The translations under genes were made by a program, and so were the position numbers. A stretch of 38,525 nt of DNA. Source: Cytophagales bacterium Ga0077538. Its GTDB lineage: Bacteria > Bacteroidota > Bacteroidia > Cytophagales > Cyclobacteriaceae. Below the pieces are notes generated by a model, which did no database searches, was not told the origin of the DNA, and saw nothing but the letters and a program-made list of their open reading frames with translations. Positions 1 through 38,525 of this stretch are shown here, one piece after another. The DNA lies in the NCBI GenBank assembly GCA_001464155.1, contig LNEN01000227.1, positions 1-38,525 of the forward strand, read 5' to 3'. Each line of letters starts with the position of its first letter. The stretch's first letter is position 1.

Positions 1-307
1 CTTCTATTTGTTCCTGTAATTCAGCAGAACCTATCAGTTTATATACCCACTTACCATCCTTATCTTTTCCTTTAACCAATTGGTTATAGTTATTCTCTTC
101 CCCCTGCCCTATTCCATCAATAATAAAGTTTCTAGGTACTTTAGCCAGAATACAAACCGCATCAATAAATTCAACAGAATCAATCGGTTTTTCCGAATTC
201 AGCCTTTCGGTAATGGTTGAATTAGTGACCTTTAAATAGTCAGCAAGCTGCTGCCTGGTCACATTAGCATCTTTTAAAACCTGCTTAATTAACTCATTTA
301 GGCTCAT
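1..307 (-). CDS. HTH (XRE-like) phage repressor, truncated by window start
   Basis: Reverse complement translates MSLNELIKQVLKDANVTRQQLADYLKVTNSTITERLNSEKPIDSVEFIDAVCILAKVPRNFIIDGIGQGEENNYNQLVKGKDKDGKWVYKLIGSAELQEQIE; helix-turn-helix pattern (VTRQQLADYLKVTNSTITERLN), divergent from the early genes. Not in the ORF track because it runs off the end. Confidence 0.7.
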   Translation of the reverse strand, partial: MSLNELIKQVLKDANVTRQQLADYLKVTNSTITERLNSEKPIDSVEFIDAVCILAKVPRNFIIDGIGQGEENNYNQLVKGKDKDGKWVYKLIGSAELQEQIE

Positions 308-351
308 TGTAGGATATACAGAAAATATATTTTAGGTTTTTCTTGTTTAGT

Positions 352-372
352 ATTATCGGTTTTGGCGATAAT
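352..372. promoter_or_regulatory. Perfect inverted repeat ATTATCG-N7-CGATAAT in the divergent repressor/early intergenic region (candidate operator)
   Basis: ATTATCG (352-358), GTTTTGG, CGATAAT (366-372); lies between the divergent repressor and the ORF at 412. Confidence 0.5.
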
Positions 373-411
373 TGTACTACCATTTACTATTTACTAACAC
401 CATTTACTACC

Positions 412-681
412 ATGCAATTAACGAAGAAAAATCGTGAAGCAATACTGCTTTACTTAACCGAAATCAAACAGGCAGAGGCCGAGCAAATTGCAGGCCTCAA
501 TGCTGTGGGTGTGTCTACCGTATGGCGCATCTGGAAAGACATACGCACCGGCCAACCAGTAGAGGTAAACAATATTACCCTTGCCATCGCTGAGCTTGCC
601 CTTAGCAAAAAACCCGTGGTCAACAACTTCAATAAAACCATAAGGCAATTATCGACACGTAAGCGAAGACTTGCCGCGTAA
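412..681 (+). CDS. Small early phage protein with possible HTH
   Basis: MQLTKKNREAILLYLTEIKQAEAEQIAGLNAVGVSTVWRIWKDIRTGQPV...; track start at 343 would run through the operator region, so the ATG at 412 is preferred. Confidence 0.55.
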   Translation: MQLTKKNREAILLYLTEIKQAEAEQIAGLNAVGVSTVWRIWKDIRTGQPVEVNNITLAIAELALSKKPVVNNFNKTIRQLSTRKRRLAA

Positions 682-716
682 CCATAGCCCATAGCCTACA
701 GCAGTACCAATACCCA
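682..716. repeat. Degenerate heptanucleotide array (CCATAGC-type), 5 units
   Basis: CCATAGC CCATAGC CTACAGC AGTACCA ATACCCA, directly after the stop codon at 681. Confidence 0.5.
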
Positions 717-731
717 CGCTAAAAAACTTAC

Positions 732-890
732 ATGACAGTATACTATGAATGTCCTCACAGATTTGGCGCACTGTTCAACATAGTGGCCAATAACAAGGCA
801 GAGGCTATTGAAAAAGCGAAAGAGAAGATGAGTAACAGTACATCAAAATGGTGTGCTGGCAATTGTAAGATAACCTATAAAGTAAGCTAA
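732..890 (+). CDS. Short hypothetical phage protein (52 aa)
   Basis: MTVYYECPHRFGALFNIVANNKAEAIEKAKEKMSNSTSKWCAGNCKITYKVS*; below the ORF-track cutoff. Confidence 0.5.
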   Translation: MTVYYECPHRFGALFNIVANNKAEAIEKAKEKMSNSTSKWCAGNCKITYKVS

Positions 891-901
891 TCAACAACAC
901 T

Positions 902-1111
902 ATGAAAGCATCCAAAGAAACTCTCATCCTGTTCGGTAGCCCTAAGGATCCCGAAGTACAGCAGTCTATTAATAAGGCCGCCATTGTTGGTCGCAAAGTA
1001 GAGTTAAAACCTACACCCAACTTCGATACTAACCAGGGCCGCTGTGGCAAGTTATGCCATTGCAAGTACAGCTGCGCAATGTCTTACACTAACAACATTG
1101 CCAGTGTATGA
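902..1111 (+). CDS. Short hypothetical phage protein
   Basis: 69-aa ORF, MKASKETLILFGSPKDPEVQQSINKAAIVGRKVELKPTPNFDTNQGRCGKLCHCKYSC... Confidence 0.5.
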   Translation: MKASKETLILFGSPKDPEVQQSINKAAIVGRKVELKPTPNFDTNQGRCGKLCHCKYSCAMSYTNNIASV

Positions 1112-1287
1112 CCCAGGTGCGCATCAACAAAGCCGTAGAAGCCTTGCTTGAAGAGCAGCAGCAGATAAAAGAGCGGCTGCGCAACAACGACTACATCGGC
1201 AACACCGAGCGCCTTAACGATGAGGCCCGGGCAAAAGAAGTACAGAAGCAACTCAACAAACTATACATCGAAAAAAATGGGTTATGA
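1108..1287 (+). CDS. Short hypothetical phage protein
   Basis: MTQVRINKAVEALLEEQQQIKERLRNNDYIGNTERLNDEARAKEVQKQLNKLYIEKNGL*; overlaps neighbours at both ends (ATGA-type). Confidence 0.55.
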   Translation: MTQVRINKAVEALLEEQQQIKERLRNNDYIGNTERLNDEARAKEVQKQLNKLYIEKNGL

Positions 1288-1460
1288 CACGCATCGAATC
1301 CCTCACAGCGCGCAAGCAGCTACTGATCAACCGCATCAAGCAGGGCAAGAACTACATGAGCAACGCGCAGATACAAGTGCTGCGCAAGCGCATACAGCGG
1401 TACAACCAGGTGCTCAAACTATTTCAGCAACAGCGCCAACCACAGCAGCTAAGTCTGTAG
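1284..1460 (+). CDS. Short hypothetical phage protein
   Basis: MTRIESLTARKQLLINRIKQGKNYMSNAQIQVLRKRIQRYNQVLKLFQQQRQPQQLSL*; starts in an ATGA overlap with the previous stop. Confidence 0.5.
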   Translation: MTRIESLTARKQLLINRIKQGKNYMSNAQIQVLRKRIQRYNQVLKLFQQQRQPQQLSL

Positions 1461-1510
1461 CGGAAGATGAGCAATGCATATACCTGCCAGAGCCAAGGCT
1501 TATAAAAGGT

Positions 1511-1666
1511 ATGCACGTTCGCTATACACGCCACGGTGCCAGGTATCTTAAAGAGCATTGGACTCAGGTAATGGCTGTAATGCCCGATAAGCTTACTGAC
1601 AAGGCACACATCCTGCGCATGATCGAAGTGTACGACCAAACACTAGAACTCTACAGCCATGAGTGA
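1511..1666 (+). CDS. Short hypothetical phage protein (start uncertain)
   Basis: MHVRYTRHGARYLKEHWTQVMAVMPDKLTDKAHILRMIEVYDQTLELYSHE; same frame as track ORF 1220-1666, whose N-terminal part overlaps other coding frames. Confidence 0.4.
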   Translation: MHVRYTRHGARYLKEHWTQVMAVMPDKLTDKAHILRMIEVYDQTLELYSHE

Positions 1667-1877
1667 AGCCCAAAAGCTAGAGTTGTACGTGCGGATGTAC
1701 CGCACGCACTACAACATGCTGCGTGAAAAAATGCGCGACATGAGCAAGTACCCACGCTGGCCACTGTGCTATATGATGGACTGCACCGAAAGCCTTTACT
1801 ACGAAATGATCTTGATGATACCCGTAGAACACTACGAGCAGATTGAAGAAGTGAAACAACAACTAAACATTGCCTAG
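1659..1877 (+). CDS. Hypothetical early protein
   Basis: 72-aa ORF overlapping the previous stop by a few nt. Confidence 0.55.
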   Translation: MSEAQKLELYVRMYRTHYNMLREKMRDMSKYPRWPLCYMMDCTESLYYEMILMIPVEHYEQIEEVKQQLNIA

Positions 1878-1878
1878 C

Positions 1879-2052
1879 ATGACCCTCATCCACGCAAAGC
1901 CCGGCCAAAAGTTCACCATTAGCGAAATACCGATGGAGTTCTTTTACTGGGATGGCGACCACCCCGTCTTCACCTTTCAGGTAAATAACCTGCAGGTAAC
2001 CTATGTAAACAAAAACTGGAATTGCAACACACTCTTAACCGAAGTAAAATGA
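1879..2052 (+). CDS. Hypothetical early protein
   Basis: MTLIHAKPGQKFTISEIPMEFFYWDGDHPVFTFQVNNLQVTYVNKNWNCNTLLTEVK. Confidence 0.5.
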   Translation: MTLIHAKPGQKFTISEIPMEFFYWDGDHPVFTFQVNNLQVTYVNKNWNCNTLLTEVK

Positions 2053-2351
2053 AAACTGAAACCTACACACTCCAACGTCTATACCACGAAGCACAAGCAC
2101 TCATTGAAAAGTACCAAGCCGTGGAAGATGACAAAAAACTTCGTGTCCAATTTCAAATTGAAGAAGTAAAAAATGTTGCTAAGCTAAACGTCTGGATCAG
2201 CTACTCTGACGAACGATATAATAAGTATACCGCTGGCTCAGGTCTTACACCAACACATGCACTGAATGAGTTTGAAGATGAGCTGCAAAAGTTATCAGGA
2301 AAAAAACTCATCGAACGGGTTGGCATCGAACTCGAAGCTAACAGCCAGTAG
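2049..2351 (+). CDS. Hypothetical early protein
   Basis: MKTETYTLQRLYHEAQALIEKYQAVEDDKKLRVQFQIEEVKNVAKL...; ATGA overlap with the preceding ORF. Confidence 0.55.
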   Translation: MKTETYTLQRLYHEAQALIEKYQAVEDDKKLRVQFQIEEVKNVAKLNVWISYSDERYNKYTAGSGLTPTHALNEFEDELQKLSGKKLIERVGIELEANSQ

Positions 2352-2395
2352 CTCGCATCTTCTAACGTCTCACTACTTACGTCTACCATCTAAAA
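2333..2395. repeat. Degenerate heptanucleotide array, 9 x 7 bp, spanning a stop codon
   Basis: CGAAGCT AACAGCC AGTAGCT CGCATCT TCTAACG TCTCACT ACTTACG TCTACCA TCTAAAA. Confidence 0.5.
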
Positions 2396-2417
2396 ACGCT
2401 GCCAACAACCACTACGA

Positions 2418-2765
2418 ATGCACATACTCGAACAAATAAAGCAACAGCAAAATGAGCACACCAGGGCAGGTGTTTGCTTCTCTAATGTTATTCAAGACCT
2501 AGAGAAGGAACTACAGCGCATGAAGGATAAAAAATTGCCACAAGATTTAATTGATGCGCGTGACAATCAAATAGAAACCCTTATTGATTTCTATAACACA
2601 ACAGACAACCTATTTCAATTTTTTAAACTAGCCACTATCAATTTGCACTCCGAACTTAAGATAACTGAAGTATTACTTATGAGCACAGCGAAGAATCGCG
2701 AGATGCTTATAGATCAATTGATGAACTTTAAAATGCAACGCCATGGCAAAGCTGAAGCGCTTTAA
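2418..2765 (+). CDS. Hypothetical early protein, helical
   Basis: 115-aa ORF, overlaps the start of the replication gene. Confidence 0.55.
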   Translation: MHILEQIKQQQNEHTRAGVCFSNVIQDLEKELQRMKDKKLPQDLIDARDNQIETLIDFYNTTDNLFQFFKLATINLHSELKITEVLLMSTAKNREMLIDQLMNFKMQRHGKAEAL

Positions 2766-5058
2766 AGACGAACCAACAGGGTTAGAAATAAACCTAGAAA
2801 CCGGTGATGTAACGAAGCCAGAGCCTAAAGTATGGTCAGTTCAAACAATGGCCAGCTTTGCGAGGTGTGTTAATTTGGTTGATCAGATCGTTGCAAACCA
2901 ACTAAACATCGTTGACGATACGAATGTAACCACCATCGCTTATTCTCTTGTTGAGTTTGAAGAAAAAGGTAGATCGTTATTCACTCAGGTTTGCCTATTT
3001 CAACATCAATACGAAGTCCCCTTTTTAAACAACCTCTGGCAAGAAGCACTTCAAAAAAGCAAACGCAAATCTTCCTCATTTATAAAGATTTGTAAAGAGA
3101 AAGGTTTGCAAGCTGTTATCAGCGAGGACGAAGCGTGGACCTATATTTTAAAGGAACCCGGTAAAAGTCCTCGCGATATCAGTGCTGAACTTACCGAAGC
3201 TGATTCCGAATGCATACGAGAATATCATCACCTGGAGTATGACAACTGCTACTACTTTGCGAGATACGAGCGTGATGAACTGGGTAATCCTCGAAACTGT
3301 GTTCTCGAACGTAAAAGCAACTTTGTTTTGCAGATCCTCTACCACATACAGCGAGGTAAAATTAACAAGCGGGTGGTGGTCTTGAAAAACAATCGCAAAA
3401 GAGAAGTAACCCTGGATATTGAAACCGATCAAATCACCAGCTTTCAAAAGTTCAAATCAGTAACAGAAGGCGCTGGCAACTTCCTTTTTGAAGGTACTCA
3501 GGTAGACCTTAATAAAATCAAAAACAAACTATTTGAATTAGAAAAGCCATGCGTTCAAATAGATACACTTGGCTGGCACAAAAAAGGAAGCTTCTTCACC
3601 TTTTGCAACGGCATTTACAACGCACAGTTTAGACCGGTAGATAAATACGGGATAGTACAATACGAGGAATGTAATTACTACATACCCTATCATCCAGAAG
3701 GTGAAGAAAGTATGTTCTTAAACGAGAAAAAGTTCGCCTTTAAAGACAGTGCAATTACCTGGAGCCAGTGGGCGCCCATGTACTATAAAGCCTTTGGCGA
3801 AGCGGCCATGCCATGCTTGGTATTTGCAGTGGCTACTCTTTACAGTGATGCAATATTCGCAGCTAAAAACAATTTCCCGATGCTGTTTCTGTATGGAGAA
3901 GGTGGCTCTGGTAAATCTACAGTTGTCAACTTTTTGCAATACCTATTCGGCCAACCACAGCCAGCCCTTAAGCTCAGCGAAAAAGCGAATACTGATAAAG
4001 CAAAAATCAGAAAGCTGGCACAGTTTGCCAATGCCATAGCTTGTATGGAAGAGTACATCAACGATCTCGACCTTTCAGTTAAAAAAACACTTACCGGTAT
4101 ATACGACCGTCTCGGTTACGAACGTGGTACACTCGATAGTAAGTTCGGAACAGAAACAGTACCAATTCAGTCAACCATTATTGTGACTGGCAACGAATAT
4201 CCAGATGATGATCCACTATTGCAGCGGCTTATTCTAATCGATTACAACCACAACGTTCGCACACCAGAGGTTACCAAAAACTTCGATAAGTTAGTGCAGT
4301 TAAACAGGCAAGGCATTACCTCTGTTACCGGCCAATTGCTACAACACCGCGATAGCATTATTGCAAAATGGGATCAAGTCTATCGTCAAGAATTTATCAA
4401 CCTTAAAAATGCATACACAGGGCCGATTGTTCCCGATCGCATGATCGAGAATAATGCTGTTCTGCTAGCAGTTTACAAAATACTAAACGAAGTAGGTAGA
4501 GAATGGCCATTTACATACCTACAACTCCGCGATTTTCTTATCAAAACACTCATCAGCCAGGCTGATAAGCGCGACACAGGTGCGGTGCTGCAACGCTTCT
4601 GGGATATTGTGCTAAGTCTTCTCAATAAAAAAATAATCAAGAACGGGCGAGAAATTAAAGTAGATGGCAATGAAGTAAGCATTCGCTTTAAAGAGATTCA
4701 CCTACTGTACCTGGAAGAGCACAACAAGATCTACCGCAGCAAGGGGTTAGCATCAAACACCATATTGGAAAAATTAAAAGCCAGCCGAGCCTTTGAGCAA
4801 GCAAAGAGCAATGAGCGCTTTGGTGAGAAGGTAACAAGCAGTTATGTGTTTAAGTATGATGAGCTCGGTGTAGACTTTCTTTCCATCATTAACTACCAGC
4901 ATCAAGAGGCTATGCGTTTTGCCCAGAGGGAAGAGAAGGCTAATAGTCCAACTACTGCTACAGAACTAAATTCTGAAAATGTCAAAAACAATCATTTTTC
5001 AATGACACATAATCAAATAACTGAACCTTCAAATTCATCTGATGACCTCCCATTTTAA
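2743..5058 (+). CDS. Phage replication protein: P-loop primase/helicase type ATPase
   Basis: 771 aa with Walker A GEGGSGKSTVVNF, downstream acidic/NEY motifs (IVTGNEYPDDDPLLQRLILIDY), C-terminus SSDDLPF*. Confidence 0.75.
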   Translation: MAKLKRFKDEPTGLEINLETGDVTKPEPKVWSVQTMASFARCVNLVDQIVANQLNIVDDTNVTTIAYSLVEFEEKGRSLFTQVCLFQHQYEVPFLNNLWQEALQKSKRKSSSFIKICKEKGLQAVISEDEAWTYILKEPGKSPRDISAELTEADSECIREYHHLEYDNCYYFARYERDELGNPRNCVLERKSNFVLQILYHIQRGKINKRVVVLKNNRKREVTLDIETDQITSFQKFKSVTEGAGNFLFEGTQVDLNKIKNKLFELEKPCVQIDTLGWHKKGSFFTFCNGIYNAQFRPVDKYGIVQYEECNYYIPYHPEGEESMFLNEKKFAFKDSAITWSQWAPMYYKAFGEAAMPCLVFAVATLYSDAIFAAKNNFPMLFLYGEGGSGKSTVVNFLQYLFGQPQPALKLSEKANTDKAKIRKLAQFANAIACMEEYINDLDLSVKKTLTGIYDRLGYERGTLDSKFGTETVPIQSTIIVTGNEYPDDDPLLQRLILIDYNHNVRTPEVTKNFDKLVQLNRQGITSVTGQLLQHRDSIIAKWDQVYRQEFINLKNAYTGPIVPDRMIENNAVLLAVYKILNEVGREWPFTYLQLRDFLIKTLISQADKRDTGAVLQRFWDIVLSLLNKKIIKNGREIKVDGNEVSIRFKEIHLLYLEEHNKIYRSKGLASNTILEKLKASRAFEQAKSNERFGEKVTSSYVFKYDELGVDFLSIINYQHQEAMRFAQREEKANSPTTATELNSENVKNNHFSMTHNQITEPSNSSDDLPF

Positions 5059-5097
5059 CACAAAAAAGCCATGATTATTAAAAACTCGGTTTTTGAC

Positions 5098-5231
5098 TTC
5101 CTACACTTCCTACATTCCTACAAAGTGCTTTTTTTTAATAAAATCAAGCTTTTTAATGGTATTCAGTCTCGAAAAAGTGTAGGAAGTACTGTAGGAACTG
5201 TAGGACTTGTAGGAATGTAGGAATGTAGGAA
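5098..5231. repeat. Iteron-like array: 3x TTCCTAC opposed to 6x GTAGGA(A), AT-rich spacer; candidate replication origin
   Basis: TTCCTAC at 5098, 5107, 5115; GTAGGA at 5179, 5191, 5200, 5209, 5217, 5225; located in the intergenic region after the replication gene. Confidence 0.65.
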
Positions 5232-5286
5232 CCCTGTTTTCTGATTTTATAGCCGTTTCCGAGATGTTTCATATAACAAATAAAAT

Positions 5287-5589
5287 ATGGATTACCCCCA
5301 ATTCTTCCACCACCGAGGCCGCTGCATCAAGCGCGAAAGCGATACCCAAGCCACCGAAGTGCGTGTGCCCGAGCCAGGCAAAATGCTGCCCCTCATGCAC
5401 ACACCAATGTCGGAGTTAGGCATTACTAAAGCCGAGCAAATAGATGCCATTGTCGCCAATATGAAAGCATGCGACCAGGCACAGTACGAAAGCTACCTGG
5501 CTATGTACTACCAGATAAGCCACAGCAACCGCCAGATTTTTAACAACTATCGTCAAAAGCAATATGAAAGCGCGCATCCTCAATCGTAA
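5287..5589 (+). CDS. Hypothetical phage protein
   Basis: 100-aa ORF MDYPQFFHHRGRCIKRESDTQATEVRV... Confidence 0.55.
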   Translation: MDYPQFFHHRGRCIKRESDTQATEVRVPEPGKMLPLMHTPMSELGITKAEQIDAIVANMKACDQAQYESYLAMYYQISHSNRQIFNNYRQKQYESAHPQS

Positions 5590-5902
5590 GCCAATGGATT
5601 ACCTCTTTCACCACATACTTGCCGGCTTTGCCAGCAGCTACAATGGTGTGCGCATGATTTTCGCGGATGAGGTAATTGATAAAGACGAGTACATCGAACT
5701 ACTCGAAAAAAATTGCGAAAGGCTGATCGAGCGCATCAAAGAGTTTGAAGTAGCGCAAAAAATTACCTGCATCACCTTTGCTGTGTTGTTTACCACCATG
5801 CAAATAAATGGCGAAGACCTGGAGCGTAAAGGCCGAGGCCGCAGTGGCAGACGTAGAAACGATACCGAACTACCCGACTACTTAGGAGACATTGAACAAT
5901 AA
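5564..5902 (+). CDS. Hypothetical phage protein
   Basis: 112-aa ORF overlapping the previous one; MKARILNRKPMDYLFHHILAGFASSYNG... Confidence 0.5.
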   Translation: MKARILNRKPMDYLFHHILAGFASSYNGVRMIFADEVIDKDEYIELLEKNCERLIERIKEFEVAQKITCITFAVLFTTMQINGEDLERKGRGRSGRRRNDTELPDYLGDIEQ

Positions 5903-6032
5903 GCAGCGCGCCACTCATTACGACATTAAACATGTGTATAAAAAATGATTTGGGGAAATCACGTAAGCTGGAAGCGAGTGCTTCGAGAGTGGCGAACATC
6001 ACAAATACATTAACAATTTAAACCAACACTAC

Positions 6033-6350
6033 ATGAATCAAAAACTAGAATTATTTGCAATCGTTGAACTCTTTGGCCACACCAAAATGGCGGGTAAAGT
6101 AACCGAACAATCTATTGGACCTGCCACCTTTGTTCGCGTAGATGTTCCTGAAACAACTGAGCAGCCATCGTTCACCCGGCTACTTAACCCAAGCGCTATT
6201 TATGCGATCAATCCAGTTACCGAAGAAGTAATGGAACACATGGCTAAAAACTTCTCTCAAAAACCAATCGAAAGTTGGGACATTAGAAAAATGCACGAAA
6301 AGCTATTGAGCATTGGAGCAAATCCAAAAGACGATGATCTTCCGTACTGA
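6033..6350 (+). CDS. Small phage protein with SSB-like acidic C-terminal tip (DDDLPY)
   Basis: MNQKLELFAIVELFGHTKMAGKVTEQSIGPATFVRVDVPETTEQPSFTRLLNPSAIYAINPVTEEVMEHMAKNF...PKDDDLPY*. Confidence 0.65.
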   Translation: MNQKLELFAIVELFGHTKMAGKVTEQSIGPATFVRVDVPETTEQPSFTRLLNPSAIYAINPVTEEVMEHMAKNFSQKPIESWDIRKMHEKLLSIGANPKDDDLPY

Positions 6351-6370
6351 TCAATAGTTGATAGCCAGTG

Positions 6371-6397
6371 TTGGCAGGCCGTTTCAATGCCTGCCAA
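6371..6397. other. Perfect 9-bp stem hairpin TTGGCAGGC-N9-GCCTGCCAA
   Basis: 6371-6379 pairs with 6389-6397; 21 nt downstream of the stop codon at 6350. Confidence 0.6.
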
Positions 6398-6548
6398 TGT
6401 ATCAAGTATATGCGGTGCCTTTTTGTGCGGGTCGGATGTGGCGCAGGCTTGCAGGCTTATGCGCAGAAGCGAGGTTTGTGTGGTGATGGGCATGTGCCTG
6501 CAAAAGCGTGGATTTGAAAATTTAAAACTAATGCAGTATGTTTGAAGT

Positions 6549-6693
6549 GCGATATAAGTTACAATCACATGGAGCAATCCAATTCAAGCAGTACAATTTT
6601 AAAAATCTGGGAGGCATATCGGTGCAAGTCCGAAACGTCTGTTTACAGCTCCGCTGTAACTTATGTCGCGGTGACCTCCCTCTTTTTGTTTTT
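6549..6693 (+). ncRNA. Candidate structured cis-regulatory RNA with terminator-like 3' end
   Basis: GCGATATAAGTTACA (6549-6563) pairs with TGTAACTTATGTCGC (6655-6669), 15 bp with one G-U; competing hairpin TTACAGC(6643-6649)/GCTGTAA(6653-6659); GGGAGG (6609-6614)/CCTCCC (6675-6680) followed by TCTTTTTGTTTTT; internal TCGGTGCAAGTCCGA hairpin. Confidence 0.45.
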
Positions 6694-6954
6694 ATGCGAC
6701 ATAAAAATGACGACACTTGCCCATGCGCGAAGCACAGTAGCGCACCGGTAACGGACGAAGCACGAAACGCTATCAACGAACTCTTCTCCACTTATGGCGA
6801 CTATTCTGCAATAGACAGAGATCTATGGCAAATCATCGTTGCCGCCATCGCCAGTAAAGAATTAGACCAAGTACCCGGCTTCGAACGGGCAAACTATCTC
6901 GGCCTTTACCGCGAAGTCACTAACATTCTTAAACTACTTAAACCCACTGAGTAA
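6694..6954 (+). CDS. Hypothetical phage protein
   Basis: MRHKNDDTCPCAKHSSAPVTDEARNAINELFSTYGDYSAIDRDLWQIIVAAIASKELDQVPGFE...; the track start at 6538 would translate the structured RNA region, so the internal ATG is preferred. Confidence 0.5.
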   Translation: MRHKNDDTCPCAKHSSAPVTDEARNAINELFSTYGDYSAIDRDLWQIIVAAIASKELDQVPGFERANYLGLYREVTNILKLLKPTE

Positions 6955-7484
6955 TGGAAGCACTACAAGTATTCACGTACAATGGACAGGAAGTAGAATT
7001 TGACCTGACCAATTCTGCCCTTATGATTAACGCCACCGAAATGGCTAAAATCTTCGGAAAGCGAACCGATGTTTTCCTAAAAACTGACCATGCCCAAGCC
7101 TTCATAAAGGTGCTTAAGCTACCACCGAATGGTGGTAGCTTGTGGATAAAATCGACTGAAAATATTATACAAGAAAGAGGACGAAATGGTTTATGGATGC
7201 ACAGGATTTTAGCCCTCAAGTTTGCCGCTTGGCTTGACCCCAAGTTTGAACTATGGGTTTACCAGACCATTGATGAAATCCTTTTTGGCTCTTACCGGAG
7301 AATGGAAGAAAGCCTACGCCTTTCAGCCCAACGTAAAAACCGTATTGAGGAACTGAAAAACACTTTGGGTTCATCATCTGATTTTTTGGAACTGCAAAGG
7401 CTTGAACTGGAAGAACGGCAAGCCAGTTATGGAAGAACGAAGGAGAACCGTAATCAACTACAACTCTTTCGAGTAGCACAGTAA
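6954..7484 (+). CDS. KilA-N domain protein
   Basis: MEALQVFTYNGQEVEFDLTNSALMINATEMAKIFGKRTDVFLKTDHAQAFIK...GRNGLWMHRILALKFAAWLDPKFELWVYQTIDEI, KilA-N-type pattern. Confidence 0.8.
   Translation: MEALQVFTYNGQEVEFDLTNSALMINATEMAKIFGKRTDVFLKTDHAQAFIKVLKLPPNGGSLWIKSTENIIQERGRNGLWMHRILALKFAAWLDPKFELWVYQTIDEILFGSYRRMEESLRLSAQRKNRIEELKNTLGSSSDFLELQRLELEERQASYGRTKENRNQLQLFRVAQ
7116..7141. other. Perfect 11-bp hairpin inside the KilA-N gene
   Basis: AAGCTACCACC-GAAT-GGTGGTAGCTT. Confidence 0.7.
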
Positions 7485-7494
7485 TGGCAAAAAA

Positions 7495-7722
7495 GCAAAT
7501 GTGGTTGGGCATAGTGTTGACTTCGTGCAGGAGCGCCCAACCTCTTTTGCTTGCGCTGATGGACAAAGGCGGGTCGCCAAGAAAAAAAGGTAACGCATAT
7601 ATAGTGTTGGCAGGCCAGCGATTGGTTTGCGCGTGGTGGCGAACTGTGCCGCCTGAGCGTAGGCGGTGCGAGGAAAAGCTTCCATGCCCGAAGCACCATC
7701 AGGCAGGCGGCATTGCTGCCAA
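7495..7722 (+). repeat. G-rich, hairpin-dense noncoding region (possible dispersed Bacteroidota repeat or ncRNA)
   Basis: Hairpins GGTTGGGC(7503-7510)/GCCCAACC(7535-7542), CCGCCT(7649-7654)/AGGCGG(7661-7666), outer arms TTGGCAG(7607-7613)/CTGCCAA(7716-7722); shares the 14-mer AGTGTTGGCAGGCC with 6367-6380. Confidence 0.4.
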
Positions 7723-7763
7723 TATGTGGCTATCAGTAATGGAGCCGTTTAAAATCGGATAAG

Positions 7764-7997
7764 ATGATGGAACAGCTAAGACTTTTTGAGCAACGTGTCT
7801 ACGACTACACGCAGCTAACCATTCACCAACGCATTAACTTTAAAAGTTGGCATGCAAAACCAGATCGCTGGCCAGAGATCTATTACACTATTAAATGTGC
7901 ACGAGATCGAATAAGGCACTGGAATCCTAAACCCCTAACCAGCGATATAGAGTTATGCAGGGTTAACCGGCATAACAAGTACTGCCGAAATGATTAG
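7764..7997 (+). CDS. Hypothetical phage protein
   Basis: 77-aa ORF MMEQLRLFEQRVYDYTQLTIHQRINFKSWHAKPDRWPEIYYTIKCARDRIRHWNPK... Confidence 0.5.
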   Translation: MMEQLRLFEQRVYDYTQLTIHQRINFKSWHAKPDRWPEIYYTIKCARDRIRHWNPKPLTSDIELCRVNRHNKYCRND

Positions 7998-7998
7998 T

Positions 7999-8220
7999 CT
8001 AAACTATACGGTTAACTGCAATTGGTCCTCTGTCTTTGTACACCAATGTGTACCAGATGTGCACGTACTTTTGAGCAGATTCTGTTAATTGTTGGCTTTG
8101 CAACAGGCTTATCAGCTCAATTTGTTTGTTGCTTAAAAAATCGTTCAAGGCAGCCTGGGCCTTGTCGTAGGTCTCCTGCTTGTCCACAAGCCCGGAGAAG
8201 TAAAAAATGTGTGTTTTCAT
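7999..8220 (-). CDS. Hypothetical protein
   Basis: 73 aa, MKTHIFYFSGLVDKQETYDKAQAALNDFLSNKQIELISLLQ... Confidence 0.5.
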   Translation of the reverse strand: MKTHIFYFSGLVDKQETYDKAQAALNDFLSNKQIELISLLQSQQLTESAQKYVHIWYTLVYKDRGPIAVNRIV

Positions 8221-8350
8221 CTACGGCAAATGTATATGAGTGTGTACAACTTGTTAGGTTAAATATTTTTATACTGGCCGAATTCCTAAGAATGTTATAG
8301 AAACATACACTACAAAGCATCAACACTTATTAAGTTGAAATCACCATTCT

Positions 8351-8761
8351 TTAGTTAAGTGTATGACTTCCCTCTTCCTTATCATAGGTATTCAGAAAGT
8401 GTTGGGCATCTTTTAACTCTTCGGGCGTTAGAAGTTTGGCATCGTACATGCCTTTCACAAAGCGGTCGTCACAGCCTTCATACACAAAATCGTATCGTTC
8501 CGGGCGAACAAGTATTCGTACTGTTACTTCGCTACCCGGGTATTTCTGGCATTGCAGAAACAGTGTGGCCAGCATGGCTGAATACTTAGTAAGCAAGGGT
8601 TGATCCTTCGGTTCAGCTTGTTTTACCTGGTAGGCTTGCAAGGTAAGCTCACGCATTATCAGCCGGCAATCTTCCACCAGGTTAACTCTGTCAAGTTTCA
8701 GTTCTGCCGTAATGATCGTTTCGTTATTTTCAACTGGAGGTGTAAAAAGTTTGTGTAGCAT
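8351..8761 (-). CDS. Hypothetical protein, co-oriented with the SRAP gene
   Basis: 136-aa ORF, 6 nt from the SRAP gene stop. Confidence 0.6.
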   Translation of the reverse strand: MLHKLFTPPVENNETIITAELKLDRVNLVEDCRLIMRELTLQAYQVKQAEPKDQPLLTKYSAMLATLFLQCQKYPGSEVTVRILVRPERYDFVYEGCDDRFVKGMYDAKLLTPEELKDAQHFLNTYDKEEGSHTLN

Positions 8762-8767
8762 AGTTTA

Positions 8768-9541
8768 TTAAAACGCTATTTCTTCATAGTCATAAAATGA
8801 ATGGGCCTCTTCTTTATTACCGATGCCATTCTTCCCTTTCAATTGCTTCACCGGCCAGGCTTGCATTAAGTCTTCATCGTAGGGCTTTATTAACTCCTGC
8901 AACAATTCCTTGTCTGCCTTATCATTAAAAGGCTTTAACCAATTGCGTTCCAATTCAGGCGGCAATATTACTGGCATGCGTGGTCCCTCAGTTTGCGCCC
9001 GTTCGTTGTTGTGGATTTTTGCCATCAAACCATTTGCTTCCGTGGTTACAATGGTAGCGGTATACCGAATGCTGCCAGTGCTCTTGTCCTCCCAACGCTC
9101 CCACAATCCGGCAAAGGTCATGCTCTCATTATTTTTAAGGCTTATGTAAAAGGGATAACTCTTACCACCTATATGGTGATGTTCAAAAAATCCATCAATG
9201 CAGGTGATCAGGCACCTACGTTGTTTGGCAGCTTCCCTGAATGACGGTTTTTCAAAAATACTTTCTCCCCTGGCGTTCAAACATTGCTTGCTGAGTTTAG
9301 CTGCATCTGCAGGCGACTTCACCCAAAACGGAATAAGTCCCCAATTGTAGGGTTGAAACTCCTGTGGCTTTTCATTCGTAATAACAGGAAGCTTGGGATG
9401 TACAAATCCACTAACATAGTAGGTTGGTTGCTGCTCAACCTTTTCAAGTTTGCTTTTATACGCTTCCACATCCTCTTTGCTGCCATGTCTTTCGGCATAC
9501 TTGTAATTCTTTCTAGAGAGGTAGGATAAATCGTAACACAT
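8768..9541 (-). CDS. SRAP domain protein (YedK/HMCES-like, abasic-site DNA-protein crosslinking)
   Basis: Starts MCYDLSYL (Cys2), CLNARGESIFEKPSFREA, RCLITCIDGFFEHHH, AKIHNNERAQTEGPRMPVIL: SRAP family signatures. Confidence 0.9.
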   Translation of the reverse strand: MCYDLSYLSRKNYKYAERHGSKEDVEAYKSKLEKVEQQPTYYVSGFVHPKLPVITNEKPQEFQPYNWGLIPFWVKSPADAAKLSKQCLNARGESIFEKPSFREAAKQRRCLITCIDGFFEHHHIGGKSYPFYISLKNNESMTFAGLWERWEDKSTGSIRYTATIVTTEANGLMAKIHNNERAQTEGPRMPVILPPELERNWLKPFNDKADKELLQELIKPYDEDLMQAWPVKQLKGKNGIGNKEEAHSFYDYEEIAF

Positions 9542-9542
9542 G

Positions 9543-9782
9543 CTATGCTGGCTTTATATAGATTGGAAACTCATCGATGCCATTGGCCATTTCTCTACAT
9601 TGGTCATCCTGAATAGAAATTTGGTAGTGCCTTTTATCCAATGCTAACATTACTTCGCTCGTGGGTTCTACCAGGTAGTGGTCCCATAGATTGTAGCAGT
9701 TAAGATAATGAAACCCGGCTGCCTTCCACTCAATTAGGTGTGAGTGAGTAAATACCTCCTTAGTGCTTACTGATTCATTCAT
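9543..9782 (-). CDS. Hypothetical protein upstream of SRAP
   Basis: 79-aa ORF ending 2 nt before the SRAP start; MNESVSTKEVFTHSHLIEWKAAGFHYLNCYNLWDHYLVEPTSEV... Confidence 0.55.
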   Translation of the reverse strand: MNESVSTKEVFTHSHLIEWKAAGFHYLNCYNLWDHYLVEPTSEVMLALDKRHYQISIQDDQCREMANGIDEFPIYIKPA

Positions 9783-9844
9783 TCGGTAAAAATGAGGAAG
9801 TTAATTTACTATAAAACGAGATAACCTTGTCTATCCGTGAATTT

Positions 9845-9859
9845 TGACATTAGTTGTCA
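9845..9859. promoter_or_regulatory. Inverted repeat TGACA-N5-TGTCA in the divergent intergenic region (candidate operator)
   Basis: TGACATTAGTTGTCA between the divergent 9782(-) and 9917(+) genes. Confidence 0.4.
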
Positions 9860-9916
9860 TAATTTCTTATTGTATGATTAAAGGGGTGAGATCGGCTACA
9901 GGTACCTTTGTAGAGT

Positions 9917-10321
9917 ATGATTGCACGTGCTGAAGTAGGGAAAATTACAGTGCCTGGTATAGCCAGAGAAGTGCAGTACGTGTTTACGACCTCGCACCTG
10001 CATTATGTTAGACCACTTATTTTAAAAGTGCTTTCGGAAGAAGAATGGATTCAGCTATTGAAACGCTGTTGGGAAGAAGAAAGGCTTTTGAAATGTAGCT
10101 TGAAGGGCTCTACCTACTTTCTGTTTTTCTGCCAGCGTAATGTAAACCCATTACTGAATCAACGATTAAACCGCCCAGCTGATTACCCCACCTTCAATAA
10201 CATGCTTGCCTATGCCTTTAGGGAGATGATCAGCAACACGGTATACTGCCGTGAGCTGATCAAAGAGCAACCTCGAGATCCCAATTTCAAAACCTTCCCA
10301 GCTGCCTACAGATGTAATTAG
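9917..10321 (+). CDS. Hypothetical protein
   Basis: 134-aa ORF MIARAEVGKITVPGIAREVQYVFTTSHLHYVRPLILKVL... Confidence 0.5.
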   Translation: MIARAEVGKITVPGIAREVQYVFTTSHLHYVRPLILKVLSEEEWIQLLKRCWEEERLLKCSLKGSTYFLFFCQRNVNPLLNQRLNRPADYPTFNNMLAYAFREMISNTVYCRELIKEQPRDPNFKTFPAAYRCN

Positions 10322-10374
10322 GGGTATAGCAATACCATTTTTGGCTAATCGTGAAGATTTTATACAGTTGGAAT

Positions 10375-11172
10375 CTAAACCACTCCCACAATTCCCTTTT
10401 TGTTAAATGGACTGGTCTGATACAAAATGGAATCCCTGTTGTAGAATAAGTAGTCATTTTCATTTGCCCAAAATTCAATAACCTTTCTTTCGAATTCATA
10501 AACTACTTGGATAACTTTTCCCTTACCAGGTGCTGGATCTTGCAATTGCTTCCCTATTCCTAAGTTATTGTTCGTTAATTGGAACTGGGTACCTATTTGA
10601 AAACTTCTACTAAGAGTATCTGTAACATCTAGCATCTTATTACTTGATCCGGGCAACCCATACTTGGCTAAAATAATTCTAAGCTCATTATGGCTAAATA
10701 CTTTTTCGTTTAATGAAGCAATCTTAGTATTCAGCTGTTCAATCTCTCTTGTTTTAATAGTAATGCTAGAATCATACTTTTGCTCAAGATCATTCATTTC
10801 ACTGATCATTCGGCTGTATTGTGCCTTCGTTATGAGTCTATCCTTCTCCTTTTCTTGCTTCTTTTTTATTCGTGCGTCTTCGAAGTTAAGAGCTATCTCA
10901 TAAAGCTTGTTTGATAAGATAGGTAATGCCCCAATTAGCAAGAGTGTAGATACAAACGGGAAAATAAGAGTTGTGCACCAATCGATGTAGTGGGCTTCTA
11001 TGTACTGAATCCTGGTTAAAGGCTTCAGCATTTCTTCATCAACAAATAGGGTTAGGTATGGAATCCTCCAATTCCAAACCAACCAAGAAAAAATAAACGT
11101 GCCATAGAAAGGGCTTGTGGTCCTTTCGTACAAAATGGCATTGAATGATTTACGTAATTCATCTATTGACAT
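10375..11172 (-). CDS. Membrane-anchored coiled-coil protein (possible superinfection exclusion/defence or moron)
   Basis: 265 aa: hydrophobic segments GTFIFSWLVWNWRIPYLTLFV and LIFPFVSTLLLIGALPIL, then a charged coiled coil and soluble C-terminus. Confidence 0.6.
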   Translation of the reverse strand: MSIDELRKSFNAILYERTTSPFYGTFIFSWLVWNWRIPYLTLFVDEEMLKPLTRIQYIEAHYIDWCTTLIFPFVSTLLLIGALPILSNKLYEIALNFEDARIKKKQEKEKDRLITKAQYSRMISEMNDLEQKYDSSITIKTREIEQLNTKIASLNEKVFSHNELRIILAKYGLPGSSNKMLDVTDTLSRSFQIGTQFQLTNNNLGIGKQLQDPAPGKGKVIQVVYEFERKVIEFWANENDYLFYNRDSILYQTSPFNKKGIVGVV

Positions 11173-11281
11173 ATTATTAAATGTTAAGATGCAAAGGTGG
11201 AGAACGAAGGTTAATTTCTAGGTTAGAAAAAATAACCTTAAAAATTAAGTTTTTTGTGGATAAATGTCCCTTAAGCGGCCA

Positions 11282-11461
11282 TCAAATTGCATCTAAAATC
11301 TCTTGGACTTGTTGAGGCTTTGACTTTGTTAAATCGATTATTCTGGCAACATCATCGGCACCATCTCCATATATTATCCTTGCCTTTCGGTCTTCAATAA
11401 GGGTAATTCTGGCGGGCTTCTTTCGGTAAGTAACTTGATCTCCTTCGCTATAGGTTATCAT
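11282..11461 (-). CDS. Short hypothetical protein (59 aa)
   Basis: Reverse complement: MITYSEGDQVTYRKKPARITLIEDRKARIIYGDGADDVARIIDLTKSKPQQVQEILDAI*; just below the ORF-track cutoff. Confidence 0.5.
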   Translation of the reverse strand: MITYSEGDQVTYRKKPARITLIEDRKARIIYGDGADDVARIIDLTKSKPQQVQEILDAI

Positions 11462-11516
11462 AAAAAATGGGTTAGTTAAATAAGGCTTTAACCAACCTTC
11501 ATTTTAAAAAGTTCCC

Positions 11517-11894
11517 CTACGTCTCCCACCACCTTTTCCCACCAATTACAACCGCCAGAGTAAAGAGTACAGCCTTCCATTGAGGTACACCGTCTTGGCG
11601 CATCCACAAGTAAAAGTCCCAATCCGCATCTGCGCGGGAGCCTATGCGGTTATCGTAGAGGTAATCGTGTGCGAGGCTGGCTTTGCTATACTTACCCATT
11701 TGTGGGAACAGCCAGCGCAGCATCCATGGTACACTGGCCCCATCGGTTACTGTGCCTTTTGGTATTGTAATCCACTCACCATTGGAGCGCCTAAGAATTA
11801 TCGGCTCAACCAATTTGTATAAAGGTTGATCGGCTTGCCATTTTATAAACAGCAAACCTCTATGCCTGGTCTCGATGATGAATTCTAAGATCAC
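11517..11894 (-). CDS. DUF1353 family protein
   Basis: IPKGTVTDGASVPWMLRWLFPQMGKYSKASLAHDYLYDNR, characteristic TDGASxP...HDYLY pattern. Confidence 0.75.
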   Translation of the reverse strand: MILEFIIETRHRGLLFIKWQADQPLYKLVEPIILRRSNGEWITIPKGTVTDGASVPWMLRWLFPQMGKYSKASLAHDYLYDNRIGSRADADWDFYLWMRQDGVPQWKAVLFTLAVVIGGKRWWET

Positions 11895-12334
11895 AACGGC
11901 TGACCTAATTCTGTAATATAACTTTGCTTACGCTCAGCTGCTGTGGCATACCCTGGAGTGACTACAAAAGTAGCGTCTGGTATTTGACTAATTAAGTAGA
12001 TAGCTGTGCCTAGATCCCCCACATCCAGTGCCATCTTCACATTCTGAAAGGCTTGCATCTGAGCGATGCTGTCATTTGTGGAAATATCTGTACTCGCGTT
12101 TTCTGACAGGAATCTTATCACAACCTGTCTGCCTCTTTCAATTCTCTGCTCTACTATTTGTCGGGGTGATTTCTCAACAGAAGTCCAACTTGCTTCATTA
12201 TTAATATCATTGATATCGATACACCTCAAATTTGTATTCTCAAAGTTGATAAACGATGGACATTGAAATTGATAGGAGGCATCATACCCTAACTCTTTTA
12301 TCATTCCTTCTTCGGAAAGGTTCATTCTTAGCAT
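11891..12334 (-). CDS. Hypothetical tail-region protein
   Basis: 147-aa ORF overlapping the DUF1353 gene start (4 nt). Confidence 0.55.
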   Translation of the reverse strand: MLRMNLSEEGMIKELGYDASYQFQCPSFINFENTNLRCIDINDINNEASWTSVEKSPRQIVEQRIERGRQVVIRFLSENASTDISTNDSIAQMQAFQNVKMALDVGDLGTAIYLISQIPDATFVVTPGYATAAERKQSYITELGQPL

Positions 12335-12335
12335 A

Positions 12336-13730
12336 TTACGATGGGATTAAATGATTGAAGCAAGCAGCGCAGTTTGCGTACCGGTTGGCAGTTGTGCTAG
12401 TATTACCTGTTAGGTCTGTTAAGTTTCCAACAGTGATAAACCCAGCGATCATATCGGTAAGAGCTACCTTTCCATTGTCAATCCAAAGCTGCGGGTTTAA
12501 GACATGCACACGGTTTTGAGGACTTGTTCCGTTGGCTAAAAAGTAGAACTTCTTATTCTTTACACCATACACCATGCTTCTGGCTATGGTGTCATTGGTT
12601 TGTTTGTTGGTTCGTACAAACTCTCCCAACCAGGTATTGGTTGCTTTGTCTACTACGTGTATTTCTCCACCGTTAAATTCGTAGGCTAGTGATATAAGAA
12701 GGTCATAGAATGGTGAGTAAACATGATTACCAAATATAGAAGGGTACGAATGGTTGCCTCCATTACTAGAACTAACGTAATTTCTTATCACAGCTAAAGA
12801 ATCAGCATTAAACTCTACTATTGCCACTCTTCCTCCCACGTAAGCATTATCTTTTGTTATGTAGCATCCTTTTGTAGTAGGGGTTACACCTGCGTTGCTA
12901 AACCAAGCTGAGGCCAAATCATTCTGAACTTTTGTTATAAACCCTCCTGTTTGATAGAGCTTATTGTTTGGAATGTAAACTCCGCACGAGTTATTTTGAT
13001 TAAATGGTACAGAGGATAATGATGAGGTAAAATTGAACTTATACCAGGACTCCGTAACTGTAACTCCTAAATAAATTCGATCATTTACGTAGTCATACAC
13101 AGCATCGGTTATACCAGTACCCACACCTCCAGAAAGCCCTGTTTCTGAATTTATGGTTCCCGTTAGGTTGTATATATTTTTGAAAGTACCACTCGCTGGA
13201 TTAGCATCAATTTTACAAACCTTAGCTAATCCAAAAACATAGATGTAATCATCAGCAGAACGGTAACATAAGGCTCTATATTGAGAAGCACCTCCCCCCG
13301 GTAAAGTTAAAGTGCTTTCAACAGTGTCAGTATCAGTATCTATTACACTTATTGTTTGGTCAGTGTAATTAATTACAAATAAGTGCTTTCGCGTTGCATT
13401 CACTTGCGTGAGTGCACTAATGCTTACACTCTTAGCATCAAACTTAGGAGCATTGAATAAAAAAGTAGATGCCCTGGCGCTGTCAATTTTTACTACACTT
13501 TCAATAGATAGAACATCACCAGCAACAACGTTAAAAGGAAAGGCTATTGGCGATCCATTCTTTTTTAAAGTATATGAGGAAATATTCATGGCGGTTACAG
13601 TAGCAATTCCTCCAGAGAATTCTACTGTAAATCCAAATGCGGCCATTGAGTTAATAGGGAATGTAACTGTGTACACAAACCCATTTTGCGCATTTCGATC
13701 TTTAATAATAAATGGAGCTGGATTTATCAT
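12336..13730 (-). CDS. Beta-propeller (YncE-like) tail fibre/receptor-binding protein
   Basis: 464 aa; LFVINYTDQTISVIDTDTDTVESTLTLPGGG...YIYVFGLAKVCKIDANPASGTF and repeated blade-like segments; sits in the tail-fibre block. Confidence 0.6.
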   Translation of the reverse strand: MINPAPFIIKDRNAQNGFVYTVTFPINSMAAFGFTVEFSGGIATVTAMNISSYTLKKNGSPIAFPFNVVAGDVLSIESVVKIDSARASTFLFNAPKFDAKSVSISALTQVNATRKHLFVINYTDQTISVIDTDTDTVESTLTLPGGGASQYRALCYRSADDYIYVFGLAKVCKIDANPASGTFKNIYNLTGTINSETGLSGGVGTGITDAVYDYVNDRIYLGVTVTESWYKFNFTSSLSSVPFNQNNSCGVYIPNNKLYQTGGFITKVQNDLASAWFSNAGVTPTTKGCYITKDNAYVGGRVAIVEFNADSLAVIRNYVSSSNGGNHSYPSIFGNHVYSPFYDLLISLAYEFNGGEIHVVDKATNTWLGEFVRTNKQTNDTIARSMVYGVKNKKFYFLANGTSPQNRVHVLNPQLWIDNGKVALTDMIAGFITVGNLTDLTGNTSTTANRYANCAACFNHLIPS

Positions 13731-14155
13731 TCTTCGTATCCCTCAAGTTCTCCGTACAAAATTAGATCAGAAGCCACGCTCGATTCAGCTTTCAATTTTT
13801 TCCCCGGTGCAACCCGAAAGAAGAAATTACCAAAGGCATCATACCTAACTCCTGAAATCTGGTAGGTCGGATCATTGATTAATTTTATAGCCAACGAACC
13901 AGCCAACTGGCCACTGTTAGCAGGAATACTTACCACATGGATTTTCTCAGGGTTAGCGCCTGCATTATCAGTTTCGTAAATCGTTAATGTAACGGGAGCT
14001 GCGTTCTTGTTAATTGCGATTAGCTTCGTTAAATCTCTCAAGTAAGTTGCATCTGCTGCAAACATATCAGCTCCACCTCCAGCGTTAGATACCACAACTC
14101 TAAAGGGTACCACCTTGTTTGCATTTCTGAAATGTTGTGTCGTGTTGATAGCCAT
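13727..14155 (-). CDS. Hypothetical tail-associated protein
   Basis: 142-aa ORF, beta-rich, overlaps the propeller gene. Confidence 0.5.
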   Translation of the reverse strand: MAINTTQHFRNANKVVPFRVVVSNAGGGADMFAADATYLRDLTKLIAINKNAAPVTLTIYETDNAGANPEKIHVVSIPANSGQLAGSLAIKLINDPTYQISGVRYDAFGNFFFRVAPGKKLKAESSVASDLILYGELEGYEE

Positions 14156-14161
14156 TTTCTT

Positions 14162-15682
14162 TTACATGGATATACCCATGCCTCCTATGTTAAGTTTGTT
14201 TTTCAATTTGTTAATTACCTGTTGCGTCACTGCTCCATCGGTATTGTTGCCATAGTCGTTGTACAACTTTGCAATTCCTTTAACAGAAGGTGTGGCATCG
14301 GCAACCGGTGCACCGCTGGCAATAATCCACTGCACGTCTTCATCATCCCAGATGTACTTAACAGCATCTACACTTACACCTCCATTTACAATAGCATAAT
14401 CACCAGGATTCGCTGTAGGCAAAGCGGCTTCAAGTGCTACAAGGCTTGCATACTCACCTCTAAAATGATCCTGATTTCTTGGTTGTATACCAATTAAAAC
14501 TCCACCGCTTTGGTACACTCCAAATATCCAATCGCTTTCGGTAGTGGTGAGCACACCACTCGGGCTTACATAAATGTAATCGCCTACCGCAGGCGAACCA
14601 GTAATGGGTGTTGTGGCCAAGCCAGACTGTTGAAGTATGTAATAACTACCTGAGCTGAATCGCTGTATCACAACCGCCCAGGGCTTGTCTGCAGCTGAGC
14701 TCACTTTCGTAAAGTCATGCTTCAACACATCACCTACAACCAGCGTAGGGCTTGCCTGAAAGTAAGCACGCGTTACGTGTGGGAACTCTGCCCAGGTGCT
14801 GATGGCTCCCGTGCTTCCATCGTTTACATTAGTAAAAATCTTTCCACCGTTTTTAGTGCCCAACTTTACTTGTATGGTGGCATTGATATACTGATCGCCA
14901 AAAGACGCATAGCGCATATCCTGTCGAGGGGTAAGCACCCAGGGAGATCCGGAAATAAATGGAGGCACAGCAGTTTGCCCCAGCGAAGTAAGCTCGTATA
15001 CTTTATTACGCTGCCAGTCATCTTCATGCAATACCAGCAAAGAGTCGCCCACGTTTATGGTTACGCCATCTTTAGAAGTGAACGGTCCATTGGCAGTAGC
15101 ACGCAAGCAACCATCTACACCGCCAAGGGTTACCACTGTGTAACTTGGCAGGGCTGAGGTCGTGCTGGCCTTTGCTACTTTCTTCCAGTGCAGCTGCGCC
15201 CAGTTGTCTGCAATAATGGGCTTCCAGTTGGCCTTGTCGGCATCAGGAGAAACACTGCTGTTGAATGGGCGTGAAGGATTCGTGAGCAAACACAACTCAC
15301 CATTCCAGTAAACAATTACAAGTCCTGCACCAAACACACCCGGTGCCCATTCTTTAATAGCACTACCACTACTCGGGCTTACTTCTATCCAAAAATCATC
15401 TTCGGTGATATCCGGATTGGTGGGCGGCTGGTGCCCAATGTTGTTGGCAACTTTACTATTCCAAAAGCGCAGGTTTCCGTTATCATCCGGGTGCGTACTA
15501 AAGGCACCATCACCTGTGCCATCAGCATTAAAATCTAAGAGGGCAGTCCAGGCCGGTATGCCCGTGGTAATGCTTTGCGTGATAAAGTCTATTACAGAAT
15601 CGAATACTATAAATTCCTGCTCAATGGTACGCTGGGCCAGCAGGGTTGCTCTAATAAAGTTTTTTTGTTCCTGGGCTGTCAT
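14162..15682 (-). CDS. Tail fibre protein
   Basis: 506 aa; low-complexity beta/fibre character, WAPGVFGAGLVIVYWNGELCLLTNPSRPFNS carbohydrate-binding-like modules, C-terminal PSVKGIAKLYNDYGNNTDGAVTQQVINKL typical of fibre ends. Confidence 0.65.
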   Translation of the reverse strand: MTAQEQKNFIRATLLAQRTIEQEFIVFDSVIDFITQSITTGIPAWTALLDFNADGTGDGAFSTHPDDNGNLRFWNSKVANNIGHQPPTNPDITEDDFWIEVSPSSGSAIKEWAPGVFGAGLVIVYWNGELCLLTNPSRPFNSSVSPDADKANWKPIIADNWAQLHWKKVAKASTTSALPSYTVVTLGGVDGCLRATANGPFTSKDGVTINVGDSLLVLHEDDWQRNKVYELTSLGQTAVPPFISGSPWVLTPRQDMRYASFGDQYINATIQVKLGTKNGGKIFTNVNDGSTGAISTWAEFPHVTRAYFQASPTLVVGDVLKHDFTKVSSAADKPWAVVIQRFSSGSYYILQQSGLATTPITGSPAVGDYIYVSPSGVLTTTESDWIFGVYQSGGVLIGIQPRNQDHFRGEYASLVALEAALPTANPGDYAIVNGGVSVDAVKYIWDDEDVQWIIASGAPVADATPSVKGIAKLYNDYGNNTDGAVTQQVINKLKNKLNIGGMGISM

Positions 15683-16299
15683 GATACAGTAAAGTATTCG
15701 GTTAAGGAATAGTTAGAAGTAATGTTAAACTCTTCACCTGGTTGCAACAGACCGATAACGGCACCATTGAAGCGCACCACTGCCGGTGCTGCACCCACGG
15801 GTGGTGTGCCTGCAGTACCATTGTAAAAGAAAGTATTGTCGGGGCCTTCGTAGTAGAACACCCCTTCGTAGAAGTTGCCATCGGCAAATCGGCTGCCCGT
15901 GTTGTGGTCGAAGCTAAAGCGCATGGGCGCGTGCAGCTGGCCTACTAACTTTTGCTGGCCGCTGCCATCGGTGTAGAGCAAAATGAATTCGTCTTGCGTA
16001 GCCAACTCCAGCATGGCACGTATGGCAGGCTGGTCTTTCGGGATCACCACCCGCAAGCGAGTATCCTTCTTCTCACCTTCGCGTGTTTGCTGGCCACGGC
16101 TTTGGAGATTTGGTGTGTCGAGCGTAGCCTTCCAGGTGTTAAACCCAGTAACGCCAGGCTTAAAGGTTATCACCCCATACACCTGCCCGTTTACCGGATC
16201 GGGTATGCTCAACACATCTCGCTTGCTGATCACCTTTAGGTCTATAAGACCACCGAGGTTATCGCTGTATAAACTGTTTATGTTTTGGAGGTAGCTCAC
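15679..16299 (-). CDS. Tail-tube-like/tail protein with GTG start
   Basis: 206 aa MSYLQNINSLYSDNLGGLIDLKVISKRDV...; resembles the 19898-20449 product in layout; start codon on the + strand is CAC at 16297-16299 (GTG). Confidence 0.5.
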   Translation of the reverse strand: MSYLQNINSLYSDNLGGLIDLKVISKRDVLSIPDPVNGQVYGVITFKPGVTGFNTWKATLDTPNLQSRGQQTREGEKKDTRLRVVIPKDQPAIRAMLELATQDEFILLYTDGSGQQKLVGQLHAPMRFSFDHNTGSRFADGNFYEGVFYYEGPDNTFFYNGTAGTPPVGAAPAVVRFNGAVIGLLQPGEEFNITSNYSLTEYFTVS

Positions 16300-16316
16300 G
16301 ATTCGAAATTCGTGAG
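16295..16316 (-). promoter_or_regulatory. Hairpin overlapping the GTG start codon
   Basis: CTCACGA(16295-16301)-N8-TCGTGAG(16310-16316); the GTG start of the 15679-16299 gene lies inside one arm. Confidence 0.5.
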
Positions 16317-16405
16317 ACTATAAGACGATTTGTAGGACGGCTTTAGGCAGATTTTAGCAAGCCACAAAGCAACAAGACAAAAGCTATATTGATATAGGAC
16401 AAAAT

Positions 16406-16873
16406 CTATTTAAAAACTTCTACCCGTTGGTAGTGTTTATAGGCTGCATCGAGGTTGTAATCATCCACCAGCTTGTAGTGTTCGAGGAAAGAGCGGCAAG
16501 CCGTGTACTCCGGTATGCCAGTAATGCGCTGCGCTTCTATGTGCGTGAGCATGCTTTCTTTCAACCACATGTCCACATCAATGTTTATGCGCACGAGTTT
16601 TCCCAGGCGAGGGCTCAGGCTCATCATGTAGGTGCTTAAGGCAATGGTAATGTCATCCGTAAGCTGGTCGCGGTATTGGTCATTGTGTTCCTTGGCACGG
16701 TCCTTTCTGTTTTCGCGAAGTGCCGCCAGCACCATCTTGCCCAGCAGGCTGTGCTCATCTACCGGTATGGGCTTACTTACATCAAGGCCCTGGTGCTCTT
16801 TCAAAAACTTTTTCACGCGCTTGTACACCGGTACTTTAAAATGATTGGGGCGGTAGTTGTCGAATAGTTCCAT
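16406..16873 (-). CDS. Hypothetical protein
   Basis: 155-aa ORF MELFDNYRPNHFKVPVYKRVKKFLKEHQGLDVSKPIPVDEHSLLGKMV... Confidence 0.6.
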   Translation of the reverse strand: MELFDNYRPNHFKVPVYKRVKKFLKEHQGLDVSKPIPVDEHSLLGKMVLAALRENRKDRAKEHNDQYRDQLTDDITIALSTYMMSLSPRLGKLVRINIDVDMWLKESMLTHIEAQRITGIPEYTACRSFLEHYKLVDDYNLDAAYKHYQRVEVFK

Positions 16874-16880
16874 AATGTTT

Positions 16881-16908
16881 GTCAGCCTGAGCTTGTCGAA
16901 GGCTCAGC
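16881..16908. repeat. REP-like dispersed repeat (GTCAGCCTGAGCTTGTCGAAGGCTCAGC)
   Basis: Matches the widespread bacterial GTCACCCTGAGCTTGTCGAAGGGTG-type repeat from memory; hairpin CTGAGC(16887-16892)/GCTCAG(16902-16907). Confidence 0.6.
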
Positions 16909-16932
16909 GAAGATACAAATACAGAATCTTAA

Positions 16933-16950
16933 TTCTGAAACATTTCAGAA
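16933..16950. promoter_or_regulatory. 18-bp palindrome TTCTGAAA-CA-TTTCAGAA (candidate operator) before the late operon
   Basis: Perfect inverted repeat between the divergent 16873(-) and 17000(+) genes. Confidence 0.5.
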
Positions 16951-16999
16951 ACTGCCGTCCTACAGAAACTATCCGAATAAATCAAAATTTACTTCCGAA

Positions 17000-18331
17000 A
17001 TGATCGAGTTATTACAATACAGACAGTGGGCCATGAATGAAGCATACATGCGGGTAATGACACCCCGCGTGCTCGATGCTATTAAGAATGGCGTTACACT
17101 TATTGAAAAGAAAACCCAATCCGACTATGAAGTAAGAATAGAATCACTCTTTGCTGCGGGAACAGACGAAGAGGTAGAAGTGAGCTACAGCCGCGACACC
17201 AACAGTGGTTTCCCGATTGCTAAAGTGGGCAGCAAGAACATCATGCTTATGTCAGTGATCGGTCCGCTTAGTAAGTATGGCGGCATGTGCAGCATGGGTA
17301 TGCAGGACTATGCCAAGGTCATCAACATGATGAATGCCAACACCAACATACACGGCATGGTCATGATCATCGATTCGCCTGGTGGCACAGTAGATGGAAC
17401 ACCCGAGCTGGGGCTTACCATTAAGAACAGTGCCAAGCCGATTGGTGTATTTGGCGATGGCATGGTGGCAAGTGCCGCCTTGTGGATTGCCAGCCAATCA
17501 TCTGTAATCGTTGGCAATAAAAACAACCCCACCGAGTTTGGCAGCATCGGCACTTTATTGGTGACGGAGAATTACACCAACATGATGGATGCCGGCAACT
17601 TTCCCAAAGTGAAGATCCACCGCGCACCCCAGAGCACCGAAAAAGCCCTGGTCAATTATGTAGAAGAAATCACAGACGATTTGCAGGAAGGTATTAATGG
17701 AGAGCTGAAAGAGATTACCGATCTCTTTATTTCTGCTGTTAAGACTGGCCGAGGCGAAGTGCTGGATACCAAAGCAGAAGGCCTCTTTAAAGGCCGCATG
17801 TTTAGCGTAAGCGATAGTAAGAAAATGGGATTGATTGATGCCGTAGGTACTCTGCAAACGGCTATCAACAAAGTGGCTGCCCTGGCACGCAACGAACAAA
17901 AAACAACAAGTAAAAAAGAAGAAGAAAATATGTTTGGATCAGAAGCAAAAGATCAACTCAAAGCAGAACAGGAAGCGCATGCTAATACCAAAGCGGATCT
18001 TGCTCTAGCCGAACAGCGGATCGCTGCCGAGCAGGAGAAGCTCCAGCAGGCAACAAACGAGAAGGCCGCGCTGGAAGCCAGAATTTCAGTACTTGAAGCC
18101 GAGGCAAACACACATGCCGAAGCTGTCGCTGCTAAAGAAGCAGAGATCACACAATTGAAAGAAGCCATTGCCCAAGCCCCAGCTGCTTCTGTTACCACTG
18201 TAGTGCCCAACGAAGAAAAAGAGGCCGAAGTAGCTGGCGACAAAGACGGTGCCACTAACCAAAAAAGCAAGTACCGCACACCGACCGATGATGAGGCCGA
18301 TGCCATTGTTAAACTAACCCAACCCAAATAA
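17000..18331 (+). CDS. S49/SppA-ClpP-type prohead protease with C-terminal scaffold-like coiled coil
   Basis: VMIIDSPGGTVDGTPELGLTIKNSAKPIGVFGDGMVASAALWIASQSS...FGSIGTLLV; C-terminus KAEQEAHANTKADLALAEQRIAAEQEKLQQATNEKAALEARISVLEAE. Confidence 0.85.
   Translation: MIELLQYRQWAMNEAYMRVMTPRVLDAIKNGVTLIEKKTQSDYEVRIESLFAAGTDEEVEVSYSRDTNSGFPIAKVGSKNIMLMSVIGPLSKYGGMCSMGMQDYAKVINMMNANTNIHGMVMIIDSPGGTVDGTPELGLTIKNSAKPIGVFGDGMVASAALWIASQSSVIVGNKNNPTEFGSIGTLLVTENYTNMMDAGNFPKVKIHRAPQSTEKALVNYVEEITDDLQEGINGELKEITDLFISAVKTGRGEVLDTKAEGLFKGRMFSVSDSKKMGLIDAVGTLQTAINKVAALARNEQKTTSKKEEENMFGSEAKDQLKAEQEAHANTKADLALAEQRIAAEQEKLQQATNEKAALEARISVLEAEANTHAEAVAAKEAEITQLKEAIAQAPAASVTTVVPNEEKEAEVAGDKDGATNQKSKYRTPTDDEADAIVKLTQPK
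17930..18331 (+). CDS. Possible nested in-frame scaffold protein
   Basis: In-frame ATG at 17930 preceded by purine-rich AAAAAAGAAGAAGAAAAT; product MFGSEAKDQLKAEQEAHANTK... is entirely the coiled-coil domain. Confidence 0.35.
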   Translation: MFGSEAKDQLKAEQEAHANTKADLALAEQRIAAEQEKLQQATNEKAALEARISVLEAEANTHAEAVAAKEAEITQLKEAIAQAPAASVTTVVPNEEKEAEVAGDKDGATNQKSKYRTPTDDEADAIVKLTQPK

Positions 18332-18335
18332 GAAA

Positions 18336-19571
18336 ATGAAAAAATTAATTGCCTTTGCAGGCTTACTCTTGATGACGGCCCTGGCCGTGGCCACTCCTTT
18401 AGGAGCTATGGCGTTCTTCCTTGCCGCTCCTGGCAACTATGTAGTGCTGGGCACTGCAGTTGAAGTATCGGCCATCACCGCTTATGCCGATGAGCACAAG
18501 CGCGATTTGATCGCAACCCTCGTGAATGGTTTGGATATCGCTAACGATATCACCGTTATACCGAATGTTAAAAACAAGATTGCCCTTACTAAACTAACCA
18601 TTGGCGATGGCTTGCGCCCTTATGCTGCTAACCACGAACCAAAAGCTGGCCAATTAGTATTTAGCGATCGTTACTTAGAAACCGCCATTGGTAAGCGCGA
18701 CTTACTGATCGACTACCGCGACTTTAAGAGCAAGCACTTAGCATGGAGAACCCGCCCAGGTAATGCTGCTGGCAAAACTATCAACGACATGGACTTCGCT
18801 CCATTCGTGTGGGATCAGGTAATCAAAGGCGTGCAGCGCGAAATCAACGACCAGGTATCGTACTTTGGTTTTGATAAATCAACTGCAGCTGTTTACTCAG
18901 AAGCATCTACCTATGCAGCCAATGCCTACATCATCTTCCCTGTAAATGGTGTAAATGAATACTTCCAGAACATCTCTGGTTCTACCACTACTGCTGGGCA
19001 AGATCCATTGGATACTCCAGCCAAGTGGTTGAATGTAACGGCCCGTGCCGTAGTGCCAGGCTTAAAGAGCTACATCGATGCAGCCATTGCAGGCGGCTTC
19101 TCTGTAACTGCTACTGGTGCCGTAACCGATGCAGCCACAGCATTGTCTGCCTTTAAAACATTGTTCCGTGCCATGCCTATTACGTATAAGAACTGGGGAG
19201 TAATCATCCACGCATCAGTAACGGATTGCGAATTCTTAATGGATGCTTTGGCAACACGCACACAATATGTGAGTGCTGATACCGCCAGCATGATTAAGCA
19301 AGGCTTAATTCCAATTCCTGAAACTGGTGGAAAAGGATTTGCGAAAATTGCTACCTGGTTAGGTACCAGCCGCAGATTAATTGCCGAACCAATGGAAATG
19401 AGCGGTGGCACAGCTTACGGTCTTAACCTGGTAATGGGAACAGACTTACTCAGCGATGCAGCCACTATCAACAACATCCCGGATGTGTACACCATCAAGT
19501 CAGGTATTACCGTAGACCTGGGTTTCCAGATCTCTGACCTGAGCGCATTGAAATTAGGTAACCAAGCTTAA
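18336..19571 (+). CDS. Major capsid protein
   Basis: 411 aa directly after protease/scaffold; GKRDLLIDYRDFKSKHLAWRTRPGNAAGKTINDMDFAPFVWDQVIKGVQREINDQVSYFG and capsid-like C-terminus. Confidence 0.75.
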   Translation: MKKLIAFAGLLLMTALAVATPLGAMAFFLAAPGNYVVLGTAVEVSAITAYADEHKRDLIATLVNGLDIANDITVIPNVKNKIALTKLTIGDGLRPYAANHEPKAGQLVFSDRYLETAIGKRDLLIDYRDFKSKHLAWRTRPGNAAGKTINDMDFAPFVWDQVIKGVQREINDQVSYFGFDKSTAAVYSEASTYAANAYIIFPVNGVNEYFQNISGSTTTAGQDPLDTPAKWLNVTARAVVPGLKSYIDAAIAGGFSVTATGAVTDAATALSAFKTLFRAMPITYKNWGVIIHASVTDCEFLMDALATRTQYVSADTASMIKQGLIPIPETGGKGFAKIATWLGTSRRLIAEPMEMSGGTAYGLNLVMGTDLLSDAATINNIPDVYTIKSGITVDLGFQISDLSALKLGNQA

Positions 19572-19583
19572 CCACACGTTAGC

Positions 19584-19895
19584 ATGGCAGTAAAGAAATG
19601 GACATCGCTGTCTGCCGAAGAGCAGGCAGCGATTCTACAAAAAGTAGACGAAGGCGCAGAGCTTAGCAAAGCCGAAGCCACACAGCACGCACAGTACTTA
19701 CGAGGCCTTAGTGAAGAAGAAAAACAGTACCGTTTTATTACGCCTGCCTTCAACCACAATGGTGTTGAGTACAAAAGTGCGCAGCTTGAAAAGCTTATCG
19801 AAGAAGGCGATGAAACAGCCCTGGCCCTGGTGCCCGAGCTGATCCGCTTAGGTCAAATTGTTGAAGAAAAATCCACTGCCCAGGAGGGCGAGTAA
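19584..19895 (+). CDS. Hypothetical structural protein
   Basis: 103-aa ORF MAVKKWTSLSAEEQAAILQKVDEGAELSKAEATQHAQYLRGL... Confidence 0.6.
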   Translation: MAVKKWTSLSAEEQAAILQKVDEGAELSKAEATQHAQYLRGLSEEEKQYRFITPAFNHNGVEYKSAQLEKLIEEGDETALALVPELIRLGQIVEEKSTAQEGE

Positions 19896-19897
19896 GC

Positions 19898-20449
19898 ATG
19901 GACGATTTATTATACACCCAAGGGCAAGACAATATGAGCGGCCTTATTGGCGAGCTCGAAATTGTAGCACAAGCCGATGTGGACGATGCCTCTCTGCCTG
20001 CTTTGGCGGCTGCCGGTGATCTGAGCATTACAGGCAACATTGTACTAAAGGCAGGTAAGAAATTTGGTCGCATGTACATTACTGTCGATAGCGGCAGCAT
20101 GGACGGTGCCACCGTAGGAAGCTACGATGCCAAGAGTGGCGAGTGGATGCTGAAAGGCCGCTACCCGCGCCTGGACAAAGGCTTCTTCAATTGGTTGCGC
20201 GGAATCCAGAACGGACCCCTGCTGGTATTGTACAAGCAAGGCAACACCGGTAAGCGCTACTGCTTAGGCTTGCAAAATTTTGATAAGACCACCACTACCC
20301 TTCAACTAGGCCGTGGCGTTTACTTCGAAACAGGCGAGTTTAAAACAGGTGGTGCTCCTGCTGATGAGGCAGGTGGAACCATCACCTTTAAGTGGGCATG
20401 CGCGCACGGTCCCATCGAGTACAACGGTACAGTCGATGTAACAGCATAA
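19898..20449 (+). CDS. Tail-tube-like structural protein
   Basis: 183 aa, beta-rich: NMSGLIGELEIVAQADVDDASLPALAAAGDLSITGNIVLKAGKKFGRMYITVDSG... Confidence 0.5.
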   Translation: MDDLLYTQGQDNMSGLIGELEIVAQADVDDASLPALAAAGDLSITGNIVLKAGKKFGRMYITVDSGSMDGATVGSYDAKSGEWMLKGRYPRLDKGFFNWLRGIQNGPLLVLYKQGNTGKRYCLGLQNFDKTTTTLQLGRGVYFETGEFKTGGAPADEAGGTITFKWACAHGPIEYNGTVDVTA

Positions 20450-20493
20450 GAATTAGCAGACGGCTATAGGTTTAGATTGGTTATGAACGGGAA

Positions 20494-20521
20494 GCCTCTC
20501 CTTAGCGGGAGGGGCTTTTTT
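20494..20521 (+). terminator. Intrinsic terminator
   Basis: GCCTCTCC-TTAGCG-GGAGGGGC followed by TTTTTT. Confidence 0.8.
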
Positions 20522-20559
20522 ATTTAGACAAGGGGACAGTTTTTCTGAACAAAATTTTA

Positions 20560-20781
20560 ATGGTACGAGCAAAATTTAAAGTAACAGCCATTGAACCGAA
20601 TACTGGTGGTGGCGATGGTAAGTCAATAACATTATTCCCAGTAACTGGCGGTAGTGTTGAGAACGAAAGTTTTTACAAGTATACTCCTGGGGGTTCAATC
20701 CTTTTATCCACCATCAACGAAGAAGCTGCAAAGCAATTCGAAGTAGGTAAGGAGTTCTATGTAGACTTTTCTGAGGCATAA
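20560..20781 (+). CDS. Small hypothetical protein
   Basis: 73 aa MVRAKFKVTAIEPNTGGGDGKSITLFPVTGGSVENESFYKYTPGGSILLSTINEEAAKQFEVGKEFYVDFSEA; flanked by two terminators. Confidence 0.65.
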   Translation: MVRAKFKVTAIEPNTGGGDGKSITLFPVTGGSVENESFYKYTPGGSILLSTINEEAAKQFEVGKEFYVDFSEA

Positions 20782-20785
20782 AAGT

Positions 20786-20815
20786 AAATGCCCTACAATC
20801 GCGTGGGGCATTTTT
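20786..20815 (+). terminator. Intrinsic terminator
   Basis: AAATGCCCTAC-AATCGC-GTGGGGCATTT followed by TT. Confidence 0.75.
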
Positions 20816-20857
20816 ACAGTCCTAAAAAACCAACAGTACATTCAGCACTTTCACAAC

Positions 20858-21172
20858 ATGATCGGCATCGATAAAGTACTTACGCATTTTGACGACACGT
20901 ACAATGAAAGCGATTTCAAAGTGAACGAGTACGGCCTGCGCTTTATCACCGAAGATGGCCGCGTGCGCACCATGCGTGCCAAAAAGAAATTGAAAGCCCC
21001 CAAGCAGGGCTTGCGCAAACCCACCAGCGACCGAGGCCAGTACCTCTACAACCTGCAGCGCCTGGGCAATATGTTGTTGGAAGATCTTGACATTAACGAA
21101 CCGCGCACGGTAAAGCCTGCCACGTTCTTCTCCTTTAAAAAAGCAAGTGGTTGGGAGGCCATACACCACTAA
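20858..21172 (+). CDS. Hypothetical structural/head protein
   Basis: 104-aa ORF MIGIDKVLTHFDDTYNESDFKVNEYGLRFITEDGRVRTMRAKKK... Confidence 0.6.
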   Translation: MIGIDKVLTHFDDTYNESDFKVNEYGLRFITEDGRVRTMRAKKKLKAPKQGLRKPTSDRGQYLYNLQRLGNMLLEDLDINEPRTVKPATFFSFKKASGWEAIHH

Positions 21173-22551
21173 TGCAAACCACACTACCGCTACGCTCCCG
21201 CGAAACCAAGTGGGCCATGGAAAAAATACAAACCGGTATCTACATGAGTTCCGAAACCGGCACCGTGTACGAAACCGATAAGTTTAGCGTAGAGCCCGAC
21301 ACCAAAAACAGCACAACCACCTCCAACAGCGGCAAGCCTTATGCGCGTTGGGGCAAAGATAACTTCTACCCACAGCGCCTGATAGATACGGTCAATGCCG
21401 ACCCGGCAGCCTCCTTGCTTGAACGCAGAATCCACATGCATTGGGGCAAGGGTTTATTCTTTTACCGCAAGCGCATCGATAAGCAAGGCAACGAAGTAAT
21501 TGAAGTAGTGCCCGATGAGCAAGTGCCTGCAGAGATAGACGACTTTATGTGGCAGAATGATTTCCTCAATTTTCAGCAGGGAATCATTAGCGACTACGAG
21601 TGGTGGCACCGCTACGCAGTGCAGTACATTGCCAGCAACGATACGAAGATTCGCACGATTGAATGGACCCGAGTAAAAGACGTGCGTGCCGAACTGCGCG
21701 ATAAAAAAACAGGTCGCATCAATAACTACTACGTAAGCGGCAACTGGCCTGATCCTGCTGTAACGGACTATAGAAAAGTGCCTGCGCTGGATCGCCTCGG
21801 CAAAGGCAGTGGTATGTACATGCATCAGTTGGTGAACATCGACAAAGACTACTACCCGCAACCTGCCTGGCATGGCATCAACAAGTGGTTGCACATAGCG
21901 GCAAAAATTCCCCGTTGGATCCTCGCTAATATTGATAACAGCATGAACATAAAGTACCACGTGAAAATACCACTGGAGTACTTTATGAAGCGCCACCCCA
22001 TTGATGCCTACAAAACAGGTGAAGAGCGCCTGGAGGCCATTGCCAAGTTTGAGCAAGAGACATATAAAAACATCGACAAGTTTTTGGCAGGTGCCGAAAA
22101 TGCGCAGAAGGCCTTCTACAGTAAAGTAGCCGTAGACGACCAGGGCCACGCACTACCCGGTTGGGAAATAATTGTGCTGGATAACAAACTGCAAGACGAA
22201 GCCTGGCTGCGTGCTTACGGTACTGCAGCACTCGCCATTACTAGCGGTGTGGGCTTGCAGCCTAGCATTGCAGGCTATGTATTGCCCAACGGCCTAGGCT
22301 CTGGTAGCGGCAGCGACTTGCGTGAGCAATACAACTTTAGCAACCAGGTACTCTTTGGAATTGGCAGGCAAACCACCTTAGAGCCTTTCAATTTTGTGAA
22401 GCGAAGAAACGGTTGGGATCCTACCCTACACCTGGGCTACAAAGAGGTAGTGCTGCAAAGCACCGACCAGAACAAGAGTGGCTATGCCGTGCAGAATGAA
22501 GAAGCACCAACGAGCGACAAAGCCCAAACTAAAGACCCGATGACCGTATGA
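21172..22551 (+). CDS. Phage portal protein
   Basis: About 460 aa; KPYARWGKDNFYPQRLIDTVNADPAASLLERRIHMHWGKGLFFYRK...; TAATG overlap start at 21172. Confidence 0.65.
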   Translation: MQTTLPLRSRETKWAMEKIQTGIYMSSETGTVYETDKFSVEPDTKNSTTTSNSGKPYARWGKDNFYPQRLIDTVNADPAASLLERRIHMHWGKGLFFYRKRIDKQGNEVIEVVPDEQVPAEIDDFMWQNDFLNFQQGIISDYEWWHRYAVQYIASNDTKIRTIEWTRVKDVRAELRDKKTGRINNYYVSGNWPDPAVTDYRKVPALDRLGKGSGMYMHQLVNIDKDYYPQPAWHGINKWLHIAAKIPRWILANIDNSMNIKYHVKIPLEYFMKRHPIDAYKTGEERLEAIAKFEQETYKNIDKFLAGAENAQKAFYSKVAVDDQGHALPGWEIIVLDNKLQDEAWLRAYGTAALAITSGVGLQPSIAGYVLPNGLGSGSGSDLREQYNFSNQVLFGIGRQTTLEPFNFVKRRNGWDPTLHLGYKEVVLQSTDQNKSGYAVQNEEAPTSDKAQTKDPMTV

Positions 22552-23570
22552 GCTTAATCACTACCATAGCGGAGTTAAAGAAGTATGTGAGCATCGATGC
22601 GAACGCAGCCATTGAAAACTGGCAACCCTTCATTGACGAAGCGCAAAGCCTGTACTTAAACGACTTGCTCAGCGAAGCTTTTATTGCTGAACTGCAAGCT
22701 GAGTATGACGATGTAAATGGTGATGCCGAAGCACTGCCAACTGATCTTAAAAACCTTTTCCCATACATCCAGCGAACCCTAGCTTACTATACGCTCCTAC
22801 TCGGCATTCCACACCTTACCGTTACGGTGGGCGATATGGGCATACGCGAGCACAGCAATCCGGAAAGCATGACGGCCAGCCGGTGGAAGGAAGAGAAGAT
22901 ACAACTTCATGCCCTTACCCAGGGAGATATACATGCTGATAAGTTGCTGGACTATTTAGAAGCCAATGCAGCAGTTGCGGCTTATGCCACCTGGGTAAGT
23001 AGCGAAGCCAACACACAGCGAAGCGGGTTTTTGGTGTATAGCACCAGCATTGCCAATCAGCATATCCGCATTAACAACAGCCGCAGGTTGTATAAAAAGT
23101 TACTGCCTATAATCGAAACAATCGAAACGCGTACAGTGCGCAAGTTGGTAGGGCAAGAGCAATACAATGAGCTGGTATCACAACTCAAAGATAATACGCT
23201 TACCTCTGAAAACAAAACCCTTGTTGGCAAGCTACAACCCATCATTAGCAAGCGTGCGCTCTACGAAGGCCTACCCCATTTGCAAGTAAGCATTGGCAGC
23301 GATGGCATTTGGTTATACACCGAAGTAGCCGAGCTGCGCAAGAAAGATTTCCTCGCCACCGATGCACAGGTAAAAGCCCTGCGCATGCAAGTAATGGATG
23401 GTGAATACGGCTACCTGGCCGATGAGCAGGAACTAAGACAATTTTTATTGGATAACATTGACCACTACCCGCTGGTAAAGGTTACCGGTGTGTACACCGC
23501 AAGGCCTGATCCTGGGCCCGTGTGGACTACACCACTGCCCGAGCCTGGCGATAAATACTTTAGTGTATAA
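22548..23570 (+). CDS. Head-closure/connector-region protein (DUF6712-like)
   Basis: 340 aa, MSLITTIAELKKYVSIDANAAIENWQPFIDEAQSLYLNDLLSEAFIAELQ..., two repeated halves with FLVYSTSIANQHIRINNSRR; follows portal. Confidence 0.5.
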   Translation: MSLITTIAELKKYVSIDANAAIENWQPFIDEAQSLYLNDLLSEAFIAELQAEYDDVNGDAEALPTDLKNLFPYIQRTLAYYTLLLGIPHLTVTVGDMGIREHSNPESMTASRWKEEKIQLHALTQGDIHADKLLDYLEANAAVAAYATWVSSEANTQRSGFLVYSTSIANQHIRINNSRRLYKKLLPIIETIETRTVRKLVGQEQYNELVSQLKDNTLTSENKTLVGKLQPIISKRALYEGLPHLQVSIGSDGIWLYTEVAELRKKDFLATDAQVKALRMQVMDGEYGYLADEQELRQFLLDNIDHYPLVKVTGVYTARPDPGPVWTTPLPEPGDKYFSV

Positions 23571-23571
23571 C

Positions 23572-23820
23572 ATGGCTAAGAGAAAGCAAGACATAGATAC
23601 CGAACAGGAAGTAACCCTGGCAAGAATTGATGAACGATTAAAAGCAATCATCGATAGCAATGATTTGATTTACTCTGAAGTAAAAAAAAACAATGGCAGG
23701 GTAACCAATCTTGAACATTGGCGCAGCCGCATGAAGGGCGTGTGGATAGCCGTGGTTATTGGAGGATCTGTGATCGGTGCCCTTGCTGGCATTCTCGTTA
23801 CCTACCTAATCCCTAAATAA
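23572..23820 (+). CDS. Small membrane protein (holin-like)
   Basis: MAKRKQDIDTEQEVTLARIDERLKAIIDSNDLIYSEVKKNNGRVTNLEHWRSRMKGVWIAVVIGGSVIGALAGILVTYLIPK; C-terminal TM segment. Confidence 0.55.
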   Translation: MAKRKQDIDTEQEVTLARIDERLKAIIDSNDLIYSEVKKNNGRVTNLEHWRSRMKGVWIAVVIGGSVIGALAGILVTYLIPK

Positions 23821-23821
23821 T

Positions 23822-24379
23822 ATGAAGGCTGCAGACAATGTGTTTTTAGTGGTAAAGCCCGGTGTGGTGCTCACGCCAATTATTGAACCGGTCATCTGCT
23901 CGCTGGAGATCTACTTCCGCGAAGCAGGACTAAAAGCCTTTGTTACCAGCGGCCTGCGCGATGCACATGACCAACTGCGCATTGTTAAAAAGTACTTGAT
24001 CGCTAAAGGTCTTGATAAACACTATCCTGCAACCATGGCCTGCAAACACCCCATGGAGAAGGACCGTGGCTACTATGTGTGGCAATTGGCGTGGAGCCAC
24101 TTGCTAAACGTAGGGGTAATCATTAACCCACCGCTCGCATCTGAATGCTTGATGGACTACTTCCGAAATGGTAAAAACCGTAAGGGGCAAATCATTAATC
24201 AAACACCCCACGCCAATGGTACCAGCTTCGACATAGGTGGTGCCGGTGGAGACGATGCTACTATTAAAGATGAGTTGGTAGTCATGGAACGCGCTATGAA
24301 AGCCAAGGTAAAAGGGCTTATCTACATCCTACCAGAACACAACAACAACGCCATCCACTGCGACTGCGTGCGCAGCTAA
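23822..24379 (+). CDS. Endolysin, M15-like peptidase
   Basis: VTSGLRDAHDQLRI...TPHANGTSFDIGGAGGDD...NAIHCDC: M15-type metal-ligand pattern; next to holin-like genes. Confidence 0.6.
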   Translation: MKAADNVFLVVKPGVVLTPIIEPVICSLEIYFREAGLKAFVTSGLRDAHDQLRIVKKYLIAKGLDKHYPATMACKHPMEKDRGYYVWQLAWSHLLNVGVIINPPLASECLMDYFRNGKNRKGQIINQTPHANGTSFDIGGAGGDDATIKDELVVMERAMKAKVKGLIYILPEHNNNAIHCDCVRS

Positions 24380-24420
24380 CCCGTCCTAAGATACAGTACA
24401 GTGTATGGGTAGTTTAGAGT

Positions 24421-24894
24421 ATGAATTTCATCGGCAAACTACTGGGCATCAAACCCGAAAAAGTTGTAGACAGTGTCGGCAATGTGCTCGACAACCTGAT
24501 TACCAATAAGGAAGAACTCGCTGCGGCCAAGCTGGCCGTGCAGCAAGAAGCCAATCGTCACCTGGAAGCGATATCCACCGCAGCCGAGAACATGGAGAAG
24601 GCTTACCTCGCAGACATTGACAGCGCACGCAAAATGCAAGCGGTAGCTCTCGGCCAAGATGATAAATTCAGCAAACGCTATGTGTATTACCTCAGCAGCT
24701 TTGTGATCGTCAGTGCCACTGCTTTTGGCATACTCTTGTTCTACGTAGACTTTCCGGAAAGTAATCGCAGGTTGGTGGAAATGTTTGCAGACATCTATCT
24801 GTTTGCCGGTGCCATTATGGTATTACAATTCTTTTTTGGTAGCAGCAAGGGCAGCCAGGATAAAGATGTATTGCTTAAGCAAATGAAGCCATGA
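24421..24894 (+). CDS. Holin-like membrane protein
   Basis: 157 aa with amphipathic N-terminus and hydrophobic segments VYYLSSFVIVSATAFGILLFYVDF and MFADIYLFAGAIMVLQFFFG. Confidence 0.65.
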   Translation: MNFIGKLLGIKPEKVVDSVGNVLDNLITNKEELAAAKLAVQQEANRHLEAISTAAENMEKAYLADIDSARKMQAVALGQDDKFSKRYVYYLSSFVIVSATAFGILLFYVDFPESNRRLVEMFADIYLFAGAIMVLQFFFGSSKGSQDKDVLLKQMKP

Positions 24895-25382
24895 TCCAGT
24901 TTACGACTCTCAACTTACCCGAAATAGTACCCCAGCAAGACTTACTCGACTGGCGCAAGAGCTTACGCACTACAGAGGCGAATGCAGCTCCTTCCGAGGT
25001 AAAAGAATTTATTGAAGCACTCGCGGCTAAGCTACCCGACTATGGCCGCATCGGGCAAGACATGGTGCCCTTTACCGGCTATGAGTTACGCCTTGCAGGT
25101 ATCAAACAATTGGGTGGCGAGACACTGGTGGACTTTGCTGTGTACAAAATAGCCGTGCCACGTTTGGCCGCCACCGACCAGGCATTGACCATGTACCGCA
25201 TCTACCAACGCAAGGGCAAGAAGGGATTGATCGACTACTGCAAAGCCAAGGTGCAAGGCACGGAGCTGGAGCGATTACTGTACATTCTCAACGTGCATGT
25301 GTTCCATATCGAGAGCGTGGAGTTTAGAGAAGTAATGGACCGCATTCACAATTCAAATAAACTGCTGACCGATGAACAATAG
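24891..25382 (+). CDS. Hypothetical tail-region protein
   Basis: 163-aa ORF, ATGA overlap with the holin-like gene. Confidence 0.6.
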   Translation: MIQFTTLNLPEIVPQQDLLDWRKSLRTTEANAAPSEVKEFIEALAAKLPDYGRIGQDMVPFTGYELRLAGIKQLGGETLVDFAVYKIAVPRLAATDQALTMYRIYQRKGKKGLIDYCKAKVQGTELERLLYILNVHVFHIESVEFREVMDRIHNSNKLLTDEQ

Positions 25383-26172
25383 AACCTACAAGGTATCGGA
25401 CTTATTTTATACCAACTGGCAACAAGTAAGCGCCCAGCGGCTGGCCGAAGGCTACACTGCGTACAGCATTTTGCAAGGTTGTGAGTTGGGTAGCGATGAA
25501 TACGGCAAGGCTTTGATTATGACTTTGCGCGCTTTGCGAAAGAACCCGCGCCTGGTAGATCAGATTACGGTAGAGCAGGCGGTAGATATTTTTAACGAGA
25601 TCGCCCCAGAGCTATCCAAGCCCTGGTATAGCTTTCCACAACAACGCATCGCTTTTCGCTTTCAGTTTTTGTTTGCCCCTAAAGAGAAGATGGGCAACAG
25701 AACCTTTGATCATTTAGTGTATGCGGACTCCTGCCTGATGAAGATATTGAACAGTGCCGAGCCCGAAAAGCAACTAAGCGAACTTAGTCGCCTTGCTTCT
25801 ATACTGTATACCCGATCAGGCGAGCACTATTACAACGACCGCGAAGTAACAGCCAAGCAAGTTCACTGGCAGAAGAACTTAGAACTATGGCAACTACAGG
25901 CCATCTTCTACACGTTTGCGCACATCAAAAAATACATAGTAGAGGGCTGCCAACATTTGTTCGAGCAGCCTAAAGGGGATGCCGGAACAGGTCCGGTAAA
26001 GGTGAGCGATAGCATGCCCATGTGGAGCGAGATTAAGTTTGCGCTAGCAGAGAGCGGTGTATTTGGAACCTTTGATGAGGTAGGTAGAACGGATCTCTAC
26101 AAAGTGATCAATTACCTGGAGAGCCGCGCCAAGAAGCAGAAGGAGGCTGCAAGCAATGCTAAGTCTAAATAG
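25372..26172 (+). CDS. Hypothetical tail-region protein
   Basis: 266-aa ORF overlapping the previous ORF by 11 nt. Confidence 0.65.
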   Translation: MNNRTYKVSDLFYTNWQQVSAQRLAEGYTAYSILQGCELGSDEYGKALIMTLRALRKNPRLVDQITVEQAVDIFNEIAPELSKPWYSFPQQRIAFRFQFLFAPKEKMGNRTFDHLVYADSCLMKILNSAEPEKQLSELSRLASILYTRSGEHYYNDREVTAKQVHWQKNLELWQLQAIFYTFAHIKKYIVEGCQHLFEQPKGDAGTGPVKVSDSMPMWSEIKFALAESGVFGTFDEVGRTDLYKVINYLESRAKKQKEAASNAKSK

Positions 26173-26659
26173 TTATACAGGATACCGCGCCTACTTTGAG
26201 AACCTGGCTACTCAACACGTAGACATTGCCGGCTTTAAGTATGGCGATGATAAGGTAGTGCAGAACGATAGCCGCAAAGGTTTGCCAACCGTATTCTTAC
26301 ACTGCCTGCCCTACGAGAGTGCCCGTTATAGCGGTCCCAACATAGACCAGCAGTACAGACGAAAGCGTGCCCGTTACGCCATTTTGAAAGTATGCCCACC
26401 CGGCAACTTTGCAGCAGAGAATGAAGTGCTTGACTTCTGCGAGGTAATAGCCTTGCAGGTGAATGCCCGTATGATTTATAAAGACAAACCCGTGCTGAGC
26501 GTGATGCTGGATGTGAGCAGTATTGAAATGAAACCTGTTACCGACATCATCAACTCCACCAAATACATTGGTGTGGAAGTGGGAATCGATGTAATGGATA
26601 ACCCAGGCATGAGTTTAAATGTGAACAAGTGGACAGATTTAATACCCCCAACACCCTAA
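26156..26659 (+). CDS. Hypothetical tail-region protein
   Basis: 167-aa ORF. Confidence 0.65.
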   Translation: MLSLNSYTGYRAYFENLATQHVDIAGFKYGDDKVVQNDSRKGLPTVFLHCLPYESARYSGPNIDQQYRRKRARYAILKVCPPGNFAAENEVLDFCEVIALQVNARMIYKDKPVLSVMLDVSSIEMKPVTDIINSTKYIGVEVGIDVMDNPGMSLNVNKWTDLIPPTP

Positions 26660-26662
26660 GCC

Positions 26663-28852
26663 ATGCCAACCATAGGAAGTAATTTATCGCAGTGGGGTAA
26701 CGTAGGTGAATACGAAACCGACAGAAGCACCTGGGGCTTTTCGGATACTGCATTTATTGCCTATTCCAGATCCACACTTTTTAGTTTTGTTTTTAGCAAT
26801 AGCTGTGTAGCCTACTTGCATTCATTGCCCGGGCTCTACCCCTTTCTTGATTGGGTTCCTCAACGATTCACAGCAGTAGCAGGAAAGAAATATCGAGCGG
26901 GTGCCCTGGTAACTAAAACCGGATCTGCCAGTGCAGGAAGCGTAGTGGAGATTATCAGTACATCGGCCAACCTGGTGAAGGATACGGCTACCACTAAAAC
27001 ATTTGGTGAGTTGGCCAGTACACCCACCTTTATTGAAACCTATTTTGATTGTTTAGTGAGTGGCACGTATACCATCTGGATACGTTCTACCAATGTAGAC
27101 AGCTTGCAAACATTATCGATCGGTACCAATATCTACACCGATTCATTTAGTGTTTTTGAATGGGAGGAGCCCGCTGGCCCCGTGTGCACACTTGCCTTTG
27201 ATTTACCCAACTGTGTTGTCGTTAACGAAACAGGTCCAAGCAGCACAGATGGATCTATTACCCTTGCGGTAACAGGCGCAACAGGACCGGTGGAATACAG
27301 TAAAGACAATGGGGCTACATGGCAGAGCAGTGCCCTCTTTGCAGGGCTGGACAGTGGCACCTACCAATGCAAGGCACGAGAGACAGGTAATTTAAGCTGC
27401 GTAGTATCACAAAGTTTTGCCGTAAACATTGCTGCGCCAACGTTTAGCTGGACCAGCGCCAAAACCGATGAGACGGTGGCAGGTTCTAATGATGGAACTA
27501 TTTCTATAACAGTAAGCGGGACAGTAGCGCCTTTCACCTATTCCAAAGACGGTGGCACCACCTACCAAGGCGGTAACATTTTTACAGGGCTGGCTCCTGG
27601 TACCTATACCATTACTGTAAAAGATTTTAACGACCAATTAGTAAGTGGCAACGTAACCATTGCGGCAGGAGTTGTTTTGTTTGACAAGGCTTTCTTTTCA
27701 CTAGATCCGATACCCTTTACAGTGAATGAAGGTGCAAACAGTGCCGAAGATAATTACCGATTGTACGTAGATGTGCGAGTGGAAGATGTGGCTGGCAGCT
27801 CCGTTTTCACCAGCAGAATGAAAGCTACCCTGGAGCCTGAAAGCAACGGTGTTGCCACATTCAATTTACGACAGGCCTTTCGAGATGCATTAACTGCAGC
27901 ACCTCCCGTATTGAATACAGCTTTACCGCAACGCATAACAGATCGTATTAAGTTTTTTAAATGCTACAGTGGAGAAATATTTGACGCCTTGACTGTACCA
28001 AGTGAGCTTACTGCATCCAATCTTTTATTAGTACTTCTCGGAGGGTTAGACAAAAAGCAATACCCTGGCTTTAACTTCTTTACTAGCTTCTTAAGCACTT
28101 ATAAGAAGTTTCTGAGCTGGCAACCCTTGGTTAAATATGTGAATCGTGCACAGGAAGAATACCTTACCTTCTTTGTATACGCCACAAACCAGACCACATT
28201 GAAGATGCGGGTGAAGTGCTACTATACTGATAACACGAACAGTACCTATACTGCCTTTACCGTTTCTGGTGGAGCGTTGAAAGGTTATTTGTACCAGTTC
28301 CCTACTGGCCCTACACATGCGGGTATTCTCGGGCATCAACCAGCAAAAACGCTAACCCACTATGAAGTGTGGCTATTAAACGGTGCGGATGAGGTAATCA
28401 CCGAAGTAAGAACCTACAAAATGAATTCGGTAGAATCTCCCAACACACGCTATTTCCTATACCTGAATAGTGTGGGTGGTTATGATACCCTACTGGCCAC
28501 CGGAAAAGCTACCGTTGAAACAGCTATTGAGAAAACCATTATTCAAAAACACTTGCCTGTAAACTACCAGGCAGAAGATGGGGAGTTTGAAGTGAACGAC
28601 AGTCTCTTCCAGAAATCAGGCAACTATAGTACCGGATACTTAATCGGAACTTATGGTGAAGAATTTCAAAAGGCCCTGCTCGATTTTATGAAGAGCAAGC
28701 GGGTGTTTGAAATAACCACTGGGAAACGTGTACCAGTAATTATTGAGAAGGCCAACATGCGCTACAGCGATGACGACAGCACCGAATATTACTTGCGGTT
28801 CAACATTCAAGAAGCTTACAACAACCATTCTTTCACTCCTGATGTGCTATGA
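26663..28852 (+). CDS. Tail/virion protein with SprB-type beta repeats
   Basis: Two successive repeats: VNETGPSSTDGSITLAVTGATGPVEYSKDNGATWQSSALFAGLDSGTYQCKARE and TDETVAGSNDGTISITVSGTVAPFTYSKDGGTTYQGGNIFTGLAPGTYTITVKD. Confidence 0.7.
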   Translation: MPTIGSNLSQWGNVGEYETDRSTWGFSDTAFIAYSRSTLFSFVFSNSCVAYLHSLPGLYPFLDWVPQRFTAVAGKKYRAGALVTKTGSASAGSVVEIISTSANLVKDTATTKTFGELASTPTFIETYFDCLVSGTYTIWIRSTNVDSLQTLSIGTNIYTDSFSVFEWEEPAGPVCTLAFDLPNCVVVNETGPSSTDGSITLAVTGATGPVEYSKDNGATWQSSALFAGLDSGTYQCKARETGNLSCVVSQSFAVNIAAPTFSWTSAKTDETVAGSNDGTISITVSGTVAPFTYSKDGGTTYQGGNIFTGLAPGTYTITVKDFNDQLVSGNVTIAAGVVLFDKAFFSLDPIPFTVNEGANSAEDNYRLYVDVRVEDVAGSSVFTSRMKATLEPESNGVATFNLRQAFRDALTAAPPVLNTALPQRITDRIKFFKCYSGEIFDALTVPSELTASNLLLVLLGGLDKKQYPGFNFFTSFLSTYKKFLSWQPLVKYVNRAQEEYLTFFVYATNQTTLKMRVKCYYTDNTNSTYTAFTVSGGALKGYLYQFPTGPTHAGILGHQPAKTLTHYEVWLLNGADEVITEVRTYKMNSVESPNTRYFLYLNSVGGYDTLLATGKATVETAIEKTIIQKHLPVNYQAEDGEFEVNDSLFQKSGNYSTGYLIGTYGEEFQKALLDFMKSKRVFEITTGKRVPVIIEKANMRYSDDDSTEYYLRFNIQEAYNNHSFTPDVL

Positions 28853-30708
28853 TCGGAATAAAATACAATGGCGAATGGTTCGATCTGCTGCCTTCTACAC
28901 GTATACAGCTGGCACTTAAGAGTCCATTGTTTGCAGAGAACAATGTAATCCCAGGAAGCTTCTCTCTTCCCTTTGAACTTCCTTTTGGTGAGGCTAGCCC
29001 AAAGAACACTCAAATGCTTAGCCACATAGATGTGGTGGAAAACCCAGTGCGTGTGCGTAAGGTTCAGGTACAATTGCACTATGATAACAATCTTTTTAAA
29101 CCAGGATACCTGGCTATTGGAAAGGTTAATGCACAAGGGAACAGAGTAAGTACCAATTTTGATTTTGGGCTTTCTATACTAGCCGATGACTTTAAAACAA
29201 AAAAGATTACTGAGATCGCGAACGATTCGGTTACCATGTCTAGTGCTCCTTTTGTTAAGAGTGTGATCTTAATTGCCAGAACCAACATTCACAGTGCACC
29301 ATTTAAAATTGAAATTAACGGTAGGGAATTTTCTGGAAATAATAATGCTGCAATTGCTGCCGCCATAAATGCCGATGCTAATGAACCACGAGCAAAAGCT
29401 ACCTATGTAAACACTCCCTTTAATGGCGATGCCCCTGATTACATAAGCCTGGAACCCTATACGGGGGCAACCAATATTGAAACTCCCCTTACCATCAAGT
29501 ACATTGATGATATACCGAGCACGTTGAAGTGGAGCATCAATGCTGATGACCTTCATGCCAACTACACCACTCCCATTATCAACTGGCTCAATACAAATTT
29601 TAACACAGCCACACCTTTGGATAACCGTATGCGCTTCCCCATGTATAAAAATGAGGGGCTGTATGAAGATGAGAAGGTGAAATGGTTTAAAAGTGTAGAC
29701 TATAATTGGATGAACCCCTGCAACTTCGGCAACTACCTGGGAAACTTGGCGGCCAACGAAGGTTTTAGGCCAAGTAATTTTGGGAGCCTTGCTCCTTATA
29801 TAAGGCTTGCTTGGGTTATGGATCGAATTGAGTCATACTTTGGTATTGAGTTCGAAGGTGATTTTTTAACAGATCCAGATTACGATGCTGCTTTGTTCTT
29901 CCACAGTCATTCGCTGGATATACGCATCCCCTTCATCACCGGAACGGATGAAGCTCGCGACTGGATTGCCTTCAAAAGAACTTTTAACACCAATGAATTT
30001 CTTCCAGAAATAACGGTGCCAGAGCTCTTGAAGTCGATAGGCGCTTGCTTCAATTTGGCTGTGTATTACAATGAAGCGACTGGCAGCATTCGGCTACAGA
30101 AGCGAGATCCAATACTGAGTGAAAGAAGCTACATCCCTAAAACACGCTACAGTCCACTAAAGGATAGCGATGATATTGGACTGAACGGCATAACATTTAG
30201 AAGAAACAAAGACACTGACGACCTCCGAGCAATTGACGACCAGTACGTAAGTGGAGAAAGCGAGCAGGATATTGTGTTTGCTTTAGGCTCAACACCAGGC
30301 GAGGCTACTGTGTACTATGGTAGCAGCAGCTTGTACCCTTACACCGTACCTGTAGTAAAACGAAAGAGCTCAACAAAGATTCCGCTCAGCTTCTTCTTTT
30401 ATGAGTACAGAGCTGGCGGTGCCAGTGGCAACAAGCCGTTAGTGAATACCCATTTGCAAGATTGCAACTTTACCCTGGCAGGTGCTGAGGGCCTTATTGA
30501 AAAAAGGCATGCACTTTACCTGCGGTTTTTGCTTACAAGAAAAGAACTGAGCTATACTGAATACATGGCTTTGGGCGAAGTGCTGGCGTTGGATTGGGAA
30601 AAGAAGGTGATGCTGGACAGAGTTAAGTATTTGTACAAAGACATTACCCTTACACTTAGCATGCAAGGCATAGAGCCTGCCGAGGTTACACTTTACACAA
30701 CCCCTTAA
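28849..30708 (+). CDS. Large tail protein
   Basis: 619-aa ORF, MIGIKYNGEWFDLLPSTRIQLALKSPLFAENNVIPGSFSLPFELPFGEASPKNTQ...; in tail operon. Confidence 0.6.
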   Translation: MIGIKYNGEWFDLLPSTRIQLALKSPLFAENNVIPGSFSLPFELPFGEASPKNTQMLSHIDVVENPVRVRKVQVQLHYDNNLFKPGYLAIGKVNAQGNRVSTNFDFGLSILADDFKTKKITEIANDSVTMSSAPFVKSVILIARTNIHSAPFKIEINGREFSGNNNAAIAAAINADANEPRAKATYVNTPFNGDAPDYISLEPYTGATNIETPLTIKYIDDIPSTLKWSINADDLHANYTTPIINWLNTNFNTATPLDNRMRFPMYKNEGLYEDEKVKWFKSVDYNWMNPCNFGNYLGNLAANEGFRPSNFGSLAPYIRLAWVMDRIESYFGIEFEGDFLTDPDYDAALFFHSHSLDIRIPFITGTDEARDWIAFKRTFNTNEFLPEITVPELLKSIGACFNLAVYYNEATGSIRLQKRDPILSERSYIPKTRYSPLKDSDDIGLNGITFRRNKDTDDLRAIDDQYVSGESEQDIVFALGSTPGEATVYYGSSSLYPYTVPVVKRKSSTKIPLSFFFYEYRAGGASGNKPLVNTHLQDCNFTLAGAEGLIEKRHALYLRFLLTRKELSYTEYMALGEVLALDWEKKVMLDRVKYLYKDITLTLSMQGIEPAEVTLYTTP

Positions 30709-30710
30709 TC

Positions 30711-31193
30711 ATGTACAGCACTAATCTTCAAATAAAGCTGCTGGACATTGCCAATGAGTATCGTGGCAAAATAGAAGCAGGCATACGGCAAGTGATCAGT
30801 CAACCAAAGTACCGAGCCAGTGGCGAAGGCTTAGCCAGCTTAACAGTAACAGTAATAGAAGGCAACGCACAAAAGGCTCCTGTTATCGTGGTGAACATTG
30901 CCGATCAAATTATGCGACTGGAAAGCCGCAACCTGCAGTGGACTGAATTACCGAACATGGGTAAAATGTACAGTTGGGCCAGCTATAAAAAAAGCGATCC
31001 TAAAGAGGCCAGAGATCTAGCCTGGGCAGTGGCTAAAGACAAGCAGAAGAACGACACATGGAAGCCAAAACTATGGCGCAGACAAAGCCTGAGTGCAGCA
31101 CTAAAAGAAATGAATAAGGCCATGCTGGCCGCATTCGATAAAGCAATTGAAGAAGATCTACTTAAAGCCGGTATGGAGGGCTTACAACAGTAA
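30711..31193 (+). CDS. Hypothetical tail protein
   Basis: 160-aa ORF directly before the tape measure gene. Confidence 0.6.
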   Translation: MYSTNLQIKLLDIANEYRGKIEAGIRQVISQPKYRASGEGLASLTVTVIEGNAQKAPVIVVNIADQIMRLESRNLQWTELPNMGKMYSWASYKKSDPKEARDLAWAVAKDKQKNDTWKPKLWRRQSLSAALKEMNKAMLAAFDKAIEEDLLKAGMEGLQQ

Positions 31194-33316
31194 TGGCAGA
31201 AATTAAAATAACCCTTGTAAATGGCGAGCTGGCAGGGAAGACTGCGCAAGAAATTGGTAAGGCCGTTCGGGAGGCCTCGAAGGAATTAAGTAAGGCCAAG
31301 ATTGGAACCGAAGAGTGGGTGAAGGCTAATCAGAAGTTGGAAGATGCCAAGCAATTGCAGGAAGACCTTGGTAAGCAAATAAAGAGTACGGCCGGAGCCA
31401 GCGACATGCTTAAAAAAGCCTGGAACAATTTACCGGGTGCTCAATACTTCAATCAGGTGAGCGAAAGCTTCGGCATGATGAAGCAAGGTGTTGGTGGATT
31501 GGTGAGTCAGTTTGGAGTGTTGAAGACCGCTATTGCTGCAACAGGTATTGGGCTCTTGATTATATCGCTGATGACTCTGGTGCAATGGTTCAAAAAAACA
31601 GACGAAGGAGCTACGCTCTTGTCTGGTATAATGACCGGCATCGGAAAAGTATTCGATTTGGTTTTTGGTAAAGCCTTAGCATTGTTCAAAGACTTAGGTG
31701 AATACTTTACCGGCAAAAAAAGCATTAAGCAGGGCCTGATTGATTTGGTCGAGTTTATTGGCAACAACCTACTCAACCGCTTAAAAGCTTTTGTGGTAAT
31801 CTGGGATGGAATTCGTAACGCAGATCTGAAAAAAGTAACGGATGGCTTCATCCAACTTGGAACAGGTATTACCGATGGCACAGATAAAATGGCAGATTTT
31901 GCTGGGGAAGTTGCCAACGCTGTAAAAGAAGGTATTGAATTAGAAAAGCAACTGGATGCCATTGCCGACCGTGCCCGTGAATTAAAAGTAGAGCAAGCCG
32001 AAACAGAGAAGGTTGTAGGGCAACTGCTTTTGCAAAGTAAAAATGTAGCTCTAAGTCTAGAAGAACGAATTGCATTGCTCGACAGGGCTTCCGCGTTAGA
32101 ACTTAAAAACCATAACGATCAACTTGCCAATGCCAAAGCTATGGAGGCACTGCGCAAAAAGGAGATGGAGGATAAGTTAGCCCTTGGTATTACTGATGAT
32201 GCTTATGCAGAAGATTATGCCGATGCGCAAGTAGCACGCATTAACCTGGAGAAAGAAAGTATTACCCTGCAGGAAAAAATTGAAAATAGAAGAAGTGCAT
32301 TGTTAGAAAAGCAAGAAGCTGAGCGCAAAAAGGCACAGGAGGAAGAAGTAAAAGCCCTGCAGAACATTCAAGATCTTAAGGATGCACTTATTGCCGATGC
32401 ACAAGAGCGCGAGATAGAACAGATCTGGACACAAACTCAACGCAAGATTGAAGCGCTCACCGGAACCTCAGAACAAATCGCAGAGCAGGAAGCCTTGCTA
32501 AAAGAGCAAGAGATTATGGCCGTGCAGGCGGTGGTGGATAAGTATGCGGCAGAGGCAGAGGAAAAGAAAAAAGCGGCAGATGAAAAGGCCCTGGCCGATA
32601 AAAAGGCACAAGCAGAAAAGGAGAAGGAAATTGCAAGGGAAAAAGCTGTCTTTGAGCAAGGAATACTGGACAACACAATTGCGGCAACTGAACAAGCCGT
32701 TGGGTTGGGCGCAGACCTTCTTGCTTCGCAGGCCAAAAATGAAAAAGAGGCCAAGAGAATTAAAAAGATAGGAGCCATTTCAGAAATAGGTATCAATTTA
32801 TTTAGAGAACTTTCTGCCAACAGTGCCTATGCTGCAACACTTGGTCCTGCAGGTGGTGCATACCTTGCGCTTAAAAATCCACCAGCCTATTTCAGAGCCG
32901 CGTTTGCTACCGCCAGAGTCTTAGCCTTTAGAAAAGGTGGTATTCTTAGAGGCCCAAGTCATGAACAAGGAGGCATCGGCATGATGGTGAATGGTAGAAT
33001 GGTAGCCGAGGCCGAAGGTGGTGAGCCAATACTTACTGCAGCTGTAAGCCGCAACCCGGTATTGCTAGCCGCTGCCAGCCGCATAAATGTAGCAGCAGGT
33101 GGTAGGCCATTAATGGAAGCCGGTGGCGTAACTCCAAGTGCAGCCAGTGCAGGAGCACAACCTTTCGATATGAATGGATTTGAACAGCGCATTGCCAGCA
33201 TTATGCTGGCCGCCATGGACAAAAAAATAACCACTCTTAGAGTGGTTAACGATCCGCTGGAAACTCAAAGTAAGGTTGATGAGATCAAGCAGATTGAAAA
33301 TCGGGTGAATGTTTAG
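31193..33316 (+). CDS. Tail tape measure protein
   Basis: 707 aa; long coiled coils, central hydrophobic LKTAIAATGIGLLIISLMTLVQWF, C-terminal FRKGGILRGPSHEQGGIGMMVNGRMVAEAEGGEPILTAAV typical of tape measures. Confidence 0.8.
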   Translation: MAEIKITLVNGELAGKTAQEIGKAVREASKELSKAKIGTEEWVKANQKLEDAKQLQEDLGKQIKSTAGASDMLKKAWNNLPGAQYFNQVSESFGMMKQGVGGLVSQFGVLKTAIAATGIGLLIISLMTLVQWFKKTDEGATLLSGIMTGIGKVFDLVFGKALALFKDLGEYFTGKKSIKQGLIDLVEFIGNNLLNRLKAFVVIWDGIRNADLKKVTDGFIQLGTGITDGTDKMADFAGEVANAVKEGIELEKQLDAIADRARELKVEQAETEKVVGQLLLQSKNVALSLEERIALLDRASALELKNHNDQLANAKAMEALRKKEMEDKLALGITDDAYAEDYADAQVARINLEKESITLQEKIENRRSALLEKQEAERKKAQEEEVKALQNIQDLKDALIADAQEREIEQIWTQTQRKIEALTGTSEQIAEQEALLKEQEIMAVQAVVDKYAAEAEEKKKAADEKALADKKAQAEKEKEIAREKAVFEQGILDNTIAATEQAVGLGADLLASQAKNEKEAKRIKKIGAISEIGINLFRELSANSAYAATLGPAGGAYLALKNPPAYFRAAFATARVLAFRKGGILRGPSHEQGGIGMMVNGRMVAEAEGGEPILTAAVSRNPVLLAAASRINVAAGGRPLMEAGGVTPSAASAGAQPFDMNGFEQRIASIMLAAMDKKITTLRVVNDPLETQSKVDEIKQIENRVNV

Positions 33317-33912
33317 CGTTTTTTCTTTAGGTGTTTGCCAGCATCAAGGTCTACGCCTAGTCCAATTGTAAATAATACTAGACCTGCCGCTGATATGGCC
33401 GGAGAAACATATTTAGGTTCTGGTAGAGATCCGGATGGGCTACTCAAGTAATCTTCAAGATCCTTTTCATATTGCTTGTTATAGATGGATTGAAGTAACA
33501 CGCTACCCCCTATCGCTAAAATCCCAACCAGCTGTGCAGTCTTTCCATTATTCCTTTGAATTCTAAACTGTTCAATGCTTCTGTCTAATCCTTCAATGCT
33601 TGCACTTGTCTCTGTAATGGTAGGTACTACTTTAATGGGTTCCCTTTCAACACCATCTACCAACACATTTACACCTGCCTTTTTTAAATCAGCTTGCAGC
33701 TTGGCTGATGCCTCTTCTATTTTAGAAAATGTGATGGATGCTATGTCTTTGAATTTTATACTACCTCCTGCGATGTAGAGCGCATCGCTTCCGGTAGCAT
33801 TGATTGCTACAACTTTTTCTTCTCCCGTCTTTAATTGAAGCTTTACAGTCTGACTGTAGCTTGTAAGGCTGATGAACGTTGCTATGGCAACTAGGGTAAC
33901 TATTCTGCGCAT
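33313..33912 (-). CDS. Exported membrane-associated protein (moron candidate)
   Basis: N-terminal signal peptide MRRIVTLVAIATFISLTSYSQ, beta-rich middle, C-terminal hydrophobic YVSPAISAAGLVLFTIGLGVDL; opposite strand to flanking late genes. Confidence 0.65.
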   Translation of the reverse strand: MRRIVTLVAIATFISLTSYSQTVKLQLKTGEEKVVAINATGSDALYIAGGSIKFKDIASITFSKIEEASAKLQADLKKAGVNVLVDGVEREPIKVVPTITETSASIEGLDRSIEQFRIQRNNGKTAQLVGILAIGGSVLLQSIYNKQYEKDLEDYLSSPSGSLPEPKYVSPAISAAGLVLFTIGLGVDLDAGKHLKKKR

Positions 33913-33958
33913 ACGAGTTTGTTTTTGTGAACTCTAATATACTAAAGCTGTCCTATTT

Positions 33959-33984
33959 ATGGCGACTACGTGTCGCCATTTTTA
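33959..33984 (+). terminator. Hairpin with T-tract between divergent genes
   Basis: ATGGCGAC-TACGT-GTCGCCAT followed by TTTTA. Confidence 0.6.
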
Positions 33985-33988
33985 CTAC

Positions 33989-34201
33989 ATGGCAACGCTA
34001 CTACGCTGTATAGATGATCGCAACCGCCCCGATGAAATACCCGAAAGCAAAATGGTGAAGGCTGGCGAGATCTACACCTTTAAAAAACTATGGTACAGTG
34101 CCTCGCAAGACAATTGCCCTTTTATTGAACTGGAAGAAATAGACCTAACCGGTTGCGGACTATACAAGGGTTTTGCCGCCTTTAGATTTGAACTGGTATG
34201 A
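33989..34201 (+). CDS. Small hypothetical protein
   Basis: MATLLRCIDDRNRPDEIPESKMVKAGEIYTFKKLWYSASQDNCPFIELEEIDLTGCGLYKGFAAFRFELV; the track start at 33959 lies in the terminator hairpin. Confidence 0.6.
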   Translation: MATLLRCIDDRNRPDEIPESKMVKAGEIYTFKKLWYSASQDNCPFIELEEIDLTGCGLYKGFAAFRFELV

Positions 34202-34836
34202 AGCTCAACCTCGCCAAAATACAAGCACAACTGGCTGCACCAAAACAAAAAGCTACTAGCCACAAGCCGCTAGCTACTAGCAACCAGAAGCCAGTAGCCA
34301 GCAGCTCGAAGCTTGAATTGCTAGATCCCATCACCACCCAATACGCCCAGCTTAAAAAGCAACGTGCCATTCTCAGTACAGCCATTTCTCCTTTAGTAGA
34401 AAAACTACGCGCAGAACTGCATGCGCAAAGTCCGGCACTGGCAGATGAGTTAATGAATGGCAAACTGCCAATGCCAGAGCTAGCCGAGCACTACAAAAAG
34501 ATAATAGGCATCACCGAGCAGATGACCAAGCTGTGGGATGACATACGCTACGTGCAAGACCATGGCAAACTACCCGAAGAACCCACGCCTAGCGTAATCA
34601 CAGCACCGAGCCAAGAGTTGAGCGCACTCACAGCCGAGATCAGAAGGCTGGATGATCTCATCCACAAAACCTACAAGAAGCTACGTACGGGGAAGCCCAA
34701 GAATGCCGACCGCGTAAACGAGTGGAAGGTGAAGATAGCTCTGGCAGAAGCCGAGCGAGACAATTTAAAACGTAAACGAGCAGCACTACACTATGGAGCA
34801 AGAGCACAGCGCGCTGGTATCGAGCAAGAAGGATAA
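34198..34836 (+). CDS. Hypothetical helical protein
   Basis: 212 aa, coiled-coil; contains a low-complexity KATSHKPLATSNQKPVASSSK linker. Confidence 0.6.
   Translation: MKLNLAKIQAQLAAPKQKATSHKPLATSNQKPVASSSKLELLDPITTQYAQLKKQRAILSTAISPLVEKLRAELHAQSPALADELMNGKLPMPELAEHYKKIIGITEQMTKLWDDIRYVQDHGKLPEEPTPSVITAPSQELSALTAEIRRLDDLIHKTYKKLRTGKPKNADRVNEWKVKIALAEAERDNLKRKRAALHYGARAQRAGIEQEG
34251..34313. repeat. Degenerate heptanucleotide array, 9 x 7 bp, in a coding region
   Basis: AGCTACT AGCCACA AGCCGCT AGCTACT AGCAACC AGAAGCC AGTAGCC AGCAGCT CGAAGCT. Confidence 0.6.
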
Positions 34837-35401
34837 GCTGCCACGCGAACTTAAAAAAAGTAAGGATAGCGACTTCGACCGCATCTATAAGTTCTACCAC
34901 CACAGCAAAACACGCATAGAACTTAGCGCAGATGAAGAAGTAATCCGCGAGCGTTGGGAAAAGGCTTGGTTACTCATGTGCCGTGGTCGCACCGTTAAGG
35001 CGTGCGCTGATATAACGTGTCGCTTGTTCAACATAAGTCAGGCAACTGCATACGATGATGCGCGCAAGGCACAAATGCTCTTTGGCGATCCGCGCAACGA
35101 TCTGAAAGAAGCCAAGCGCAGAATCATTGAGCAACAACTACAGAACGGTGCCAACAAAGCCTGGAACAAAGGCAACTTAGACATGCACCTTAAGTACCTC
35201 AAAGAGATCTCCGAGATCAGAGGCCTCAAAGAACCAGATGCTGATACTAACCTGGCTGATTTGATGAAGAAGCTCGTGCCTACACAGATCAACATTCTGG
35301 CAAGCATGGAAGACCTCAATGCATTGGCTCAGTCCATGCGCGAGCAAATAACGAAAGACATAGGCTTCGAAGAAGTAAAAAATGAAGAAGCCAAAGGTTA
35401 A
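34793..35401 (+). CDS. Terminase small subunit-like protein
   Basis: 202 aa with HTH-like ACADITCRLFNISQATAYDDARKAQMLFGDPRND, directly upstream of the large terminase. Confidence 0.6.
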   Translation: MEQEHSALVSSKKDKLPRELKKSKDSDFDRIYKFYHHSKTRIELSADEEVIRERWEKAWLLMCRGRTVKACADITCRLFNISQATAYDDARKAQMLFGDPRNDLKEAKRRIIEQQLQNGANKAWNKGNLDMHLKYLKEISEIRGLKEPDADTNLADLMKKLVPTQINILASMEDLNALAQSMREQITKDIGFEEVKNEEAKG

Positions 35402-36887
35402 GCAGATTGATAGGTACTTAAATCCGGTAGCGCAGATCTTTCTGCTGTGTCAGGCTATATACAAAGTTCTGATTGCTGGGCGTGGTTTTAGTAAAAGCTT
35501 TACTAATGGTTTGCAAGTAGCGGAGAAAGTGGCGCTCATGCCGCGCTCGGTAGGCTTATTCCTAAGCCCCACCTACAGCATGATCTACACCAAAACGCTG
35601 ATCCCCATGAAGGCAGCCTGGGAGCAGCACCTTGGGTACATTGAAGGCATCCATTATGTAGTAGGCAAAGCACCACCTAAGCACTTTGCCAAGCCATGGC
35701 ATAAGCCACATCGATACGAGAATGTAGTAACCTTTTGGAATGGTACCACCATTGTGTTTGGTAGCTTCGATAGGCCTGCGCTAATTTCCGGTGGATCCTA
35801 CGATTGGTCCATTTGCGATGAAGCTTACCTAATTGATAAAGACGATTATGATAACTATGTAATCCCTACCATGCGGGGAACTCACACCAGCTTCCAAAAC
35901 ATACCTACCCATTTGCAGCAAAGCTTTAGTAGCTCTATGCCCTTTCGTAACCAGGGCGATTGGTTGCTGGAATTCTATGCGAAGGCAAAAGCAGACCCGC
36001 GCATGTATGGCTTTATTGGTTGGGAACCTAACGCTAAGCTTCAACTTGGCAGCACGTGGATGAATAGAGAAGTATTGGGCGATAAAGCCATACTATCCAT
36101 GCAGGCAGAGATGAGCGAGGTAAGCTACAGAGTAATGATACTCAACCAACAGGTAACTAATTGGGGCAACCTCTTCTATCCAGCCTTAGCGGCTAAGCAT
36201 TGGTACACACCAAAGGCTAACGACCGAGTGATACAGATACCCATAAGCACAAACTATAAGCGCGATGCCCGATACGATGTAGGCCAGGATGATTACAATC
36301 CTGATATGCCCCTACACCTAAGCCACGATTGGGGTACGTTTAACTGCATCACTATTGATCAGCAGTACCCCAAGGAGATAAGGGTGATCAACACCATGCA
36401 CGTGCACAACCCTAAGACCATCGATGATCTGGCCGATGAGTTCTGCGAGTACTACCTACACCATAAGGCTAAGCTGGTATACCAATGGGGAGATAAGAGC
36501 GGTAACAACAGGCAGGCCAATGCCAAGCTCACCTACTTCGAACAGTTCTCTGAGATACTAAGAGCCAAGGGCTGGCGTGTTGTATTGAAGAAGACTGGCG
36601 ACATTGAACACCTGGAACGACACAGACTACTGGCTAAGGTACATGCAGAGACAGACACGCGCTTTCCAATCGTTCGATACAACTCAAAGTGCACAGACTT
36701 TCGTATAGCCATGGAGAGCGCTCAGATGAAGGACCACAAGAAGGATAAGAGTAGCGAAGGCAACAGCTCCATCAAGCCCGAGCATGCTACCCACTACACG
36801 GATGCACACGACTATCGCATGTACCATGCACTCAAACAATATGAGGCTAAAGACTACGGCATGGATATCTACTCTACCAACCTCTAA
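35382..36887 (+). CDS. Terminase large subunit
   Basis: 501 aa: KVLIAGRGFSKSFTNGLQVAEK (P-loop-like), FLSPTYSMIYTK, YDWSICDEAYLI (Walker B-like), HLSHDWGTFNCITIDQ, YQWGDKSGN (nuclease-like). Confidence 0.8.
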   Translation: MKKPKVKQIDRYLNPVAQIFLLCQAIYKVLIAGRGFSKSFTNGLQVAEKVALMPRSVGLFLSPTYSMIYTKTLIPMKAAWEQHLGYIEGIHYVVGKAPPKHFAKPWHKPHRYENVVTFWNGTTIVFGSFDRPALISGGSYDWSICDEAYLIDKDDYDNYVIPTMRGTHTSFQNIPTHLQQSFSSSMPFRNQGDWLLEFYAKAKADPRMYGFIGWEPNAKLQLGSTWMNREVLGDKAILSMQAEMSEVSYRVMILNQQVTNWGNLFYPALAAKHWYTPKANDRVIQIPISTNYKRDARYDVGQDDYNPDMPLHLSHDWGTFNCITIDQQYPKEIRVINTMHVHNPKTIDDLADEFCEYYLHHKAKLVYQWGDKSGNNRQANAKLTYFEQFSEILRAKGWRVVLKKTGDIEHLERHRLLAKVHAETDTRFPIVRYNSKCTDFRIAMESAQMKDHKKDKSSEGNSSIKPEHATHYTDAHDYRMYHALKQYEAKDYGMDIYSTNL

Positions 36888-37000
36888 TTCATATATCTCT
36901 CAAAAATTCATTGGCGACAGTCAAAAAGGGGAAGGCACACGGGAGTTGATCGTGTCTAAAATGTTGTGCTTTTTCTTTTGCGGAAGTTTATTCTATTGAT

Positions 37001-37027
37001 AGCCAAATAATTGAATATTATTTGGCT
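37001..37027. terminator. Perfect 11-bp hairpin between convergent terminase and integrase genes (bidirectional terminator candidate)
   Basis: AGCCAAATAAT-TGAAT-ATTATTTGGCT. Confidence 0.6.
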
Positions 37028-37035
37028 GTAATTGC

Positions 37036-38301
37036 CTACCCTTTTATGAGTGCATTCATTTTGGCAAGGTCGCTATTCATTACCTTCTTATCAGTTTTGA
37101 CGTACTTTTCCAAAGTGTTCCGCTTTTTCAAACCCATGAACTTCATTAGTGAAGTGTGGTTAGCTCCGGCTTGGTCCATAAGGCTGGCAAACGTATACCG
37201 GGCCACATGATGGTGTAGGTTTACATCGATCGCAAACTTGGCAGCAATATTCTTTAATACACGGTTTGCGTATTGATCAACAAATCTGTTGAACACAGTG
37301 CCCTTCGGGTTGTCATCCAATTCATCATCTAGGAGCATTCGGGCAACATCATTAAGAGGAACCGAATCTATCTTGGTACCATATCTCTCTGTTTTTTGCG
37401 GCACTATAGTCATCTGTCCGTTGTCAAACATAGACCTGTCAAGTTTCTGTAAATCGCTTATGCGTAGTGCGCAATTGCATGAAAACAAAAACCTGCGAAG
37501 TACTACTATCTCGCTATTCGTTAATCCCTGCCTGCTATCCTTTTGCTTGTACAACATTGGCAAGGGTTGATCTTTCCACTTTAGGTATAGCTCAAGCAAG
37601 TTTTTAAACTGGCCTAGTTCTAAGGGCTTCCAGTTTCCATCCTGTAACTGGTTTTTGAAACGACTATACGGATCTGTAAACTTTATATTGTCGATTCGCT
37701 TGGCAATGTTCAAGTAGGTTTTCACATGCTTATGCCGTGGCCATCTACCATTTATGCTAATTTCCTTTTTACGCAGCTCCGGATTGATCTCAGTGTTGAT
37801 ATCTCTTTTAAGTTGCCGGTCGAAATCATTAGGCCAGTCGGCATTGAATTCATGAAAGGGTATAACGGTGTAGAACTTCTGGAGTTTTTTAAGTGTGCCC
37901 TTCTCCTTTTCGTATGTCTCGTTGGAGATCATTCCCTTATTCCACCGTTCGAATGACTTCTGCGCGTAGTATTGGATGAAATCGTTCTTATTAAGGTCAG
38001 TCTTATACTCCTTCAAAAACGATTCTAGCGATAAATGTATGCCCCTGAGCAGATAGTCCTTCCGGATGTTATTGGCCTTTGCCAGTGCGTTGCTAATGAT
38101 AATGTTATACTCATCCACATCCGGATCCTTCTTAATCCTTGGCTTGCATAGATCTCTTACGTTGAATTTCTCGGGTGGCCAACAGATTCCGAGAGGAAGC
38201 CTGGCCTTCTTCCGGTCGATAATTACCTGCATAAATATGGCGCATGTTCCATCAGTCCTTTTGTAGACTGTGTCCATCTTGATCTTAGCTGAGTATCCCA
38301 T
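37036..38301 (-). CDS. Tyrosine recombinase/phage integrase
   Basis: 421 aa with SAM-like N-terminal domain, NCALRISDLQKL (Arg), QKTERYGTKI, LHHHVARYTFASLM (HxxR), MGLKKRNTLEKYVKT (Tyr). Confidence 0.85.
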   Translation of the reverse strand: MGYSAKIKMDTVYKRTDGTCAIFMQVIIDRKKARLPLGICWPPEKFNVRDLCKPRIKKDPDVDEYNIIISNALAKANNIRKDYLLRGIHLSLESFLKEYKTDLNKNDFIQYYAQKSFERWNKGMISNETYEKEKGTLKKLQKFYTVIPFHEFNADWPNDFDRQLKRDINTEINPELRKKEISINGRWPRHKHVKTYLNIAKRIDNIKFTDPYSRFKNQLQDGNWKPLELGQFKNLLELYLKWKDQPLPMLYKQKDSRQGLTNSEIVVLRRFLFSCNCALRISDLQKLDRSMFDNGQMTIVPQKTERYGTKIDSVPLNDVARMLLDDELDDNPKGTVFNRFVDQYANRVLKNIAAKFAIDVNLHHHVARYTFASLMDQAGANHTSLMKFMGLKKRNTLEKYVKTDKKVMNSDLAKMNALIKG

Positions 38302-38334
38302 TTGTCTGAAACAATTCTGAAACGATAGCCCTAA

Positions 38335-38365
38335 AAAGTAGGCCTAGAAGCTTTAATTCTAGGCC
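38335..38365 (-). terminator. Intrinsic terminator on minus strand
   Basis: GGCCTAGAA (38341-38349)-N7-TTCTAGGCC (38357-38365); on the minus strand the stem is followed by TACTTTTTAG. Confidence 0.5.
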
Positions 38366-38480
38366 ATATTCAGCGTTTTTACCCACGCTATGCAGGTTTT
38401 GTGCCCAGGACTGGGGCAGCTTTTTTACCTCATTACCAACTAGTTGTACCATCAGGTCAGAAACAATTCTGAATCATTGT

Positions 38481-38525
38481 TACTCCTTACTGATCTCTTT
38501 TAGCTTCTCCGCCATTAATGCTTGC
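38481..38525 (-). CDS. C-terminus of a minus-strand gene, possibly the repressor that starts at 307
   Basis: Reverse complement reads ...QALMAEKLKEISKE*; partial at the window end. Confidence 0.35.

Follow-up and report, generated by a model that had tools for sequence, protein, structure and literature searches.

The cI RNA of phage P4, with its seqA, seqB and seqC elements, has one segment whose complement occurs twice in the leader, once upstream and once downstream of it. This RNA acts by transcription termination, and an antirepressor is not its target. In P22, the small antisense RNA sar blocks translation of the phage antirepressor, and in P1 and P7 the c4 RNA pairs close to the ribosome binding site and thereby stops synthesis of the antirepressor (PMC12197685). 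RNase P excises c4 from a longer transcript (PMC5320573). The immI region of P1 is ordered a1/b1, c4, a2/b2, icd and ant1, and the start of ant1 overlaps icd.

In the window, by which we mean the whole 38,525-nucleotide stretch of DNA that was analysed, the initial annotation had proposed a two-state regulatory RNA upstream of a small phage gene. This proposal is supported. Judged from sequence comparison, the element probably serves as leader to an antirepressor operon and gives rise to a C4-like antisense immunity RNA that would be new for Bacteroidota. It is most likely an antisense RNA that maintains dormancy of the phage, in the manner of c4 in P1, because one stretch of it fits both the first bases of the element and the next start codon, and because antirepressors follow in related phages. 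The following features are recognized.

6513..6544, plus strand: Bacteroidota-type promoter, with the -33 element TTTG at 6513-6516, a 20-nt spacer and the -7 element TATGTTTG at 6537-6544
6549..6563, plus strand: 5′ arm, the first nucleotides of the predicted transcript; an a1-like decoy, predicted to pair with the anti-arm as stem a
6609..6680, plus strand: core RNA closed by stem c, delimited by alignment A3, model R1 and pair counts, in the place of the P1 stem of C4
6620..6632, plus strand: T-loop hairpin CGG-TGCAAGT-CCG, the source of a resemblance to cobalamin riboswitches
6636..6639, plus strand: putative second antisense segment CGTC, b′-like, complementary to GACG at 6709-6712
6643..6659, plus strand: P3-like hairpin TTACAGC-TCC-GCTGTAA, which competes with the inner part of stem a
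6661..6669, plus strand: anti-arm TTATGTCGC, a′-like, predicted to pair with the 5′ arm or the gene start
6694..6954, plus strand: small ORF of 86 aa in the position of icd, with a start complementary to the anti-arm
6954..7484, plus strand: KilA-N domain protein, antirepressor-like (Pfam PF04383, E 2.1e-15; PHROG transcriptional regulator, 2.5e-21)

Comparison with Described Antisense RNAs

The element shares its layout with C4 (RF01695, which targets a1/b1, RF03163). Specifically, each is a leader RNA closed by a stem and containing two inner hairpins, each carries an antisense segment just ahead of the 3′ strand of the closing stem, and each has two targets, one upstream and one at the start of a small ORF that overlaps the antirepressor gene at its end. 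The order of RNA, small ORF and antirepressor gene with an overlapping start is found in the window and in most antirepressor-bearing phage members of the family, and is not found in chromosomal copies. The two RNAs differ in their closing stems, which are about 17 bp long in C4 and 6-7 bp in the Bacteroidota element, and in the T-loop hairpin present in the latter. Furthermore, the second segment, which is in a loop in C4, lies between the hairpins, the target begins at the G of the ATG rather than upstream of the ATG, and the hosts, unlike those of C4, are Bacteroidota.

Neither RNA is matched by the sequence or model of the other. The RF01695 model, which P1 itself matches at 68.8 bits, finds nothing in the window at the gathering score or in 6300-6800 at E<=10, and our covariance model R1 does not find P1 c4. 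Thus, the Bacteroidota element matches C4 in layout and target and not in sequence, and by sequence it is not a member of the Rfam C4 family. As in C4 (~77 nt when mature and processed by RNase P), the core begins with GG in many members, although this is no proof of processing. The likeness to P22 sar, a small antisense RNA against a phage antirepressor, is one of proposed function. With the P4 cI RNA the element shares one segment with two leader partners; it differs in that the P4 RNA works through termination and has no antirepressor target. A further possibility, which we stop just short of favoring, is that the element is unrelated to C4 by descent and represents a Bacteroidota-specific kind of phage immunity RNA, in which a copy of the target at the first nucleotides of the transcript acts as a decoy that restrains the antisense arm, swappable arms set immunity groups, and stand-alone copies are retained in host chromosomes.

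Architecture of the Leader and Conservation of Its Core

Stem a joins 6549-6563 to 6655-6669 through 15 bp with a single G-U, as read in the window sequence. Among 300 dinucleotide shuffles of 6538-6700, the longest stem with at most one G-U reached 12 bp, and only one other site in the whole 38.5 kb has a similar stem at similar spacing. Stem a is beyond chance for its region. In hairpin b, TTACAGC (6643-6649) pairs with GCTGTAA (6653-6659), and in stem c GGGAGG (6609-6614) pairs with CCTCCC (6675-6680), followed by TCTTTTTGTTTTT (6681-6693) and the ATG at 6694. Stems a and c interleave. All three stems and their interleaving had been listed in the initial annotation, and all are present in the DNA. 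The nested minimum-free-energy fold taken alone is ordinary (z = -1.1), as is expected if a pseudoknot or alternative folds matter, and the nested fold of the whole leader is uninformative.

About 50 related loci, on chromosomes of Bacteroidota and on phage contigs, were collected. BLASTN against 297 genomes had returned one relative, with the same stems and different letters, and the set was grown from pattern scans and the covariance model. The first patterns fixed GTGCAAGTCC and CGCNGTGACC, such that conservation of those letters is partly by construction at the loci so found; at loci that came from the model or from the final pattern, the arm letters differ (GAC, GCA, GTC, GCT), yet complementarity is preserved. 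Matches occur in 11 of 395 genomes in a sample of Bacteroidia, one of them weak, and in 3 of 398 in a sample of the phylum. By BLASTN, the window element has no match in annotated phages, and that of L067 has none in annotated phages or plasmids.

Model R1 matches the window core with 75.4 bits at 6602-6683. Across 26 aligned members, compensatory changes are present in stem c, the T-loop hairpin and hairpin b, and 93% of the cells are paired. The covariation score is 0.394, compared with 0.176 +/- 0.016 in shuffles, none of which (0/500) reaches it; six of the seven base pairs of the hairpin at 6643..6659 have changed on both sides across the family. The initial annotation had proposed a covariation check, and the compensatory changes in these 26 relatives settle the reality of the element, with a core that sequence comparison establishes as conserved. 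This core at 6609..6680 is likely the mature antisense RNA.

One Anti-Arm, Two Predicted Partners

The observation that we consider decisive, which is absent from the initial annotation, is that the 3′ arm of stem a is also complementary to the gene start. The sequence GCGACATAA at 6696-6704, beginning with the G of the ATG, is the exact complement of the anti-arm at 6661-6669. In a fixed register, at least 8 of 10 bases pair the anti-arm with the gene start in 46 of 49 relatives. When 29 distinct arms are compared, each anti-arm forms on average 9.14 of 10 pairs with its own gene start and 5.73 with foreign ones, and 20,000 permutations of the arms gave at most 7.10. The test scored the first open ATG and omitted duplicates, degenerate copies, and L131 and L137, whose start codons are elsewhere; in L131, the pairing of the anti-arm spans bases upstream of the ATG plus the ATG itself. 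The three misses are both of the exchanged copies in L151, described below, and L118, in which the paired ATG is not the first open one.

The 5′ arm is the other predicted partner. Bacteroidota promoters have the published consensus TTTG / TANNTTTG, in which position -5 is occupied by the final G of the -7 element (PMC6847099). From this published position, +1 is predicted to be 6549, the first base of the 5′ arm, a point also missing from the initial annotation. The window promoter shows one deviation, a G at 6540 that is rare in the published -7 set. In 21 of the 26 distinct-arm members that have a -7-like element, the 5′ arm begins 4 nt past it, this offset having been picked by best pairing among 2-7 nt. 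The contiguous run between 5′ arm and anti-arm averages 11.5 nt of 12 within a member and 5.6 with foreign anti-arms (37 members). In nearly every member, the 9-12 nt that precede NGTGACC pair with the 5′ arm, which begins 4 nt past the TANNTTTG element, and also with the gene start, where the pairing begins at the G of the ATG. At the level of sequence, the position of the promoter and this three-way complementarity in a fixed register are established.

Predicted duplexes between core and target range from -15.7 to -25.2 kcal/mol in 17 members. Two observations count against an antisense function. In the predicted fold of the isolated core, the anti-arm would be only partly unpaired (about 0.3-0.7), and the second contact is weak across the family (permutation p about 0.011), although individual members, L145 and L134 among them, show it clearly.

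Possible Action in Trans

Two tandem copies at L151:11215-11780 have exchanged their anti-arms, such that each 5′ arm and gene start pairs with the core of the other copy. The cross-copy pairings comprise 12, 9, 11 and 11 of 12 positions, compared with 5-6 within a copy. This arrangement, known from one locus on one metagenomic contig, suggests action in trans, since a device that works only in cis would be broken in both copies whereas trans-acting RNAs would still function.

The same locus bears on a cis-acting riboswitch or protein-sensing leader, in which a ligand or protein on the T-loop core would choose the partner of the anti-arm, with the 5′ arm giving the on state and the gene start the off state, and nothing would act in trans. 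Such a leader would be expected to have what is seen in the window, namely one segment with two mutually exclusive pairings, a conserved core, and a start codon at the edge of the pairing. Nevertheless, we regard it as unlikely: a cis-only device would not tolerate the exchange in L151, the arms vary widely while the core is constant, and P1 and P7 provide a direct antisense precedent for the antirepressor context. Together, that context and the exchanged anti-arms are better fitted by an antisense RNA than by a ligand-gated attenuator.

Genome G755 has four chromosomal copies (L102, L113, L115, L117) with different arms, which form 9-10 of 10 pairs with their own targets and 3-8 with the others. 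Paralogues in the same genome are only partly insulated in G755, and in Larkinella they are not insulated, which counts against the antisense-immunity reading.

Downstream Genes

In the window, the ATG of the KilA-N gene overlaps the stop codon of the small ORF (TAATG, 6952-6956). Phage contigs generally carry the RNA, usually a small ORF, and then an antirepressor gene that often overlaps the end of the small ORF. Downstream sequence of at least 700 nt is available for 17 of the 19 viral loci, and an antirepressor gene (KilA-N, Bro-N, Rha or AntA) is present in 11 of the 17. Antirepressor domains (KilA-N, Bro-N, Rha, AntA, ANT) are encoded downstream of the element in the window, at ten further phage loci and in L107. 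A narrower phmmer search recovered antirepressors at 9 of 19 true loci and at none of 32 chance-hit viral control loci, and the antirepressor context is established at the level of sequence comparison. No antirepressor is recognized in the stretch examined for six phage members (L118, L134, L137, L019, L131, L147). Nearly all chromosomal copies (Flagellimonas, Muricauda, Larkinella and others) also lack one and consist of the RNA and small ORF only. Members of this kind count against the antisense-immunity reading.

The product of the small ORF matches no Pfam, NCBIfam, PADLOC or PDB family and has only chance-level matches in PHROG. It is predicted with moderate confidence to form a helical bundle, for which no fold match was found at E<=0.001. 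Phage loci and chromosomal loci both encode proteins of the same kind (hhalign E 4.6e-5, probability 69), and a peptide-pattern search for relatives returned only the window itself.

Might the RNA instead restrain a toxic small protein, as in a toxin-antitoxin module, with the antirepressors as passengers? The RNA and small ORF are the only unit common to most loci, the chromosomal copies stand alone, and Icd of P1 blocks cell division (PMC8201110). We consider this explanation quite improbable, given that the small protein has no match to a toxin or defense family and that the RNA in L125 and L107 is followed immediately by an antirepressor gene, with no separate small ORF.

The Cobalamin Resemblance

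The initial annotation had also described a cobalamin-riboswitch-like core and suggested a cmscan search, which did not bear this out. No Rfam family matches the window at gathering scores, a permissive scan of 6300-6800 (E<=10) gave two chance matches, neither of them to cobalamin, and none of ten relatives gave a match at the gathering score; on these grounds, we set aside cobalamin along with every other Rfam family. The T-loop hairpin GGTGCAAGTCCG resembles the L4 hairpin of cobalamin riboswitches. This likeness to RF00174 is confined to GGTGnAAGTCC, a generic RNA motif, and nothing else is shared. The genes downstream are antirepressors and small ORFs, not B12 genes, and membership in RF00174 or the AdoCbl variant RF01689, with no match to either model, is hardly credible.

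A coding or chance origin is equally far-fetched: the frame of ORF 6538-6954 spans the leader and is open in the window from 6538, yet the coding conservation over 6538-6693 that the initial annotation had set against its own proposal is contradicted by in-frame stops between the 5′ arm and the gene ATG in 47 of 49 relatives, and the covariation follows pairs.

Proposed Mechanism and Implications

We hypothesize that transcription would start at 6549 and that the leader would fold such that the anti-arm at 6661-6669, carried by the core at 6609-6680, pairs either with the first bases of the transcript or with the small ORF start at 6696-6704, with a possible second contact of the core at 6709-6712. 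Until the core is released by cleavage or the fold changes, the anti-arm would be sequestered by the 5′ arm. When the anti-arm occupies the gene start, translation of the small ORF would be blocked, and the block would extend to the KilA-N antirepressor via the overlapping TAATG junction. With the antirepressor off, the prophage would stay silent, and incoming relatives with the same arm would also be silenced. Release of the core as a separate RNA, its action in trans, the repression of translation and the role in immunity are the steps that we infer.

If true, control of lysogeny by antisense RNA acting on an antirepressor would extend from P1, P7 and P22 to the phages of Bacteroidota, a large group whose regulation is little known. 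The anti-arm sequence would then predict which prophages exclude which relatives. Likewise, the stand-alone chromosomal copies would represent host use of a phage immunity RNA, as has been proposed for C4 in Acinetobacter (PMC5320573). The element would be a switch at the translation start, suited to a phylum without Shine-Dalgarno sequences (PMC6847099).

Additional Observations

At least four consecutive T residues shortly past stem c occur in 41 of 54 members, and the window scan gave no terminator-like site; an intrinsic terminator at this position was rejected. A reverse transcriptase fragment near L002 and flanking direct repeats had raised the possibility of a group II intron or retron, which was dropped because the small gene alone is common to the loci. 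Two tandem copies are present at L075:538-1068, the second with neither promoter nor 5′ arm and with a shortened small ORF. At L106:1501-1620, the gene start is ACG in place of ATG and the complementarity is retained; this copy is probably a remnant. Elsewhere in the window, a gene for an SOS response associated peptidase (SRAP, Pfam PF02586) lies on the minus strand of the prophage at 8768-9541. Repeats of the GTAGGAA type (about 5178-5231), with inverted copies at about 5098-5123, follow a primase-like gene (2743-5058), and this cluster at 5098-5231 is possibly a phage replication origin.
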